The notes beneath the pieces were generated by a model, which ran no database searches, was not told the DNA's origin, and saw nothing but the letters and a program-made list of their open reading frames with translations. Positions 1 to 34,084 of a stretch of 34,084 bases of DNA are shown here, in pieces. The position numbers and the translations under genes are program-made. The stretch spans positions 1 to 34,084 of the IMG/VR virus record IMGVR_UViG_3300020207_001276. One strand, 5' to 3'. How positions within the stretch are numbered: the first letter of the stretch is position 1; each line of letters starts with the position of its first letter. This DNA is from a virus.

Positions 1-440
1 AGTGTATGCATTGCATAAACGTAACATCACCTATGACACACAAGTACAATGACATCGGAGACTTCAGTGGTATACTTGAGCCAGGAGATGACAAAGGTGT
101 TACAATTAGTGTAGGTGGTAAGCGTACACTGAAAATTGGTGACTTGTTTGGCACAGTTGTTGTTCCTTTCATGAAAGTAGAAACAGAAGAAGACTACGAA
201 CGTTTGGAAGAACTTGCAGGCGAGATGATTGACTTCTTTGCTGAGAATGCCCTTGAGCATGAACGCACAGGAGAGATGATTGAGCGTATTGGTATTGTTA
301 ACTTCCTTGAAGGCATAGGCTTAGATGTTGATCCTAACATGATTGAGAGTCCACGCTATATGAGTTACGTTAGAATGGACAAATGGGATGAAGAAGCAAC
401 CAAATGGTTTGAGAACAAAGCAGAGAAAGAGGCTGTATAA
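1..440 (+). CDS. dsrA: Reverse-type dissimilatory sulfite reductase alpha subunit, C-terminal part (cut by window start)
   Basis: The open frame runs in from the left edge, with a first full codon for Cys at 3-5. It begins with a CMHCIN cluster-binding segment of the ferredoxin-like domain. It then has the VGGKRTLKIGDL stretch, GTVVVPFMK, HERTGEMIERIG and the end motif DPNMIESPR...YVRMD. This order and wording match the C-terminal third of DsrA (normally a little over 400 residues). The resemblance is to the oxidative rDsr of sulfur oxidisers, which turns stored sulfur into sulfite. About 13 residues (SPMTHKYNDIGDF) after CMHCINV look like an insertion relative to the family as I remember it. 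Such genes are known as auxiliary genes of phages infecting SUP05 bacteria. Siroheme and most FeS ligands lie outside the window. DsrB is less likely because its C-terminus differs. Confidence 0.82.
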   Translation, partial: CMHCINVTSPMTHKYNDIGDFSGILEPGDDKGVTISVGGKRTLKIGDLFGTVVVPFMKVETEEDYERLEELAGEMIDFFAENALEHERTGEMIERIGIVNFLEGIGLDVDPNMIESPRYMSYVRMDKWDEEATKWFENKAEKEAV

Positions 441-611
441 TTGAATACTATTCAAAAAAGAGCATTTACTTGGTGGGACAAACTTCCTATGACTAACAAG
501 GTTTGGTTTGGTCAAATGTATGGAAGGAGTCTCACTAACACAAGAATGATATGTTTAGCATATCAAGAACACGTAATAGAGAAAAGAAATCATTTGCGTA
601 TAGTTGAATAA
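441..611 (+). CDS. Small hypothetical protein, 56 aa, TTG start
   Basis: A TTG start sits directly after the dsrA stop, with a purine-rich gagaaagagg about ten bases upstream as a likely ribosome site. The frame runs to TAA at 609-611, whose last base is the A of the next ATG. The product is aromatic and basic (FTWWDKL near the start, MYGRSL mid-protein), with no signal peptide or recognised domain. An internal ATG at 489 would give a 40-residue version. Tight packing between two other frames is the main support for it being real. Confidence 0.5.
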   Translation: MNTIQKRAFTWWDKLPMTNKVWFGQMYGRSLTNTRMICLAYQEHVIEKRNHLRIVE

Positions 612-778
612 TGTACGGGCTCATATTCTTCCTACTTGTAGGAGATGTGCCCATAATAAAGTTGATAGGAACTTATGATACACATCAGGAGTGTTTGGTG
701 AAGCAAATAGAACTACAACCTCATCTTCAGCCAACAGGAGAATATTTAGAATGTTGGCAACTTGCACCGGAGGAGTGA
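611..778 (+). CDS. Small hypothetical protein with hydrophobic N-terminus, 55 aa
   Basis: The ATG overlaps the preceding stop by one base (TAATG), a typical translational-coupling arrangement in this genome. The N-terminus MYGLIFFLLVGDVPIIKLIG is hydrophobic and could be a signal anchor. The remainder carries two cysteines (QEC and LEC) that could form a disulfide outside the cytoplasm. The frame ends at TGA 776-778, two bases before the next ATG. I do not recognise the family. Confidence 0.5.
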   Translation: MYGLIFFLLVGDVPIIKLIGTYDTHQECLVKQIELQPHLQPTGEYLECWQLAPEE

Positions 779-779
779 T

Positions 780-905
780 ATGACATATATCTGTTCAGTT
801 TGTAACAAAAGGTTTTTAAGTTTAATATATCATACTCCGGACAAGAGTCGACTATTCTGTTCACCAGAGTGCAGTCACAAATGGGTAACATCAAAGAAAA
901 AGTAG
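780..905 (+). CDS. Tiny zinc-ribbon-like protein, 41 aa
   Basis: The frame starts at ATG 780 and ends at TAG 903-905. It encodes CSVC near residues 5-8 and CSPEC near residues 27-31, a CxxC/CxxxC pair spaced like a small zinc-binding ribbon or treble-clef. It follows the previous gene by one base, with a ccggagg ribosome site (768-774), and overlaps the next gene out of frame. The role is unknown; nucleic-acid binding is a guess from the fold type. Confidence 0.55.
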   Translation: MTYICSVCNKRFLSLIYHTPDKSRLFCSPECSHKWVTSKKK

Positions 906-1147
906 GCGTACTGATTGCAGTATTGATATATGCGTTTGTCCTGAACACGTTTGCATTACACCCAGCATACGCAGAAGAAATATTATACGAAGACGATACA
1001 ATAATTGTTAAATACAGTGGAGTGTATTCAAAACGCTCTGGTAATCCCATACAATTTAGAGAAGCACCCAATTGGACAGAGGAGGATTTCTTTGTTCAAC
1101 AAGAAAAGTACTGTGAAGTAGGAGAGAAAGATGGCATACAGCGATAA
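881..1147 (+). CDS. Secreted small hypothetical protein, 88 aa
   Basis: I choose ATG 881; an in-frame GTG at 869 would add four residues. The N-terminus has a basic start (MGNIKEK), a hydrophobic core (VGVLIAVLIYAFVLNTFAL) and an AYA-EE cleavage-like site, so it is probably exported. The mature part is short and acidic, with one Cys. It overlaps the zinc-ribbon gene by 25 bases and iscU by 17 bases, both out of frame. No family is recognised. A phage-encoded periplasmic protein next to the Dsr/IscU genes could act on the host envelope, but nothing in the sequence fixes a role. Confidence 0.6.
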   Translation: MGNIKEKVGVLIAVLIYAFVLNTFALHPAYAEEILYEDDTIIVKYSGVYSKRSGNPIQFREAPNWTEEDFFVQQEKYCEVGEKDGIQR

Positions 1148-1508
1148 GGTAATGGATCATTATGAGAATCCTCGCAACGTAGGTAGTTTTGATCCCAAGA
1201 AAGAAAACGTAGGCACTGGCATGGTAGGAGCACCTGCCTGTGGAGATGTTATGCGTCTACAGATCCAAGTAGGCGATGATGGAGTAATTGAAGATGCGAA
1301 ATTTAAAACATACGGTTGTGGGTCAGCCATTGCCAGTAGTTCACTCCTTACCGAATGGGTTAAGGGTAGAACGCTTGAAGAAGCACAGCAGATTAAGAAC
1401 ACTGACATTGCTGAAGAATTGGCTTTACCGCCAGTTAAAATTCACTGCTCAGTATTGGCAGAGGATGCCATAAAAGCCGCGATTGCAGATCTACAATCTA
1501 AATCTTAA
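1131..1508 (+). CDS. iscU: IscU iron-sulfur cluster assembly scaffold
   Basis: This is a complete IscU of 125 aa (bacterial IscU is about 128). It assembles 2Fe-2S clusters from the sulfur of a cysteine desulfurase and passes them on through HscA/HscB. All functional residues are present at the usual numbers: Cys37 and Asp39 in PACGD, Cys63 in YGCGSAIAS, and His105-Cys106 in KIHCS. The HscA recognition motif LPPVK is at 99-103. A strong AGGAGAG site precedes the ATG, which lies inside the end of the upstream gene. It is a stand-alone gene without iscS or hscBA, so it must use host partners. Being close to dsrA, a multi-cluster enzyme, it probably helps mature FeS proteins during infection. 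Confidence 0.95.
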   Translation: MAYSDKVMDHYENPRNVGSFDPKKENVGTGMVGAPACGDVMRLQIQVGDDGVIEDAKFKTYGCGSAIASSSLLTEWVKGRTLEEAQQIKNTDIAEELALPPVKIHCSVLAEDAIKAAIADLQSKS

Positions 1509-1519
1509 TAACTATTGTT

Positions 1520-1753
1520 ATGATTAAAGATTGGAATAAAGCAACGATCTGCAACGAAATATCAAAAATACGTTGGGCAGGTACTGATCCTAAAATGGAT
1601 GGATATGTAACTTGGGGCTGTAAACAAGACCTTTATGAAATACTTTGGTTTGTAGAAGATGAGCTTGACAAAATGTCATCTTATGCAGGCGAAGAAGATT
1701 TTGTTAAACGTAGAGAACAGCACAAACTTTTAAAAACATTAGGTAAACAATGA
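1520..1753 (+). CDS. Conserved-type small hypothetical protein, 77 aa
   Basis: An ATG start 11 bases after iscU leads to an ORF whose stop overlaps the next start (ATGA at 1750-1753). The protein begins MIKDWNKATICNEI and has an acidic helical C-terminal half with a basic tail. It has no signal peptide or motif that I can name. Similar short proteins occur in marine T4-like phages as far as I remember, but no function is known to me. Confidence 0.65.
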   Translation: MIKDWNKATICNEISKIRWAGTDPKMDGYVTWGCKQDLYEILWFVEDELDKMSSYAGEEDFVKRREQHKLLKTLGKQ

Positions 1754-2487
1754 AAATAACAATAGCAGGGTATGGCTTTGTAGGCAAAGCACATCGAGAA
1801 GTATTAAAAGACAAGCATGACATTACTATTGTAGATCCTGCTTGGCCAGAATACAATAAACCAATTCCGCAAGACACAGATGCAGTTATTGTTTGTGTGT
1901 CAACTCCAAGACGAGAAGATGGTTCGTGTCATATGGACAATGTTTACGAAGTAATTGAAGCATCACCTGATGTGCCTATTCTAATTAAAAGTACAATATC
2001 ATTAGAAGGTTGGCAGATGCTAAAGGATACGTTTCCAAACGCAATGCTAAACTTCTCTCCAGAGTTCTTACGTGCGGCTACCGCAGTAGACGACTTAGCA
2101 ACAGCAGACTATATGTTGATTGGCGGCAACTCTATTAACTTTTGGAATAAGGTATTTGATGTTGCTATTGAGATATGTGATGTTGAAGCACTTATAATAG
2201 CCAAGTACGCTCGTAACAGTTTCCTTGCTCTAAAGGTTGCATATTTTAATCAACTATATGATTTATGTAAAGCATTAGATGTCGACTACGAAGCAGTAAA
2301 ACAATATACAGCAATGGACACTCGTATTGGAGATAGTCATACTTCAATAACAGCAGAGCGAGGCTTTGGTGGACATTGTTTCCCTAAAGATATAGACGCA
2401 CTCATAAGAACAGCCCAACGAGATAACGTTGAGCTGTCTATTCTAAAAGAAGCAGTCGAATACAATAAGCGTATTCGTAAAGATTAA
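1750..2487 (+). CDS. Short UDP-glucose/GDP-mannose 6-dehydrogenase-like protein
   Basis: The protein is 245 aa; full family members are about 390-450. The N-terminal Rossmann motif is GYGFVG (residues 7-12). The substrate loop SPEFLRAA, the lysine-bearing helix ARNSFLALKVAYFNQ and the catalytic-cysteine motif GFGGHCFPKD are all present. The NAD domain and central domain are therefore intact, but the C-terminal UDP-binding domain is missing. The family oxidises the C6 hydroxyl of a nucleotide sugar to a carboxylate in two steps. The loss of the last domain may change the substrate or make it a minimal form, which I recall in other marine myoviruses. Its stop overlaps the stop of the convergent lipase. 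Confidence 0.88.
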   Translation: MKITIAGYGFVGKAHREVLKDKHDITIVDPAWPEYNKPIPQDTDAVIVCVSTPRREDGSCHMDNVYEVIEASPDVPILIKSTISLEGWQMLKDTFPNAMLNFSPEFLRAATAVDDLATADYMLIGGNSINFWNKVFDVAIEICDVEALIIAKYARNSFLALKVAYFNQLYDLCKALDVDYEAVKQYTAMDTRIGDSHTSITAERGFGGHCFPKDIDALIRTAQRDNVELSILKEAVEYNKRIRKD

Positions 2488-3266
2488 CTTTGGCTGTTCT
2501 CTTTACCGCTTGCGTACATCTCTAAGTTAGCAATATAAAAGTTCATACCATGATCTGAGAAGTTATCAATGCTGCCTGCTTTGATACCCATCCACATACC
2601 ACGCATACGATCTTTGAAACGCTGCCAACCTGTAGGCTTGCGTACATTGCCCCATGCATTCATATAATGTTCTGTACCATTGTGTCTGTATCCCATAATT
2701 GCTAACGGAACACGGGTGACTATGTCATTGTTGTTTACCCAGCGATGATGATCAATATTCATTGCTTTACAGTATCCAGGCCATCCTACTCTTGGAGAAC
2801 CATATGTATAAACTTCTTCTGGATCTCTAATTGATTCTTCGTAATAACAACGACTTGCCATGATGGTAGTCATTGCCGCACCTAATGAATGTCCTGTAAA
2901 CCATAGTTTGTTATCTTTGTTTACTTTACGTTGGATGTCTTCTAATATCATAGGCCATAGTTCGTCTACTTCTGCTTTAAATCCTTTATGTACACGACTT
3001 ACTGTTTCTGCTACTACAGGAACAGCATTTAAATCTGCTTTGATATCATTAAACTCGCTTGGTTGTGTGCCTCGACATGCAATAACCATGTCGTATTTGT
3101 TTTGGAAACGATATGCTTGTGCGCCGTCTCTGTTATAAAACTCAACTGTTCCAAAACCTAATTTTTTTACTTGCTTTTTTACCTCTGTGATGTTATCATT
3201 ATACGCTATACTACTAAGTTTAGCGAATAATAAAGAACGTTCAGGGAAAGACATTTTTGAAATCAT
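2484..3266 (-). CDS. Class 3 (alpha/beta hydrolase) lipase
   Basis: This is the only clear minus-strand gene, 260 aa. It has the lipase nucleophile elbow GHSLG with Ser127, then YTYGSPRVG, an acid in VNNNDIVTRVP (Asp181) and a histidine in NGTEHYM (His200). That order is the Ser-Asp-His triad of the Lipase_3 family, which hydrolyses acylglycerols or phospholipids. No signal peptide is visible, so it acts in the cytoplasm or needs lysis or holin-type access. A GGAGGG site lies upstream of the ATG and a TATAAATA box on the same strand lies about 36 bases upstream, so it should be expressed late. Attack on the host membrane or lipid recycling at lysis is the likely role. Confidence 0.9.
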   Translation of the reverse strand: MISKMSFPERSLLFAKLSSIAYNDNITEVKKQVKKLGFGTVEFYNRDGAQAYRFQNKYDMVIACRGTQPSEFNDIKADLNAVPVVAETVSRVHKGFKAEVDELWPMILEDIQRKVNKDNKLWFTGHSLGAAMTTIMASRCYYEESIRDPEEVYTYGSPRVGWPGYCKAMNIDHHRWVNNNDIVTRVPLAIMGYRHNGTEHYMNAWGNVRKPTGWQRFKDRMRGMWMGIKAGSIDNFSDHGMNFYIANLEMYASGKENSQS

Positions 3267-3301
3267 TTAAACCCTCCAGTGTGTTAGCCTCTTAACACAC
3301 T

Positions 3302-3309
3302 TATTTATA
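3302..3309 (-). promoter_or_regulatory. T4-like late promoter for the lipase gene
   Basis: The minus strand reads TATAAATA, the exact T4 late consensus used by gp55-type sigma factors. The start would fall about 23 bases before the GGAGGG ribosome site. It is divergent from the box at 3321-3328. Confidence 0.65.
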
Positions 3310-3320
3310 GTTTAACTACG

Positions 3321-3328
3321 CTAAATAC
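3321..3328 (+). promoter_or_regulatory. Late-type promoter box CTAAATAC
   Basis: CTAAATAC lies 18 bases before ATG 3347, with GGAG (3333-3336) as ribosome site. Variants CTAAATA, GATAAATA and CATAAATA recur before many genes in this window and are read as one late-promoter family. Confidence 0.5.
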
Positions 3329-3346
3329 AATACGGAGACAACTGTT

Positions 3347-3607
3347 ATGAAGAAACGTACACGAAGTATTCTTGAAGAATTAAATGCATTAGGCAAAGAA
3401 CGTTCTACTGACCATCAAATTGAAGCAAGAGCGAATAATATTATCGAAAGTGCTATTAATTTACTTGGTAGAATACAAAGTAATTATGATGTAGATACAG
3501 CAGGCGAGCTTGAAAGACGTTTCTTAAATAGTATTAAAAGTGGTGATCCACGTAAATTCAAGCGTGGTATTACAAAAGTAATAGAGAGTAGAAAGAATGA
3601 TTCTTAA
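3347..3607 (+). CDS. Helical basic hypothetical protein, 86 aa
   Basis: First gene of the rightward virion block. It begins MKKRTRSILEELNALG, is predicted all-helical with a basic C-terminus (RKFKRGITKVIESRK), and has no signal peptide. Its end overlaps the next gene by 11 bases, so the two are probably translated together. It may be a partner of the nucleotidyltransferase-like protein that follows. The family is not recognised. Confidence 0.7.
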   Translation: MKKRTRSILEELNALGKERSTDHQIEARANNIIESAINLLGRIQSNYDVDTAGELERRFLNSIKSGDPRKFKRGITKVIESRKNDS

Positions 3608-4469
3608 AGAAGGCGGATCAATGCCTGGCGTAGGGCCAATTCATATTGATGAAATTGAACCTACACTTGATGCACTTGAAAAAGTATTAGGAATAGATCT
3701 AAAAGACAATGTTCTTGGTAGTGTTGGTAAGAAAGAGTTCTCGGGCGACATTGATGTTGCTATTCAGCTTGCTCCAGAAGAAATTCCAGAATTTATAGAA
3801 AAATTAAAAAAGGTTCCAGAGATTATGGACCTTGCTAAAAGTTCAATTATTATGACCAAAGTTAAAATTGTAAACTTTGATCAAAGCAAACAAACATTAA
3901 AACCGCGCACAGGATATGTACAAGTAGACTTTATGCCAGGCGATCCAGGTTGGATGAAAACTTATTACCATTCACCGGGCGAAAAAGAATCAAAGTATAA
4001 AGGTGTGTTTCGTAATGTTATGATTGCAACTATATGTGCAGTCTATCAAAGAAAAGATTCAGAAGAAACTATTGACGATGGACGTCCTGTAGAAAGTGAA
4101 CGTTGGATGTGGTCACCGGCAGACGGCCTTGTTCGTATTAAACGTACACCTGTACCTAAAGCAAAAGGCGACGGATACACAAAGAAAAACAAAAATGAAA
4201 TTCTTGGTCAGCCTATCAAGACTGCTCCAGAAATTGCAAAGACATTAGGGTTAGACGGACCACAAGACTTAAACTCTTATGAAAGTTTAAAAGCCGCAAT
4301 TGAAAAAAATTATCCAAAAGAAATAGTAGATAAAATTTTAGACAGTTTTGTTAAAAATGGACAAGTACAAGATATTGGAGTTCCAGACGATATTAAAGAT
4401 AGAACTGAACTTGCCGCAGAAAGTCTTGCAGACAAACATCTACGTAGACTAAAGGAGTTACTACCGTGA
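3597..4469 (+). CDS. Pol-beta-type nucleotidyltransferase-like protein
   Basis: The protein is 290 aa. The segment LGSVGKKEFSGDIDVAI (residues 40-56) has the GS...DxD signature of the minimal nucleotidyltransferase fold. A third acid lies in a hydrophobic strand, YVQVDF (Asp111), as the fold requires. The rest includes WMWSPADGLVRIKRTP and a helical C-terminus. These enzymes transfer a nucleotide to RNA, protein or a small molecule; the substrate here cannot be read. It overlaps its upstream neighbour by 11 bases and its downstream neighbour by 4 (GTGA). That places it in one translational unit with a KxDG protein, so a two-gene nucleic-acid or protein modification module is possible. Confidence 0.65.
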   Translation: MILKEGGSMPGVGPIHIDEIEPTLDALEKVLGIDLKDNVLGSVGKKEFSGDIDVAIQLAPEEIPEFIEKLKKVPEIMDLAKSSIIMTKVKIVNFDQSKQTLKPRTGYVQVDFMPGDPGWMKTYYHSPGEKESKYKGVFRNVMIATICAVYQRKDSEETIDDGRPVESERWMWSPADGLVRIKRTPVPKAKGDGYTKKNKNEILGQPIKTAPEIAKTLGLDGPQDLNSYESLKAAIEKNYPKEIVDKILDSFVKNGQVQDIGVPDDIKDRTELAAESLADKHLRRLKELLP

Positions 4470-5746
4470 AGTTTAGTGACTTTAGAATAGTTGAAAAAAA
4501 GATTAAACAAAAAGATGCTGATCAAGTTCGTGGCAGTGAACCAATGCCTAATAAAAATAAACCAAGCAAAGGGCCTGAACAAAAACATCCTATGCGTGGC
4601 AGACTTGTAGGAGCAAACGAAAGTATTATATTATCTGAAGGCGCTCGAATTGATCATGCAGAAGATCTTGTATACCTTGAAGGCAGTAAAGGCGCTATGA
4701 GAGTATTACAAGCACTTCGTAACTTAGAAGGAGAATCACATAAAGATGTCACAGTCAAATGGGATGGATCTCCCGCAATCATTTTTGGCCGCAATGAAAA
4801 TGGAGAGTTTATACTTACAGACAAAAGCGGCTTTACAGCAAAAGGATACGACGGTAAAGCAACGTCAGCAGACAACCTCCAAGCAATGCTAATGAATCGT
4901 CCTGGTGCAAAGAATCCAGATCCAGCAAAAGCACAGGACTATAAACAATTTGCCGCAAATATGAAAGATATATTTGATGAGTACGAAAAGGCAGTACCAA
5001 AAGATTATAGGGGTTTCTTCAAAGGAGACTTACTGTATTTTAACAAACCTGATATAGAAAATGGAAACTACGTGTTCAAGCCTAACATAGTTAAGTATGC
5101 GGTATCTACTAAATCAGACTTAGGCAAAAAGATAGGCGCAAGTAAAACAGGCGTAGTAATTCATAGACAAGTTGACCCAGATGGTGCTGAAAGACCGTTA
5201 GAAACTACAGATATATTTCAAGGCAATGAAGTATTAGTTGTTCCGCCAATTAGCGTAGAGCGTCCGCCAGATGTACCTAATGATCAACTTAATCAATTAG
5301 AAGCACTAATTAAACGTAATGCTTCTGGATTAGACGAACTATTAAATATTCAAGAACTTACAAATATGCAAATGAAAGACTTTCCTAAAATTCTTTATGC
5401 ATATACTAACTCTAAAGTTGATACAGGTTTAGATAACCTTGGCGTAGATTTTGCACAATGGTTAGAGCAAAGAAAACAAATAAGCGATCGTAAGAAAAAT
5501 AAAATTCTTGAATACATCAAAAAACATGCACAGGCATTTGCAACAATGTGGCAAACAGTAAATGCTATTATGAAAGTTAAAGATGATATTATTTCACAGT
5601 TTGATATGCATGATCAAACTGTTAAGCAATCAATTCCAGGACACGGTGAAGGCGGCGAAGGATATGTATTAGCACATCCTGAAGGTGACATTAAACTGGT
5701 TCCAAGAGAATATTTTACAAAAGCCAATAGAGCTGTGGAGAGATAA
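4466..5746 (+). CDS. DUF6267-like phage protein with ligase-type KxDG motif
   Basis: The protein is 426 aa, with a GTG start overlapping the previous stop and AGGAG upstream. The N-terminus MKFSDFRIVEKK resembles a capsid-targeting leader. After a Pro/Lys-rich linker comes HAEDLVYLEG, then VKWDGSPAIIFG (Lys98-x-Asp100-Gly101). Further on are GFFKGDLLYF (Gly187-Asp188), NYVFKPNIVKYAV and TGVVIHR. KxDG, then a hydrophobic strand with GD, recalls motifs I and III of covalent nucleotidyltransferases (DNA/RNA ligases). I recall the same block in a marine T4-phage family annotated DUF6267. The order of the later motifs differs from classical ligases, so activity is unproven. A C-terminal helical region (LNQLEALIK to HAQAFATMW) follows. 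Confidence 0.65.
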   Translation: MKFSDFRIVEKKIKQKDADQVRGSEPMPNKNKPSKGPEQKHPMRGRLVGANESIILSEGARIDHAEDLVYLEGSKGAMRVLQALRNLEGESHKDVTVKWDGSPAIIFGRNENGEFILTDKSGFTAKGYDGKATSADNLQAMLMNRPGAKNPDPAKAQDYKQFAANMKDIFDEYEKAVPKDYRGFFKGDLLYFNKPDIENGNYVFKPNIVKYAVSTKSDLGKKIGASKTGVVIHRQVDPDGAERPLETTDIFQGNEVLVVPPISVERPPDVPNDQLNQLEALIKRNASGLDELLNIQELTNMQMKDFPKILYAYTNSKVDTGLDNLGVDFAQWLEQRKQISDRKKNKILEYIKKHAQAFATMWQTVNAIMKVKDDIISQFDMHDQTVKQSIPGHGEGGEGYVLAHPEGDIKLVPREYFTKANRAVER

Positions 5747-5747
5747 A

Positions 5748-6128
5748 ATGAACAAATACCTAAAAGAATTTGAAGATCATCTAAATCAATTTGAAGATGA
5801 TAACTGGGACGACTTTGACATGTCGGCTTCGGACGACGAAGAGCCAGGATTTAAACAAGCGTCAATGTATGAGCAACTTGGCAAAATACTTGATAGCCAA
5901 GGCAATCCTAATCCATTGAATAAAGTAACAACTGATGACGGCAAGCAACTAAAAGTAACACCAGATCAAGCTCGTATGCTTCGTATGCTTATGACTACAG
6001 ATAAAGTAAAGCCAATGGTTAGAACACAGTTTATTAAAGATGTTCAACAATCAAGTACATTAGTTGATTTCTTAGATCATGACTATCACGAACTACCTTC
6101 ATTGTTTGTTAAAAGGTATCTATCATAA
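5748..6128 (+). CDS. Acidic hypothetical protein, 126 aa
   Basis: The start at ATG 5748 (MNKYLKEFEDHL), just behind the previous stop, is preferred because GGAGAG lies right before it; a longer frame would reach back into the previous gene. The N-terminal third is very acidic (FEDDNWDDFDMSASDDEE). It is followed by a helical domain with PDQARMLRMLM and KVKPMVRTQF. The stop overlaps the next ATG (TAATG). The function is not recognised; its setting suggests a virion or assembly role. Confidence 0.68.
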   Translation: MNKYLKEFEDHLNQFEDDNWDDFDMSASDDEEPGFKQASMYEQLGKILDSQGNPNPLNKVTTDDGKQLKVTPDQARMLRMLMTTDKVKPMVRTQFIKDVQQSSTLVDFLDHDYHELPSLFVKRYLS

Positions 6129-6448
6129 TGAAATTTATTCAAGACCTATATGAAGATGGACTTGTAGAAAAGCATTTAGACGAAGATGCTTGGGCAAACA
6201 TCAAAAGTAGACGCATCGAAAGAATTCAAAGAGACAAATATGTTGCGTTGTACGGATATCTTGTAGGTATTGATCAAGCAATGAAAGCAATTAGAGCCGC
6301 AGACCTTGCCGAACAAGGCAAAGGCATTCCTCCACAGTTTGTTAAAGCATATCAACCTATTTTTGATATGATAGATGACTTTGTAGAAGCAGGTCCAGGG
6401 GCTATCCAAAGACTTAAATCTGTCCACAGATCAATCAAAAAACGCTAA
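6128..6448 (+). CDS. Helical hypothetical protein, 106 aa
   Basis: Coupled to the preceding gene by a one-base overlap. It starts MKFIQDLYEDGLVEKHL and is predicted all-helical, with basic ends (KSRRIERIQRDK; HRSIKKR). No motif is recognised. The MKF start followed by an acidic helix is only loosely like the capsid-targeting leaders described elsewhere and lacks a good cleavage motif. It closes the 3347-6448 unit. Confidence 0.66.
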   Translation: MKFIQDLYEDGLVEKHLDEDAWANIKSRRIERIQRDKYVALYGYLVGIDQAMKAIRAADLAEQGKGIPPQFVKAYQPIFDMIDDFVEAGPGAIQRLKSVHRSIKKR

Positions 6449-6473
6449 TAACTCCGGTTTTTTGACAAAAAGA

Positions 6474-6508
6474 CTAAATACATTTGTAAAAACCCACAGA
6501 GTGTGGGT
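6474..6508 (+). promoter_or_regulatory. Late-type box and 5' leader hairpin before the 6540 gene
   Basis: CTAAATAC at 6474-6481 is followed by a 7-bp stem ACCCACA/TGTGGGT with loop GAG at 6492-6508. The hairpin would stand near the 5' end of the transcript and could protect it from decay, consistent with a highly expressed structural gene. A TTGACA at 6462 has no good partner at 17 bases (TGTAAA). Confidence 0.5.
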
Positions 6509-6539
6509 ATTATGATATAGAGAAAAAAGGAGAAATATC

Positions 6540-6914
6540 ATGGCAACACAACCTAAAGTTAATGGTTTAACAACCGCAGGATCATTTTATGGTTATGATC
6601 CAATCATTTTAAAAGTATCAGGTACTAACGTAGGTACAGCAGACACAGCATCTGCAGACGGCGTAGCGGCTTTCACAGAAGGTAACTTCTCAAAAGCAAT
6701 CCGTGCAATTCAGACTCAAATGTCAATTGTACACATTGGTGAAAGAGCAGATGACCAGTTTGTTGTAATGGTTGACTCAGCAACCGCAAATGCATATGTT
6801 TCATCTAACAGTGATTCAGACGTTGCTGCCGCAGTTGACGCATTAGTAACAGCGGCAACTTCAGTTTCAACAACTGTTGCTGAAATTACATTGGCAGCTG
6901 GCGACTTAGCATAA
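6540..6914 (+). CDS. Probable abundant virion protein, 124 aa
   Basis: The start is ATG 6540 after AAGGAGA. The protein is Ala/Ser/Thr-rich with few charged residues and no signal peptide, as often seen in decoration or tail proteins. Recognisable stretches are TTAGSFYGYDPIILKVSG, FSKAIRAIQTQ and an alanine-rich C-terminal half (AAAVDALVTAATSV). The gene is a single unit with its own late box, a leader hairpin and a strong terminator, which argues for high expression late in infection. I cannot name a T4 counterpart. Confidence 0.6.
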   Translation: MATQPKVNGLTTAGSFYGYDPIILKVSGTNVGTADTASADGVAAFTEGNFSKAIRAIQTQMSIVHIGERADDQFVVMVDSATANAYVSSNSDSDVAAAVDALVTAATSVSTTVAEITLAAGDLA

Positions 6915-6955
6915 TAATTCCTAACTACCTTAGGGACCGTGCTTAGGCACACACT

Positions 6956-6986
6956 AAAGCACCACTTTTATAGTGGTGCTTTTTTT
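6956..6986 (+). terminator. Rho-independent terminator
   Basis: An 11-bp perfect stem (AAAGCACCACT / AGTGGTGCTTT) with a 5-base loop TTTAT ends in a run of T at 6980-6986. It follows the 6540 gene by about 40 bases and is the strongest terminator in the window. Confidence 0.93.
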
Positions 6987-6991
6987 ATGAC

Positions 6992-6999
6992 TGTAAATA
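6992..6999 (+). promoter_or_regulatory. Late-like box TGTAAATA very close to a start codon
   Basis: TGTAAATA ends only 4 bases before ATG 7004. By T4 geometry the transcript would start at about 7005, so this box would give a leaderless or nearly leaderless mRNA. No ribosome site is visible. Confidence 0.35.
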
Positions 7000-7003
7000 C
7001 AGT

Positions 7004-7393
7004 ATGAAAGTTAAGTTGTATACGTTAGTTGATATTACACAAACAGGCGAAAGAAAAGGTCCTGATAAAGTTAAAGTAGGTCAACAAACAAACTGGGATA
7101 CTTGTATTCAAGTGATTGGACTAAGAGCTAATCCAGAACCAGATGACTTACAAATCTTGCATGAAAATATTTCTAAACTCGAATTTGGGTCTGACTATAA
7201 AGGAAAACAAAAGTATTGGGTACTAACAGTTACTATGCCAGTTGATTCAATAACGCTTGACAACCTTAAAGATGACTTTGACCTTGTTCCGTATATATCA
7301 GATTTAGAAGAAACTTTTGAAAATGGTGTACATGCTTTTTTAACAAAAAATCCTAAAAAATGTAATATATTTTTCACAGTAGATGATAAATAG
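7004..7393 (+). CDS. Hypothetical protein, 129 aa
   Basis: The ORF follows the terminator directly. It begins MKVKLYTLVDITQTGERKG and contains YWVLTVTMP, LVPYISDLEETFENGVHAF and a C-terminal FFTVDDK, a mixed alpha/beta small domain. There is no signal peptide and no known motif; proteins of this look occur in marine T4-like phages as far as I recall. There is no Shine-Dalgarno before the ATG, which supports either a leaderless transcript or weak expression. Confidence 0.68.
   Translation: MKVKLYTLVDITQTGERKGPDKVKVGQQTNWDTCIQVIGLRANPEPDDLQILHENISKLEFGSDYKGKQKYWVLTVTMPVDSITLDNLKDDFDLVPYISDLEETFENGVHAFLTKNPKKCNIFFTVDDK
7385..7392 (+). promoter_or_regulatory. Late-type box GATAAATA
   Basis: GATAAATA overlaps the stop codon of the preceding gene and lies about 95 bases before ATG 7488. 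The leader between holds a weak GTAAGT/ACTTAC stem (near 7399-7416). Confidence 0.35.
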
Positions 7394-7487
7394 TATTGTA
7401 AGTAAAACAACTTACCAGGCTATATAACAACTAACAAAGGCTAACTTCGAGTTTACTTTAACCAATATTTTGATGGGGTTTAATTAT

Positions 7488-7724
7488 ATGGCTAAGACAG
7501 CTACTACAGAATTAGAAAGAGAAAGTTTAGAAGCACACGTTGATCTGTGTGCCTTGCGTTATGAGCAATTAGATACACGCATGACTAATCTTGAATCAAA
7601 AGTAGAAGAAATTCATAAAGATATCAAAGACGGCAACCAATCAATGACCAAAGTGTTAATTGGTGCAGCCGGTACAATAGTAGCAGGCCTGCTATCCACA
7701 ATCGTTGTAATTTTAATGCAATAG
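7488..7724 (+). CDS. Small membrane protein with coiled coil, XhlA/holin-accessory-like
   Basis: I choose ATG 7488 (MAKTATTELERESLEAH), with GGGG nine bases upstream, over in-frame starts at 7470/7473. The protein is 78 aa. A helical, heptad-like stretch (YEQLDTRMTNLESKVEEIHKD) is followed by a single C-terminal membrane segment (VLIGAAGTIVAGLLSTIVVIL). That layout is like XhlA-type holin-associated proteins, with the helix in the cytoplasm and the tail in the inner membrane. A lysis role is possible but not shown. Confidence 0.65.
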   Translation: MAKTATTELERESLEAHVDLCALRYEQLDTRMTNLESKVEEIHKDIKDGNQSMTKVLIGAAGTIVAGLLSTIVVILMQ

Positions 7725-7736
7725 ACCTTTACTCAC

Positions 7737-7744
7737 GATAAATA
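7737..7744 (+). promoter_or_regulatory. Late-type box GATAAATA next to ATG 7750
   Basis: GATAAATA ends 5 bases before ATG 7750, so a T4-type start would coincide with the A of the ATG. No ribosome site precedes this gene. Confidence 0.4.
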
Positions 7745-7749
7745 ACTAT

Positions 7750-8040
7750 ATGTTAGTACGTGAGTTTTTTATTGACCAAATAGATGAGAAACAAATTTGG
7801 GCACGTTCTGGAAAGAATGTAGTGCGCAAGTTTAGATGCCAAGGCGGCCCCAGAAAAGGTCGTATTGTTGCAAAAATGTCTCAATGTTTTGCCGCACCAA
7901 ATATTAAGGCAAAAATCACTATGAAACGAACTAAGGCAAGATTGGGAGGCAAAATGGCTCGAAAGGCCCGTAGAACAAAACGTAATAACCCAGCAAGTCG
8001 TAGAGTACAAGCATTAAACAAGGCAGGACGTAGAAGATAA
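7750..8040 (+). CDS. Highly basic protein, tandem paralogue copy 1, 96 aa
   Basis: Arg/Lys-rich throughout, ending NKAGRRR. It shares with the next gene the pattern W-x-R...VVRK-x-RC-x-x-GPRKG, then C-x-AP, and near the end PASRR...LNK. Both are exactly 96 aa and adjacent, so they arose by tandem duplication. Two conserved cysteines (in FRCQGG and SQCFAAP) could bind metal. A nucleic-acid-binding protein packed with or condensing DNA is the simplest reading. Its stop overlaps the start of copy 2 (TAATG). Confidence 0.72.
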   Translation: MLVREFFIDQIDEKQIWARSGKNVVRKFRCQGGPRKGRIVAKMSQCFAAPNIKAKITMKRTKARLGGKMARKARRTKRNNPASRRVQALNKAGRRR

Positions 8041-8330
8041 TGCAAGTAGTTGAGATTGTTGAAGCACCAACAATAGGTTGGAAAAGACAAGGAAACAACA
8101 AAGTTGTTCGTAAATATCGTTGTACTACTGGACCAAGAAAAGGTCAAGTAAGATCAAGCCCTGCGGCCTGTAACGCTCCAATTAAATTAAAAAATAGAGT
8201 AACACTAAAAATAAATAAAGCAAAGCATGGTTCACATGGTAAAGTTATGCGTCAAAGAACGAAGTCGCATTCGCCTGCTTCAAAGAGACTAAGGACTCTA
8301 AATAAACCTCGTAAAAGGAATGTAAGATGA
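8040..8330 (+). CDS. Highly basic protein, tandem paralogue copy 2, 96 aa
   Basis: Aligns along its whole length with the preceding gene: GNNKVVRKYRCTTGPRKGQ, ACNAP and SHSPASKRLRTLNKP. The N-terminus has diverged (MQVVEIVEAPTIGWKRQ). Cysteine positions are conserved. It overlaps the upstream stop by one base and the downstream start by four. The product should be strongly positively charged and to bind DNA or RNA; its place among virion genes suggests a packaged internal protein. No named family is known to me. Confidence 0.72.
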   Translation: MQVVEIVEAPTIGWKRQGNNKVVRKYRCTTGPRKGQVRSSPAACNAPIKLKNRVTLKINKAKHGSHGKVMRQRTKSHSPASKRLRTLNKPRKRNVR

Positions 8331-8599
8331 AAATAACAGATTTATTAAATGAAGCAGAACCACAAGCACCAACAGCTCCAGGACAGGAAGCACCTACAAT
8401 GGGAGCGCAACCTGATCCTCAACAGAATACACCCCAACAACCTGCTGGTGATCCTGCAAAGGCACAAGCAAACATGCAAAAGAATAATCAACAGAGACGT
8501 GCAATGCTTCAGTCACAAATTAAAAGTGCTGAAGAGCAAGTAAAAGCTCAACAAGAGCAAATTACAGCAATGAAAAAACAATTGGCTGCTATTAAATGA
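8327..8599 (+). CDS. Gln/Pro-rich coiled-coil protein with leader-like N-terminus, 90 aa
   Basis: Starts MKITDLLNEAEP, similar in design to a T4 capsid-targeting leader with an LNE cleavage-type motif. A Pro/Gln/Ala-rich linker follows (about residues 13-45), then a coiled coil from about 55 to 90 (SAEEQVKAQQEQITAMKKQ). It overlaps both neighbours by four bases. A small prohead-core or internal head protein would fit composition and context; this is inference. Confidence 0.62.
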   Translation: MKITDLLNEAEPQAPTAPGQEAPTMGAQPDPQQNTPQQPAGDPAKAQANMQKNNQQRRAMLQSQIKSAEEQVKAQQEQITAMKKQLAAIK

Positions 8600-8796
8600 A
8601 GATTGATGAAGTTCTTAAACAATTTAAAATATTTACAAGTAATGAAGAACTTGAAGTATTAAAGAAGATGGACACATTAAAACCTATGGAGTTTTATAAT
8701 GAACGTGAACGCTTCGTGATTGAGAACTTGGTTAGAAAGAGTTTGGTAAGTAAAGTTAAGAGTAATAACACGTATCTGGTGATTAAAAATGAATAA
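8596..8796 (+). CDS. Small hypothetical protein, 66 aa
   Basis: Coupled by ATGA to the previous gene. It begins MKIDEVLKQFKIFTSNEELE and has a compact helical body with EFYNERERFVIENLVRKSLVSKV near the C-terminus. This winged-helix-like tail is common in short proteins of marine T4-like phages as I recall. Its end overlaps the next ORF by 8 bases. No function known. Confidence 0.62.
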   Translation: MKIDEVLKQFKIFTSNEELEVLKKMDTLKPMEFYNERERFVIENLVRKSLVSKVKSNNTYLVIKNE

Positions 8797-9199
8797 AAAC
8801 TTAGCTGAATCGTTAAAACAGTTAGTAGATACTACACTGGATCCTGCCCTTTTCCCAGTAAAAGATGGCAAGATTATCAACATAGGTTCGTATTCTATTA
8901 AATATTACTGTGGTACATACAAGATAAAAAGTTATAAAACCGGCAATATTGTTGCAAGTACTTACACCAAAGCGGCGGCACTGGCTGTGGCAAAAATGTT
9001 AAATAAAAATAAAAGCATAGACTCAATATTAAGTCTTGATGACATTGCGGCAAAGCATAGGACAGATTGTATCTTTTATAATCATATATTAGAAAAGACA
9101 GATAATCCTATAAAATTTGACTCTACATTAACAAGATACGATATATCTATGCAAAAACAAGAAGATGCAATAGAAAAAATTAAACAGTTTATTTGGTAA
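8789..9199 (+). CDS. Hypothetical protein, 136 aa
   Basis: The ATG lies inside the end of the preceding gene. The product has a central beta-rich segment (IGSYSIKYYCGTYKIKSYKTG) followed by a helix (TKAAALAVAKMLN) and a helical C-terminus (KQEDAIEKIKQFIW). No signal peptide or catalytic motif is seen. It ends a run of overlapping genes (7750-9199) and is followed by a late box. Confidence 0.66.
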   Translation: MNKNLAESLKQLVDTTLDPALFPVKDGKIINIGSYSIKYYCGTYKIKSYKTGNIVASTYTKAAALAVAKMLNKNKSIDSILSLDDIAAKHRTDCIFYNHILEKTDNPIKFDSTLTRYDISMQKQEDAIEKIKQFIW

Positions 9200-9203
9200 A
9201 TGG

Positions 9204-9210
9204 CTAAATA
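9204..9210 (+). promoter_or_regulatory. Late-type promoter box CTAAATA
   Basis: CTAAATAATACTATA lies 38 bases before ATG 9249, whose ribosome site is AGGGAAGAG. The spacing is as for a classical T4 late gene. Confidence 0.55.
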
Positions 9211-9248
9211 ATACTATAACAAAGAAAATCCAATAGGGAAGAGTTACA

Positions 9249-10253
9249 ATGAATATTAGAGAGATTAATAGACCAGTTACAGCAGAGGCGCTGAACGAGA
9301 GCCTCGCAAAGAAGTTTGGTGAAAGAATTGCTTTAGAAAAATTTACACTTGATCAGCTTGAAGATGCACGTAATAAAATACGCACTTCAATGAGTCAAGT
9401 TGAAGCTACTGAAAGTTTTGAGCGAGTTCAAAGTGAAACATATCAAAAATCTAAACTCTTCCTTGATGTGTTAAATGCAGAAATTGCAGAGCGTGAAGAC
9501 ATTGCTGAAAAGAAAGCAAAGCCAGACTTCCTTGATGTAGATAAAGATGGCGATAAAAAAGAGCCAATGAAGAAAGCTCTTAAAGATAAAAATCAAACTG
9601 ACGAAGCGAAGAAAGCTGGCGCACCTGGACCAAAACCATACAAGTTAGGTACCGATAAAGGTTGTAAGCCAGGGTTTGTATTAGATAGCAAAACCAAAAT
9701 GTGTATGCCAAAGGCTCCAAAAGGAATGAGTCAAGACCAATTTAACAAAGAATCTATTGTACGTGAAGGTGCAGAAGACCAAGCAGAGATTGTAATGGCA
9801 GCAAAGGACATGGTTAACCGTGTTACTGGTTGGATGGAAGACACAGCTGAAATGCAAACTGAATCAATGCTTGAACTTGCAGATGCTATTCGCGATGAGC
9901 AAGGTCAAGAAATGAGTGATAACTTTGTTAACACTGTTAAGCCTGCACTTGAAAGTTTATATACAGCATTAGAAAGCACACGCGAATCATTAACTTCAGG
10001 CGTTGGACAACTAACAGGCGAAGCGGCACCAGTAGATGACATGGGCGCAGAGCCAGATGTAATGGACGAACCTGAAATGGAACCAACAGTTGATGGCGAA
10101 GAAGATTTATCTTCAGGATTAGATGCGTCTGAACCAGCCGCTGGCGGCGAAGAAGAAGCAGGTCGTGAAATGCGTGAATCACAAAAGTATGCCAAAAGAC
10201 GCTTCTTAGAAAGTAGCAGAAAATTAGGTACCATTCTTTCAAAAAAAAAGTAA
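9249..10253 (+). CDS. Prohead core/scaffold-like structural protein, 334 aa
   Basis: A charged, mostly helical protein. The N-terminal part (residues 1-95) is long-helix-like (LAKKFGERIALEKFTLDQLED...). It is followed by an EF-hand-like loop (DVDKDGDKKE), a Gly/Pro/Lys linker with two Cys, a second helical domain, and an acidic Pro/Glu/Asp tail. A basic end follows (SQKYAKRRFLESSRKL). I recall this layout in marine T4-like virion or core proteins. High charge and acid-rich low-complexity regions fit a scaffold or core component. The gene ends in an A9-G run directly before TAA, a slippery site that would lead into the next frame. Confidence 0.65.
   Translation: MNIREINRPVTAEALNESLAKKFGERIALEKFTLDQLEDARNKIRTSMSQVEATESFERVQSETYQKSKLFLDVLNAEIAEREDIAEKKAKPDFLDVDKDGDKKEPMKKALKDKNQTDEAKKAGAPGPKPYKLGTDKGCKPGFVLDSKTKMCMPKAPKGMSQDQFNKESIVREGAEDQAEIVMAAKDMVNRVTGWMEDTAEMQTESMLELADAIRDEQGQEMSDNFVNTVKPALESLYTALESTRESLTSGVGQLTGEAAPVDDMGAEPDVMDEPEMEPTVDGEEDLSSGLDASEPAAGGEEEAGREMRESQKYAKRRFLESSRKLGTILSKKK
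10241..10253 (+). other. Candidate -1 ribosomal frameshift site
   Basis: The last codons read TCA AAA AAA AAG TAA. A_AAA_AAG in frame is the most slip-prone -1 heptamer known in bacteria (as in dnaX), and a stop codon follows it at once. After a -1 slip the ribosome reads without a stop through 10250-10294 into the frame of the next gene. An AGGT about 15 bases upstream could be a weak stimulator; downstream only a short stem is seen. A homopolymer sequencing error is the alternative. Confidence 0.5.
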
Positions 10254-10294
10254 TAGCGGAAGTTGACGCTTCTCTTGCCAACGAAAAACTAATC

Positions 10295-10639
10295 ATGGCA
10301 TTAAGAACTGTTCAGCAAGCCGCTGATCAAAAAGGCAAGCCTGTCTTTCTACACTTTGAAAAACCAACTAAAGAAGGCATAAAAGCCGATACTATTAATT
10401 TAGATCTAAATAAAATAATGCAAAACATGGGCGGCGAGTCATTTGTATATGGCACGTTTAAAAATGCTTTTGATTCAGATCCTCGTGTAAAAGAAATGGT
10501 CAAAGACTTTTCTGAAGAAGGAATCAATCTTAAAACAAAACAAGATGCAGATGTTGGTGCACCTACAAGCCCTGAAGATGGCAGTGACAAAGTAGGACAA
10601 ATGGCATCGAGAGCAACTGACGTTGGTGCTCCTTTATAA
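10295..10639 (+). CDS. Hypothetical protein, possibly expressed as frameshift extension of the upstream protein
   Basis: From ATG 10295 the product is 114 aa (MALRTVQQAADQKGKP...). This ATG has no ribosome site, and the same frame stays open upstream to 10247 with protein-like sequence (IAEVDASLANEKLI). That suggests the true N-terminus lies further up or that it is reached by frameshift. The only possible alternative start there is ATA at 10253. The C-terminal 35 residues contain two similar VGAP motifs (DVGAPTSP and DVGAPL). The family is unknown; position suggests a head protein. Confidence 0.6.
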   Translation: MALRTVQQAADQKGKPVFLHFEKPTKEGIKADTINLDLNKIMQNMGGESFVYGTFKNAFDSDPRVKEMVKDFSEEGINLKTKQDADVGAPTSPEDGSDKVGQMASRATDVGAPL

Positions 10640-10674
10640 AATCACTTGACAATCAATAACTTAGACAGTATACT
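10633..10674 (+). promoter_or_regulatory. Sigma70-type promoter with upstream AT element
   Basis: TTGACA (10646-10651), a 17-base spacer, and TATACT (10669-10674). The stretch TTTATAAAATCAC just upstream matches TTTACCAAAATCAC at 20413. It reads into the exonuclease gene, which is then likely early or middle. Confidence 0.85.
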
Positions 10675-10702
10675 ATATAAACTATAATATAGGAATAGTA
10701 TT

Positions 10703-11380
10703 TTGAGTTTAATAGTAAACAAGTTTGATTACCAACCAATTTCACGAAAACAAGTAAATGGCAAAAGGCTTTACGAAACGCCCGATGGTCACGCTGTCGC
10801 AAGTGTTACCACAATCTTGGACGCAACAAAAGATAAAACACATCTTATTGCGTGGAAGAAACGTGTTGGCGAAAAGAAAGCACAAGAAATTGTAACAGAA
10901 GCCGCAGGTGTAGGAACAAGGATGCACAAGTATCTTGAAGACTACATTGAGTTTGGCGAATGGCCGCAGCCAGGTAGCAACCCATACGCACAACAAGCAC
11001 ACGGTATGGCACAAGTTATCAAAGACAACGTCATGGATGATGTTGAAGTATGGGGTAGCGAAGTGGCACTTTATATGCCTCAAATGTACGCAGGAACGAC
11101 TGATCTTGTAGGAACATACAAAGGCCAGCCCGCAATTATGGACTTCAAACAAACTAACAAGCCTAAGAAAGTTGAATGGGTAGTTGACTACTTCCTACAA
11201 CTTGTCGCATACGCAGAAGCACACAACGAAGTATATGGCACTAACATACGTGAAGGTCATGTGTTTATGTGTAGCAGAGCAGGTGAATATCAACAGTTTG
11301 ACGTTTGGCCGGATGAGTATGACGAATGGCGTAACGAATGGTATAATAGAGTGTATCAGTATTACGAACAGCAAGCATAA
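10703..11380 (+). CDS. PD-(D/E)XK (Cas4/MGME1-like) exonuclease
   Basis: TTG start with a weak AGGAAT site. The 225-aa product has GTRMHKYLEDYI, then the acid motif AGTTDLVG, the core strand AIMDFKQTNK (Asp...x-Lys) and YFLQLVAYAEA. This H/E-D-DxK-QxxxY series is that of single-strand exonucleases of the PD-(D/E)XK superfamily. It acts in the cytoplasm in recombination or end processing of replicating DNA. The clear sigma70-type promoter fits an early DNA-metabolism gene, unlike the late genes on either side. Confidence 0.85.
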   Translation: MSLIVNKFDYQPISRKQVNGKRLYETPDGHAVASVTTILDATKDKTHLIAWKKRVGEKKAQEIVTEAAGVGTRMHKYLEDYIEFGEWPQPGSNPYAQQAHGMAQVIKDNVMDDVEVWGSEVALYMPQMYAGTTDLVGTYKGQPAIMDFKQTNKPKKVEWVVDYFLQLVAYAEAHNEVYGTNIREGHVFMCSRAGEYQQFDVWPDEYDEWRNEWYNRVYQYYEQQA

Positions 11381-11384
11381 ATAC
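11377..11384 (+). promoter_or_regulatory. Late-type promoter box ATAAATAC
   Basis: CATAAATACTA overlaps the exonuclease stop and lies about 25 bases before the GTG start of the tail spike; TAGGAGAG is the ribosome site. Confidence 0.6.
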
Positions 11385-11408
11385 TAATAATATATTAGGA
11401 GAGCGTAA

Positions 11409-13088
11409 GTGGCTGTTGTACAGATATCAAAAATTCAAGTCCGTAGAGGACAAAAAAATATAGGCACAGGCTTACCGCAATTAGCAAGCGGGGAATTAGG
11501 TTGGGCCATTGATACAAGAGAACTTTATATTGGTAACGGATCAGTTGCAGAAGGTGCACCTGCTGTTGGTAATACAAAAGTACTTACACAGTTTGACGAC
11601 TTATTTGCGTTAGCAGACACATACACTTATCAAGCAGATGACTCTTATATTGTTACTGGACCTAACAGTTCAAATGCTGTTAAACGTACACTACAAGAGC
11701 GTTTAGACGACCGTGTAAGCGTGAGAGCATTTGGTGCTAAGGGCGACGGCGTCACTAACGATACTGATGCATTAACACGAGCAATTGATCAATTATATAT
11801 TAACGATGCTACAAAAGGTAGTGTTGGTAGTCGAATTACACTCCATTTAGAAGCTGGTACATATATTATAAACGATACTCTTTACTTGCCTCCACACGCA
11901 AACATTGTTGGTGCTGGCAGCGACAAAACTGTTATTAGAACAACTTCTACTAAACCAGTTTTTATTACAGTAAATAGTTCAAGTACCCCAGGCAACCCTG
12001 CAAGTGATTCTGAAAGCACTACTATTACACAAGCCACGAACATTATGGTTAAAGGATTAAGTATTTCTACACCAGAAGGCGCGGCAGATACAAATAATAT
12101 TAGTTCGGACTCTAATCCTAATTCAGCAAAAGGTCTTATTTTACAAAGTTGTAAAGACAGTACATTTGAAGATATTAAATTTATTGGTCCTTGGGAAAGC
12201 GGAAATGTTAATGTTGATGATACTGCTATTGCAATTAATCAATTAAGTGGCGCAGTAGACAGCACTAACAACAGATTTATAAATTGTTCTATTAACGGTT
12301 TTGGAATTGGAATTAGATCCAATTGGGATATTGATAATAACTTATTTGACCGTTGTAGATTTGATACCCTTGGACATGCAATTATTTTTGGTGATGACAT
12401 GCAAATAGGCAATGCGGCATCTGGTCAAAGCATTGGTCCAAGTTATAATACTGTTAGCAGAAGTTACTTTACTAATGTTCATAGAGAAACAATTTGGATT
12501 TATAATGGTATTAACAATGTTAGTAAACAAAATAAATTTATTGAAGTAAGTAACAATGGCGGAACTGATACTGCACCTACATACTCTATTATAAAATATC
12601 AAAAAGATTCTAACAAAAGTTTTGAAGACTATTTCTCACGTACATATGCACTATCAAATGGTAACGGATTAGATAATATTCCATATCTTCCTGAGATTGA
12701 CGGAACATCATTTTATACATTAGAATTTGAAGATACTATATCTATTGGACAAGTTACAAATATTAGAGCATTTAGACTACCTGGTGTAATTAATCAATCA
12801 TACGAAGTAGACTATACTTTAGTAAGTAACAACTACAGAGTAATTAGAAGCGGAAAGATGCACATCGTTGTAGATGCTTATGGTAACAACGTAGAAATTT
12901 CAGACGACTATCACTTTACTGGCGACGAAACATATTTGGATAACATAACCTTTAATGTTGCCATAAGAGATGCAGATTCAGACTTGACAAATGACACAGT
13001 TGACGTTATAGTAACAAGTACAATGCCGGGTGACGATGACACTCAGCTAAAGTATACTGTAACAGCAAAGAAAACTAATGTCATTTAA
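11409..13088 (+). CDS. Tail spike/fibre with pectate-lyase-like beta helix
   Basis: GTG start; 559 aa. The N-terminal about 60 residues (ISKIQVRRGQ, LPQLASGELGWAIDTRELYIG) form the short attachment repeat of marine myovirus fibres. RVSVRAFGAKGDGVTNDTDA begins the pectate lyase superfamily domain. It continues as a right-handed parallel beta helix rich in Asn, Ser, Thr and Gly (residues about 100-410), and the C-terminus is a beta-rich receptor-binding-type domain. It should sit on the tail or baseplate and bind or cut host surface polysaccharide. It carries its own late box and overlaps the next gene by one base. Confidence 0.85.
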   Translation: MAVVQISKIQVRRGQKNIGTGLPQLASGELGWAIDTRELYIGNGSVAEGAPAVGNTKVLTQFDDLFALADTYTYQADDSYIVTGPNSSNAVKRTLQERLDDRVSVRAFGAKGDGVTNDTDALTRAIDQLYINDATKGSVGSRITLHLEAGTYIINDTLYLPPHANIVGAGSDKTVIRTTSTKPVFITVNSSSTPGNPASDSESTTITQATNIMVKGLSISTPEGAADTNNISSDSNPNSAKGLILQSCKDSTFEDIKFIGPWESGNVNVDDTAIAINQLSGAVDSTNNRFINCSINGFGIGIRSNWDIDNNLFDRCRFDTLGHAIIFGDDMQIGNAASGQSIGPSYNTVSRSYFTNVHRETIWIYNGINNVSKQNKFIEVSNNGGTDTAPTYSIIKYQKDSNKSFEDYFSRTYALSNGNGLDNIPYLPEIDGTSFYTLEFEDTISIGQVTNIRAFRLPGVINQSYEVDYTLVSNNYRVIRSGKMHIVVDAYGNNVEISDDYHFTGDETYLDNITFNVAIRDADSDLTNDTVDVIVTSTMPGDDDTQLKYTVTAKKTNVI

Positions 13089-13510
13089 TGTTTAATAAAC
13101 CATACGAAGAAAAATTAAAGCTCTGGGCCGACTTTAGAACAAGTTTAGAACAAGAGTCTGATCCAATACAAGCGGCTATTGATTTCTATAGTCAATCACC
13201 AAAAACTTCTCTTAATGCTGATCCTTGGGATAGAGACTCATGGCCAACTCCGTGGGAGCTTTTAAGTGATAATGAGTACTGTGACTTTACTCGTGTATTA
13301 GGTATATGTTATTCGTTACAGTTAACAGACTGTTTTAAGGGGTCTAAATTTGAGATACATATCTGTACACATGCAAGCAGAGGATATGTGTTCTTGCTTG
13401 CAGTTGACAATCAAATAATTGGCTGGGAGGAAGATACTTATGTGGACTACAGTCAGCTTCCAGAAAGTGTAGTACCACAACATGTGTATCCAATGCCTGA
13501 CTTAAAATAA
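13088..13510 (+). CDS. Hypothetical protein, 140 aa, coupled to the tail spike
   Basis: TAATG overlap with the tail spike. Notable stretches are DPWDRDSWPTPWELL, CDFTRVLGICYSLQL and HICTHASRGYVFLLAVDNQIIGW. A Cys on a helix followed by His and Asp on strands recalls a transglutaminase/papain-like fold, but the match is weak and I do not claim it. It may be a chaperone or partner of the spike. No signal peptide. Confidence 0.65.
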   Translation: MFNKPYEEKLKLWADFRTSLEQESDPIQAAIDFYSQSPKTSLNADPWDRDSWPTPWELLSDNEYCDFTRVLGICYSLQLTDCFKGSKFEIHICTHASRGYVFLLAVDNQIIGWEEDTYVDYSQLPESVVPQHVYPMPDLK

Positions 13511-13513
13511 ATA
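13506..13513 (+). promoter_or_regulatory. Late-type box AATAAATA before nrdA
   Basis: AATAAATAATC overlaps the stop of the preceding gene, about 40 bases before ATG 13554; ATAGGAGCA is the ribosome site. RNR genes are usually early or middle, so use of this box is uncertain. Confidence 0.35.
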
Positions 13514-13553
13514 ATCTAAACAATAGATAAAAATTATAGGAGCAAACAGAAAT

Positions 13554-15869
13554 ATGTCAAACGGTATTTACATCGTAAAACGAAACGGTTCCAAAGAGCC
13601 AATTAACATTGAAAAGATTCACAAAGTAGTAGAGTTTGCATGTGAAGGTTTAGCAGGTGTTAGTAGCAGTCAAATTGAAATGAACGCAAACTTACAATTT
13701 TACGATGGTATGAGTACTTCGGAAATACAAGAAATAATGATCCGTTCGGCAAATGATCTGATCTCTTTAGACAATCCAAACTATCAATACGCGGCGGCAC
13801 GTTTACTTTCATATGGCGTAAACAAAACAGTGTTCGGTCGTTACGAGCCAATTACACTAAAGCAAATGATTGATCTAAATATTGAGCGTGGTGTTTATGA
13901 TGCAGAGATTTTAGAAAAATATACTGAAGAAGAGCTTGCTCGTTTAGATAGTTACATTCATCATAAGCGTGACGAAAACTTTACCTACGCAGGCTTGCGT
14001 CAGGTAGTAGACAAATACCTTTGTCAGGACAGAAGCTCAGGAGAAATTTTTGAAACTCCACAATTTATGTATATGATGATTGCGGCAACACTATTTGCTA
14101 ACTATCCAAAAGAAACTCGTATGCACTACGTAAGGAGATATTATGACTCGACCTCCCTTTTTAAAATCAATATCCCAACGCCAGTCATGGCCGGTGTCCG
14201 TACACCTGTTAGACAGTTTGCTTCGTGTGTCCTTGTTGACAGTGACGATACCCTTGATAGTATCTTCGCAAGTGATATGTCAATTGGCAGGTACACAGCG
14301 CAAAGAGCAGGCATCGGAATCAACGCAGGACGCATCCGCGGAGTAAATGCTAAGATCAGAGGCGGAGAAGTCGCTCACACTGGCATTATTCCCTTCTTAA
14401 AGAAGTTTGAGGCAACTGTTAGATGTTGTACTCAGAACGGTGTTCGCGGCGGCTCTGCCACCACACACTTTCCTTTTTGGCATCAAGAGATTGAAGACAT
14501 CCTTGTGCTAAAGAACAACAAAGGCACAGAAGACAATCGTGTACGTAAATTAGACTATTCAATTCAGTTAAACAAAACAATGTACGAAAGGTTGTTATCT
14601 GGAGGAGATATTACTCTTTTCTCGCCACATGATGTGCCAGGACTATACGAAGCATACTACGGTGACCCTGCGGCATTCCAAGAGCTATATGAAAAGTACG
14701 AACGTGCTACAAGTATTAAAAAGAAGTCTATTCCAGCAATGGAATTGTTCTCTGCTCTAATTAAGGAACGTGCTGAAACAGGGCGTATCTACATTATGAA
14801 TGTTGATCATGCAAACACACACAGTTCATTCAAAGACACAGTTTACATGAGTAACCTATGTCAAGAGATTACATTACCTACTAAGCCACTACAGCATATT
14901 GATGATCCAGAAGGTGAAATTGCTTTATGTATTCTGAGTGCTATTAATGTTGGTGCTATTAAAGAGTTAGATGACTTAGAAGAACTATGTGAATTAGCAG
15001 TAAGAGCATTAGAAGAAATTATTGACTATCAGCGTTATCCAATCTTGGCCGCCGAGAAGTCAACTAAGGCAAGACGTTCGTTAGGTGTAGGATATATTGG
15101 TTTAGCACACTTCTTAGCAAAACAAAAAGTGCAATACAACGATCCACAAGCGTGGAAACTTGTACATGACTTATCAGAAGCATTCCAATACTATTTGCTA
15201 AAAGCAAGTAACACACTTGCTAAAGAGCGTGGTGCTTGCGAGTACTTTGACCGCACTAAATACAGCGACGGCATTCTGCCAATTGACACTTACAAAAAGG
15301 ATGTGGACACAATCGTTCCACACAAACTAAACTATGATTGGGATAGTCTCCGCAATGACATTAAGGAACACGGGCTCAGGCACTCAACTTTGTCCGCACA
15401 AATGCCATCGGAGAGCAGTTCCGTTGTGTCGAACGCAACAAACGGAATTGAACCACCACGTGGATACTTGTCCGTTAAGAAGTCAAAGAAAGGGCCTCTT
15501 AAGCAGATTGTTCCACAGTATCAAACACTAAAGAACCATTATACACTGCTTTGGGATATGCCAAGCAACGAAGGTTATATCAACGTTGTCGCAGTAATGC
15601 AAAAGTTCTTTGACCAAGCCATTAGTGGCAACTGGTCATACAACCCAACCCACTACGAGAACAACGAAGTGCCAATGAGTGTTATGTTACAAGACTTGTT
15701 GAATACTTATAAGTATGGATGGAAGACTTCTTACTATCAAAATACTTACGATTACAAGACTGATCCAAGTGAGATTGAAGAAGACAAACCGCAAACACAA
15801 TTATTAGATGCTGGAGTTCCTAATAGCATCGCACAAGACGGAGAAGAATGCGAAGCTTGTGCCATTTAA
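13554..15869 (+). CDS. nrdA: Ribonucleoside-diphosphate reductase class Ia, alpha subunit
   Basis: 771 aa, full length. The N-terminal ATP-cone (YIVKRNGSKEPINIEKIHKV) gives overall activity control. The active-site cysteines are in QFASCVLVD and EIALCILSAIN, with the radical cysteine in SNLCQEITLP. The di-tyrosine of the radical path is TSYYQNT. The C-terminal redox pair is CEAC, two residues apart (E. coli has four between). It makes dNDPs from NDPs with NrdB and is re-reduced by the glutaredoxin encoded two genes on. Base use at about 14140-14470 looks more GC-rich than its surroundings. Confidence 0.97.
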   Translation: MSNGIYIVKRNGSKEPINIEKIHKVVEFACEGLAGVSSSQIEMNANLQFYDGMSTSEIQEIMIRSANDLISLDNPNYQYAAARLLSYGVNKTVFGRYEPITLKQMIDLNIERGVYDAEILEKYTEEELARLDSYIHHKRDENFTYAGLRQVVDKYLCQDRSSGEIFETPQFMYMMIAATLFANYPKETRMHYVRRYYDSTSLFKINIPTPVMAGVRTPVRQFASCVLVDSDDTLDSIFASDMSIGRYTAQRAGIGINAGRIRGVNAKIRGGEVAHTGIIPFLKKFEATVRCCTQNGVRGGSATTHFPFWHQEIEDILVLKNNKGTEDNRVRKLDYSIQLNKTMYERLLSGGDITLFSPHDVPGLYEAYYGDPAAFQELYEKYERATSIKKKSIPAMELFSALIKERAETGRIYIMNVDHANTHSSFKDTVYMSNLCQEITLPTKPLQHIDDPEGEIALCILSAINVGAIKELDDLEELCELAVRALEEIIDYQRYPILAAEKSTKARRSLGVGYIGLAHFLAKQKVQYNDPQAWKLVHDLSEAFQYYLLKASNTLAKERGACEYFDRTKYSDGILPIDTYKKDVDTIVPHKLNYDWDSLRNDIKEHGLRHSTLSAQMPSESSSVVSNATNGIEPPRGYLSVKKSKKGPLKQIVPQYQTLKNHYTLLWDMPSNEGYINVVAVMQKFFDQAISGNWSYNPTHYENNEVPMSVMLQDLLNTYKYGWKTSYYQNTYDYKTDPSEIEEDKPQTQLLDAGVPNSIAQDGEECEACAI

Positions 15870-15871
15870 GG

Positions 15872-15900
15872 TTGACAAGTAACTGCAATGATAGTATTAT
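15872..15900 (+). promoter_or_regulatory. Sigma70-type promoter before nrdB
   Basis: TTGACA (15872-15877), 17 bases, TATTAT (15895-15900), in the short nrdA-nrdB gap. It gives nrdB and grx their own transcript; AAGGAAGG is the ribosome site. Confidence 0.8.
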
Positions 15901-15924
15901 AGAAGAAGTATAAGGAAGGTTTTA

Positions 15925-17028
15925 ATGGCTAAAACAGTATTTAATAAGGACAAAGTAGACTTCACAAAACAGAATATGTTTTTTGGAGCAGACCAAAACA
16001 CTCAACGATATGATGTTTTTAAGTTTCCAGTGTTTGATAAACTTAATCAAACAATGCTGGGGTATTTTTGGCGACCGGAAGAAGTTTCTCTGCAAAAGGA
16101 CAGAGCAGACTATGCACAGTTTCGTCCAGAACAGAAACACATCTTTACTGCAAACTTAAAGTACCAAACACTGTTAGACAGTGTACAGGGTCGTGGACCT
16201 TGTTTGGCTTTCTTGCCACACGTAAGTTTGCCAGAGCTTGAAGGGTGTATTGTTACTTGGGACTTCTTTGAAACTATTCACTCACGTTCGTATACACACA
16301 TTATGAAAAATGTGTATCCAGATCCTACAGAAGTTTTTGATACTATTTTAGATGACAAAAAGATTCTTGCTCGTGCGCAAAGTGTTACAAAATACTATGA
16401 CGAATTTAACGATGCCGCTGATGCGTTTATGCATCGTAAAGAAGGCAATATGCGTGACGTTAAAAAGAAACTGTACCTTGCTATGCAAACTGTAAACATT
16501 CTTGAAGGACTGCGTTTCTATGTAAGTTTTGCGTGTACTTTTGGTTTTGGAGAACTAAAACTAATGGAAGGCTCTGCAAAGATTATTTCACTAATTGCAC
16601 GTGACGAAGCACAGCACCTTGCACTAAGCACACATGTTCTTAAACTTTGGGCTCAAGGCAAAGATGATCCAGAAATGGCTAAAATTGCTAAAGAGTGCGA
16701 AGCTGAAGTATATGACTTATGGCGTGAGTGTGTTGCAGAAGAAAAAGACTGGGCAGACTATCTATTTAAAGATGGTTCAATGATTGGTCTTAATGCTACA
16801 CTTCTACATCAATATGTAGAGTACATTGCAAACAGACGTTTAAAAGCATTGGGATTAAATGCTATCTTTGATGCTCCAGTAAACACTAATCCACTTCCGT
16901 GGACACAACATTGGTTGAGCTCATCAGGCTTACAAGTTGCTCCACAAGAAACAGAAGTGGAGTCGTACATCATCGGCGGCATTAAACAAGACGTTGATAA
17001 AGATTCACTTAAAGGATTTAGTTTATGA
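15925..17028 (+). CDS. nrdB: Ribonucleoside-diphosphate reductase class Ia, beta subunit
   Basis: 367 aa. The di-iron and radical centre is visible: an Asp in VTWDFFETIH with Glu and His in the same helix, the radical Tyr in HSRSYTHIM, and a second Glu/His pair in ARDEAQHLAL. The end (SLKGFSL) should be the tail that docks into NrdA. It generates the tyrosyl radical used by NrdA. It overlaps grx by four bases (ATGA). No truncation or missing ligand is seen. Confidence 0.97.
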   Translation: MAKTVFNKDKVDFTKQNMFFGADQNTQRYDVFKFPVFDKLNQTMLGYFWRPEEVSLQKDRADYAQFRPEQKHIFTANLKYQTLLDSVQGRGPCLAFLPHVSLPELEGCIVTWDFFETIHSRSYTHIMKNVYPDPTEVFDTILDDKKILARAQSVTKYYDEFNDAADAFMHRKEGNMRDVKKKLYLAMQTVNILEGLRFYVSFACTFGFGELKLMEGSAKIISLIARDEAQHLALSTHVLKLWAQGKDDPEMAKIAKECEAEVYDLWRECVAEEKDWADYLFKDGSMIGLNATLLHQYVEYIANRRLKALGLNAIFDAPVNTNPLPWTQHWLSSSGLQVAPQETEVESYIIGGIKQDVDKDSLKGFSL

Positions 17029-17282
17029 TAGAAATTTATGGAAAACCAATGTGTCCGTATTGTGATAAAGCAAAGGCACTTTGTGAAAGACGTGATTTTA
17101 AATATACATACAAATCACTTGGTACTGACTACTCAAAGGAAGAACTATTAGAAAACTTCCCAGGTGCTCGTACTGTACCACAGATTAAAATTAATGGTAC
17201 AACAATAGGCGGATACGATCAATTTGTACAGTATCTTGACGAAACAGGCTATAACGGAACAGGCCACACAGTAGGACATTAA
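17025..17282 (+). CDS. grx: Glutaredoxin (RNR reductant)
   Basis: 85 aa. The active site is CPYC at 10-13, with the cis-proline motif RTVPQIKING and glutathione-binding GGYDQF. It reduces the C-terminal cysteines of NrdA with electrons from glutathione. Translational coupling to nrdB makes this function very likely. The C-terminal tail GTGHTVGH is slightly longer than in minimal glutaredoxins and contains two His. Confidence 0.95.
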   Translation: MIEIYGKPMCPYCDKAKALCERRDFKYTYKSLGTDYSKEELLENFPGARTVPQIKINGTTIGGYDQFVQYLDETGYNGTGHTVGH

Positions 17283-17283
17283 T

Positions 17284-17571
17284 ATGCTAATTGAAACCCC
17301 ATATAAGGAAGGCGATACAGTATCACTTAAATTAAGTTCGGGAGAAGAAATTGTTGCTCGTCTCGATAAAGAAGATGATACATATTACACACTAAAGAAA
17401 CCTATGGTTTTAATTGCTCAAGCAGAAGGTTTAGGATTAGCACCTTATATGTTTAGTGTAAATCCAGATAACAAATTTATGCTACGAGTTACTTCAGTAA
17501 GTTGTGTATCTAAAACACAAGAAGAAATTAGTAAACAATACACTGCTACTACATCTGGGATTGTAACTTAA
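17284..17571 (+). CDS. LSm/Sm-like small beta-barrel protein, 95 aa
   Basis: The sequence KEGDTVSLKLSSGEEIVARLDKEDD followed by a KKPMVL strand resembles the Sm1 part of an LSm barrel. Then GLGLAPYMFSVNPDNKFMLRVTSV. I recall it as a conserved protein of marine T4-like phages next to RNR or baseplate genes, with no proven role. The stop overlaps the PAAR start by one base. RNA binding is only a possibility from fold resemblance. Confidence 0.65.
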   Translation: MLIETPYKEGDTVSLKLSSGEEIVARLDKEDDTYYTLKKPMVLIAQAEGLGLAPYMFSVNPDNKFMLRVTSVSCVSKTQEEISKQYTATTSGIVT

Positions 17572-17879
17572 TGCCTGCGGTAAGTAGAGTTGGTGATGAA
17601 CTAAACACAGGTCACGGCTGTGATGGAACGACTACTATTGACGCTCCTAACACAGACGGAACAGTTCACGCTAATAATATAGATGTAATTGTTATTGGCG
17701 CACCAACAGTGTCGCACAATATACCAAGCGGAGATGATTGTGTAGCACATACTGACGTTACCAAAGAAGGATCTCCAAATGTCTTTATAAACGAAATTGC
17801 AGTGTCACGAAAAACAGACTCTACTGATTCTGGTAACATGATCGAAGGCAGTCCTAACGTATTTGCTAATGGTGACTAA
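17571..17879 (+). CDS. PAAR-repeat spike-tip protein
   Basis: 102 aa. It begins MPAVSRVGDELNTGHGCDG and has two GSPNVF(I/A)N repeats with histidines placed to bind metal at the tip (GHG, SHN and AHT). That is the PAAR fold that caps the central spike of contractile tails (T4 gp5.4). It would sit at the very end of the baseplate and pierce the outer membrane. It overlaps both neighbours by one base. Good match in length and motif order. Confidence 0.88.
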   Translation: MPAVSRVGDELNTGHGCDGTTTIDAPNTDGTVHANNIDVIVIGAPTVSHNIPSGDDCVAHTDVTKEGSPNVFINEIAVSRKTDSTDSGNMIEGSPNVFANGD

Positions 17880-18184
17880 TGAACGTAAATGAAGGTGATA
17901 AAGCAGTCATTATCTTTTCAGTAAATCCTGCAAATGTAGGGCGTGTTGTTAATGTTGCTGAGTATATTGGCAAATTTAACGAACGTGAACAATTTCAATT
18001 TAGAGGTATGCCGTGTATGGCAATGGTAACTGATCACCATTGGTGGATCGAAGCAGATGATTTAGATATACAATTAGGACCAAGTCCAAGAGCGTACATC
18101 GCAGACAGTTGGCTACGCAAGATTGTCCCACCAGACGAAAAACTTTCTAACAAACAAGAAAAAGAACTTGACATTACTGTATAG
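17879..18184 (+). CDS. Hypothetical protein, 101 aa
   Basis: Coupled to the PAAR gene by one base. It starts MNVNEGDKAVIIFSVNPANVG, a KOW/SH3-like beta opening. It continues with MVTDHHWWIEADDLDIQLG and YIADSWLRKIVPPDEK. No signal or membrane segment. Its conserved-looking barrel and its place behind the spike tip make a baseplate accessory possible. It ends just before the tmRNA promoter. Confidence 0.65.
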   Translation: MNVNEGDKAVIIFSVNPANVGRVVNVAEYIGKFNEREQFQFRGMPCMAMVTDHHWWIEADDLDIQLGPSPRAYIADSWLRKIVPPDEKLSNKQEKELDITV

Positions 18185-18190
18185 TGATGT

Positions 18191-18198
18191 TATAAATA
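18191..18198 (+). promoter_or_regulatory. T4-like late promoter for tmRNA
   Basis: A perfect TATAAATA lies directly before the tmRNA; transcription would start near 18204. It is the best consensus late box on the + strand in the window. Confidence 0.75.
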
Positions 18199-18203
18199 AA
18201 CTG

Positions 18204-18446
18204 TAACGTTGAAGCCAATCAACGACGAACTGGACCCGGGGGCGGTACCCGGCGGCTCCACCATAAACACATTTACTGAGTGTGCTTATGATGGGGCCGA
18301 ACTTAGGATCGACAGGCGTAATAGAGAACGTGGAGTTACCGGTAGGCGAGACCGTAAATCAGCAAACACTACAAACGCAAACGAAAACTTTGCATTAGCG
18401 GCTTGATCGCTACGGGGTAGTTATACCTTGTTACCAAAAATAGCAG
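18204..18446 (+). ncRNA. ssrA: Permuted (two-piece) tmRNA
   Basis: The acceptor piece comes first. It has a T-stem CCGGG/CCCGG (18236-18240, 18248-18252) with loop GGCGGUA, acceptor strand CGGCTCC (18253-18259), then A and an encoded CCA (18261-18263). A 29-base spacer follows, to be removed. The coding piece begins GGGGCCG (18293-18299) and pairs with the acceptor strand, including a G3-U70 wobble, the alanyl-tRNA synthetase signal. The tag frame 18362-18406 encodes ANTTNANENFALAA and TGA. tmRNA frees stalled ribosomes and tags products for Clp proteolysis. Permuted forms are known in alphaproteobacteria and some cyanobacteria. Exact ends are estimates. Confidence 0.93.
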
Positions 18447-18475
18447 GAAAGGGTGCTTCGGCACCTTTTCTTTTG
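18447..18475 (+). terminator. Rho-independent terminator after tmRNA
   Basis: The stem GGTGC-TTCG-GCACC is extended by AAA/TTT pairs, with a UUCG-type tetraloop and a TTTTCTTTT tail. It ends the tmRNA transcript just before the next late box. Confidence 0.9.
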
Positions 18476-18476
18476 A

Positions 18477-18483
18477 CTAAATA
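18477..18483 (+). promoter_or_regulatory. Late-type promoter box CTAAATA
   Basis: CTAAATAATATG lies 33 bases before ATG 18516, with AGAGAGGG as ribosome site. Confidence 0.55.
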
Positions 18484-18515
18484 ATATGGGCATATTACTT
18501 AGAGAGGGTTTCTAA

Positions 18516-19001
18516 ATGACACAAAATGAATATGATGTAAAAGTTATCAAAGTAGTTGATGGCGACACAGTTGATGTAGATATTAACTTAGGGTTTGGCG
18601 TAACACTAACTGACGAGCGTGTACGCATTATGGGCATTGACACACCAGAGTCACGCACAAGCGACAAAGTAGAAGATTTATTTGGCGAAGCGGCTAAAGC
18701 ACGTCTTAAAGAACTTATGAAGCATGGTGGCAAACTTATTACCACAGAAGACAAGCACGGCGAAGATATGAAAGGCAAGTTTGGACGTATCCTGGGTGAC
18801 TTTTATGTAGAGCGTTACGAAGGACAAAAAGAGCGTGTTACAGATATTCTTATTGAAGAAGGACATGCAGTAGCATATTTTGGCGGAAGCAAAGAAGAAG
18901 TTCAAATGAAGCATATGGCAAACAGAGCTAAACTACTTCGCGAAGGTATTGTAAGCCAAGAAGATTATGATGCGGCTGTTAAGTTAATGGAAGGCAAATG
19001 A
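18516..19001 (+). CDS. Staphylococcal-nuclease-like (thermonuclease) protein
   Basis: 161 aa. Catalytic signature: VVDGDTVDVD (Ca-binding Asp), RVRIMGIDTPESR (Arg, Asp and Glu) and KFGRILGDF (second Arg). These are the residues that make SNase a Ca-dependent nuclease of DNA and RNA. No export signal is present, so it acts inside the infected cell or after lysis. Host nucleic-acid breakdown or processing is likely. It has its own late box and is followed by a sigma70-type promoter. Confidence 0.92.
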   Translation: MTQNEYDVKVIKVVDGDTVDVDINLGFGVTLTDERVRIMGIDTPESRTSDKVEDLFGEAAKARLKELMKHGGKLITTEDKHGEDMKGKFGRILGDFYVERYEGQKERVTDILIEEGHAVAYFGGSKEEVQMKHMANRAKLLREGIVSQEDYDAAVKLMEGK

Positions 19002-19048
19002 TTTTGGTAAACTAATTATTTGACTTTGTAACAATATTGCGCTATAGT
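19001..19048 (+). promoter_or_regulatory. Sigma70-type promoter with inverted upstream element
   Basis: TTGACT (19020-19025), 17 bases, TATAGT (19043-19048). ATTTTGGTAAAC (19001-19012) is the exact reverse complement of GTTTACCAAAAT found at 20412-20423 before another promoter. Confidence 0.8.
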
Positions 19049-19093
19049 ATAGTTATGTTAAACTTAATAACAATAATAATAAGGAGTATAACA

Positions 19094-19360
19094 ATGGCTA
19101 AAACAAAAAGCACAATTGGAACAAAGTTCTTTAGAGAAGGAACTCAAAATCAAAAAATCTTACAAAAATACTGGGGAAATGGTAAAACATTTACTACATT
19201 TGACTTAGAAGATAAGTTAGATATTATGAGCCCAGGTGCAAGATTAACTGAGCTAAGAGAAGCTGGTTTTGACGTAAGAGTAGTAAATTCTAACTCAAAT
19301 GACATGCCAGGTAGACCTCAGGCTACATACAAAATCATGAAAAGAAGAGCATACGCATAA
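19094..19360 (+). CDS. Winged-helix/HTH small DNA-binding protein, 88 aa
   Basis: I choose ATG 19094 because AAGGAG lies at the right distance; the longer frame from 19037 would begin inside the promoter region. The sequence TFTTFDLEDKLDIMSPGARLTELREAGFDVRVV has the helix-turn-helix-plus-wing pattern of small phage winged-helix proteins. A basic C-terminal end follows (YKIMKRRAYA). With its own host-type promoter it is a candidate early regulator. Confidence 0.75.
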   Translation: MAKTKSTIGTKFFREGTQNQKILQKYWGNGKTFTTFDLEDKLDIMSPGARLTELREAGFDVRVVNSNSNDMPGRPQATYKIMKRRAYA

Positions 19361-19373
19361 TCTTTTCAGGTCT

Positions 19374-19415
19374 TTTACCAAAATAATTGACATTTAAATA
19401 AAACCCTGCTATACT
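19374..19415 (+). promoter_or_regulatory. Sigma70-type promoter with TTTACCAAAAT element
   Basis: TTTACCAAAAT (19374-19384), TTGACA (19387-19392), 17 bases, TATACT (19410-19415). Start expected near 19422. The spacer holds the left arm of the inverted repeat described next. Confidence 0.85.
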
Positions 19416-19448
19416 AATAGAGTAATAATTAGAAAGCAGGGTTTTATT
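19397..19448 (+). repeat. 13-bp perfect inverted repeat enclosing the promoter -10 and covering the ribosome site
   Basis: AATAAAACCCTGC (19397-19409) and GCAGGGTTTTATT (19436-19448) flank 26 bases that hold the -10 box. The right arm includes the AGGG ribosome site of the next gene. Only transcripts coming from upstream contain both arms; those from the internal promoter lack the left arm. Confidence 0.85.
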
Positions 19449-19904
19449 ATGACTATGAGCTTAGTACGTGGCTTGACCACACTGAACACTAAGAAACGCA
19501 AATCTAAAATGACTAAAGCAAAACATGAGCGTTTAGTCCAGCAACATCGTGAACATAATAAACGTATGAAACAACTAAATTGTCATGGCAATATAATGAC
19601 ATTTGACGAATATGTAGATTATGTACACGGAACATACAAACCTAAAAGTAAGCCAACTGCAACTAATTATAGTTGGAGTGATCATCACGGCTATACCAGA
19701 CAAACAGAACATATTCCAAGTCTAACAACAGAAGCAAGTTTTAGTCCTGCAACTAAAAAAGAATCTATGCAATACACAGGCGAACGTAAACTTGTAGGTA
19801 TTGCTATGATGCACAAATCAAATCTTGTTCCTGTATTTGCAGATGAAGATGACAAAGACGGTTCTAAACAAGCAACTGAAATCGCGCAGATGCGCCGCAA
19901 CTAA
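19449..19904 (+). CDS. Basic hypothetical protein, 151 aa
   Basis: Starts at ATG 19449 directly after the inverted repeat (a second ATG at 19455 is possible). The N-terminus SLVRGLTTLNTKKRKSKMTKAKHERLVQQH is strongly basic. FDEYVDYVHGTYKP and a His-rich middle (SDHHGYTR) follow, and the C-terminus is acidic. I recall relatives in marine T4-like phages with no known role. The regulated-looking leader suggests timed synthesis early in infection. Confidence 0.72.
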   Translation: MTMSLVRGLTTLNTKKRKSKMTKAKHERLVQQHREHNKRMKQLNCHGNIMTFDEYVDYVHGTYKPKSKPTATNYSWSDHHGYTRQTEHIPSLTTEASFSPATKKESMQYTGERKLVGIAMMHKSNLVPVFADEDDKDGSKQATEIAQMRRN

Positions 19905-19914
19905 AAGGTTAACA

Positions 19915-20412
19915 ATGAAAAATTTTCTTACAGCACTTGTTTTAATTCTATCTGCCTCTACAGCACAGGCAAATATGAATGTTCTATTTAAAGCTGAAAA
20001 CGAACCACAAGCGTGGTGTTTGGCACAAAATGTTTATTATGAATCACGGGGAAGTAGTTTAGCTGATCAAGCGGCTGTTGCTGATGTTGTATTAAATCGT
20101 GTCGAAGACGCTCGTTATCCAAATTCAATTTGCGGAGTTGTAAAACAAGGACGACAGTATGCAAGTGGACAAATGATTCGTAACCAGTGTCAGTTTAGTT
20201 GGTATTGCGATGGTAAAAGTGATTATCCTCGTGATAAAGAAGCATGGACTAAAGCACAACAGATAGCATATATGATGCTTTATTATAAGGATTATCGTGG
20301 TATTACAGAAGGTGCAACACACTATCATGCAGATTACGTTGCACCAAAATGGGCTAAAGATATGACTTTAATTGGACGTATTGGTAATCATATTTTCTAT
20401 CGATGGAAGTAG
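19915..20412 (+). CDS. Secreted SleB/CwlJ-type cell wall hydrolase
   Basis: The start at ATG 19915 is favoured because it gives a clean signal peptide, MKNFLTALVLILSASTAQA, and has AAGG upstream; the longer frame has none. The mature domain WCLAQNVYYESRGSS...VADVVLNRVEDARYP is the Hydrolase_2 (SleB) family, with the catalytic Glu in YYESRG. It then has CQFSWYCDG and GATHYHADYVAPKWA. It should cut peptidoglycan from the periplasm; phages use such enzymes for lysis. 165 aa. Confidence 0.9.
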   Translation: MKNFLTALVLILSASTAQANMNVLFKAENEPQAWCLAQNVYYESRGSSLADQAAVADVVLNRVEDARYPNSICGVVKQGRQYASGQMIRNQCQFSWYCDGKSDYPRDKEAWTKAQQIAYMMLYYKDYRGITEGATHYHADYVAPKWAKDMTLIGRIGNHIFYRWK

Positions 20413-20455
20413 TTTACCAAAATCACTTGACTTTTAAGTATTAGGCAGTTATAAT
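20413..20455 (+). promoter_or_regulatory. Sigma70-type promoter with TTTACCAAAAT element
   Basis: TTTACCAAAAT (20413-20423), TTGACT (20427-20432), 17 bases, TATAAT (20450-20455). It reads into the lipoprotein cluster. Confidence 0.87.
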
Positions 20456-20491
20456 ATAAGAACAATGAAAAATGCTTTTATGGAGGCAAAT

Positions 20492-21007
20492 ATGAAAGGC
20501 ACACTTAAGGCGCTTGCCGCTACAGCAATAGTAGTCACAATGGCTGGTTGTAGCAGTATGCAAGAAATTGAAATACGTGAAACTAAAGCACACCCTAACT
20601 GGTATGTTGATTGCGAACAAATTGGTTCGGAAGGCTTCTTGTTTTGGAAAGACGATTATGCTTATGCATGTGGTATGGGAGAAAGTCGTTTTGAACAAGC
20701 ATCAGAAGCACAAGCATATGCGTTTGCTGTGAAAGGCTTTGCAGAACGTATTAACGGCACAGTAAATAGTAAAACTGTTGTAAGCATCGAAGACGAGTCA
20801 CGTTCAACTCTTACAAGAGTAGAACACTCAGTTAGCGATACAGTTATTCGAGAACATCTTGAAGTAAAACGTTATGCATATGAACTTGGTAACACTGGCA
20901 GAGTACATACATATGTACGAATTAAAATGCCATTAGATGTTTTTGATAGACTAATCACAGAGGCTAAAGATGCAAAGACTACTGGCATTAGCACTGCTTC
21001 TAATTAG
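20492..21007 (+). CDS. LPP20-like lipoprotein
   Basis: I take ATG 20492, because GGAGG lies eight bases upstream and the lipoprotein signal MKGTLKALAATAIVVTMAGC fits, over 20465. The lipobox is MAGC (Cys20). The mature part has YACGMGESRFEQASEAQAYAFAVKGFAERINGTVNSK, the repeated-Ala pattern of the LPP20/FlgP-like lipoprotein domain. It also has a long beta segment (SRSTLTRVEHSVSDTVIREHLEV). It should be anchored in the outer membrane of the infected host. First of three overlapping lipoprotein genes. Confidence 0.8.
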   Translation: MKGTLKALAATAIVVTMAGCSSMQEIEIRETKAHPNWYVDCEQIGSEGFLFWKDDYAYACGMGESRFEQASEAQAYAFAVKGFAERINGTVNSKTVVSIEDESRSTLTRVEHSVSDTVIREHLEVKRYAYELGNTGRVHTYVRIKMPLDVFDRLITEAKDAKTTGISTASN

Positions 21008-21299
21008 TGTAACTGGTTGTTCAACACACCAAGTATATCAATCTGAACAACAGTATTGTTATACTGAAGAAACTATTGTTAATATTGATGGTAAAGCATC
21101 AACAAAAACAGTAGTTGAATGTTCGGACAAACCTAAAGTACATCATCTTAATCGAGATATAGGTGTTGCAGGTATGTGTAGTAGTTACAATAAACAAGTA
21201 GTTCGTCCTAATGGTCAAACTATGAATATTAAAGGAGTAATGTGTCGTGACAAACTTACTGGCAAGTGGGTTCCTGCTGATCCTAACCTTAGTTATTAG
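20970..21299 (+). CDS. Lipoprotein, 109 aa
   Basis: Lipobox VTGC (Cys17) after MQRLLALALLLIS. The mature part is small with five more cysteines (YCYTEE, VECSDK, GMCSSYN, MCRDK and similar), likely disulfide-bonded. It overlaps the end of the previous gene by 38 bases and the start of the next by 53, all in different frames. Family not recognised. Placement suggests a set of envelope proteins made together, perhaps to alter the host surface. Confidence 0.75.
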   Translation: MQRLLALALLLISVTGCSTHQVYQSEQQYCYTEETIVNIDGKASTKTVVECSDKPKVHHLNRDIGVAGMCSSYNKQVVRPNGQTMNIKGVMCRDKLTGKWVPADPNLSY

Positions 21300-21669
21300 C
21301 GGATGTTCTGGAACTCCGTATTATGGAGAAATGAGTACCGCTAAAAATTATGGAACTCCGCAAAACATTATTGGGTTAGCAGTTAATGTAGCCAAATATA
21401 ATGCTTATAGTGTTCCTAAAGAAGGTCGACAAAAACACGAACAATGTGTATACTTTGCATTAGATGAATTAAATATTGGAGAACATTGCGAGTGGTCAAC
21501 CAGAAATGCATTGGGTAATGTACAAGTAATGAGTCATAAGCCGGTAGGTAGTGGCTACTGTACAGAGCTCATAAGTTCTGTAATTTACAAAGGAAATAGC
21601 AAGGCCTGGAAAGAAACTGCCTGTACAAAAGGTCCTGGAAATAACTGGACATTTATCTCGGCATCGTAA
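21247..21669 (+). CDS. Lipoprotein, 140 aa, GTG start
   Basis: GTG start with AAGGAG 10-11 bases upstream, inside the preceding gene. Signal MTNLLASGFLLILTLVISGC with lipobox ISGC. The mature part begins SGTPYYGEMSTAKNYGTPQNI and has QCVYFALDELNIGEHCEW and SGYCTELISSVIY, with cysteines that may pair. Not recognised. The third in the lipoprotein series, about 20 bases before the large membrane protein. Confidence 0.75.
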   Translation: MTNLLASGFLLILTLVISGCSGTPYYGEMSTAKNYGTPQNIIGLAVNVAKYNAYSVPKEGRQKHEQCVYFALDELNIGEHCEWSTRNALGNVQVMSHKPVGSGYCTELISSVIYKGNSKAWKETACTKGPGNNWTFISAS

Positions 21670-21688
21670 AAGTGGTAAATATATTACT

Positions 21689-23416
21689 ATGCTTTTAGGA
21701 CTATTAACACTCATCACGGCACTGTCAATTAGTGCCGTTGCTATATATTACAGCGTGGCTGGCCTTGTTGCTATTTTTGCCGCGGCCGCTTTGCCTATTA
21801 TGATTATGGGCGGAGTACTTGAAATATCCAAACTTGTTACAGCAGTTTGGTTACACCGTTATTGGAAACAGGCTACCTGGTGGCTAAAGACATATCTAAG
21901 TACAGCAGTTATTGTACTCATGCTTATTACAAGTATGGGTATTTTTGGTTTCCTATCTAAAGCACACATTGAACAAACTGCACAAAGCACAGACAATATA
22001 GCACGAGTTGAAACAATACAAAATGAAATTGATAGACAGTTAGGTATTGTAGGCCGTGCAGAAAATAGAATACGTCAACTTGAAACAAGCGGTACTGGTT
22101 CTGACACTAATATTCAAAACCAAATTGATAGAGAACAAGAACGTATTGACAAAGCATTTGAACGTATTCAACCTGCTATTGATGAACAAAATGCAATCAT
22201 TGCGGGTGTAACAAAACTATTCCAAGATGAATTAGATAAAATTGATGCAGAGATTGAAACACTGCAAGGTTACATTGATAACGGCGAAACTAAAAAAGCA
22301 CAACAAATGATTGGTGCAAGTGCTGATGGCATCTTTGGTAAAAATACCGCAGAGAAGATTGGCGACTGGCAGGACGAAAAAGACGCTGAACGTGCAGAAT
22401 GGTTAACTAAAATACAAGATGCCGCTAACTCACCGACTGTAATAGCCGCTCGTGACGAAATACAAAGACTACGTAAAAGTGCTGAAGATCAAGTAGCAAA
22501 CAGTCAAGCACTAATAGAACGTCTAAGAAAACAATTAGCCAATGAAGATAACGCAGAAGAAATCCAAAAGAGTATAGACGAACAAAACGAACGAGTTCGA
22601 AATGCATCTTCTGAGATCGATCGACTAACTGAAGAAAAGATTCAATTAGAAAGTGAATACCGCAAATTAGAAGCAGAAGTAGGACCTATCAAATACATTG
22701 CTGAATTTATCTACGGCGAAACTGCTGATAACAATATGTTAGAAGAAGCAGTTCGTTGGGTTATTATTACAATTATATTTGTGTTTGACCCATTAGCAGT
22801 CTTATTGCTTATAGCAAGCCAATATACCTTTGAGTGGAGACGCTCTAAAGATGACAACGGTGGCTGGCTTCGGCAGTACGAGCAAGCAAGAGCACAGCGT
22901 ATAGTTGACAACCCTGGTTATAATCCTGAGCCTCCTGCGCCACCTAAAGAAGAAAAGGAAGAAGTAGATGATACAACAAATACTACTACAGCAAATGATG
23001 ATAGCAGAGACGTGGTATCAGAAGCAGATACTCCCGTGGCAGATGCAGTGGATACAGAACTGGAACAGCCAGAAGTACAACCTGATGAGCAAGACACTCA
23101 AGTAGAATCTAAAAAAAAGACAGATACAGAATCATCGGAAGAATTAAATCCAGATCTTGAACAGTGGAACAAGTGGGTAGAGGCCGCTGAAGCAGAAGTT
23201 GCTAATGAGCAAAAACAAATTCCTAATACAAAAAACAGAGTTTTTTATCCTGAAGAGTTATCCGAAAACAAAACTTATGTAATGAAAGATAATGGCGAGC
23301 AAATCGTTAAAGAAAATAAGCCACAACCAACTAAAAGTGATTCGGAAAATGGCTATATACAGAACGAAGAGCAAACTGATGAAAAACTATGGAAAAGGTT
23401 AAAGGATCGTGAGTAG
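21689..23416 (+). CDS. Large membrane protein with central coiled coil, 575 aa
   Basis: N-terminal membrane segments (LLGLLTLITALSISAVAIYYS; LVAIFAAAALPIMIMGG; TAVIVLMLITSMGIFGF) come first. A long coiled coil (about residues 100-340) follows, then another hydrophobic pair (WVIITIIFVFDPLAVLLLIA) and an acidic Pro/Glu-rich cytoplasmic tail. Within the coil is MIGASADGIFGKNTAEKIGDW, which resembles a peptidoglycan-binding repeat core (DGIFGxxT). I recall it as a conserved membrane protein of T4-like marine phages. Wall-linked inner-membrane scaffolding or superinfection control are possible; neither is shown. Confidence 0.75.
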   Translation: MLLGLLTLITALSISAVAIYYSVAGLVAIFAAAALPIMIMGGVLEISKLVTAVWLHRYWKQATWWLKTYLSTAVIVLMLITSMGIFGFLSKAHIEQTAQSTDNIARVETIQNEIDRQLGIVGRAENRIRQLETSGTGSDTNIQNQIDREQERIDKAFERIQPAIDEQNAIIAGVTKLFQDELDKIDAEIETLQGYIDNGETKKAQQMIGASADGIFGKNTAEKIGDWQDEKDAERAEWLTKIQDAANSPTVIAARDEIQRLRKSAEDQVANSQALIERLRKQLANEDNAEEIQKSIDEQNERVRNASSEIDRLTEEKIQLESEYRKLEAEVGPIKYIAEFIYGETADNNMLEEAVRWVIITIIFVFDPLAVLLLIASQYTFEWRRSKDDNGGWLRQYEQARAQRIVDNPGYNPEPPAPPKEEKEEVDDTTNTTTANDDSRDVVSEADTPVADAVDTELEQPEVQPDEQDTQVESKKKTDTESSEELNPDLEQWNKWVEAAEAEVANEQKQIPNTKNRVFYPEELSENKTYVMKDNGEQIVKENKPQPTKSDSENGYIQNEEQTDEKLWKRLKDRE

Positions 23417-23813
23417 TAAAATAACACTTATTACCCCACCGGATAAAATTTTTAATCAAAATAAATCAATAGCATTAGTGCATCCATCTGAAGCTATTAG
23501 ACTACAAGCACAAGAAATTCTTGCTAAATCTGAAACACATGAAAATGTGTATATGTATACCTTAAATGATGTAGAAAGCGATGTTGACTGGCTCTTAACA
23601 GTCTGTAAAATGTCAGACATTGTTATTTTAGATTATGATAATAGTCCAAAACATGTAAAAAATCTCGCCGCATATATTATATCTTTACCCCAAACTTATT
23701 GGTTGACAAGTAGCGACGAAATGTTGTATAATAAACTTAGTAATAATAGAGTTTACGGTTTAGACTCTATTGAACATTTAATTTTAGGAGGTTCGTTTGA
23801 GACGGAACAATAA
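23409..23813 (+). CDS. Hypothetical protein, 134 aa
   Basis: GTG start overlapping the membrane-protein gene by 8 bases. Beta-alpha pattern: SIALVHPSEAIRLQAQEIL, DIVILDYDNSP and TYWLTSSDEMLYNKL. The DIVILDYD strand with acids at its end looks like a receiver/Rossmann-like domain but lacks a clear catalytic set. Its end overlaps rpsU by 17 bases. A consensus-like promoter lies inside it. Confidence 0.65.
   Translation: MSSKITLITPPDKIFNQNKSIALVHPSEAIRLQAQEILAKSETHENVYMYTLNDVESDVDWLLTVCKMSDIVILDYDNSPKHVKNLAAYIISLPQTYWLTSSDEMLYNKLSNNRVYGLDSIEHLILGGSFETEQ
23703..23732 (+). promoter_or_regulatory. Possible internal sigma70-type promoter before rpsU
   Basis: TTGACA (23703-23708), 18 bases, TATAAT (23727-23732): both hexamers are perfect but sit inside a coding region. 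It would transcribe rpsU and the genes behind it. Confidence 0.5.
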
Positions 23814-24036
23814 AGACCAAAATCAACTCGTAGGAGGGTTGGCAGTTGAAGTACGAAATGGTGATTTCAACAAAGCACTAAGAATTTTTAAAAAGAAAGT
23901 ACAACAAGCAGGTATTGTGCAAGAAATAAGAGAACGCCAGCACTATATCAAACCAAGCGAAAAACGCAAGAAAGCAAAAGCGGCAGGCCGTGCTCGATGG
24001 CTTAAGAAACAAAAAAAATTAAACGATCTATTTTAA
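23797..24036 (+). CDS. rpsU: Ribosomal protein bS21
   Basis: 79 aa, TTG start with AGGAGG at ideal spacing. Sequence GLAVEVRNGDFNKALRIFKKKVQQAG, EIRERQHYIKPSEKRKKAKA and RARWLKKQ is bS21 over its whole length. bS21 is the small-subunit protein near the mRNA exit that helps choose the Shine-Dalgarno site. Phage copies are known and may bias host ribosomes toward phage messages. It follows an out-of-frame neighbour by overlap. The only ribosomal protein in the window. Confidence 0.95.
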   Translation: MRRNNKDQNQLVGGLAVEVRNGDFNKALRIFKKKVQQAGIVQEIRERQHYIKPSEKRKKAKAAGRARWLKKQKKLNDLF

Positions 24037-24045
24037 GGTAACGTT

Positions 24046-24624
24046 ATGGCAATGAATGCAGAACCCTGGTTTCCAAGTGTTATTTGGAATGCAGATGTAC
24101 AAGGCATAGATAACACGTTACTTAAACAATACGCATATCAAAGACAAGCAAACGACTCTGGACGTATTATAAGTAACTACGGCGGCTATCAAAGTAACGA
24201 TATACAAGCAGGCGATAACGATGCTATGGATAGTTTAGTAACTCATATCAACAATGAAGTTGCAGAAATTTCTAAAGGTGTAGGTATTAAATCGTTACAA
24301 CTGTATAACATTTGGATTAATATCAATCCACCAGGTGCATATAATATTACACATAGACATCAAGATGCAGTTTTAAGCGGCGTATATTATATTCAAGCAT
24401 CTGAAGATCAAGGTAATATTAATTTTGTTAGACGTGATGGCGGCGAGTATCATTTACATGGAAGTATGGTAACACAAATGCATCATTTTAATTCAAGTGC
24501 ATGTAAATATCCAGCCAAGACAGGAGCGTTATATATTTTTCCTGGATGGCTTGACCATTACGTTGACGGTAACAGAACTGATCAAGATCGTATTAGTATA
24601 TCATTTAATTGTGGAAGTGTATAA
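24046..24624 (+). CDS. 2-oxoglutarate/Fe(II)-dependent oxygenase
   Basis: 192 aa. The double-stranded beta-helix shows NITHRHQDAVLSGVYYIQ (His-x-Asp of the metal triad) and LDHYVDGNRTDQDRISISFN (second His, then the Arg that binds 2-oxoglutarate). NIWININPPGAYN precedes it. These proteins hydroxylate proteins, nucleic acids or metabolites; this subfamily is common in marine myoviruses and its substrate is unknown. It is directly followed by guaC (stop TAA and ATG adjacent). Confidence 0.9.
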   Translation: MAMNAEPWFPSVIWNADVQGIDNTLLKQYAYQRQANDSGRIISNYGGYQSNDIQAGDNDAMDSLVTHINNEVAEISKGVGIKSLQLYNIWININPPGAYNITHRHQDAVLSGVYYIQASEDQGNINFVRRDGGEYHLHGSMVTQMHHFNSSACKYPAKTGALYIFPGWLDHYVDGNRTDQDRISISFNCGSV

Positions 24625-25803
24625 ATGAGATTAGAACAAGATATTAAATTAGACTATAAGGATGTTCTTATTCGTCCTAAACGTTCAACACTTGGTAGTC
24701 GTAAAGAAGTAGACCTTAAACGTGGATACAACTGGCGAAACTGGCAACCTGAAGATATGAGCATGGAGCAAATACGTCCTGAGCAAAAACACTGGCGTGG
24801 TGTTCCTATTATGGCAAGTAATATGGACGGTGTTGGTACATTTGAAATGGCTGACAAACTTGCTGAAGCCGAAGTGTTTACTTGTCTTGTTAAAACATAT
24901 AGCGTAAACGAGCTTGTAAATTATTTTGACAGCGAATATCCTGAGCGTACAGAATATGTTGCAATGAGTATTGGAATTACAGAACGTGATCACGACAAGT
25001 TTCGTGCAGTATATGAACAAACAGGCGAAAAATTGCGTTATATTTGTATTGACGTAGCAAATGGTTATAGTGAACGTTTTGTAAAATTTGTAAAACAATT
25101 TAGAGAACTATATCCGCATATAGTCATCATAGCGGGTAATGTTGTAACCGGAGAGATGACAGAGGAGTTAATTCTAAATGGAGCAGACATTGTTAAAGTG
25201 GGCATCGGCCCTGGGAGCGTTTGCACAACTCGTATTCAAACTGGTGTTGGTTATCCTCAGCTTAGTGCTGTTATGGAGTGTGCTGACAGTGCTCATGGCC
25301 TTGGTGGACATATCATTGCTGATGGAGGATGTACTTCACCAGGTGATGTGGCTAAGGCATTTGCTGGAGGAGCCGACTTCGTCATGCTTGGAGGAATGCT
25401 TGCCGGGCACGATGAAGGGGGAGGTGATGTAATCACCAAATACTACAAAACAGGAGAGTGGGTTAAAGACGAACAAACTCTCGATGGTCGAACTGTAGAA
25501 ATTACCTGGAAAGACGGTATTGAAAGAAAAAAGTTTGTAACATTCTACGGAATGAGTTCGAAGGCCGCGAACGACAAACACTTTGGAGGCCTTAAGGAGT
25601 ATAGAAGCAGTGAAGGACGAGAAGTTCTTGTGCCTTACAGAGGAGCAGTGGGTAGTACTGTTCAAGATATTTTGGGTGGGTTGCGTTCTGCTTGTACTTA
25701 CGCAGGCGCAGTAAGATTAAAATATCTGTCAAAATGTACAACATTTGTTCGTTGTACGCAGACTCATAATTCTGTTTACGAAAACTCAACTATCGGTAAA
25801 TAA
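24625..25803 (+). CDS. guaC: GMP reductase
   Basis: 392 aa (E. coli GuaC is 347). The N-terminus [21 protein letters not shown] is diagnostic for GuaC rather than GuaB. The catalytic loop is [11 protein letters not shown] with Cys200, and [36 protein letters not shown] and [12 protein letters not shown] all match GuaC; there is no CBS insert. Extra residues at about 35-57 and 275-305 explain the length. It reduces GMP to IMP with NADPH, moving guanine nucleotides toward adenine, which suits an AT-rich genome. Base use at about 25110-25450 is more GC-rich than around it. Confidence 0.92.
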
Positions 25804-25818
25804 TTTTGGAGGTAACAA

Positions 25819-27432
25819 ATGATTTATAAAGAAGTTGAATTTGGTGAGAAAAGTCGTGCAAAACTACTTGAAGGCATTGATGTTTTATCAAATGCAGTTA
25901 AAACTACTTTAGGTCCAAAAGGACGAAATGTAATTATCCATCGACCAGAAAACGAACCACATGTTACCAAAGATGGTGTAACTGTAGCAGGCGAAATTAT
26001 TTTAAAAGATGAACTTGAAAACATGGGCGCACAAATGGTTTTGGTTGCCGCTGAAAGAACTGCAAAACAAGCAGGTGATGGAACTACAACTGCAACAGTT
26101 TTAACACAGAGTATTGTTAAAGAAGGAATGAAGTTAGTATCAGCTGGCATGAATCCTATGGATCTAAAAAGAGGAATTGATAAAGCAGTTGCAGAAATTG
26201 TTAAACACCTTGCAGAAATATCTATACCTTGTAAAACACCTGAAGAAGTTAGAAAGGTAGCAACACTTTCTGCAAACTCAGATGCAAAAATTGGAAATAA
26301 AATTGCAGAAGCAATCGAAGCTGTAGGAAAAACAGGTGCCATTTCAATTGAATCTGGTAAATCTTTAGAAGATGAGTTAGTAAAAACAGACGGCTTGCAA
26401 ATTGACAGAGGTTACATAAGCGCATATTTTTCTACAAATTTTGAAGCAATGACAACTGTACTTGAAGATTGTTATATTATTTTATATGACAGAACAATTA
26501 AAAGTACACACGTTCTTGTGCCTTTATTAGATAAGATAGCACCAACAGGAAAATCAGTTTTGATTGTAGCTGAAGATGTTGAAGGCGAAGCACTACAAAC
26601 TTTGTTAATGAATCATCAAAGCGGACATCTAAATGTATGTTGTATTCCAGCACCTGGCTTTGCTGATAGACGTTTACCTATTATGGAAGATATTGCTACA
26701 TTAACCGGCGGAAGAGTCTTTTCAAAAGAACTTAATAAAAATTTACAAGACGGACAAATTAGTGACTTAGGACACTGCGAAAGAATTGAAGTTACTAATC
26801 TTACAACAACTTTTATTAATGGTAGTGGAGACAGAGCCAAAATTTTATCTCGTATTCAACAAATTAAGACACAGTTAGAAACTGCATCTAACGAATACAA
26901 TGCAGATAAACTAAGAGATAGATTAGCAAAATTAGATGGCGGAGTTGCTGTTATCAAAGTTGGCGGCGCAACTGAAGTTGAAATTGGCGAAAAGAAAGAC
27001 CGATATGACGATTCATTAAATGCTACAAGAGCCGCAATTGATGATGGTATTATACCAGGAGGCGGCGTAGGATTGCTAAGAGCAAAACAAAAACTAAGCA
27101 ACATTGAAACAGCTAATTTAGATCAAAAAGCAGGTGTTGATATTGTACTTAAAGCTATCGAATCGCCTGCCAGACAGATTGTTGACAATGCAGGAGGCAA
27201 GCCTGATGTTGTTATCAATGCAATTCTTCAAAGTGAAGGCAATCATGGATATGATGCTGCCACTGGAGAATTTGGTGATATGATGGATTTAGGCATCATT
27301 GATCCTACTAAAGTCACAAAAACTGCATTAATTAACGCGGCCAGTGTTGCTGGTTTGTTAATTACTTCAGAATGTTCTATTATTGCTAAAGGCGTACAGG
27401 AACAGAAAAATGAAGAATATATACCATTGTAG
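25819..27432 (+). CDS. groEL: Chaperonin GroEL, phage type
   Basis: 537 aa. ATPase motifs DGTTTATV and TTLGPKGRNV are intact, and the Asp in DDSLNAT and PGGGVGL match the equatorial domain. Apical and intermediate domains are complete but diverged. The C-terminus ends EEYIPL without the usual Gly-Gly-Met tail. GGAGG precedes the ATG. No groES or gp31-like partner is seen in the window, so it uses a host or distant phage co-chaperonin, or works alone. It probably folds capsid or other phage proteins. Confidence 0.96.
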   Translation: MIYKEVEFGEKSRAKLLEGIDVLSNAVKTTLGPKGRNVIIHRPENEPHVTKDGVTVAGEIILKDELENMGAQMVLVAAERTAKQAGDGTTTATVLTQSIVKEGMKLVSAGMNPMDLKRGIDKAVAEIVKHLAEISIPCKTPEEVRKVATLSANSDAKIGNKIAEAIEAVGKTGAISIESGKSLEDELVKTDGLQIDRGYISAYFSTNFEAMTTVLEDCYIILYDRTIKSTHVLVPLLDKIAPTGKSVLIVAEDVEGEALQTLLMNHQSGHLNVCCIPAPGFADRRLPIMEDIATLTGGRVFSKELNKNLQDGQISDLGHCERIEVTNLTTTFINGSGDRAKILSRIQQIKTQLETASNEYNADKLRDRLAKLDGGVAVIKVGGATEVEIGEKKDRYDDSLNATRAAIDDGIIPGGGVGLLRAKQKLSNIETANLDQKAGVDIVLKAIESPARQIVDNAGGKPDVVINAILQSEGNHGYDAATGEFGDMMDLGIIDPTKVTKTALINAASVAGLLITSECSIIAKGVQEQKNEEYIPL

Positions 27433-27439
27433 TTTTTGG

Positions 27440-27479
27440 GATAAATAAAGTTGACATTATAGTAAATAGATGTTATTAT
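27440..27479 (+). promoter_or_regulatory. Dual promoter before hsp20: late box and sigma70-type
   Basis: GATAAATA (27440-27447) lies directly before TTGACA (27451-27456), a 17-base spacer and TATTAT (27474-27479). The gene could therefore be expressed both early and late. Confidence 0.75.
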
Positions 27480-27485
27480 AATGTT

Positions 27486-27530
27486 GTAGCGCCGAAAGGG
27501 CTACGAAATTAATCTTGCTTAATAAAGGAG
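27486..27530 (+). promoter_or_regulatory. ROSE-like RNA thermometer candidate in the hsp20 leader
   Basis: Hairpin 1: GTAGC-(G)-CC, GAAA loop, GG-GCTAC (27486-27504). Hairpin 2: TTGCTT (27515-27520), loop AATA, AAGGAG (27525-27530), which masks the ribosome site with one G-G mismatch. A UUGCU-type strand facing AGGA is the hallmark of ROSE elements in small heat-shock genes. Confidence 0.5.
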
Positions 27531-27537
27531 AAATAAA

Positions 27538-28002
27538 ATGACAAGACTAACAACACTCGACCTACCTAACTTTCACAGAGCTACAATTGGCTTTGATAGA
27601 ATGTTCGACGAATTAGAAAGAACTTTTGCTAATTCACAATCAAACGGTTATCCACCATACAACATTGCACAGATCAACGAAGATGAGTATATGATCTCTC
27701 TTGCCGTTGCTGGCTTTGGCATGGATAATCTTTCAATTGAAAAAGATAAGAACGTTCTTAAGATTGAAGGTACAGCTCCTAAAGGAGGAGACGAAGTAAA
27801 TTATCTACACAAAGGAATTGGCGGACGCAACTTCCGTAGAGAGTTTACACTTGCTGATCACGTTGATGTTGTTAATGCAAGCCTTGAATTAGGTATGCTT
27901 AACATTCATCTAAAGCGTGAAGTTCCAGAAGAGCTACAGCCTAAGAAGATTGAGATCAATGCTGGTCTTACTCTTGACGGCGAAGTTGCAGAGGACAAGT
28001 AA
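27538..28002 (+). CDS. hsp20: Small heat-shock protein (Hsp20/IbpA type)
   Basis: 154 aa. N-terminal LPNFHRATIGFDRMFDELERTF resembles IbpA. The alpha-crystallin domain (about residues 35-130) contains ISLAVAGFGMDNLSIEK, GRNFRREFTLADHVDV and the end motif GMLNIHLKREVPEE. A C-terminal IEI anchor (KKIEIN) binds neighbouring subunits. It holds unfolding proteins in the cytoplasm. Common in marine T4-like phages. The leader suggests temperature or structural control, and a strong hairpin follows it. Confidence 0.95.
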   Translation: MTRLTTLDLPNFHRATIGFDRMFDELERTFANSQSNGYPPYNIAQINEDEYMISLAVAGFGMDNLSIEKDKNVLKIEGTAPKGGDEVNYLHKGIGGRNFRREFTLADHVDVVNASLELGMLNIHLKREVPEELQPKKIEINAGLTLDGEVAEDK

Positions 28003-28015
28003 TATTGACTCAGTG

Positions 28016-28039
28016 TTGGGGGAGTAGTTTCTCCCCCAA
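28016..28039 (+). promoter_or_regulatory. Strong hairpin between hsp20 and clpS
   Basis: TTGGGGGAG / CTCCCCCAA is a perfect 9-bp GC-rich stem with a 6-base loop. No T run follows, so it is more likely an mRNA-stabilising or processing element, or a partial terminator, than a full terminator. Confidence 0.6.
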
Positions 28040-28060
28040 TTCAAGTCTAAGGAGAATTAA

Positions 28061-28372
28061 ATGAGTACAGATGTAATTGAAGAAGTAGTAATAGACGAAA
28101 AAATTGGGGAAGTAATCGATGTCCCTAAGAGATACAAAGTAGTTCTTATTAATGATGATCAAACTCCTATGGATTGGGTTATTGATGTTTTAGTATCTAT
28201 TTTTAAACATTCTGAAACAACTGCAAAAGAGCTTACACTAACCATTCATACCGAAGGCTCTGGCATTGCAGGCATATATACTTTTGAAATGGCGGAACAA
28301 AAAACTATTGAAGCAACAACAGCAAGTAGAGAAAGAGGTTTTCCGTTACAAATTAAAGTAGATGAAGAATGA
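28061..28372 (+). CDS. clpS: ClpS adaptor for ClpAP protease
   Basis: 103 aa. After an acidic flexible N-terminus, YKVVLINDDQTPMDWVIDVLVSIFKHS, then HTEGSGIAGIYTFEMAEQK and ERGFPLQIKV match ClpS from end to end. The N-degron pocket residues (NDD with TPM, His in TIHTEG) are present. It delivers proteins with destabilising N-termini to ClpAP; a phage copy could retarget host proteolysis. It overlaps ho1 by 4 bases. AAGGAG is the ribosome site. Confidence 0.93.
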   Translation: MSTDVIEEVVIDEKIGEVIDVPKRYKVVLINDDQTPMDWVIDVLVSIFKHSETTAKELTLTIHTEGSGIAGIYTFEMAEQKTIEATTASRERGFPLQIKVDEE

Positions 28373-28932
28373 GCAATTTAAAAGAATTAACTAAAGAACA
28401 GCATACCAATGCTGAAAGACAAGACTTTGTTAAAGTATTAATGAGTGGAAAAATTAATCCACAGTTTTATGCCACGTACCTATGGAACCAGCATAAAAAA
28501 TATGACTTACTTGAAGCAATGGCCGCAGTAAATGGAATTTGGTTAGATATTCCTTTTCCTATTCAACGTAAAATGGCAATTGAACAAGACTTTTTAGAAC
28601 TATGGGAAGATAAACAAAATCCTCCACCTATAGTTCAAAGCACACATGATTATATCGCACATCTAAAAGATATAATGCATGATAAAACTGCACTAATGGC
28701 ACATATCTATACATTGCATATGGGAGACCTAAGCGGTGGACAAATGATTTCTAAAAAGATTCCAGGTGAAGGTCGTATGTATCAATTTGAAGGCGACATC
28801 AAAGAAATCAAAGAAGCAATTAGAAGCAATACTTCAGATGATATGGCAGATGAAGCAAAATGGGTATTTGAATCAGCAACTGCTCTTTTTAAAGAGCTTA
28901 TGGAGTTAGACATTGAGCCTTATTTGGAATAA
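28369..28932 (+). CDS. ho1: Heme oxygenase
   Basis: 187 aa. LKELTKEQHTNAERQDF carries the heme-ligand His12, and HMGDLSGGQMISKK is the distal-helix signature. It cleaves heme to biliverdin, iron and CO using reduced ferredoxin or similar. The next gene, overlapping by 20 bases, is a bilin reductase that would use the biliverdin. Coupled ATGA to clpS. The cytoplasmic product would feed a bilin pathway and release iron. Confidence 0.95.
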   Translation: MSNLKELTKEQHTNAERQDFVKVLMSGKINPQFYATYLWNQHKKYDLLEAMAAVNGIWLDIPFPIQRKMAIEQDFLELWEDKQNPPPIVQSTHDYIAHLKDIMHDKTALMAHIYTLHMGDLSGGQMISKKIPGEGRMYQFEGDIKEIKEAIRSNTSDDMADEAKWVFESATALFKELMELDIEPYLE

Positions 28933-29605
28933 ACTAATTGAGTGTAAAGACGAAATCATCCAAGTATTCGACGAAAAAGCAACAGAAATTAAAGAAGACG
29001 GTTTGGATTATTTTAATCGCCCAGACGGTGGTTGGATCAATCGTGTTTGGGCTAATGATTCTATTAGACGGGCACATATAGATGTAGTTGACGCTCGTGA
29101 TACTAAAGGACTTTGGATGATGCACGTATGCATTTTCCCTACACTTGATAATCCAGCACCTATATACGGCTTTGATGTAATTGCTGGCAAAAACAAAATG
29201 ACAGGAGCATTCCACGACTTTAGTGCAAGTGCAGATCCAGACCATCCAATGATTGACGGGTACAGAGAAAGTGTTGCACACTTTGTTCCTGAGAAACAAC
29301 GTGAACTTCCTGAGTGGGCTCGCAATATCTTTACAGATAAAATGCTTGCCGCTGGTAACGTAAAGTCTGAAGAGGAAGCAACAGAAATTATTAGAATTGC
29401 TCTTAGTAATTTACGAGCATATTTTGATGAAGTAGGTTTATCAAAAGGTGAAGGCGACCAAACTCTCGTGGCAGCGGCACAAGATTACTATTGTCACAAT
29501 CAGCAACAAAATCCTCACACACCCAATGTAATGAAAAGTTTGGGACTACCAGAAGAAGATGTAGACAAATTCTGCACGGATATGTTGTTTCCTAAACTCG
29601 CATAA
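28913..29605 (+). CDS. pcyX: Ferredoxin-dependent bilin reductase (PcyX/PcyA-type)
   Basis: 230 aa; TTG start with GGAG seven bases upstream, inside ho1. The substrate-binding pattern matches PcyA: MMHVCIFP with His71 and GFDVIAG with Asp88, the same 17-residue spacing as His88 and Asp105 of PcyA. The PcyA Glu76 position appears as Asp57 (HID). End motifs LPEWARNIF, MLAAGNV and NPHTPNVM fit the family. It reduces biliverdin to a bilin using ferredoxin. PcyX, described from uncultured oceanic phages beside a heme oxygenase gene, makes phycoerythrobilin; the symbol is my inference. Confidence 0.88.
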   Translation: MSLIWNKLIECKDEIIQVFDEKATEIKEDGLDYFNRPDGGWINRVWANDSIRRAHIDVVDARDTKGLWMMHVCIFPTLDNPAPIYGFDVIAGKNKMTGAFHDFSASADPDHPMIDGYRESVAHFVPEKQRELPEWARNIFTDKMLAAGNVKSEEEATEIIRIALSNLRAYFDEVGLSKGEGDQTLVAAAQDYYCHNQQQNPHTPNVMKSLGLPEEDVDKFCTDMLFPKLA

Positions 29606-29609
29606 ATAC
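29602..29609 (+). promoter_or_regulatory. Late-type promoter box ATAAATAC
   Basis: CATAAATACTAAA overlaps the bilin reductase stop, 22 bases before ATG 29632, with AGGAAAC as ribosome site. Confidence 0.6.
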
Positions 29610-29631
29610 TAAAAAGATTTAGGAAACAGTA

Positions 29632-30699
29632 ATGCGTTTTAGTGATTTTAAAATTGTAGAAGAAGCAGAGCCAATTCCGGACCGTATTTCTTACATCATA
29701 GACCAAATGAAGGCAAACCCTGAAATTTTAAAGAGGGTTTATAGACTTGTGAAATCTGAAATGGATTTAGCAGATAAGAAAGATCCGGAGAATATGCTGA
29801 AGCCTGAACTTACTAAACCTGAAAGGGACTATAACTACAAGGGCGTATTAGAAGCATTTATACAAGCACTAAACAACACTCCAGGTGATTATGACGATAT
29901 GGCAGCATTTTTAAGTACATACGGAAAAACCAATTACATAGATACTAAAGAACTTATGGCAGATGGTTATTCAGGATGGACTGCTTGGTTAAAAGGTTCG
30001 GGCAAAGTAAGTCAAGACTTTATACACAAATTGTATGCAAATTTGTTTCCTGTAAAATTAAACATTAACGGATCTAACAGAGGCCCAGGCGAAGTAGGTC
30101 TTGCACTATTAAGTCCGCAGATTGAATTTGCTACAATTGGTGACTTATCAATTAACGGTGTTGAAGTAGAAGTTAAAGGTGAAGTATCGTCAGGTGGTGG
30201 TAGACTTAAAAACTCTAATGCAGATTACGGACAGCCAAATTTAGAAAGTGTATACGATGAATTTGAAATTCCAGAAGACCAACGACCCAAGAGATTACCA
30301 ACAGGTAATTCAGGATCAAAAGATCCTCGCTACTTTCAAGATCTTGCAATGCGTTTAGACAAAATTAGTCCAGGCGCAGGAAAAGCGTACATTACTGAAT
30401 TGTTTCAAGGAACATATATTAATGGCGACGAAAAACTTATTAATAAAATGATTGCAAACTATGACAAGTTAGATCGCACAGAAGTTGGTTTACTTGCTAT
30501 GAAAATTTCTTACAGTAGTTACGCAAACATTTTAAAGAAAAAAGGATTTAGTAAATTCTTGTTCTTAAAACTTGAAGGCGAAAAATCATTAGCATTTGAC
30601 GTTGACGACTACGAAGGATTTTTTGAGTTCTTCAAACTTGGTTCATTAGATTGGGCAGATGGTCAAAACGGTCCAGCAGTGCAGGCATCAATGGTATGA
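29632..30699 (+). CDS. Capsid-leader protein with nuclease-like motif, 355 aa
   Basis: The leader MRFSDFKIVEEAEP is almost the same as that of the 4466 gene. Body: GPGEVGLALLSPQIEF, GDLSINGVEVEVKGEV (Asp...Glu-x-Lys) and SSGGGRLKN resemble a PD-(D/E)XK core. A long helical region (YFQDLAMRL) and a C-terminal FLFLKLEGEKSLAFDVDDYEG follow. I do not recognise a named family; a nuclease packaged in the head is inference. It overlaps the next gene by ATGA at 30696-30699. Confidence 0.62.
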   Translation: MRFSDFKIVEEAEPIPDRISYIIDQMKANPEILKRVYRLVKSEMDLADKKDPENMLKPELTKPERDYNYKGVLEAFIQALNNTPGDYDDMAAFLSTYGKTNYIDTKELMADGYSGWTAWLKGSGKVSQDFIHKLYANLFPVKLNINGSNRGPGEVGLALLSPQIEFATIGDLSINGVEVEVKGEVSSGGGRLKNSNADYGQPNLESVYDEFEIPEDQRPKRLPTGNSGSKDPRYFQDLAMRLDKISPGAGKAYITELFQGTYINGDEKLINKMIANYDKLDRTEVGLLAMKISYSSYANILKKKGFSKFLFLKLEGEKSLAFDVDDYEGFFEFFKLGSLDWADGQNGPAVQASMV

Positions 30700-32078
30700 G
30701 ATATAGTGAGTTTAAATTAGTAGAATCAAAAGGAATGTTTGGCCGCAATGAAGGCGATACATTTACACACCATGACGGTCGTGAATATTCTATTGTACAA
30801 GTTGTAGCATTTCCAGATGCACAGACACAACGATTTGAATCGCCAGAACAACGCGATGAAGAAATTAAAAAGTTTGAAGCAGAACATAATTCACAAATTG
30901 AATGGGTTAATAGACCAAATACAGGAATGCTTGCATTTGGTATTGCACAGTTAGATGACCAAGATGGTAATCATGTATTTTGGGGTAGATATCTAAAATC
31001 AACATCATTTGATATGATGGGTGCTTGGCAAAACAAACAAGTTCCTGCAGGTTGGGCACTACAAACTAAAGGCGCACAAAAGTTTGCCGCAGGTTATGAT
31101 CCACAAGCATTAATTAAAACAGAAAATAGATTCCAAGGCATCGACAGTATTGTTAATACTGTTGTTAAAAATGCAGACGATCAAGTTAAAGACGTATTTA
31201 AAGAAGCACTACAGAATTTAGCACAAGGTAGTGGACAAGTTGTATTTCCAGAGATGTATGAGCAACAAGCAGCCATTCGTGATTACTTTGGCGAGATTAT
31301 GCAACCAGTTGCATTAATGGGCGGAGTAATTGGTGGACAAGCAGAAGATGCTCGTCGTGAATTAGCAGACGGTGCTGAATGGCGTGACTGTCAAGTTATG
31401 TGGCCAATGAGTATGAATGCCGCATTATGTGATTCGTTTATGATTGCTCCTAATGGTGCTGAAATTGGCATTAGTTCAAAAGGTGGACAAGGTGCTGCCG
31501 CAAGTGCAAAAAATCTAAATGATGCTGTTATTAAAGCACGTAAAGATGGTAAAGATATTGTAGAGCCAGGCGGCGTATCAGAATTTGCCGCACAACTTGT
31601 AGATATTATCGCAAGCAATACAGCAATAGAAGGCCCGATTGCTGTTGGTAAGTTCTTAAAGATTCCAGGTATTGACGATAACTTACAACAAGAAATCAAC
31701 GAATACATTCAATCTGGTAAATCAGATTTAGACGGATTATCCCCTCAAGCACAAAAGATTGCAGAGCCGTTTGCATTTAAATTAGAAACAAAAGGCTTTA
31801 ACACAGGCTATGCACTATTAAGTGCCGCAAGTAAAACTTGTGCAAAAGTTGTTAATGCAGAAGAAGTGTTTTCAAAAGGTGCTATTGCATTATTGAATCA
31901 GTCAGATATTATTCAATTATATACACACATGGGTAAAGACAAAAATGATGCTGTACTAAAAGAGTTTAAAGCAGTATATCCTCCAAGTTTCACTGGCAAG
32001 GTATGGCTCGAAGGCGGCAAGAACTACTATAGTTCACGTGTTGGCGGCAAGATGGCATTTGCTATCGGCAAGAAATAA
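30696..32078 (+). CDS. Capsid-leader protein with KGG motif, 461 aa
   Basis: Start ATG 30696 (MRYSEFKLVESKGM), chosen for its overlap with the stop of the previous gene and its leader; an in-frame upstream ATG at 30651 lies inside that gene. Body: FWGRYLKSTSFDMMGAW, CDSFMIAPNGAEIGISSKGGQGAAAS (acid, strand, Lys-Gly-Gly, as in some restriction-type nucleases) and a C-terminal GGKNYYSSRVGGKMAF. Coupled to the preceding leader-bearing protein, it may work with it after injection. Family unknown; function inferred only from motifs. Confidence 0.62.
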   Translation: MRYSEFKLVESKGMFGRNEGDTFTHHDGREYSIVQVVAFPDAQTQRFESPEQRDEEIKKFEAEHNSQIEWVNRPNTGMLAFGIAQLDDQDGNHVFWGRYLKSTSFDMMGAWQNKQVPAGWALQTKGAQKFAAGYDPQALIKTENRFQGIDSIVNTVVKNADDQVKDVFKEALQNLAQGSGQVVFPEMYEQQAAIRDYFGEIMQPVALMGGVIGGQAEDARRELADGAEWRDCQVMWPMSMNAALCDSFMIAPNGAEIGISSKGGQGAAASAKNLNDAVIKARKDGKDIVEPGGVSEFAAQLVDIIASNTAIEGPIAVGKFLKIPGIDDNLQQEINEYIQSGKSDLDGLSPQAQKIAEPFAFKLETKGFNTGYALLSAASKTCAKVVNAEEVFSKGAIALLNQSDIIQLYTHMGKDKNDAVLKEFKAVYPPSFTGKVWLEGGKNYYSSRVGGKMAFAIGKK

Positions 32079-32116
32079 TCCCATATAACTCCTACATAAT
32101 ATATACCCCATATACC

Positions 32117-32124
32117 GATAAATA
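32117..32124 (+). promoter_or_regulatory. Late-type promoter box for the curli genes
   Basis: GATAAATA lies 18 bases before ATG 32143 with GGAGGG (32130-32135) as ribosome site. Just upstream, CCCATATA occurs twice (32079-32116 region), a possible binding repeat. Confidence 0.6.
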
Positions 32125-32142
32125 TAAGTGGAGGGTAGTCTT

Positions 32143-32595
32143 ATGAGGACAATAATAGCAACTTTAGTATTATTTTATGCAACAAGTGCAGTTGCGAGCG
32201 AGATGGTCTGGGGATTTAAAAATCCACGTTTTAGCGGACAAGGATATAGTTCGCATGTACTATCTACAGAGCAATTACAACACAATCGCAAAGAAGATAT
32301 TAAAGCAAAAGCAGAAGCTGAACAAAGACGTATCGAGCGTGAACTTGAAAACACAACCCTAAACAAATTCTTAAAGAACGTAGAATCACGTATCTACGCA
32401 CAAATTTCAAAGCAGATGGTAGACGCTATGTTTGCTGATTGTTCAGACTCTTGTGCTAATACAGGCACAGCAGAAATTGAAGGCTCAACTATTGTTTGGG
32501 TCAAAGCAGACGGTATGATCACTTTAACAGTTACACAAGATGATGGAACAGTTACTGAGATTAGCATACCGGCAGATGGAGATTTTAGTTTTTAA
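32143..32595 (+). CDS. csgF: Curli assembly protein CsgF
   Basis: 150 aa from ATG 32143; the upstream in-frame GTG at 32128 lies on the ribosome site, so it is rejected. Signal peptide MRTIIATLVLFYATSAVA. The mature N-terminus SEMVWGFKNPRFSGQGYSSHVL corresponds to the CsgF segment (FxNPxFGG) that plugs the CsgG pore. The middle is helical, and the end WVKADGMITLTVTQDDGTVTE matches the beta-rich CsgF tail. Secreted to the outer membrane to help nucleate curli. It overlaps csgG by one base. Confidence 0.9.
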   Translation: MRTIIATLVLFYATSAVASEMVWGFKNPRFSGQGYSSHVLSTEQLQHNRKEDIKAKAEAEQRRIERELENTTLNKFLKNVESRIYAQISKQMVDAMFADCSDSCANTGTAEIEGSTIVWVKADGMITLTVTQDDGTVTEISIPADGDFSF

Positions 32596-33470
32596 TGTTG
32601 CGTATGGGATCAGTACTACTAATTATTGCTTTTCTGACTGGATGTACAGCTATGAATAGTAGCTTACAAACACTCAAAGAGGCAGAGATCTCGCCTACGG
32701 TACAAGCATCGCCTATACAACAAAGATTAGAAGATGTTCCAGAATTAGATGGAGAAACAATTACAATCGCTGTTTATAGTTTTACAGATAAAACAGGACA
32801 GCGTAAACCCAGTGACATGGTTGCTAATCTAAGCAGTGCAGTCACACAAGGCTCAGAAGCCTGGGTTATCAAAGCCTTACAAGAGGTGGGCAACGGCAAA
32901 TGGTTTGAAGTTGTTGAACGTGTAGGTATGGACAATCTTATCAAAGAGCGTCAACTTATAAGACAGACACGTGAAAACTACGAAGGAGATAATGCTCCTA
33001 AACTAAAACCATTGTTGTTTGCAGGGCTCATTCTCGAAGGCGGCATTGTTGGATATGATAGCAATGTAGCAGTCGGAGGAGCAGGAGCCAGTTGGCTTGG
33101 CATTGGTGCAAGCACAGAATATAGAATCGACAACGTAACAGTGGTAATGCGTATCGTATCAGTTAGCACAGGGAAAGTGTTACTGAGTATAGCAACGGAG
33201 AAAACCATTGCAAGCCACAGGTCCGGAGCGGACGTTTTTAAGTTCCTTGATATGGGAACTCAACTGTTAGAAACTGAAACTGGTTTCTCAGTTAATGAGC
33301 CTGTCAACTATGCTGTGAGGGCGGCCGTTGAACAGGGAATCGTAGAATTAGTCTACGAAGGTCAACGAAAGGGACTTTGGAAGTTCCAGGAGGGTAAACA
33401 AAATGAAATTAAGAACGTTGATATTATTGTTGACGGCAACACTATTTCTAACTCCAGCTCTGGCGAATGA
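32595..33470 (+). CDS. csgG: Curli secretion channel CsgG
   Basis: 291 aa. Lipobox FLTGC (Cys17). Domain motifs: ITIAVYSFTDKTGQRKPSD, KWFEVVERVGMDNLIKERQLIR, LEGGIVGYDSNVAVGGAGASWLGIGAS and TEYRIDNVTVVMRIVSVSTGKVL all follow E. coli CsgG. CsgG is a nine-subunit outer-membrane channel that exports curlin. Full length. csgF comes before it and a curlin-like gene starts inside its end. Pelagimyophages are known to carry csgG and csgF; the role in infection is open. Confidence 0.94.
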   Translation: MLRMGSVLLIIAFLTGCTAMNSSLQTLKEAEISPTVQASPIQQRLEDVPELDGETITIAVYSFTDKTGQRKPSDMVANLSSAVTQGSEAWVIKALQEVGNGKWFEVVERVGMDNLIKERQLIRQTRENYEGDNAPKLKPLLFAGLILEGGIVGYDSNVAVGGAGASWLGIGASTEYRIDNVTVVMRIVSVSTGKVLLSIATEKTIASHRSGADVFKFLDMGTQLLETETGFSVNEPVNYAVRAAVEQGIVELVYEGQRKGLWKFQEGKQNEIKNVDIIVDGNTISNSSSGE

Positions 33471-34084
33471 TATCTATATAGAGCAAGTTGGTGACAGCTT
33501 AGATTTAGATATTACGCAAGACGGTGGAAGCAATGAGTTTGGTGATTCAACAACGGTAGTTTCACTAAACGGCGATTTAATGACGTTTAGTATAACACAA
33601 CAAGGCGATAGCAACGATATTGCCGCAGTTATAAATGGTGACAGTTACACAGGTACATGGGCATTCACAGGAGACTACAACACAGTAGATTTAAAATGTG
33701 ATAGCTTAGGTACAGCTGGTAGCGGAAACTGTGAAAGTGTAACACTTAATATAACAACCACAGGCGATGATAATGCTTATAAGTTTTATATCGGTGAAAA
33801 CACTGACGCAGGCGGCAGCACAGTTAACTTTACTATAACTGGTGACGATAACGTAGTAGACGCTGACATCGACGGTATTGATGCAACTATTGACGTAGAT
33901 GTAACTAATACATTGCCAACTAATACTACATCAATTACAAGTGCTAATGACGCAACTCTAAGCACTACTAATGGTGGTAACATCATTGATATTAATGTAG
34001 ACGGTGGAGCATCAGGTGCAGGTCACGTAATTGATTTAGATCTTGATGGCGCGGCTAACGTAGTTACAATAGATCAAAGTGGTA
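33403..34084 (+). CDS. Curlin-like secreted repeat protein (cut by window end)
   Basis: Start ATG 33403 with AGGAGGG upstream; it overlaps csgG by 68 bases in another frame and is open to the window end (227 codons). Signal peptide MKLRTLILLLTATLFLTPALA. The mature part is Asn/Gly/Asp/Thr-rich with repeats like ITQDGGSNEFG, ITQQGDSNDI and IDQSG, the Q-x-G-x-x-N core of curlin (CsgA/B) repeats. Two cysteines (KCDS and NCES) are unusual for curlin. It is the probable cargo of CsgG/CsgF. Whether it forms amyloid cannot be told. Confidence 0.8.
   Translation, partial: MKLRTLILLLTATLFLTPALANDIYIEQVGDSLDLDITQDGGSNEFGDSTTVVSLNGDLMTFSITQQGDSNDIAAVINGDSYTGTWAFTGDYNTVDLKCDSLGTAGSGNCESVTLNITTTGDDNAYKFYIGENTDAGGSTVNFTITGDDNVVDADIDGIDATIDVDVTNTLPTNTTSITSANDATLSTTNGGNIIDINVDGGASGAGHVIDLDLDGAANVVTIDQSG

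Follow-up and report, generated by a model that had tools for sequence, protein, structure and literature searches.

The window is the entire 34,084-nt stretch of viral DNA that was analyzed (IMG/VR virus record IMGVR_UViG_3300020207_001276, positions 1 to 34,084), and all features of the junction lie on its plus strand. The upstream ORF (9249–10253; 334 aa, 37.0 kDa) encodes a head or virion structural protein and sets the zero frame, which ends TCA AAA AAA AAG TAA TAG. This end contains a run of nine A (10241–10249), the slippery heptamer A_AAA_AAG in the zero frame (10244–10250), and the stop codon TAA (10251–10253) followed by TAG in the same frame (both stops, 10251–10256). The original prediction, of an in-frame A_AAA_AAG at the end of the 334-aa ORF with TAA directly after it, was confirmed at 10244–10253. 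From 10250 the −1 frame continues without a stop to 10636 (129 codons) and ends with TAA at 10637–10639, giving an extension of 129 aa (10250–10639). As predicted, it is open for 45 bases before its first ATG (10295–10297). No Shine-Dalgarno-like sequence was present in the 15 bases 5′ of this ATG (aacgaaaaactaatc), in agreement with the earlier reading that the second ORF has no ribosome site there. The ATG is an unlikely start and probably encodes an internal Met; the relative L005, which has a separate start, carries Q at the aligned residue. Just past the slip are a weak 4-bp hairpin (AGCG gaagttga CGCT, 10255–10270), which is a possible 3′ stimulator, and, in the −1 frame, the residues I-A-E (10253–10261), a candidate prohead-protease site. 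The computed frameshift product is 463 aa (51.0 kDa), compared with 334 aa (37.0 kDa) without the shift. Its predicted junction residues are KKK-VIAE, and VIAEVDASLANEK is an example of a predicted peptide spanning the fusion junction.

The upstream protein matched phrog_14154 (head and packaging, virion structural protein; E 2.2e-14), which fits its original designation as a core protein. Its N-terminus, MNIREINRPVTAEALNE (9249–9299), is a conserved leader (MNIREI...LNE), and the upstream proteins of the relatives share the leader MNIREISKPVTAKSLNE|S. The leader is short, N-terminal, and ends in (I/L)xE (here L-x-E), as T4-type head leaders do. By analogy, it looks like a T4 capsid targeting sequence, and cleavage would be expected at its end. 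P-TIM68 and Sinorhizobium phage Phosso were rejected as homologues, having matched only stretches of the upstream protein, and H3 (marine virus AG-345-D19) was rejected as an isolated-phage homologue, its match to another ORF being due to chance. One chance match aside, the junction gene pair had no match in the phage collection.

Five relatives were obtained in the first search, and profile searches then enlarged the set to 278 loci that encode the downstream domain. The −1 frame thus encodes a conserved protein family, in keeping with the earlier reading that it encodes plausible protein. L001 is identical to the window over the junction stretch. Three relatives from the first search, 75–84% identical in the domain, retain the A run and the open −1 frame, and L005, the most distant of that search (56%), has no A run and a separate start, TAAGGATTAGACATG. 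When 2.9 million viral contigs were scanned for the junction pattern, 30 matches were found, and 30/30 were the same gene pair in the same frame relation. The junction occurs far more often than chance would give.

For 277 loci the junction could be classified. The frameshift class was defined by the presence of the heptamer, so its presence in 100% of the class is by construction. In 216 loci (82 groups <90% identical), an in-phase A_AAA_AA(G/A/C) lies 0–2 codons ahead of the upstream stop, and the −1 frame is open and continues into the domain; each of the other 61 loci (26 distinct) had an ATG of its own, and none of the 277 lacked both start and heptamer. The heptamer was A_AAA_AAG in 69 of the 82 groups, A_AAA_AAA in 10, and A_AAA_AAC in 3. 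The run was A9 in 67 groups, A10 in 10, A8 in 2, and A6 in 3. The base triplet after the run was GTA, ATA, CTA, or GTC in most groups, and the first ATG, a median of 38 codons from the slip in frameshift members, falls inside the conserved domain. The junction Lys-Lys was encoded by AAA AAA in 45/45 non-redundant groups, compared with 84/240 Lys-Lys pairs elsewhere in the upstream ORFs. Away from the junction, seven A or T runs of nine were counted in 343 kb. One locus (L047) has a second A9 run (CAA AAA AAA AAG, 2940–2960) in the same ORF, about 17 codons upstream of its A8 junction. Comparison of the junctions in relatives strongly supports the programmed −1 frameshift that had been proposed as possible: recoding of some kind in the −1 direction very probably joins the two ORFs.

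Hairpins were sought as stems of ≥5 bp starting 3–9 nt after the run. They were found in 16/45 groups, compared with 6% at 280 control offsets, none of which reached 16/45, and with 3.7 ± 1.8 groups expected under synonymous recoding. Across the 82 groups the fraction was 0.27–0.30, compared with 0.07 at the controls (maximum 0.25). In both sets related groups are counted as independent, which overstates the significance. The hairpin sequences differ between groups, over half of the groups have none, and the hairpin of the window itself is weak (4 bp). The minimum-energy profile alone was suggestive at most, because there is another structured region some 60 nt further downstream. The separate-start class failed as a no-hairpin control, 6/15 having one (one close group plus L065). 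In the separate-start clade with MRVSD leaders (L067, L055, L050, L065), a 7–9 bp hairpin, e.g., ATCAGACAT gaga GTGTCTGAT, encloses the start ATG, and it may control initiation or coupling.

At the separate starts, a Shine-Dalgarno-like site, mostly TAAGGA, was detected with a generous pattern in 25 of the 26 distinct cases. Where the run stood, these loci carry, e.g., ACA AAG AAG, AAG AAG AAG, or AGC AGA AAC. Relatives with a separate start for the second gene, which had been named as a check on the prediction, therefore do exist, but they are distinct lineages without the in-phase heptamer; the exception is the L065 lineage, in which an A6 heptamer occurs together with a separate start. An unrooted tree was built from 61 representatives using 117 downstream-domain columns and 270 upstream-protein columns, with the junction excluded. 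On this tree, supported branches force at least three origins of separate starts, the start classes are clustered (0/500 shuffles were as low), and the near relatives of the window are all of the frameshift type. Frameshift and independent start are best read, from these sequence comparisons, as having swapped during the evolution of this gene pair.

GTG directly follows the A run in 9/45 groups, and re-initiation might be possible at this codon. In L062, L064, L079, L089, L103, L109, and L111, the GTG that comes right behind the A9 run shares bases with the upstream TGA stop, and a 5-bp downstream hairpin is missing from all seven loci. The GTG-after-run arrangement is possibly an intermediate between separate start and frameshift. 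The post-slip residues align with GTG-type starts (VRIAEVDAG in L089, VIAEVDAS in the window), and a plausible path is that a GTG start overlapping the upstream TGA (L062, L089, L103, and others; ...AAAAAAAAAGTGAGAATA...) later decayed to GTA, ATA, CTA, or GTC.

Comparison of the relatives thus gives a conserved in-phase slippery site, a downstream frame without a start, and alternation with separate starts. Ribosomal −1 slippage, rather than slippage of RNA polymerase, is the likely main route of recoding. Most ribosomes would stop at TAA 10251 and yield the 334-aa head protein, and a fraction would move back by one base at A_AAA_AAG within the A run, perhaps also one codon before it at A_AAA_AAA, and make the 463-aa fusion carrying the start-less downstream domain. 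The same fusion would result from normal translation if RNA polymerase slipped and some mRNAs carried an extra A in the A9 or A10 run. Nine As are the usual threshold for such slippage, which is used in IS elements and Thermus dnaX (PMC1088944), and A9 or A10 occurs in 77/82 groups, covering bases beyond those required for the heptamer (TCA and the first AAA). Nine As are also the length at which selection against transcriptional slippage acts in many bacterial genomes (PMC1088944). Shorter runs, however, also keep the arrangement. In L134 (TCA AAA AAG TCG TAA) and L135 (GGA AAA AAG TCG TAA) the run is A6 after the loss of one codon, and exactly A_AAA_AAG is kept in phase, with no start codon and with differing preceding bases; in L047 and L170 the run is A8 since TCT replaces TCA, again with A_AAA_AAG in phase and no start of their own. 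Ribosomal slippage is favored because the A6 of L134 and L135 is too short for ordinary polymerase slippage and because hairpins are enriched downstream of the run, where a polymerase on the run would be unaffected. Polymerase slippage is consequently an unlikely explanation of the junction as a whole, and it is possible as a helper in the A9 and A10 members.

Translation of the downstream ORF as a separate product, by re-initiation at or near the stop or from an internal ATG, fits the GTG overlapping the TGA stop in one region of the tree (L062, L089, L103, L109), and the separate-start relatives show that the domain can stand as a gene of its own. Re-initiation, however, needs neither the A run nor its phase, most groups have GTA, ATA, CTA, or GTC after the run and their first ATG a median of 38 codons further on, and ATG 10295 has no Shine-Dalgarno sequence; this explanation is therefore highly improbable. 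Still less credit, close to none, can be given to a homopolymer error in sequencing or assembly that splits a single ORF, even though the homopolymer lies exactly at the break. The same frame relation recurs in 82 groups, whose sequences come from many independent assemblies; the length of the run varies by substitution or by whole codons only, and the frame is never restored. The run lengths A8 and A10, which had been proposed as signs of error in the reads, occur in relatives together with A6 and A9, always with the same frame relation, and the run length at the junction is not an error. The 82 groups of relatives rule out chance or sequencing error as the cause of the junction.

A_AAA_AAG is the frameshift heptamer of dnaX and IS911. 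The present junction has this heptamer in common with the E. coli dnaX and IS-element sites, and many of the relatives also have a downstream hairpin. It differs from these sites in that the heptamer lies inside A9 or A10 and the stop follows almost immediately, and from dnaX in that the shift product is longer, not shorter. The nine-A run is also like that of A9 transcriptional slippage in Thermus dnaX and IS elements (PMC1088944), but here the A6 and A8 relatives keep the arrangement, the heptamer phase is kept, and hairpins lie downstream. Among phages, T7, T3, A2, and Listeria phages are known to extend capsid proteins by −1 frameshifting (PMC5009743). As in T7 gene 10A/10B, T3 gene 10, and Lactobacillus phage A2, the shift is placed near the 3′ end of a virion gene, and the product would be a minor one with a C-terminal extension (PMC5009743). 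In those phages the major capsid protein is extended, whereas here it is a minor or internal-type head protein of T4-like phages. The extension here also belongs to an apparently unrelated family, with no relative found in PHROG, Pfam, or PDB; in some lineages its place is taken by a gene with a separate start, and it has [ILV]xE just after the slip. The lambda gpG/gpGT frameshift likewise joins two phage ORFs in the −1 direction (PMC5009743); it produces a tail assembly chaperone, neither product is in the virion, and no sequence relation to the window pair was found.

In the literature searched, which covers few subscription journals, no report of this frameshift was found in connection with marine T4-like phages, with pelagiphages, or with prohead targeting. 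Based on the sequences, the best reading is that this −1 frameshift family in a head protein is new and represents the same kind of event as the known capsid extensions. It adds a deeply conserved recoding site, unreported in the searched literature, in widespread uncultured marine T4-like phages. The family is also a natural experiment, with at least three switches between frameshift and separate start that arose independently, A6, A8, A9, and A10 variants, and hairpins present or absent, so that the birth and loss of slippery sites and the question of ribosome versus polymerase can be tested on natural variants. Gene callers split this protein, and the fusion has likely been missed in annotation.

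An [ILV]xE motif was present within seven residues after the slip in 81/82 groups, the lone exception being the L065 lineage, which has its own leader. In the set of 45 groups the motif was present in 45/45, compared with 1% of windows in the rest of the domain. The overlapping stop codon dictates in part the V/I/L and the residue after it, but for the most part not the E. The separate-start downstream proteins carry their own leaders with a similar end (MRVSDIILE|AE, MKVFELYE|EE). In T4, gp21 cleaves after (I/L)xE, e.g., ITE and LTE in Alt (PMC5694885). The (I/L)xE-ending upstream leader and the [ILV]xE found both at the junction and in the separate-start leaders are like T4 capsid targeting sequences and the gp21 sites in Alt (PMC5694885), except that one of the candidate sites here is inside a frameshift fusion.

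Given this resemblance to T4 prohead-protease sites, the fusion may bring the downstream domain into the head, where it would be cut. It would ride into the prohead on the targeting sequence of the upstream protein, and the prohead protease would cut it after the [ILV]xE that lies a little beyond the slip, so that the downstream domain is released inside the head. This carry-and-cut step is put forward tentatively, by analogy with T4. Slightly more speculative is the broader suggestion that the frameshift is a packaging device, in which a cargo protein sits on the C-terminus of a head-targeted protein in place of having a targeting leader of its own, the protease cuts it loose just past the slip, and the frameshift rate sets its dose in the head. 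If so, lineages would switch between fusion cargo and a separately started, leader-bearing cargo gene. The 335-kb contig of a frameshift relative (L119) encodes a T4-type portal, an S77 prohead protease, and Gp23, and around the junction its gene order is that of the window; a T4-like genome of jumbo size is thus among the relatives of the window. Neither the window record nor the other viral contigs tested, which are fragments, gave a match to the S77 protease or Gp23, and T4 markers were likewise not found on these other contigs. The L119 contig (PBPT01000016.1, 335,231 bases) and that of L118 (PALK01000009.1) were binned into Neomarinimicrobiota and Rickettsiales MAGs and look like phage. 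Another contig from the bin of L119 (C77) carries the same head genes.

The downstream domain had no sequence relative in PHROG, Pfam, or PDB. Its AlphaFold model, based on 59 sequences, had a mean pLDDT of 69 (about 80 in residues 11–90), and no significant match to the model was found by Foldseek. The VIA-align rows for the model were mostly winged-helix domains, and their Z of about 5 is too weak for an assignment. Judging from the model, the domain may have a winged-helix-like fold.

Other genes in the window were also recorded. Two tandem, very basic 96-aa proteins (MLVREFFIDQIDE... and MQVVEIVEAP...; 7750–8330) adjoin the head-protein genes. Both are rich in RRTKR/PASRR-like stretches, similar ones occur in L129 (1353–2094), and they may be internal DNA-binding head proteins. 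The leaders of the ORFs at 4466–5746, 8327–8599, 29632–30699, and 30690–32078 end in xxE (MKFSDFRIVE, MKITDLLNE, MRFSDFKIVE, and MRYSEFKLVE), and one of these ORFs contains DUF6267. The shared xxE leaders suggest a larger set of head-targeted proteins in the window. A NifU-like Fe-S scaffold gene (phrog_8429) is located at 1131–1508. By eye, a GroEL-like gene was recognized at 25819–27432 and CsgG/CsgF-like genes at 32128–33470, the latter assigned to PHROGs of unknown function.

Follow-up and report, generated by a model that had tools for sequence, protein, structure and literature searches.

The window, by which we mean the whole stretch of DNA analysed here, is 34,084 nucleotides (34 kb) of a linear IMG/VR virus record. 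Almost all of its genes lie on the + strand, and they include ribonucleotide reductase, a tail spike, GroEL and an IMP-dehydrogenase-like protein. The gene of interest encodes a 151-amino-acid protein and sits in a conserved phage neighbourhood, between a small winged helix-turn-helix gene and a cell wall hydrolase gene that is possibly co-expressed with it from the same promoter (Table 1). Its product gave no match in Pfam. Searches against phage records at the DNA and protein levels returned nothing, and we found no bacterial relatives of the gene and no cultured relative. Because of the lack of matches among phage records and of bacterial relatives, neither an annotated nor a cultured relative was available for the analysis. 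The box TTTACCAAAA lies 5′ of the −35 hexamer at three neighbouring promoters of the window and recurs at several promoters of G001 and G002; it is a candidate regulon site, possibly for the winged-helix protein.

Table 1. Features of the locus in the window (positions of the whole stretch) and arm pairs at homologous loci
Feature	Position	Strand	Remark
Sigma70-type promoter of the winged-helix gene	19020..19048	+	candidate source of read-through RNA
Upstream gene, small winged helix-turn-helix protein (HTH_39)	19094..19360	+	E 4.5e-07
Box TTTTACCAAAA / TTTACCAAAA	19373..19383	+	directly 5′ of −35; recurs at other promoters of the window and relatives
Box TTTACCAAAA at a second promoter	20413..20422		5′ of −35
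Box TTTACCAAAA at a third promoter	19002..19011	reverse	5′ of −35
−35 hexamer TTGACA, own sigma70-type promoter of the 151-aa gene	19387..19392	+	sequence reading
Left arm AATAAAACCCTGCT	19397..19410	+	within the −35/−10 spacer; only in RNA entering from upstream
−10 hexamer TATACT	19410..19415	+	sequence reading
Right arm AGCAGGGTTTTATT	19435..19448	+	over Shine-Dalgarno-like AGGG; ends at ATG; then U-rich TTTTATTA past last G
Controlled gene, 151-aa protein, phrog_27048 (PHROG without assigned function)	19449..19904	+	conserved GIAMMHKSNLVPVFAD motif
Downstream gene, cell wall hydrolase (Hydrolase_2, endolysin-like)	19915..20412	+	10 nt past controlled gene
Arm pair, L002			TGAGCCTGT/ACAGGCTCA; same geometry, other letters
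Arm pair, L003			TACCTGCCTTTG/CAAAGGCAGGTA; same geometry, other letters
Arm pair, L004			TGCGCCTAC/GTAGGCGCA; same geometry, other letters
Arm pair, L010			GTGGCGC/GCGCCAC; same geometry, other letters
Arm pair, L018			TGTGCCGC/GCGGCACA; same geometry, other letters
Arm pair, L041 and L153			AACTCCTGC/GCAGGAGTT; same geometry, other letters
Arm pair, L151			GTCTATTCCGTGC/GCACGGAGTAGGC; same geometry, other letters
Arm pair, L175			CTCTGCTATAG/CTATAGCGGAG; same geometry, other letters
Arm pair, L203 and L212			TTTACGCT/AGCGTAAA; same geometry, other letters

The gene is preceded by a strong, near-consensus promoter (TTGACA-17-TATACT) that is interlaced with a perfect inverted repeat. The original prediction placed both correctly, and its description of the repeat as perfect stood on re-reading of the sequence; its length did not, the arms being 14 nt rather than 13 bp, with 24 nt between them. 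The prediction was also right that the repeat brackets the −10 box, since the left arm takes up 13 of the 17 bases of the spacer and reaches just into the hexamer, its last base being the first of TATACT, and that the right arm covers the AGGG and adjoins the ATG. From the usual spacing, transcription from this promoter is expected to start near 19421-19423, 3′ of the left arm. Among the inverted repeats listed for the 34-kb window (arms at most 60 nt apart), this is the longest perfect one. Its stem score was reached by none of 300 arm shuffles and the folding of its RNA is far from that of shuffled sequence (z = −6.4), and thus the repeat is not due to chance. No second copy of the arm AAAACCCTGC was found anywhere in the window with one mismatch allowed, and an Rfam covariance model search of the element gave no match at E ≤ 1. 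Three points went beyond the prediction: the position of the left arm specifically within the promoter spacer, the passage of the right arm into TTTTATTA, and a parallel with IS10 that is taken up below.

We then compared the predicted folding of RNA that carries both arms with that of RNA starting at the internal promoter. The segment 19394-19451 folds with −21.2 kcal/mol (the z score given above), whereas window RNA that begins at the expected start is no more stably folded than its shuffled counterparts. The same separation is predicted across the loci that have the hairpin, where the predicted cost of opening the region −16..+3 is 14.9 kcal/mol in read-through RNA against 3.6 kcal/mol in own-promoter RNA, and 6.2 kcal/mol when the spacer alone is shuffled. 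Homologues that have a promoter and no hairpin give 6.4 (long RNA), 3.9 (short RNA) and 6.5 kcal/mol (spacer shuffled), and homologues without a promoter 6.0 kcal/mol. These values describe predicted folding, which leaves out co-transcriptional kinetics and ribosomes. Within that frame, long and short transcripts are separated just as had been proposed, the former folding over the ribosome site and the latter leaving it free.

The original prediction was to be abandoned if the pairing proved not to be conserved; the comparison was run, and pairing is kept across many relatives despite wholesale change of the letters. Scans of viral contigs yielded 147 distinct loci of the 151-aa gene, of which 75 have a sigma70-type promoter. 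In 44 of these 75, against an expectation of about 1.5, pairing of the spacer with the 28 nt that precede the ATG reaches shuffle p ≤ 0.02; related loci and contigs in this count are non-independent observations. With L058 (p = 0.024) the number becomes 45, and a variant form of pairing is seen at two further loci. Spacers of the hairpin homologues are 17 nt long, with L059 and L175 (16 nt) as the exceptions. The arms are frequently unrelated between loci (CCCTGC, GCGCC, ACTCCTG, TTACGC and others; Table 1), and of 22 positions in the spacer or −10 box, 21 show between 2 and 6 different kinds of canonical pair; covariation of the arms is thus shown. When arms were swapped between loci with dissimilar left arms, the mean stem score fell from 26.1 to 13.9, the native side being somewhat inflated because the p ≤ 0.02 criterion itself selects for pairing. 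On the protein tree the hairpin label requires 14 changes, at least 6 of which are forced by well-supported branches. A promoter without a clear hairpin is present in about 28 homologues; the gene can therefore do without the lock.

Pairing between spacer and ribosome site is specific to the 151-aa gene family: it occurs at 43 of its 75 promoters, against 6 of 137 promoters of other genes on the same contigs (2.7 expected), and the winged-helix gene accounts for two of those six. At the promoter of that gene, a spacer-Shine-Dalgarno pairing CTTTATTATT/AATAATAAGG is suggestive in L084 (about 2080-2159) and L296 (about 1580-1661); the corresponding hairpin was tested for in the window and not seen. 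A terminator-like hairpin, GAGCTCTTTTGAGCTCTTTTTTT, lies between promoter and winged-helix gene in G001 (near 20465, L320) and G002 (near 9157, L323), in an attenuator-like arrangement. Some members of the 151-aa family depart from the common layout. In L112 (2439-2520) the spacer TCTCGCTAAATGTATAGT pairs over 18 nt with codons 2-7 and not with the Shine-Dalgarno site, which is telling because the right arm is here fixed by the protein sequence. The spacer of L167, as we read it, would pair with the start codon as well as with the Shine-Dalgarno site. In five others (L055, L144, L145, L146 and L159) 6-7 nt separate the end of the −10 box from the ATG, from which a leaderless mRNA is predicted; this would be an alternative means of tying translation to the gene's own promoter. 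L053 carries, at about 5950-6000, a perfect palindrome, GTGCCTCCTCCGGGAGGCAC, and a T-run where the promoter would be.

An inverted repeat around a −10 box could also suggest a DNA operator, with a dimeric repressor or a looping protein bound to both arms; such a placement is typical of operators, and a winged-helix gene lies directly upstream. A protein operator is expected to have conserved arms and no preference for G-U on one strand. The arms are almost wholly different among relatives that share the neighbouring winged-helix gene, and conservation near the promoter is seen in TTTACCAAAA, 5′ of the −35, and not in the arms. Moreover, non-Watson-Crick positions within stems are G-U in 12 cases and A-C in 4 (p = 0.077, not significant alone), and the ends of perfect cores give 27 G-U and 7 A-C in a set that was not dereplicated. 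This excess points to RNA, since on the + strand G-U alone, and not A-C, can pair. The pattern favours pairing that acts in RNA, and on the covariation and the G-U counts we rejected the operator, which we regard as very improbable.

A second alternative is that the hairpin is mainly an intrinsic terminator of upstream transcription, its overlap with the ribosome site following incidentally from the joint packing of these two with the promoter. The window stem has the look of one, with a G+C-rich centre, AAAA on the left flank and TTTTATTA on the right; as the right arm runs into this U-rich tract, the hairpin may also terminate transcription. Twelve of 33 distinct stems, window included, have at least 5 T in the 8 bases past the last G/C, most clearly ACTCCTGC..GCAGGAGTTTTTTTATG in L027, L041, L153 and L162. 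Termination could be the main effect in these stems, where loss of transcription may add to the translation block or replace it. The remaining 21 stems lack such a tract and continue directly to the ATG, which leaves hiding of the ribosome site as the common denominator. The 24-nt loop of the window hairpin is long for a terminator, and L112 pairs its spacer with codons instead. The hairpin was absent from the output of a simple terminator scan limited to loops of 3-8. The element resembles a terminator overlapping a promoter in having a G+C stem with a U-tract, which holds for the window and roughly one third of the distinct stems, but differs from it in the long loop, in the right arm reaching the ribosome site and in the absence of a U-tract from most relatives, and we hold termination to be unlikely as the principal function. 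A clear intrinsic terminator does occur elsewhere in the window, at 6956-6982, as a perfect 11-bp hairpin followed by TTTTTAT.

The lock that we favour needs RNA entering from upstream. The nearest source in the window is likely the winged-helix gene promoter at 19020, and no terminator was found between it and 19387. A further source could be late transcription. The large relatives G005 and G006 have gp23, which places them in the T4 superfamily, along with weak matches to gp55, the late sigma factor. In G005 the late-promoter-like ATAAATAC / GATAAATA is enriched upstream of genes; the T4 late consensus TATAAATA is not enriched there as a general late motif, and occurs in the window at 18191. 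Of the 34 hairpin loci with enough flank, 27 have ATAAATAC on the same strand at a distance of 0.6-2.3 kb upstream (2.4 kb searched; none on the other strand), against 1 of 27 promoter loci without a hairpin; the motif usually precedes a 47-aa gene whose ribosome site is good. The conserved module before this gene, AATAAATACNNACATAACCAAGGAGGGTTATG (L002-L007, L010, L014, L022 and others; 0.6-2.3 kb upstream), looks like a T4-type late promoter. In L008, L009 and L011, where a long reading frame encloses ATAAATAC, the motif is unlikely to act as a promoter. One could imagine from these data that the lock evolved to prevent expression of an early-type gene from late transcripts, which would invert the situation of T4 e. 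However, under phylogenetic pairing the association of hairpin and ATAAATAC was not significant (3 supported pairs); it is not independent of ancestry, and late read-through is thus a good guess and not a result. Furthermore, ATAAATAC is absent from the 2.4 kb upstream in the window and in the L027 group, and many loci also have upstream sigma70-type promoters. We therefore put this origin forward tentatively, as somewhat less than an even chance. Late-like and sigma70-like promoters stand in tandem at 27440-27479 of the window, where GATAAATA is followed directly by TTGACA-17-TATTAT.

The closest known arrangement is found in T4. In e, soc, 49 and I-TevI (also segB, and mobE of Aeh1), the ribosome site is hidden on RNA initiated upstream and accessible on RNA that starts at a late promoter located within the hairpin, and the genes under such control were reviewed as all being late genes with gp55-type promoters (PMC3014915, PMC2988022). 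The present element shares with them a promoter within the hairpin, a right arm over the Shine-Dalgarno site and start, an upstream RNA that can hide the ribosome site (here as predicted by folding) and an internal RNA that would lack the 5′ arm; the arm pair of T4 gene 49 (ACCCTTA/TAAGGGTTTATTATG) resembles that of the window, and these phages belong to the same superfamily as the relatives with gp23. Unlike the TATAAATA-type gp55 late promoters of T4, the window promoter is TTGACA-17-TATACT, its left arm is restricted to the spacer, and the gene comes from an unrelated family of unassigned function. The original prediction had drawn precisely this distinction, naming e and 49 as the same logic with late promoters; the papers bear it out, as does the absence of NATAAATA between 19360 and 19449.

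In our hands the IS10 end sequence, which matched plasmid records at 100%, has a left arm ACATCTTGTC upstream of the internal start and a right arm GACAACAAGATGT over the ATG, and its predicted folding agrees with expectation, the opening cost being 8.9 for the full length against 3.9 from nt 81. In the transposase genes of IS10 and IS50, read-through RNA folds over the start while RNA from the internal promoter does not, a protection reportedly described by Davis (1985), Krebs and Reznikoff (1986) and Schulz and Reznikoff (1991). The likeness lies in a non-late internal promoter with the left arm in or before it. In contrast, IS10 and IS50 guard a transposon gene with a weak promoter against outside promoters, whereas here we find a phage gene, near-consensus promoters, a rapidly evolving arm, a product with no Pfam match whose PHROG has no assigned function, and a conserved phage neighbourhood. 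Taken with T4, these precedents indicate that the element is the same logic with a sigma70-type promoter, the arm in the spacer and a new gene family.

Altogether, conserved pairing and predicted folding support the interpretation first proposed; the existence of read-through RNA, the start site and the effect on translation are inferred. A promoter-embedded RNA lock is, with good confidence, the best explanation. The 17 nt that separate the −35 and −10 hexamers of this gene's own sigma70-type promoter are complementary to the ribosome-binding site of the same gene. RNA arriving from the 19020 promoter or more distant ones would carry both arms, fold and hide that site; in the window, where the stem leads into a U-rich tract, some of these transcripts may end there, with an effect in the same direction. 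RNA from the internal promoter would start about ten bases past the left arm and be translated. As a result, the 151-aa protein would be made only when its own promoter fires.

We further propose, at even odds in our own estimate, that marine T4 relatives store an arm directed against the ribosome site in the sequence-tolerant sigma70 spacer, and so insulate the gene from all transcripts except those of its own promoter. This would reverse the use made in T4, where late genes are kept silent on early RNA, and the arms would have been re-invented or have drifted many times under selection for pairing alone. A classic control of T4 would thereby be extended from late to host-type promoters, with the spacer as a place where a spare arm can sit without harm to the promoter. 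The dozens of natural solutions with unrelated arms would offer a ready-made test of selection on RNA pairing at ribosome sites, and the layout suggests a compact insulator for genetic circuits.

Follow-up and report, generated by a model that had tools for sequence, protein, structure and literature searches.

The window, by which we mean the whole 34,084-nt stretch of DNA analysed, is IMG/VR record IMGVR_UViG_3300020207_001276, a ~34-kb fragment. Towards its right-hand end it carries a gene for a heme oxygenase (HO) followed by one for a ferredoxin-dependent bilin reductase (FDBR) (Table 1). Both open reading frames are confirmed at the positions given in the original prediction and, as claimed there, they overlap, by 20 nt. 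The last 4 nt of clpS likewise overlap the start of the HO gene, making ClpS, HO and reductase an overlapping trio, and the GroEL and Hsp20 genes lie a short way upstream. The reductase frame begins with a TTG preceded by GGAG, both inside the HO gene; a TTG start is found in 42 of 83 homologous reductase frames, as called mechanically. ClpS, HO and the reductase are probably translated together.

Table 1 Features of the window referred to in the text (positions in nt; E values from protein family profiles)
Feature	Position	Strand	Profile match
Tail-spike-like protein	11409..13088		
Class Ia ribonucleotide reductase (RNR)	13554..17028		
IMP dehydrogenase/GMP reductase family protein	24625..25803	+	PF00478, E 7e-66; homologues in 69 loci
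GroEL-type chaperonin, 537 aa	25819..27432	+	PF00118, E 1e-73
Small heat-shock protein Hsp20	27538..28002	+	PF00011, E 8e-15
ClpS adaptor	28061..28372	+	PF02617, E 7e-27
Heme oxygenase, HO-1 type, 187 aa	28369..28932	+	PF01126, E 3e-21
Ferredoxin-dependent bilin reductase, predicted PcyX type, 230 aa, TTG start	28913..29605	+	PF05996, E 2e-15
CsgG-type curli secretion protein	32595..33470		

Heme oxygenase and bilin reductase

The HO has the proximal histidine, the distal helix and the all-helical fold of the HO-1 type. Its His12 aligns with His25 of HO-1, the distal-helix motif GDLSGGQ is there, and an AlphaFold2 model (pLDDT 92.5) has rat HO-1 as its best match in the PDB (TMq 0.84).

The reductase scores above the curated cut-off of the FDBR profile, PF05996. 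The nearest solved structure is 5OWG, the PcyX enzyme PcyX_EBK42635 (phmmer E 4e-82, 53% identity), whereas Synechocystis PcyA matches at E 8e-13 only. The model of the reductase (pLDDT 92.5) also finds 5OWG as its best match in Foldseek (TMt 0.95), with PebS as a weak structural match only. At the position of the catalytic Glu76 of PcyA there is instead an aspartate, Asp57, corresponding to Asp55 of PcyX, and His71 and Asp88 correspond to His88 and Asp105 of PcyA with the 17-residue spacing unchanged, just as the original prediction had described. The three residues are invariant across the reductase alignments. A maximum-likelihood tree places the reductase in one clade with 5OWG and the enzyme of the SAR11 phage Mosig (support 97/94). 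Cyanophage and Synechocystis PcyA form a separate clade (98/93), and PebS falls far outside the PcyX clade, so that the reductase does not belong to the PebA/PebS lineage; in this tree PebS and two bacterial FDBRs are on very long branches and the Synechocystis sequence is partial. AX-clade bacterial PcyA is the nearest known relative of PcyX. The tree was built without these alphaproteobacterial (Bradyrhizobium-type) enzymes, and it is Asp57 alone that sets the reductase apart from them.

The PcyX of 5OWG is a characterised, PEB-forming enzyme (PMC11480375, PMC13193486), PEB being phycoerythrobilin. Product specificity of FDBRs cannot be safely predicted from sequence (PMC13193486), and the enzyme of the freshwater phage CB_2, at first called PcyA/X, proved to make PCB (PMC11480375), which makes it conceivable that the reductase is really a PCB-forming PcyA. 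We regard this as very improbable. PcyX activity has been attributed to Asp55, which CB_2 lacks (PMC11480375) and which is present here as Asp57; the closest solved relative is a PcyX, at 53% identity, and the Synechocystis and cyanophage PcyA enzymes are in another clade. Tree, residue signature and closest structure thus bear out the predicted assignment to the PEB-forming type, and on this comparison of sequences we assign the reductase to PcyX.

The coupled two-step path from heme through biliverdin to a bilin that had been proposed is supported. HO would open heme to biliverdin IXalpha, Fe2+ and CO, using O2 and electrons; PcyX would then reduce biliverdin to 15,16-dihydrobiliverdin and on to PEB with four electrons from reduced ferredoxin. 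This heme-to-PEB chemistry is very likely, because of the close homology to the characterised enzyme. No ferredoxin of the Fer2 (2Fe-2S) family was found in 37 related viral records, and the electrons for PcyX therefore presumably come from a host ferredoxin. Catalytic activity, product identity and ferredoxin donor, as well as the host and purpose discussed below, are what we infer from the genes.

The phage and its host

Most genes between 1.1 and 29.6 kb of the window are collinear with 18.0–51.8 kb of a 335-kb contig, PBPT01000016, and the same region is largely collinear with 178–207 kb of a 275-kb IMG/VR contig. The capsid protein encoded on the 335-kb contig is T4-type, with 69% identity to that of Sinorhizobium phage Phosso, 67% to Vibrio phage 2.275.O and 65% to PA5oct-type (Pseudomonas) phages. 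Given this collinearity and the jumbo-phage type of the capsid, the window most likely derives from a jumbo phage of the T4 type. Searches of the IMG/VR records for the major capsid protein (MCP) gave no match, the records being fragments and one of the searches having been run without a positive control. Origin from a pelagimyophage of the Mosig type was considered and rejected, given the collinear 335- and 275-kb contigs and an MCP on the former that is only 37% identical to that of Mosig. The tail-spike-like protein of the window has a pectate-lyase-like domain and an Mtd N-terminal domain, and is only about 42–47% identical, over the best stretch, to its counterparts in the collinear contigs.

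The 335-kb contig (PBPT01000016.1, 335231 bases) had been binned into a Neomarinimicrobiota metagenome-assembled genome (MAG). A bacterial origin of this and three further MAG contigs with PcyX (L083, L084 and L086) was not accepted: the 335-kb contig is phage by its MCP and collinearity, and the others are presumed to be misbinned phage. The FDBR cut-off was passed by two of 385 genomes from the class to which the Rickettsiales MAG belongs. In one of them the match is the phage contig; the second, bacterial genome G334, has two divergent FDBRs (L126 and L129) unlike PcyX. A plasmid search found no match.

The prediction had spoken of a phage without photosystem genes and this holds for what was searched: neither the 58 related viral records, among them the 275-kb one, nor the MAG with the 335-kb contig gave a PF00124 (PsbA/D) match, the window itself being a 34-kb fragment. 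A search of 1.84 Mb of DNA at E 1e-3 found no CpeT, CP12 or PebS homologue. The endolysin of the 335-kb contig is 78% identical to that of the OM43 phage Melnitz and 76% to that of Mosig, and the desaturase of the 275-kb contig matches Mosig only (75%). The NrdA of the window is 72% identical to that of Synechococcus phages and 70% to that of Mosig, and we treat it as neutral on the host. GroEL and GMP reductase, tried as host markers, gave no close match. The CsgG-type protein encoded in the window is followed soon after, in many relatives, by a FecR-domain protein; CsgG genes have been reported for pelagimyophages (PMC7029224).

These comparisons indicate that the host is likely non-cyanobacterial and probably a marine heterotrophic proteobacterium. 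The expectation that the hosts make no phycobilisomes is thus probably right, in view of the genes shared with SAR11 and OM43 phages at 75–78%, the lack of PsbA/D and CpeT matches in the DNA searched and a capsid like those of phages of heterotrophs. That the pair instead belongs to a cyanophage and provides PEB for the phycobilisomes of its host, the role proposed for PebS, appears highly improbable. The NrdA, at 72% identity to Synechococcus phages, would fit such an origin, but that of Mosig is nearly as close; no PsbA/D was found in the 58 viral records and neither CpeT nor CP12 in the 1.84 Mb; endolysin (76–78%) and desaturase (75%) go with SAR11 and OM43 phages, the capsid is closest to those of jumbo phages of heterotrophs, and PcyX is not found in cyanophages (PMC13193486).

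Conservation of the cassette and its possible role

Scanning IMG/VR gave 217 candidate stretches encoding a relative of the reductase, of which the best 80 were kept. Pairwise dN/dS for the pairs closest to the window is 0.03–0.06 for PcyX and 0.08–0.13 for HO, rough values as dS is high. Both genes are under purifying selection, and the number of relatives together with the low dN/dS of the reductase implies that its reading frame is not there by chance. Compared with the 275-kb contig, the window has a PcyX that is 83% identical and an HO that is only 40% identical. PcyX is therefore kept more tightly than its partner. HO was not detected on five PcyX-bearing fragments of 14–33 kb (L064, L066, L067, L068 and L069), whose genomes may still have one farther away. 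The PcyX gene of these fragments adjoins T4-type recombination and DNA polymerase genes. One further cassette (L078) has two different HO genes (1129–1707 and 2629–3255).

Gene neighbourhoods were counted over eight genes in 77 loci of close relatives with at least 3 kb upstream, loci which are not independent of one another. HO lies within eight genes upstream of PcyX in 73 of the 77, ClpS and Hsp20 are each upstream in 70, and GroEL, GroES or DnaK is found within the same distance in 29. The reductase thus has, as expected of PcyX, its partner HO gene adjacent and in a phage. The recurrent order is IMPDH/GMP reductase, an optional chaperonin, Hsp20, ClpS, HO and PcyX, the first gene being the conserved left neighbour of this gene island. 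A tryptophan-halogenase-like (PF04820) or carbon–nitrogen-hydrolase (PF00795) gene stands between HO and PcyX in some loci (L072–L075, L079; L031, L032, L034, L035, L038).

The fixed position of the cassette behind ClpS is suggestive only, and the gene order may reflect shared expression timing. In plants, ClpS-assisted Clp proteolysis controls an enzyme of heme synthesis (PMC6597238). There is a slim chance that heme-to-PEB breakdown is functionally tied to ClpS-dependent proteolysis as one takeover module, through which the phage would control the heme pool together with the N-degron/Clp pathway, PEB acting as effector in a cell that is not photosynthetic; if so, the proteolytic arm might, for example, turn over a heme-synthesis enzyme of the host.

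As to what the cassette is for, we propose that PEB itself would be the selected product. In the infected cell it would most likely serve as a ligand or as a small redox-active molecule, and the released iron would be a secondary benefit. We give PEB rather than iron as the selected product about even odds. That PcyX is more tightly conserved than HO suggests that the bilin, and not iron alone, is what is selected, and argues against the bilin as a mere by-product of iron release. The latter had been among the roles first suggested and is weakened by this difference and by the PcyX genes for which no HO could be detected, albeit on fragments. The HO reaction always frees iron, and the class Ia RNR of the window and 2OG-Fe(II) oxygenases require it. 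An iron-supply role has also been discussed (PMC11480375). It is possible, if unlikely, that the cassette serves to release iron or detoxify heme and that the reductase merely clears biliverdin. Against this are the same two observations on PcyX, and clearance of biliverdin would need no four-electron regiospecific enzyme.

The bilin had also been suggested as ligand of a light sensor. No PHY, GAF or phycobilisome domain was found in the 37 related viral records, and neither PHY nor phycobilisome domains in two MAG bins, so that this suggestion gains no phage-borne receptor from the viral records. PEB could still serve as chromophore of a host photoreceptor or of a bilin-binding globin, since phage-made PCB can assemble a phytochrome in Escherichia coli (PMC11480375) and bilin-binding globins are present in heterotrophs (PMC10151467); with no receptor domain in those records and bins, we consider this rather improbable.

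Relation to known phage cassettes

The hemO-pcyX cassette of marine phages, with PcyX_EBK42635 and PDB 5OWG, was reportedly described by Ledermann et al. in 2016 and 2018. The window shares with it the adjacent HO and PcyX genes, the Asp55 signature, 53% identity and the fold; it differs in being on another sub-branch, behind Hsp20 and ClpS and in a jumbo T4-type phage. PebS of cyanophage P-SSM2, also a phage FDBR and likewise predicted to yield PEB, belongs to another FDBR lineage. The hemO-pcyA/X-alaS genes of freshwater phage CB_2 (PMC11480375) resemble the window as a pair of HO and FDBR in a phage whose host is presumably heterotrophic, yet CB_2 makes PCB, lacks Asp55 and has alaS nearby, and no alaS was noticed beside the cassette of the window.

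The cassette has already been tied to pelagiphages (PMC11480375). In Pelagibacter phage Mosig EXVC030M, Mosig_00054 and Mosig_00053 encode an overlapping HO (46% identity) and FDBR (52%) on one strand, as in the window. Mosig is a 141-kb pelagimyophage and its cassette, unlike that of the window, is flanked by 2OG-Fe(II) oxygenase genes and neck genes, with neither ClpS nor GroEL beside it and with Hsp20 elsewhere. Mosig also encodes a ferrochelatase of its own and a protein annotated as a 2Fe-2S ferredoxin.

We therefore see in the window, on present comparisons, a cassette of the known phage hemO-pcyX kind, the new elements being the sub-branch, the jumbo-phage setting and the Hsp20–ClpS neighbourhood. 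This combination was not reported in the literature searched, to which the two original PcyX papers did not belong. The making of phycobilins by phages of non-cyanobacteria has been called enigmatic (PMC11480375), and to this question the lineage adds 217 candidate IMG/VR stretches, a jumbo-phage setting and the conserved order Hsp20–ClpS–HO–PcyX.

Follow-up and report, generated by a model that had tools for sequence, protein, structure and literature searches.

Curli modules in phages and their closest relatives

Genes of the curli (type VIII) secretion system have been described in several marine phages. In pelagimyophages, Zaragoza-Solas (2020) reported csgF, csgG and a curli-associated protein, and put forward 'sibling capture' (PMC7029224). 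The order csgF-csgG-csgA/B-FecR-csgA/B-adenylate cyclase was later described by Wittmers (2022) in SAR11 myo- and podophages, with metatranscript evidence for the set and with CsgE absent from it (PMC9599517), as it is from Alphaproteobacteria (PMC3521004). The same six genes are found in Pelagibacter phage HTVC008M (gp014-gp019: csgF, csgG, a curlin named 'curlin minor subunit CsgB', a FecR-like gene, a second curlin and a cyclase) and in Methylophilales phage Melnitz (gp99-gp104, with the curlin annotated). Melnitz infects OM43, so a SAR11 host is not essential to a module of the pelagiphage type. A curlin within phage curli operons, reported in 2022 and annotated in both of these records, means that our core finding belongs to a kind already described.

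Two bacterial systems also invite comparison. The likeness to the E. coli csgBA/csgDEFG genes lies in CsgG (E 1e-50 to the solved E. coli CsgG structures in the PDB), in a Pfam match for CsgF and in curlin repeats. In contrast to E. coli, the phage set is a single operon with degenerate repeats and other pore constriction residues (KPSDMVANLSSAV in the phage, KPYPASNFSTAV in E. coli CsgG), and phages are reported to have no csgC, csgD or csgE. The Caulobacter-type holdfast anchor HfaA-HfaB-HfaD likewise pairs a CsgG-family pore with repeat cargo, but the pore described here scores as CsgG; it is a Brevundimonas jumbo phage that has the HfaB/HfaD type.

The window analyzed here is the whole of IMG/VR record IMGVR_UViG_3300020207_001276 (34,084 bases), and its last 2 kb carry the following features, all on the plus strand:

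32117-32124, plus: T4/cyanophage-type late promoter element GATAAATA, 26 nt before the csgF ATG
32130-32135, plus: csgF ribosome-binding site, GGAGGG, identified from sequence
32143-32595, plus: csgF, secreted protein serving the CsgG pore as chaperone/anchor (Pfam CsgF 1e-15; PHROG 35372 5e-50)
32595-33470, plus: csgG, pore lipoprotein of the outer membrane for curli (type VIII) secretion (Pfam CsgG 3.9e-50)
33388-33394, plus: curlin ribosome-binding site, AGGAGGG, inside csgG and eight bases 5' of the ATG at 33403, identified from sequence
33403-33470, plus: overlap of the csgG 3' end and the curlin 5' end, 68 nt
33403-34084, plus: curlin-like gene (csgA/B type), signal peptide followed by a beta-solenoid, open at the record end with about 23 aa missing

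These genes form a tight operon of late type. The original prediction had placed csgF and csgG before a signal-peptide protein with curlin-like repeats that starts inside the end of csgG, and this is indeed the arrangement, the curlin ATG at 33403 lying 68 nt before the csgG stop; translational coupling through the overlap is likely. All three products have Sec signals by sequence. The csgF product, whose Pfam CsgF match exceeds the cut-off, combines its signal peptide with an FKNPRFSG motif close to the mature N-terminus, and the signal peptide of the curlin-like protein is MKLRTLILLLTATLFLTPALA (Sec type). CsgG has the lipobox LTGC and matches NCBIfam CsgG at 5.5e-55 (187 bits) as against 7.7e-10 (38 bits) for HfaB, which rules out an HfaB identity. 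The PHROG families matched by csgF and csgG have no known function, and the curlin has no match there. A gene for a small membrane protein, seen 5' of csgF in many other loci, was not found directly before csgF in the window.

Identity and conservation of the curlins

Curlins have been defined by the repeat X6QXGX2NX10 (PMC3521004), and at least two minimal repeats of this form are expected of a member. The window protein has exactly two strict copies, compared with 0.06 expected from shuffling, so the repeats noticed at the outset are not a product of chance. Taken alone, the protein reaches 15.9 bits against Pfam Curlin_rpt (PF07012), below the gathering cut-off of 20.7, and a strict Pfam call would therefore miss it; the repeats and profile comparisons nonetheless place it among the curlins. 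Pfam Curlin_rpt matches appear in 12 of 31 members of its family (E up to 0.01). When a profile of 31 homologues was aligned by hhalign with the clear second curlin of the same operons, the probability was 99.9% (E 2.7e-32), and the sole significant PDB match of this profile was 8c50, a 'Curlin associated repeat-containing protein' (1.4e-4, with a large composition bias).

Completing the gene, as the original prediction had suggested, is impossible from its own record, since the gene runs past the end of the contig, but the nearest relative, locus L001, supplies a complete homologue of 250 aa that is 93% identical. AlphaFold predicts this homologue to be a confident beta-solenoid of repeated strand-turn-strand units (pLDDT 83, pTM 0.80), and the three viral models nearest to it in BFVD are all named 'Curlin associated' (best 7.6e-8, TM 0.70-0.72). 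A Foldseek search of the PDB with the model had no match at an E of 0.001 or better. VIA-align put generic two-sheet solenoids first, with SufB/SufD at Z 17; kinship to SufB/SufD was dismissed, the score being read as a shared two-sheet solenoid. All told, the single-sequence Pfam match of the window protein is below threshold and the family-level case is strong, and we regard the identity of the locus as a phage curli set with a curlin as close to certain.

The conservation of this arrangement points the same way. A scan of IMG/VR with CsgG yielded 55 csgG loci, and the same curlin directly follows csgG in every one of them (five of the curlins are cut by contig ends). The order csgF-csgG-curlin 1-FecR-curlin 2-CHASE2 cyclase is kept wherever a locus reaches that far. 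The window holds the first three genes, and two relatives collinear with it supply the rest of the gene order of Wittmers 2022, L001 as far as curlin 2 and L003 as far as the cyclase, so that in order the set agrees with the pelagiphage module (PMC9599517, PMC7029224). Against HTVC008M, the window CsgG is 51% identical and the curlin about 45% over its N-terminal half. The overlap of csgG and curlin recurs in L001-L004 (65-74 nt) and is small or missing in most other lineages. In L032-L034 and L037, csgF and csgG lie about 800 bp apart; in most others they touch or almost do.

Wherever dS was unsaturated, pairwise dN/dS of the mature curlin was 0.08-0.15, with similar values for csgF and csgG. 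By this measure the curlin is under purifying selection and is therefore very probably a working gene. The expectation that a phage curli set would bring its own curlin cargo has thus been borne out, and the set is real, conserved and, as far as its sequences tell, very probably functional. One might suspect a decaying, non-functional acquisition, given only two strict curlin repeats and a gene cut at the record end. This is highly improbable in light of the low dN/dS, the ribosome-binding sites, the conserved order in 55 loci and the published metatranscript evidence (PMC9599517); decay would also bring frequent stops or frameshifts in relatives, and none were seen.

Two other phage records carry a CsgG-type gene. 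In Brevundimonas phage Kabachok (L060, 3372-5977), an HfaB-type CsgG pore (6e-70) lies beside a repeat protein that resembles HfaD (1.3e-7); here a phage has independently captured an export pair of the holdfast-anchor type. The 'Salmonella phage S.Kent 1-2-1' entry (L059, OR851715.1) is an unverified 1.5 kb record whose CsgG looks like that of bacterial Salmonella/E. coli and is probably host DNA contamination.

The second curlin is longer than the first in most loci and more variable. Pfam Curlin_rpt matches 18 of 23 members (best 7.6e-23). A PA14 domain, which is common in adhesins, is present in two second curlins examined, those of HTVC008M and L016, and one of the 23 aligned second curlins has a PA14 match. 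In L057 (9585-10910) and L016 (8661-9953), an N-terminal PA14 is fused to curlin repeats in an adhesin-like design. In L002, L013 and L014 another secreted protein takes the place of curlin 2, and in a few loci none was detected. The proteins at L002 5612-7084 and L013 8965-10974, between FecR and the cyclase, are large, carry signal peptides and have no Pfam match; they are possibly alternative surface cargo.

These differences bear on what the first curlin does. It is acidic (35 D/E against 2 K/R), its N- and C-termini are strongly conserved, and its number of strict repeats is nearly constant at 2-3, as against 0-7 in curlin 2; HTVC008M, moreover, annotates it as CsgB. It might on these grounds be a CsgB-like base or cap and no fibre subunit at all, anchoring curlin 2, or the replacement surface proteins of L002 and L013, at the CsgG/F pore. 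That said, CsgA and CsgB are indistinguishable by sequence outside Gammaproteobacteria (PMC3521004), and we rate this possibility as somewhat short of even.

Between the two curlins lies the 'FecR'-domain gene (L001 7521-8657, with homologues in 27 loci), which is called a regulator in the literature. The aligned members begin with a Sec-type signal and end, like the curlins, in a C-terminus of the I-x-I-x-Q type, and the predicted model has a confident C-terminal beta domain. The N-terminal domain resembles PupR (Z 15.8) and PDB 5ix9 (Z 6.8, 26% identity), the cell-surface-anchoring domain of an antifreeze adhesin, which is also its top sequence match, at an E of 0.01. A comparison of the 'FecR' tail with the curlin repeats by hhalign gave E 0.0045 but a probability of just 8%, and a true curlin repeat there is left as a suggestion. 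The operon 'FecR' looks like a secreted protein and not a classical regulator, with a structural or anchoring role a fair alternative.

Probable late expression and the possible role of the set

The motif NATAAATA, which T4-like marine phages use as a late promoter, occurs 5' of csgF in 12 of 26 non-redundant loci, compared with 47 of 272 (17%) starts of other ORFs (Fisher p 0.0013); for random windows the share is 5.5%. The window itself has one site on the minus strand and nine on the plus strand. None of these nine falls within a gene longer than 120 aa, and eight of them lie shortly 5' of a listed ORF. A similar usage is found in the Melnitz paper, where TATAAAT serves as the late promoter (PMC9004378). 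The NATAAATA promoter 5' of csgF therefore makes late expression of the csg operon likely.

The overall explanation that we consider probable is that the phage encodes a type VIII secretion module together with the cargo for it, expressed late from a coupled operon and producing a surface fibre for adhesion. Late in infection, to judge by the promoter, the host would make CsgF, CsgG and curlin from this operon. By homology, CsgG would form an outer-membrane pore through which unfolded curlin passes, and CsgF at the mouth of the pore would hold the product at the cell surface. The curlin would then fold outside as a beta-solenoid and build a curli-like fibre together with curlin 2, whose gene lies further downstream in relatives. 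Within such a fibre the degenerate, acidic curlin 1 with its near-constant repeat number could be a CsgB-like nucleator or base, and the longer, more variable curlin 2 the main fibre or its tip. Fibres of this kind might keep neighboring cells or particles near the lysing cell, as in 'sibling capture'.

The idea of an exported fibre, already part of the original prediction, is plausible from the sequences, and on the present analysis we hold real export of a fibre by the set to be likely. Several points count against the explanation as a whole: phage sets are reported to lack CsgE (PMC9599517), the pore constriction is altered, and curlin 1 has only two strict repeats; to these may be added the composition bias of the 8c50 match, the lack of a Foldseek PDB match with E <0.001 and the presence of PA14 in just one of 23 aligned second curlins. 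Adhesion appears to be the most likely benefit because expression looks late and PA14 is present on the second curlins of HTVC008M and L016. That it is the main benefit we advance tentatively, for the authors of the Melnitz study saw no clumping in their cultures (PMC9004378), which disfavors adhesion at least under those conditions.

An exported curlin could instead coat the infected cell and block superinfection by other phages, as proposed in PMC9599517, and curli-containing biofilms have been argued to limit phage penetration. The promoter, however, looks late. Superinfection exclusion is usually needed early, and the domain of adhesive type carried by two second curlins is more in keeping with binding than with shielding, leaving this benefit unlikely.

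A third proposal, made for Melnitz (PMC9004378), is that the CsgG/CsgF pore is the business end of the set, a gated pore in the outer membrane that would time lysis or serve uptake, with curlin absent or secondary. Late expression, as suggested by the promoter, would suit such a role, and the altered constriction residues together with the reported absence of CsgE could make for a leaky pore; the lack of clumping in Melnitz cultures is in keeping with it too. The lysis-pore model was built on the statement that csgA/B are missing. This premise is contradicted by the phage's own GenBank record (L058 7866-8585 and 9635-10660), which annotates two curlin-repeat proteins around FecR and beside csgG. 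Because the cargo is present in all 55 loci, and is under purifying selection, the main argument for a lysis role of the pore alone falls away, and we judge such a role quite improbable. The role of the curlin cargo is now directly testable in the cultured phages Melnitz and HTVC008M.

A probable SUP05-type host

Where the window differs from the pelagiphage module, apart from the 68-nt overlap and the small membrane-protein gene not found before csgF, is in a host marker at its opposite end:

3-440, plus: C-terminal fragment of dsrA, outside the curli set and cut by the record start (NCBIfam dsrA 5e-36)

The gene codes for a reverse dissimilatory sulfite reductase of SUP05 type. The fragment is 81% identical to dsrA of SUP05 phage Lau218 and 78-87% identical to that of Thioglobaceae-type genomes, and in a tree it groups with Thioglobaceae/SUP05 (100/100). 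Collinearity of the window with the csg-bearing contig G001 extends over 1750-34083, and that with the dsrA phage contig G118 over 3-23416 (dsrA 97% identical); this double collinearity rules out a chimeric contig as the source of the gene. An iscU gene at 1131-1508 lies downstream of the fragment, as in other dsrA phage contigs.

On account of the SUP05-type dsrA and the collinearity with another dsrA phage contig, the host is probably a member of the Thioglobaceae (a sulfur-oxidizing, SUP05-type gammaproteobacterium) rather than SAR11, and the pelagimyophage setting implied by the original prediction is probably wrong for this contig. No dsrA was found in 36 records of other csg phages, but G001 and G003 end just before that position, so that its absence from such phages does not follow; nor was csgG found in 15 other dsrA contigs, mostly short fragments. 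The window has no tRNA to serve as a host clue. Searches with the phage curlin profile and phage CsgG, which had no built-in positive control, found neither in 83 genomes of the family of a Candidatus Thioglobus genome; with a broader Pfam CsgG model, which did detect its positive controls, 2 of 15 genomes had distant members.

Among the papers searched, none names SUP05, phage and curli together. The probable SUP05-type host group seems to be the main new point on phage curli sets. If this host is correct, three unrelated groups of streamlined marine bacteria (SAR11, OM43 and SUP05-type sulfur oxidizers) have phages that bring one and the same fibre secretion machine into hosts seemingly without one, which would point to a common gain in dilute seawater, for example new hosts held near the lysing cell. 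A fuller version, in which the set has spread to SUP05-type phages as a late fibre machine of three secreted proteins with curlin-like C-termini (a constant curlin base, a curlin 2 with an exchangeable front domain, and 'FecR' as a periplasmic or surface anchor and no regulator), is speculative and on balance rather doubtful.

The window also carries other genes upstream of the csg operon. A phage GMP reductase is encoded at 24625-25803 (NCBIfam 5.6e-155), and at 28369-29605 a heme oxygenase is followed by a PcyA/PcyX-like bilin reductase, the hemO-pcyX cassette of marine phages, which here adjoins genes for GroEL, Hsp20 and ClpS.
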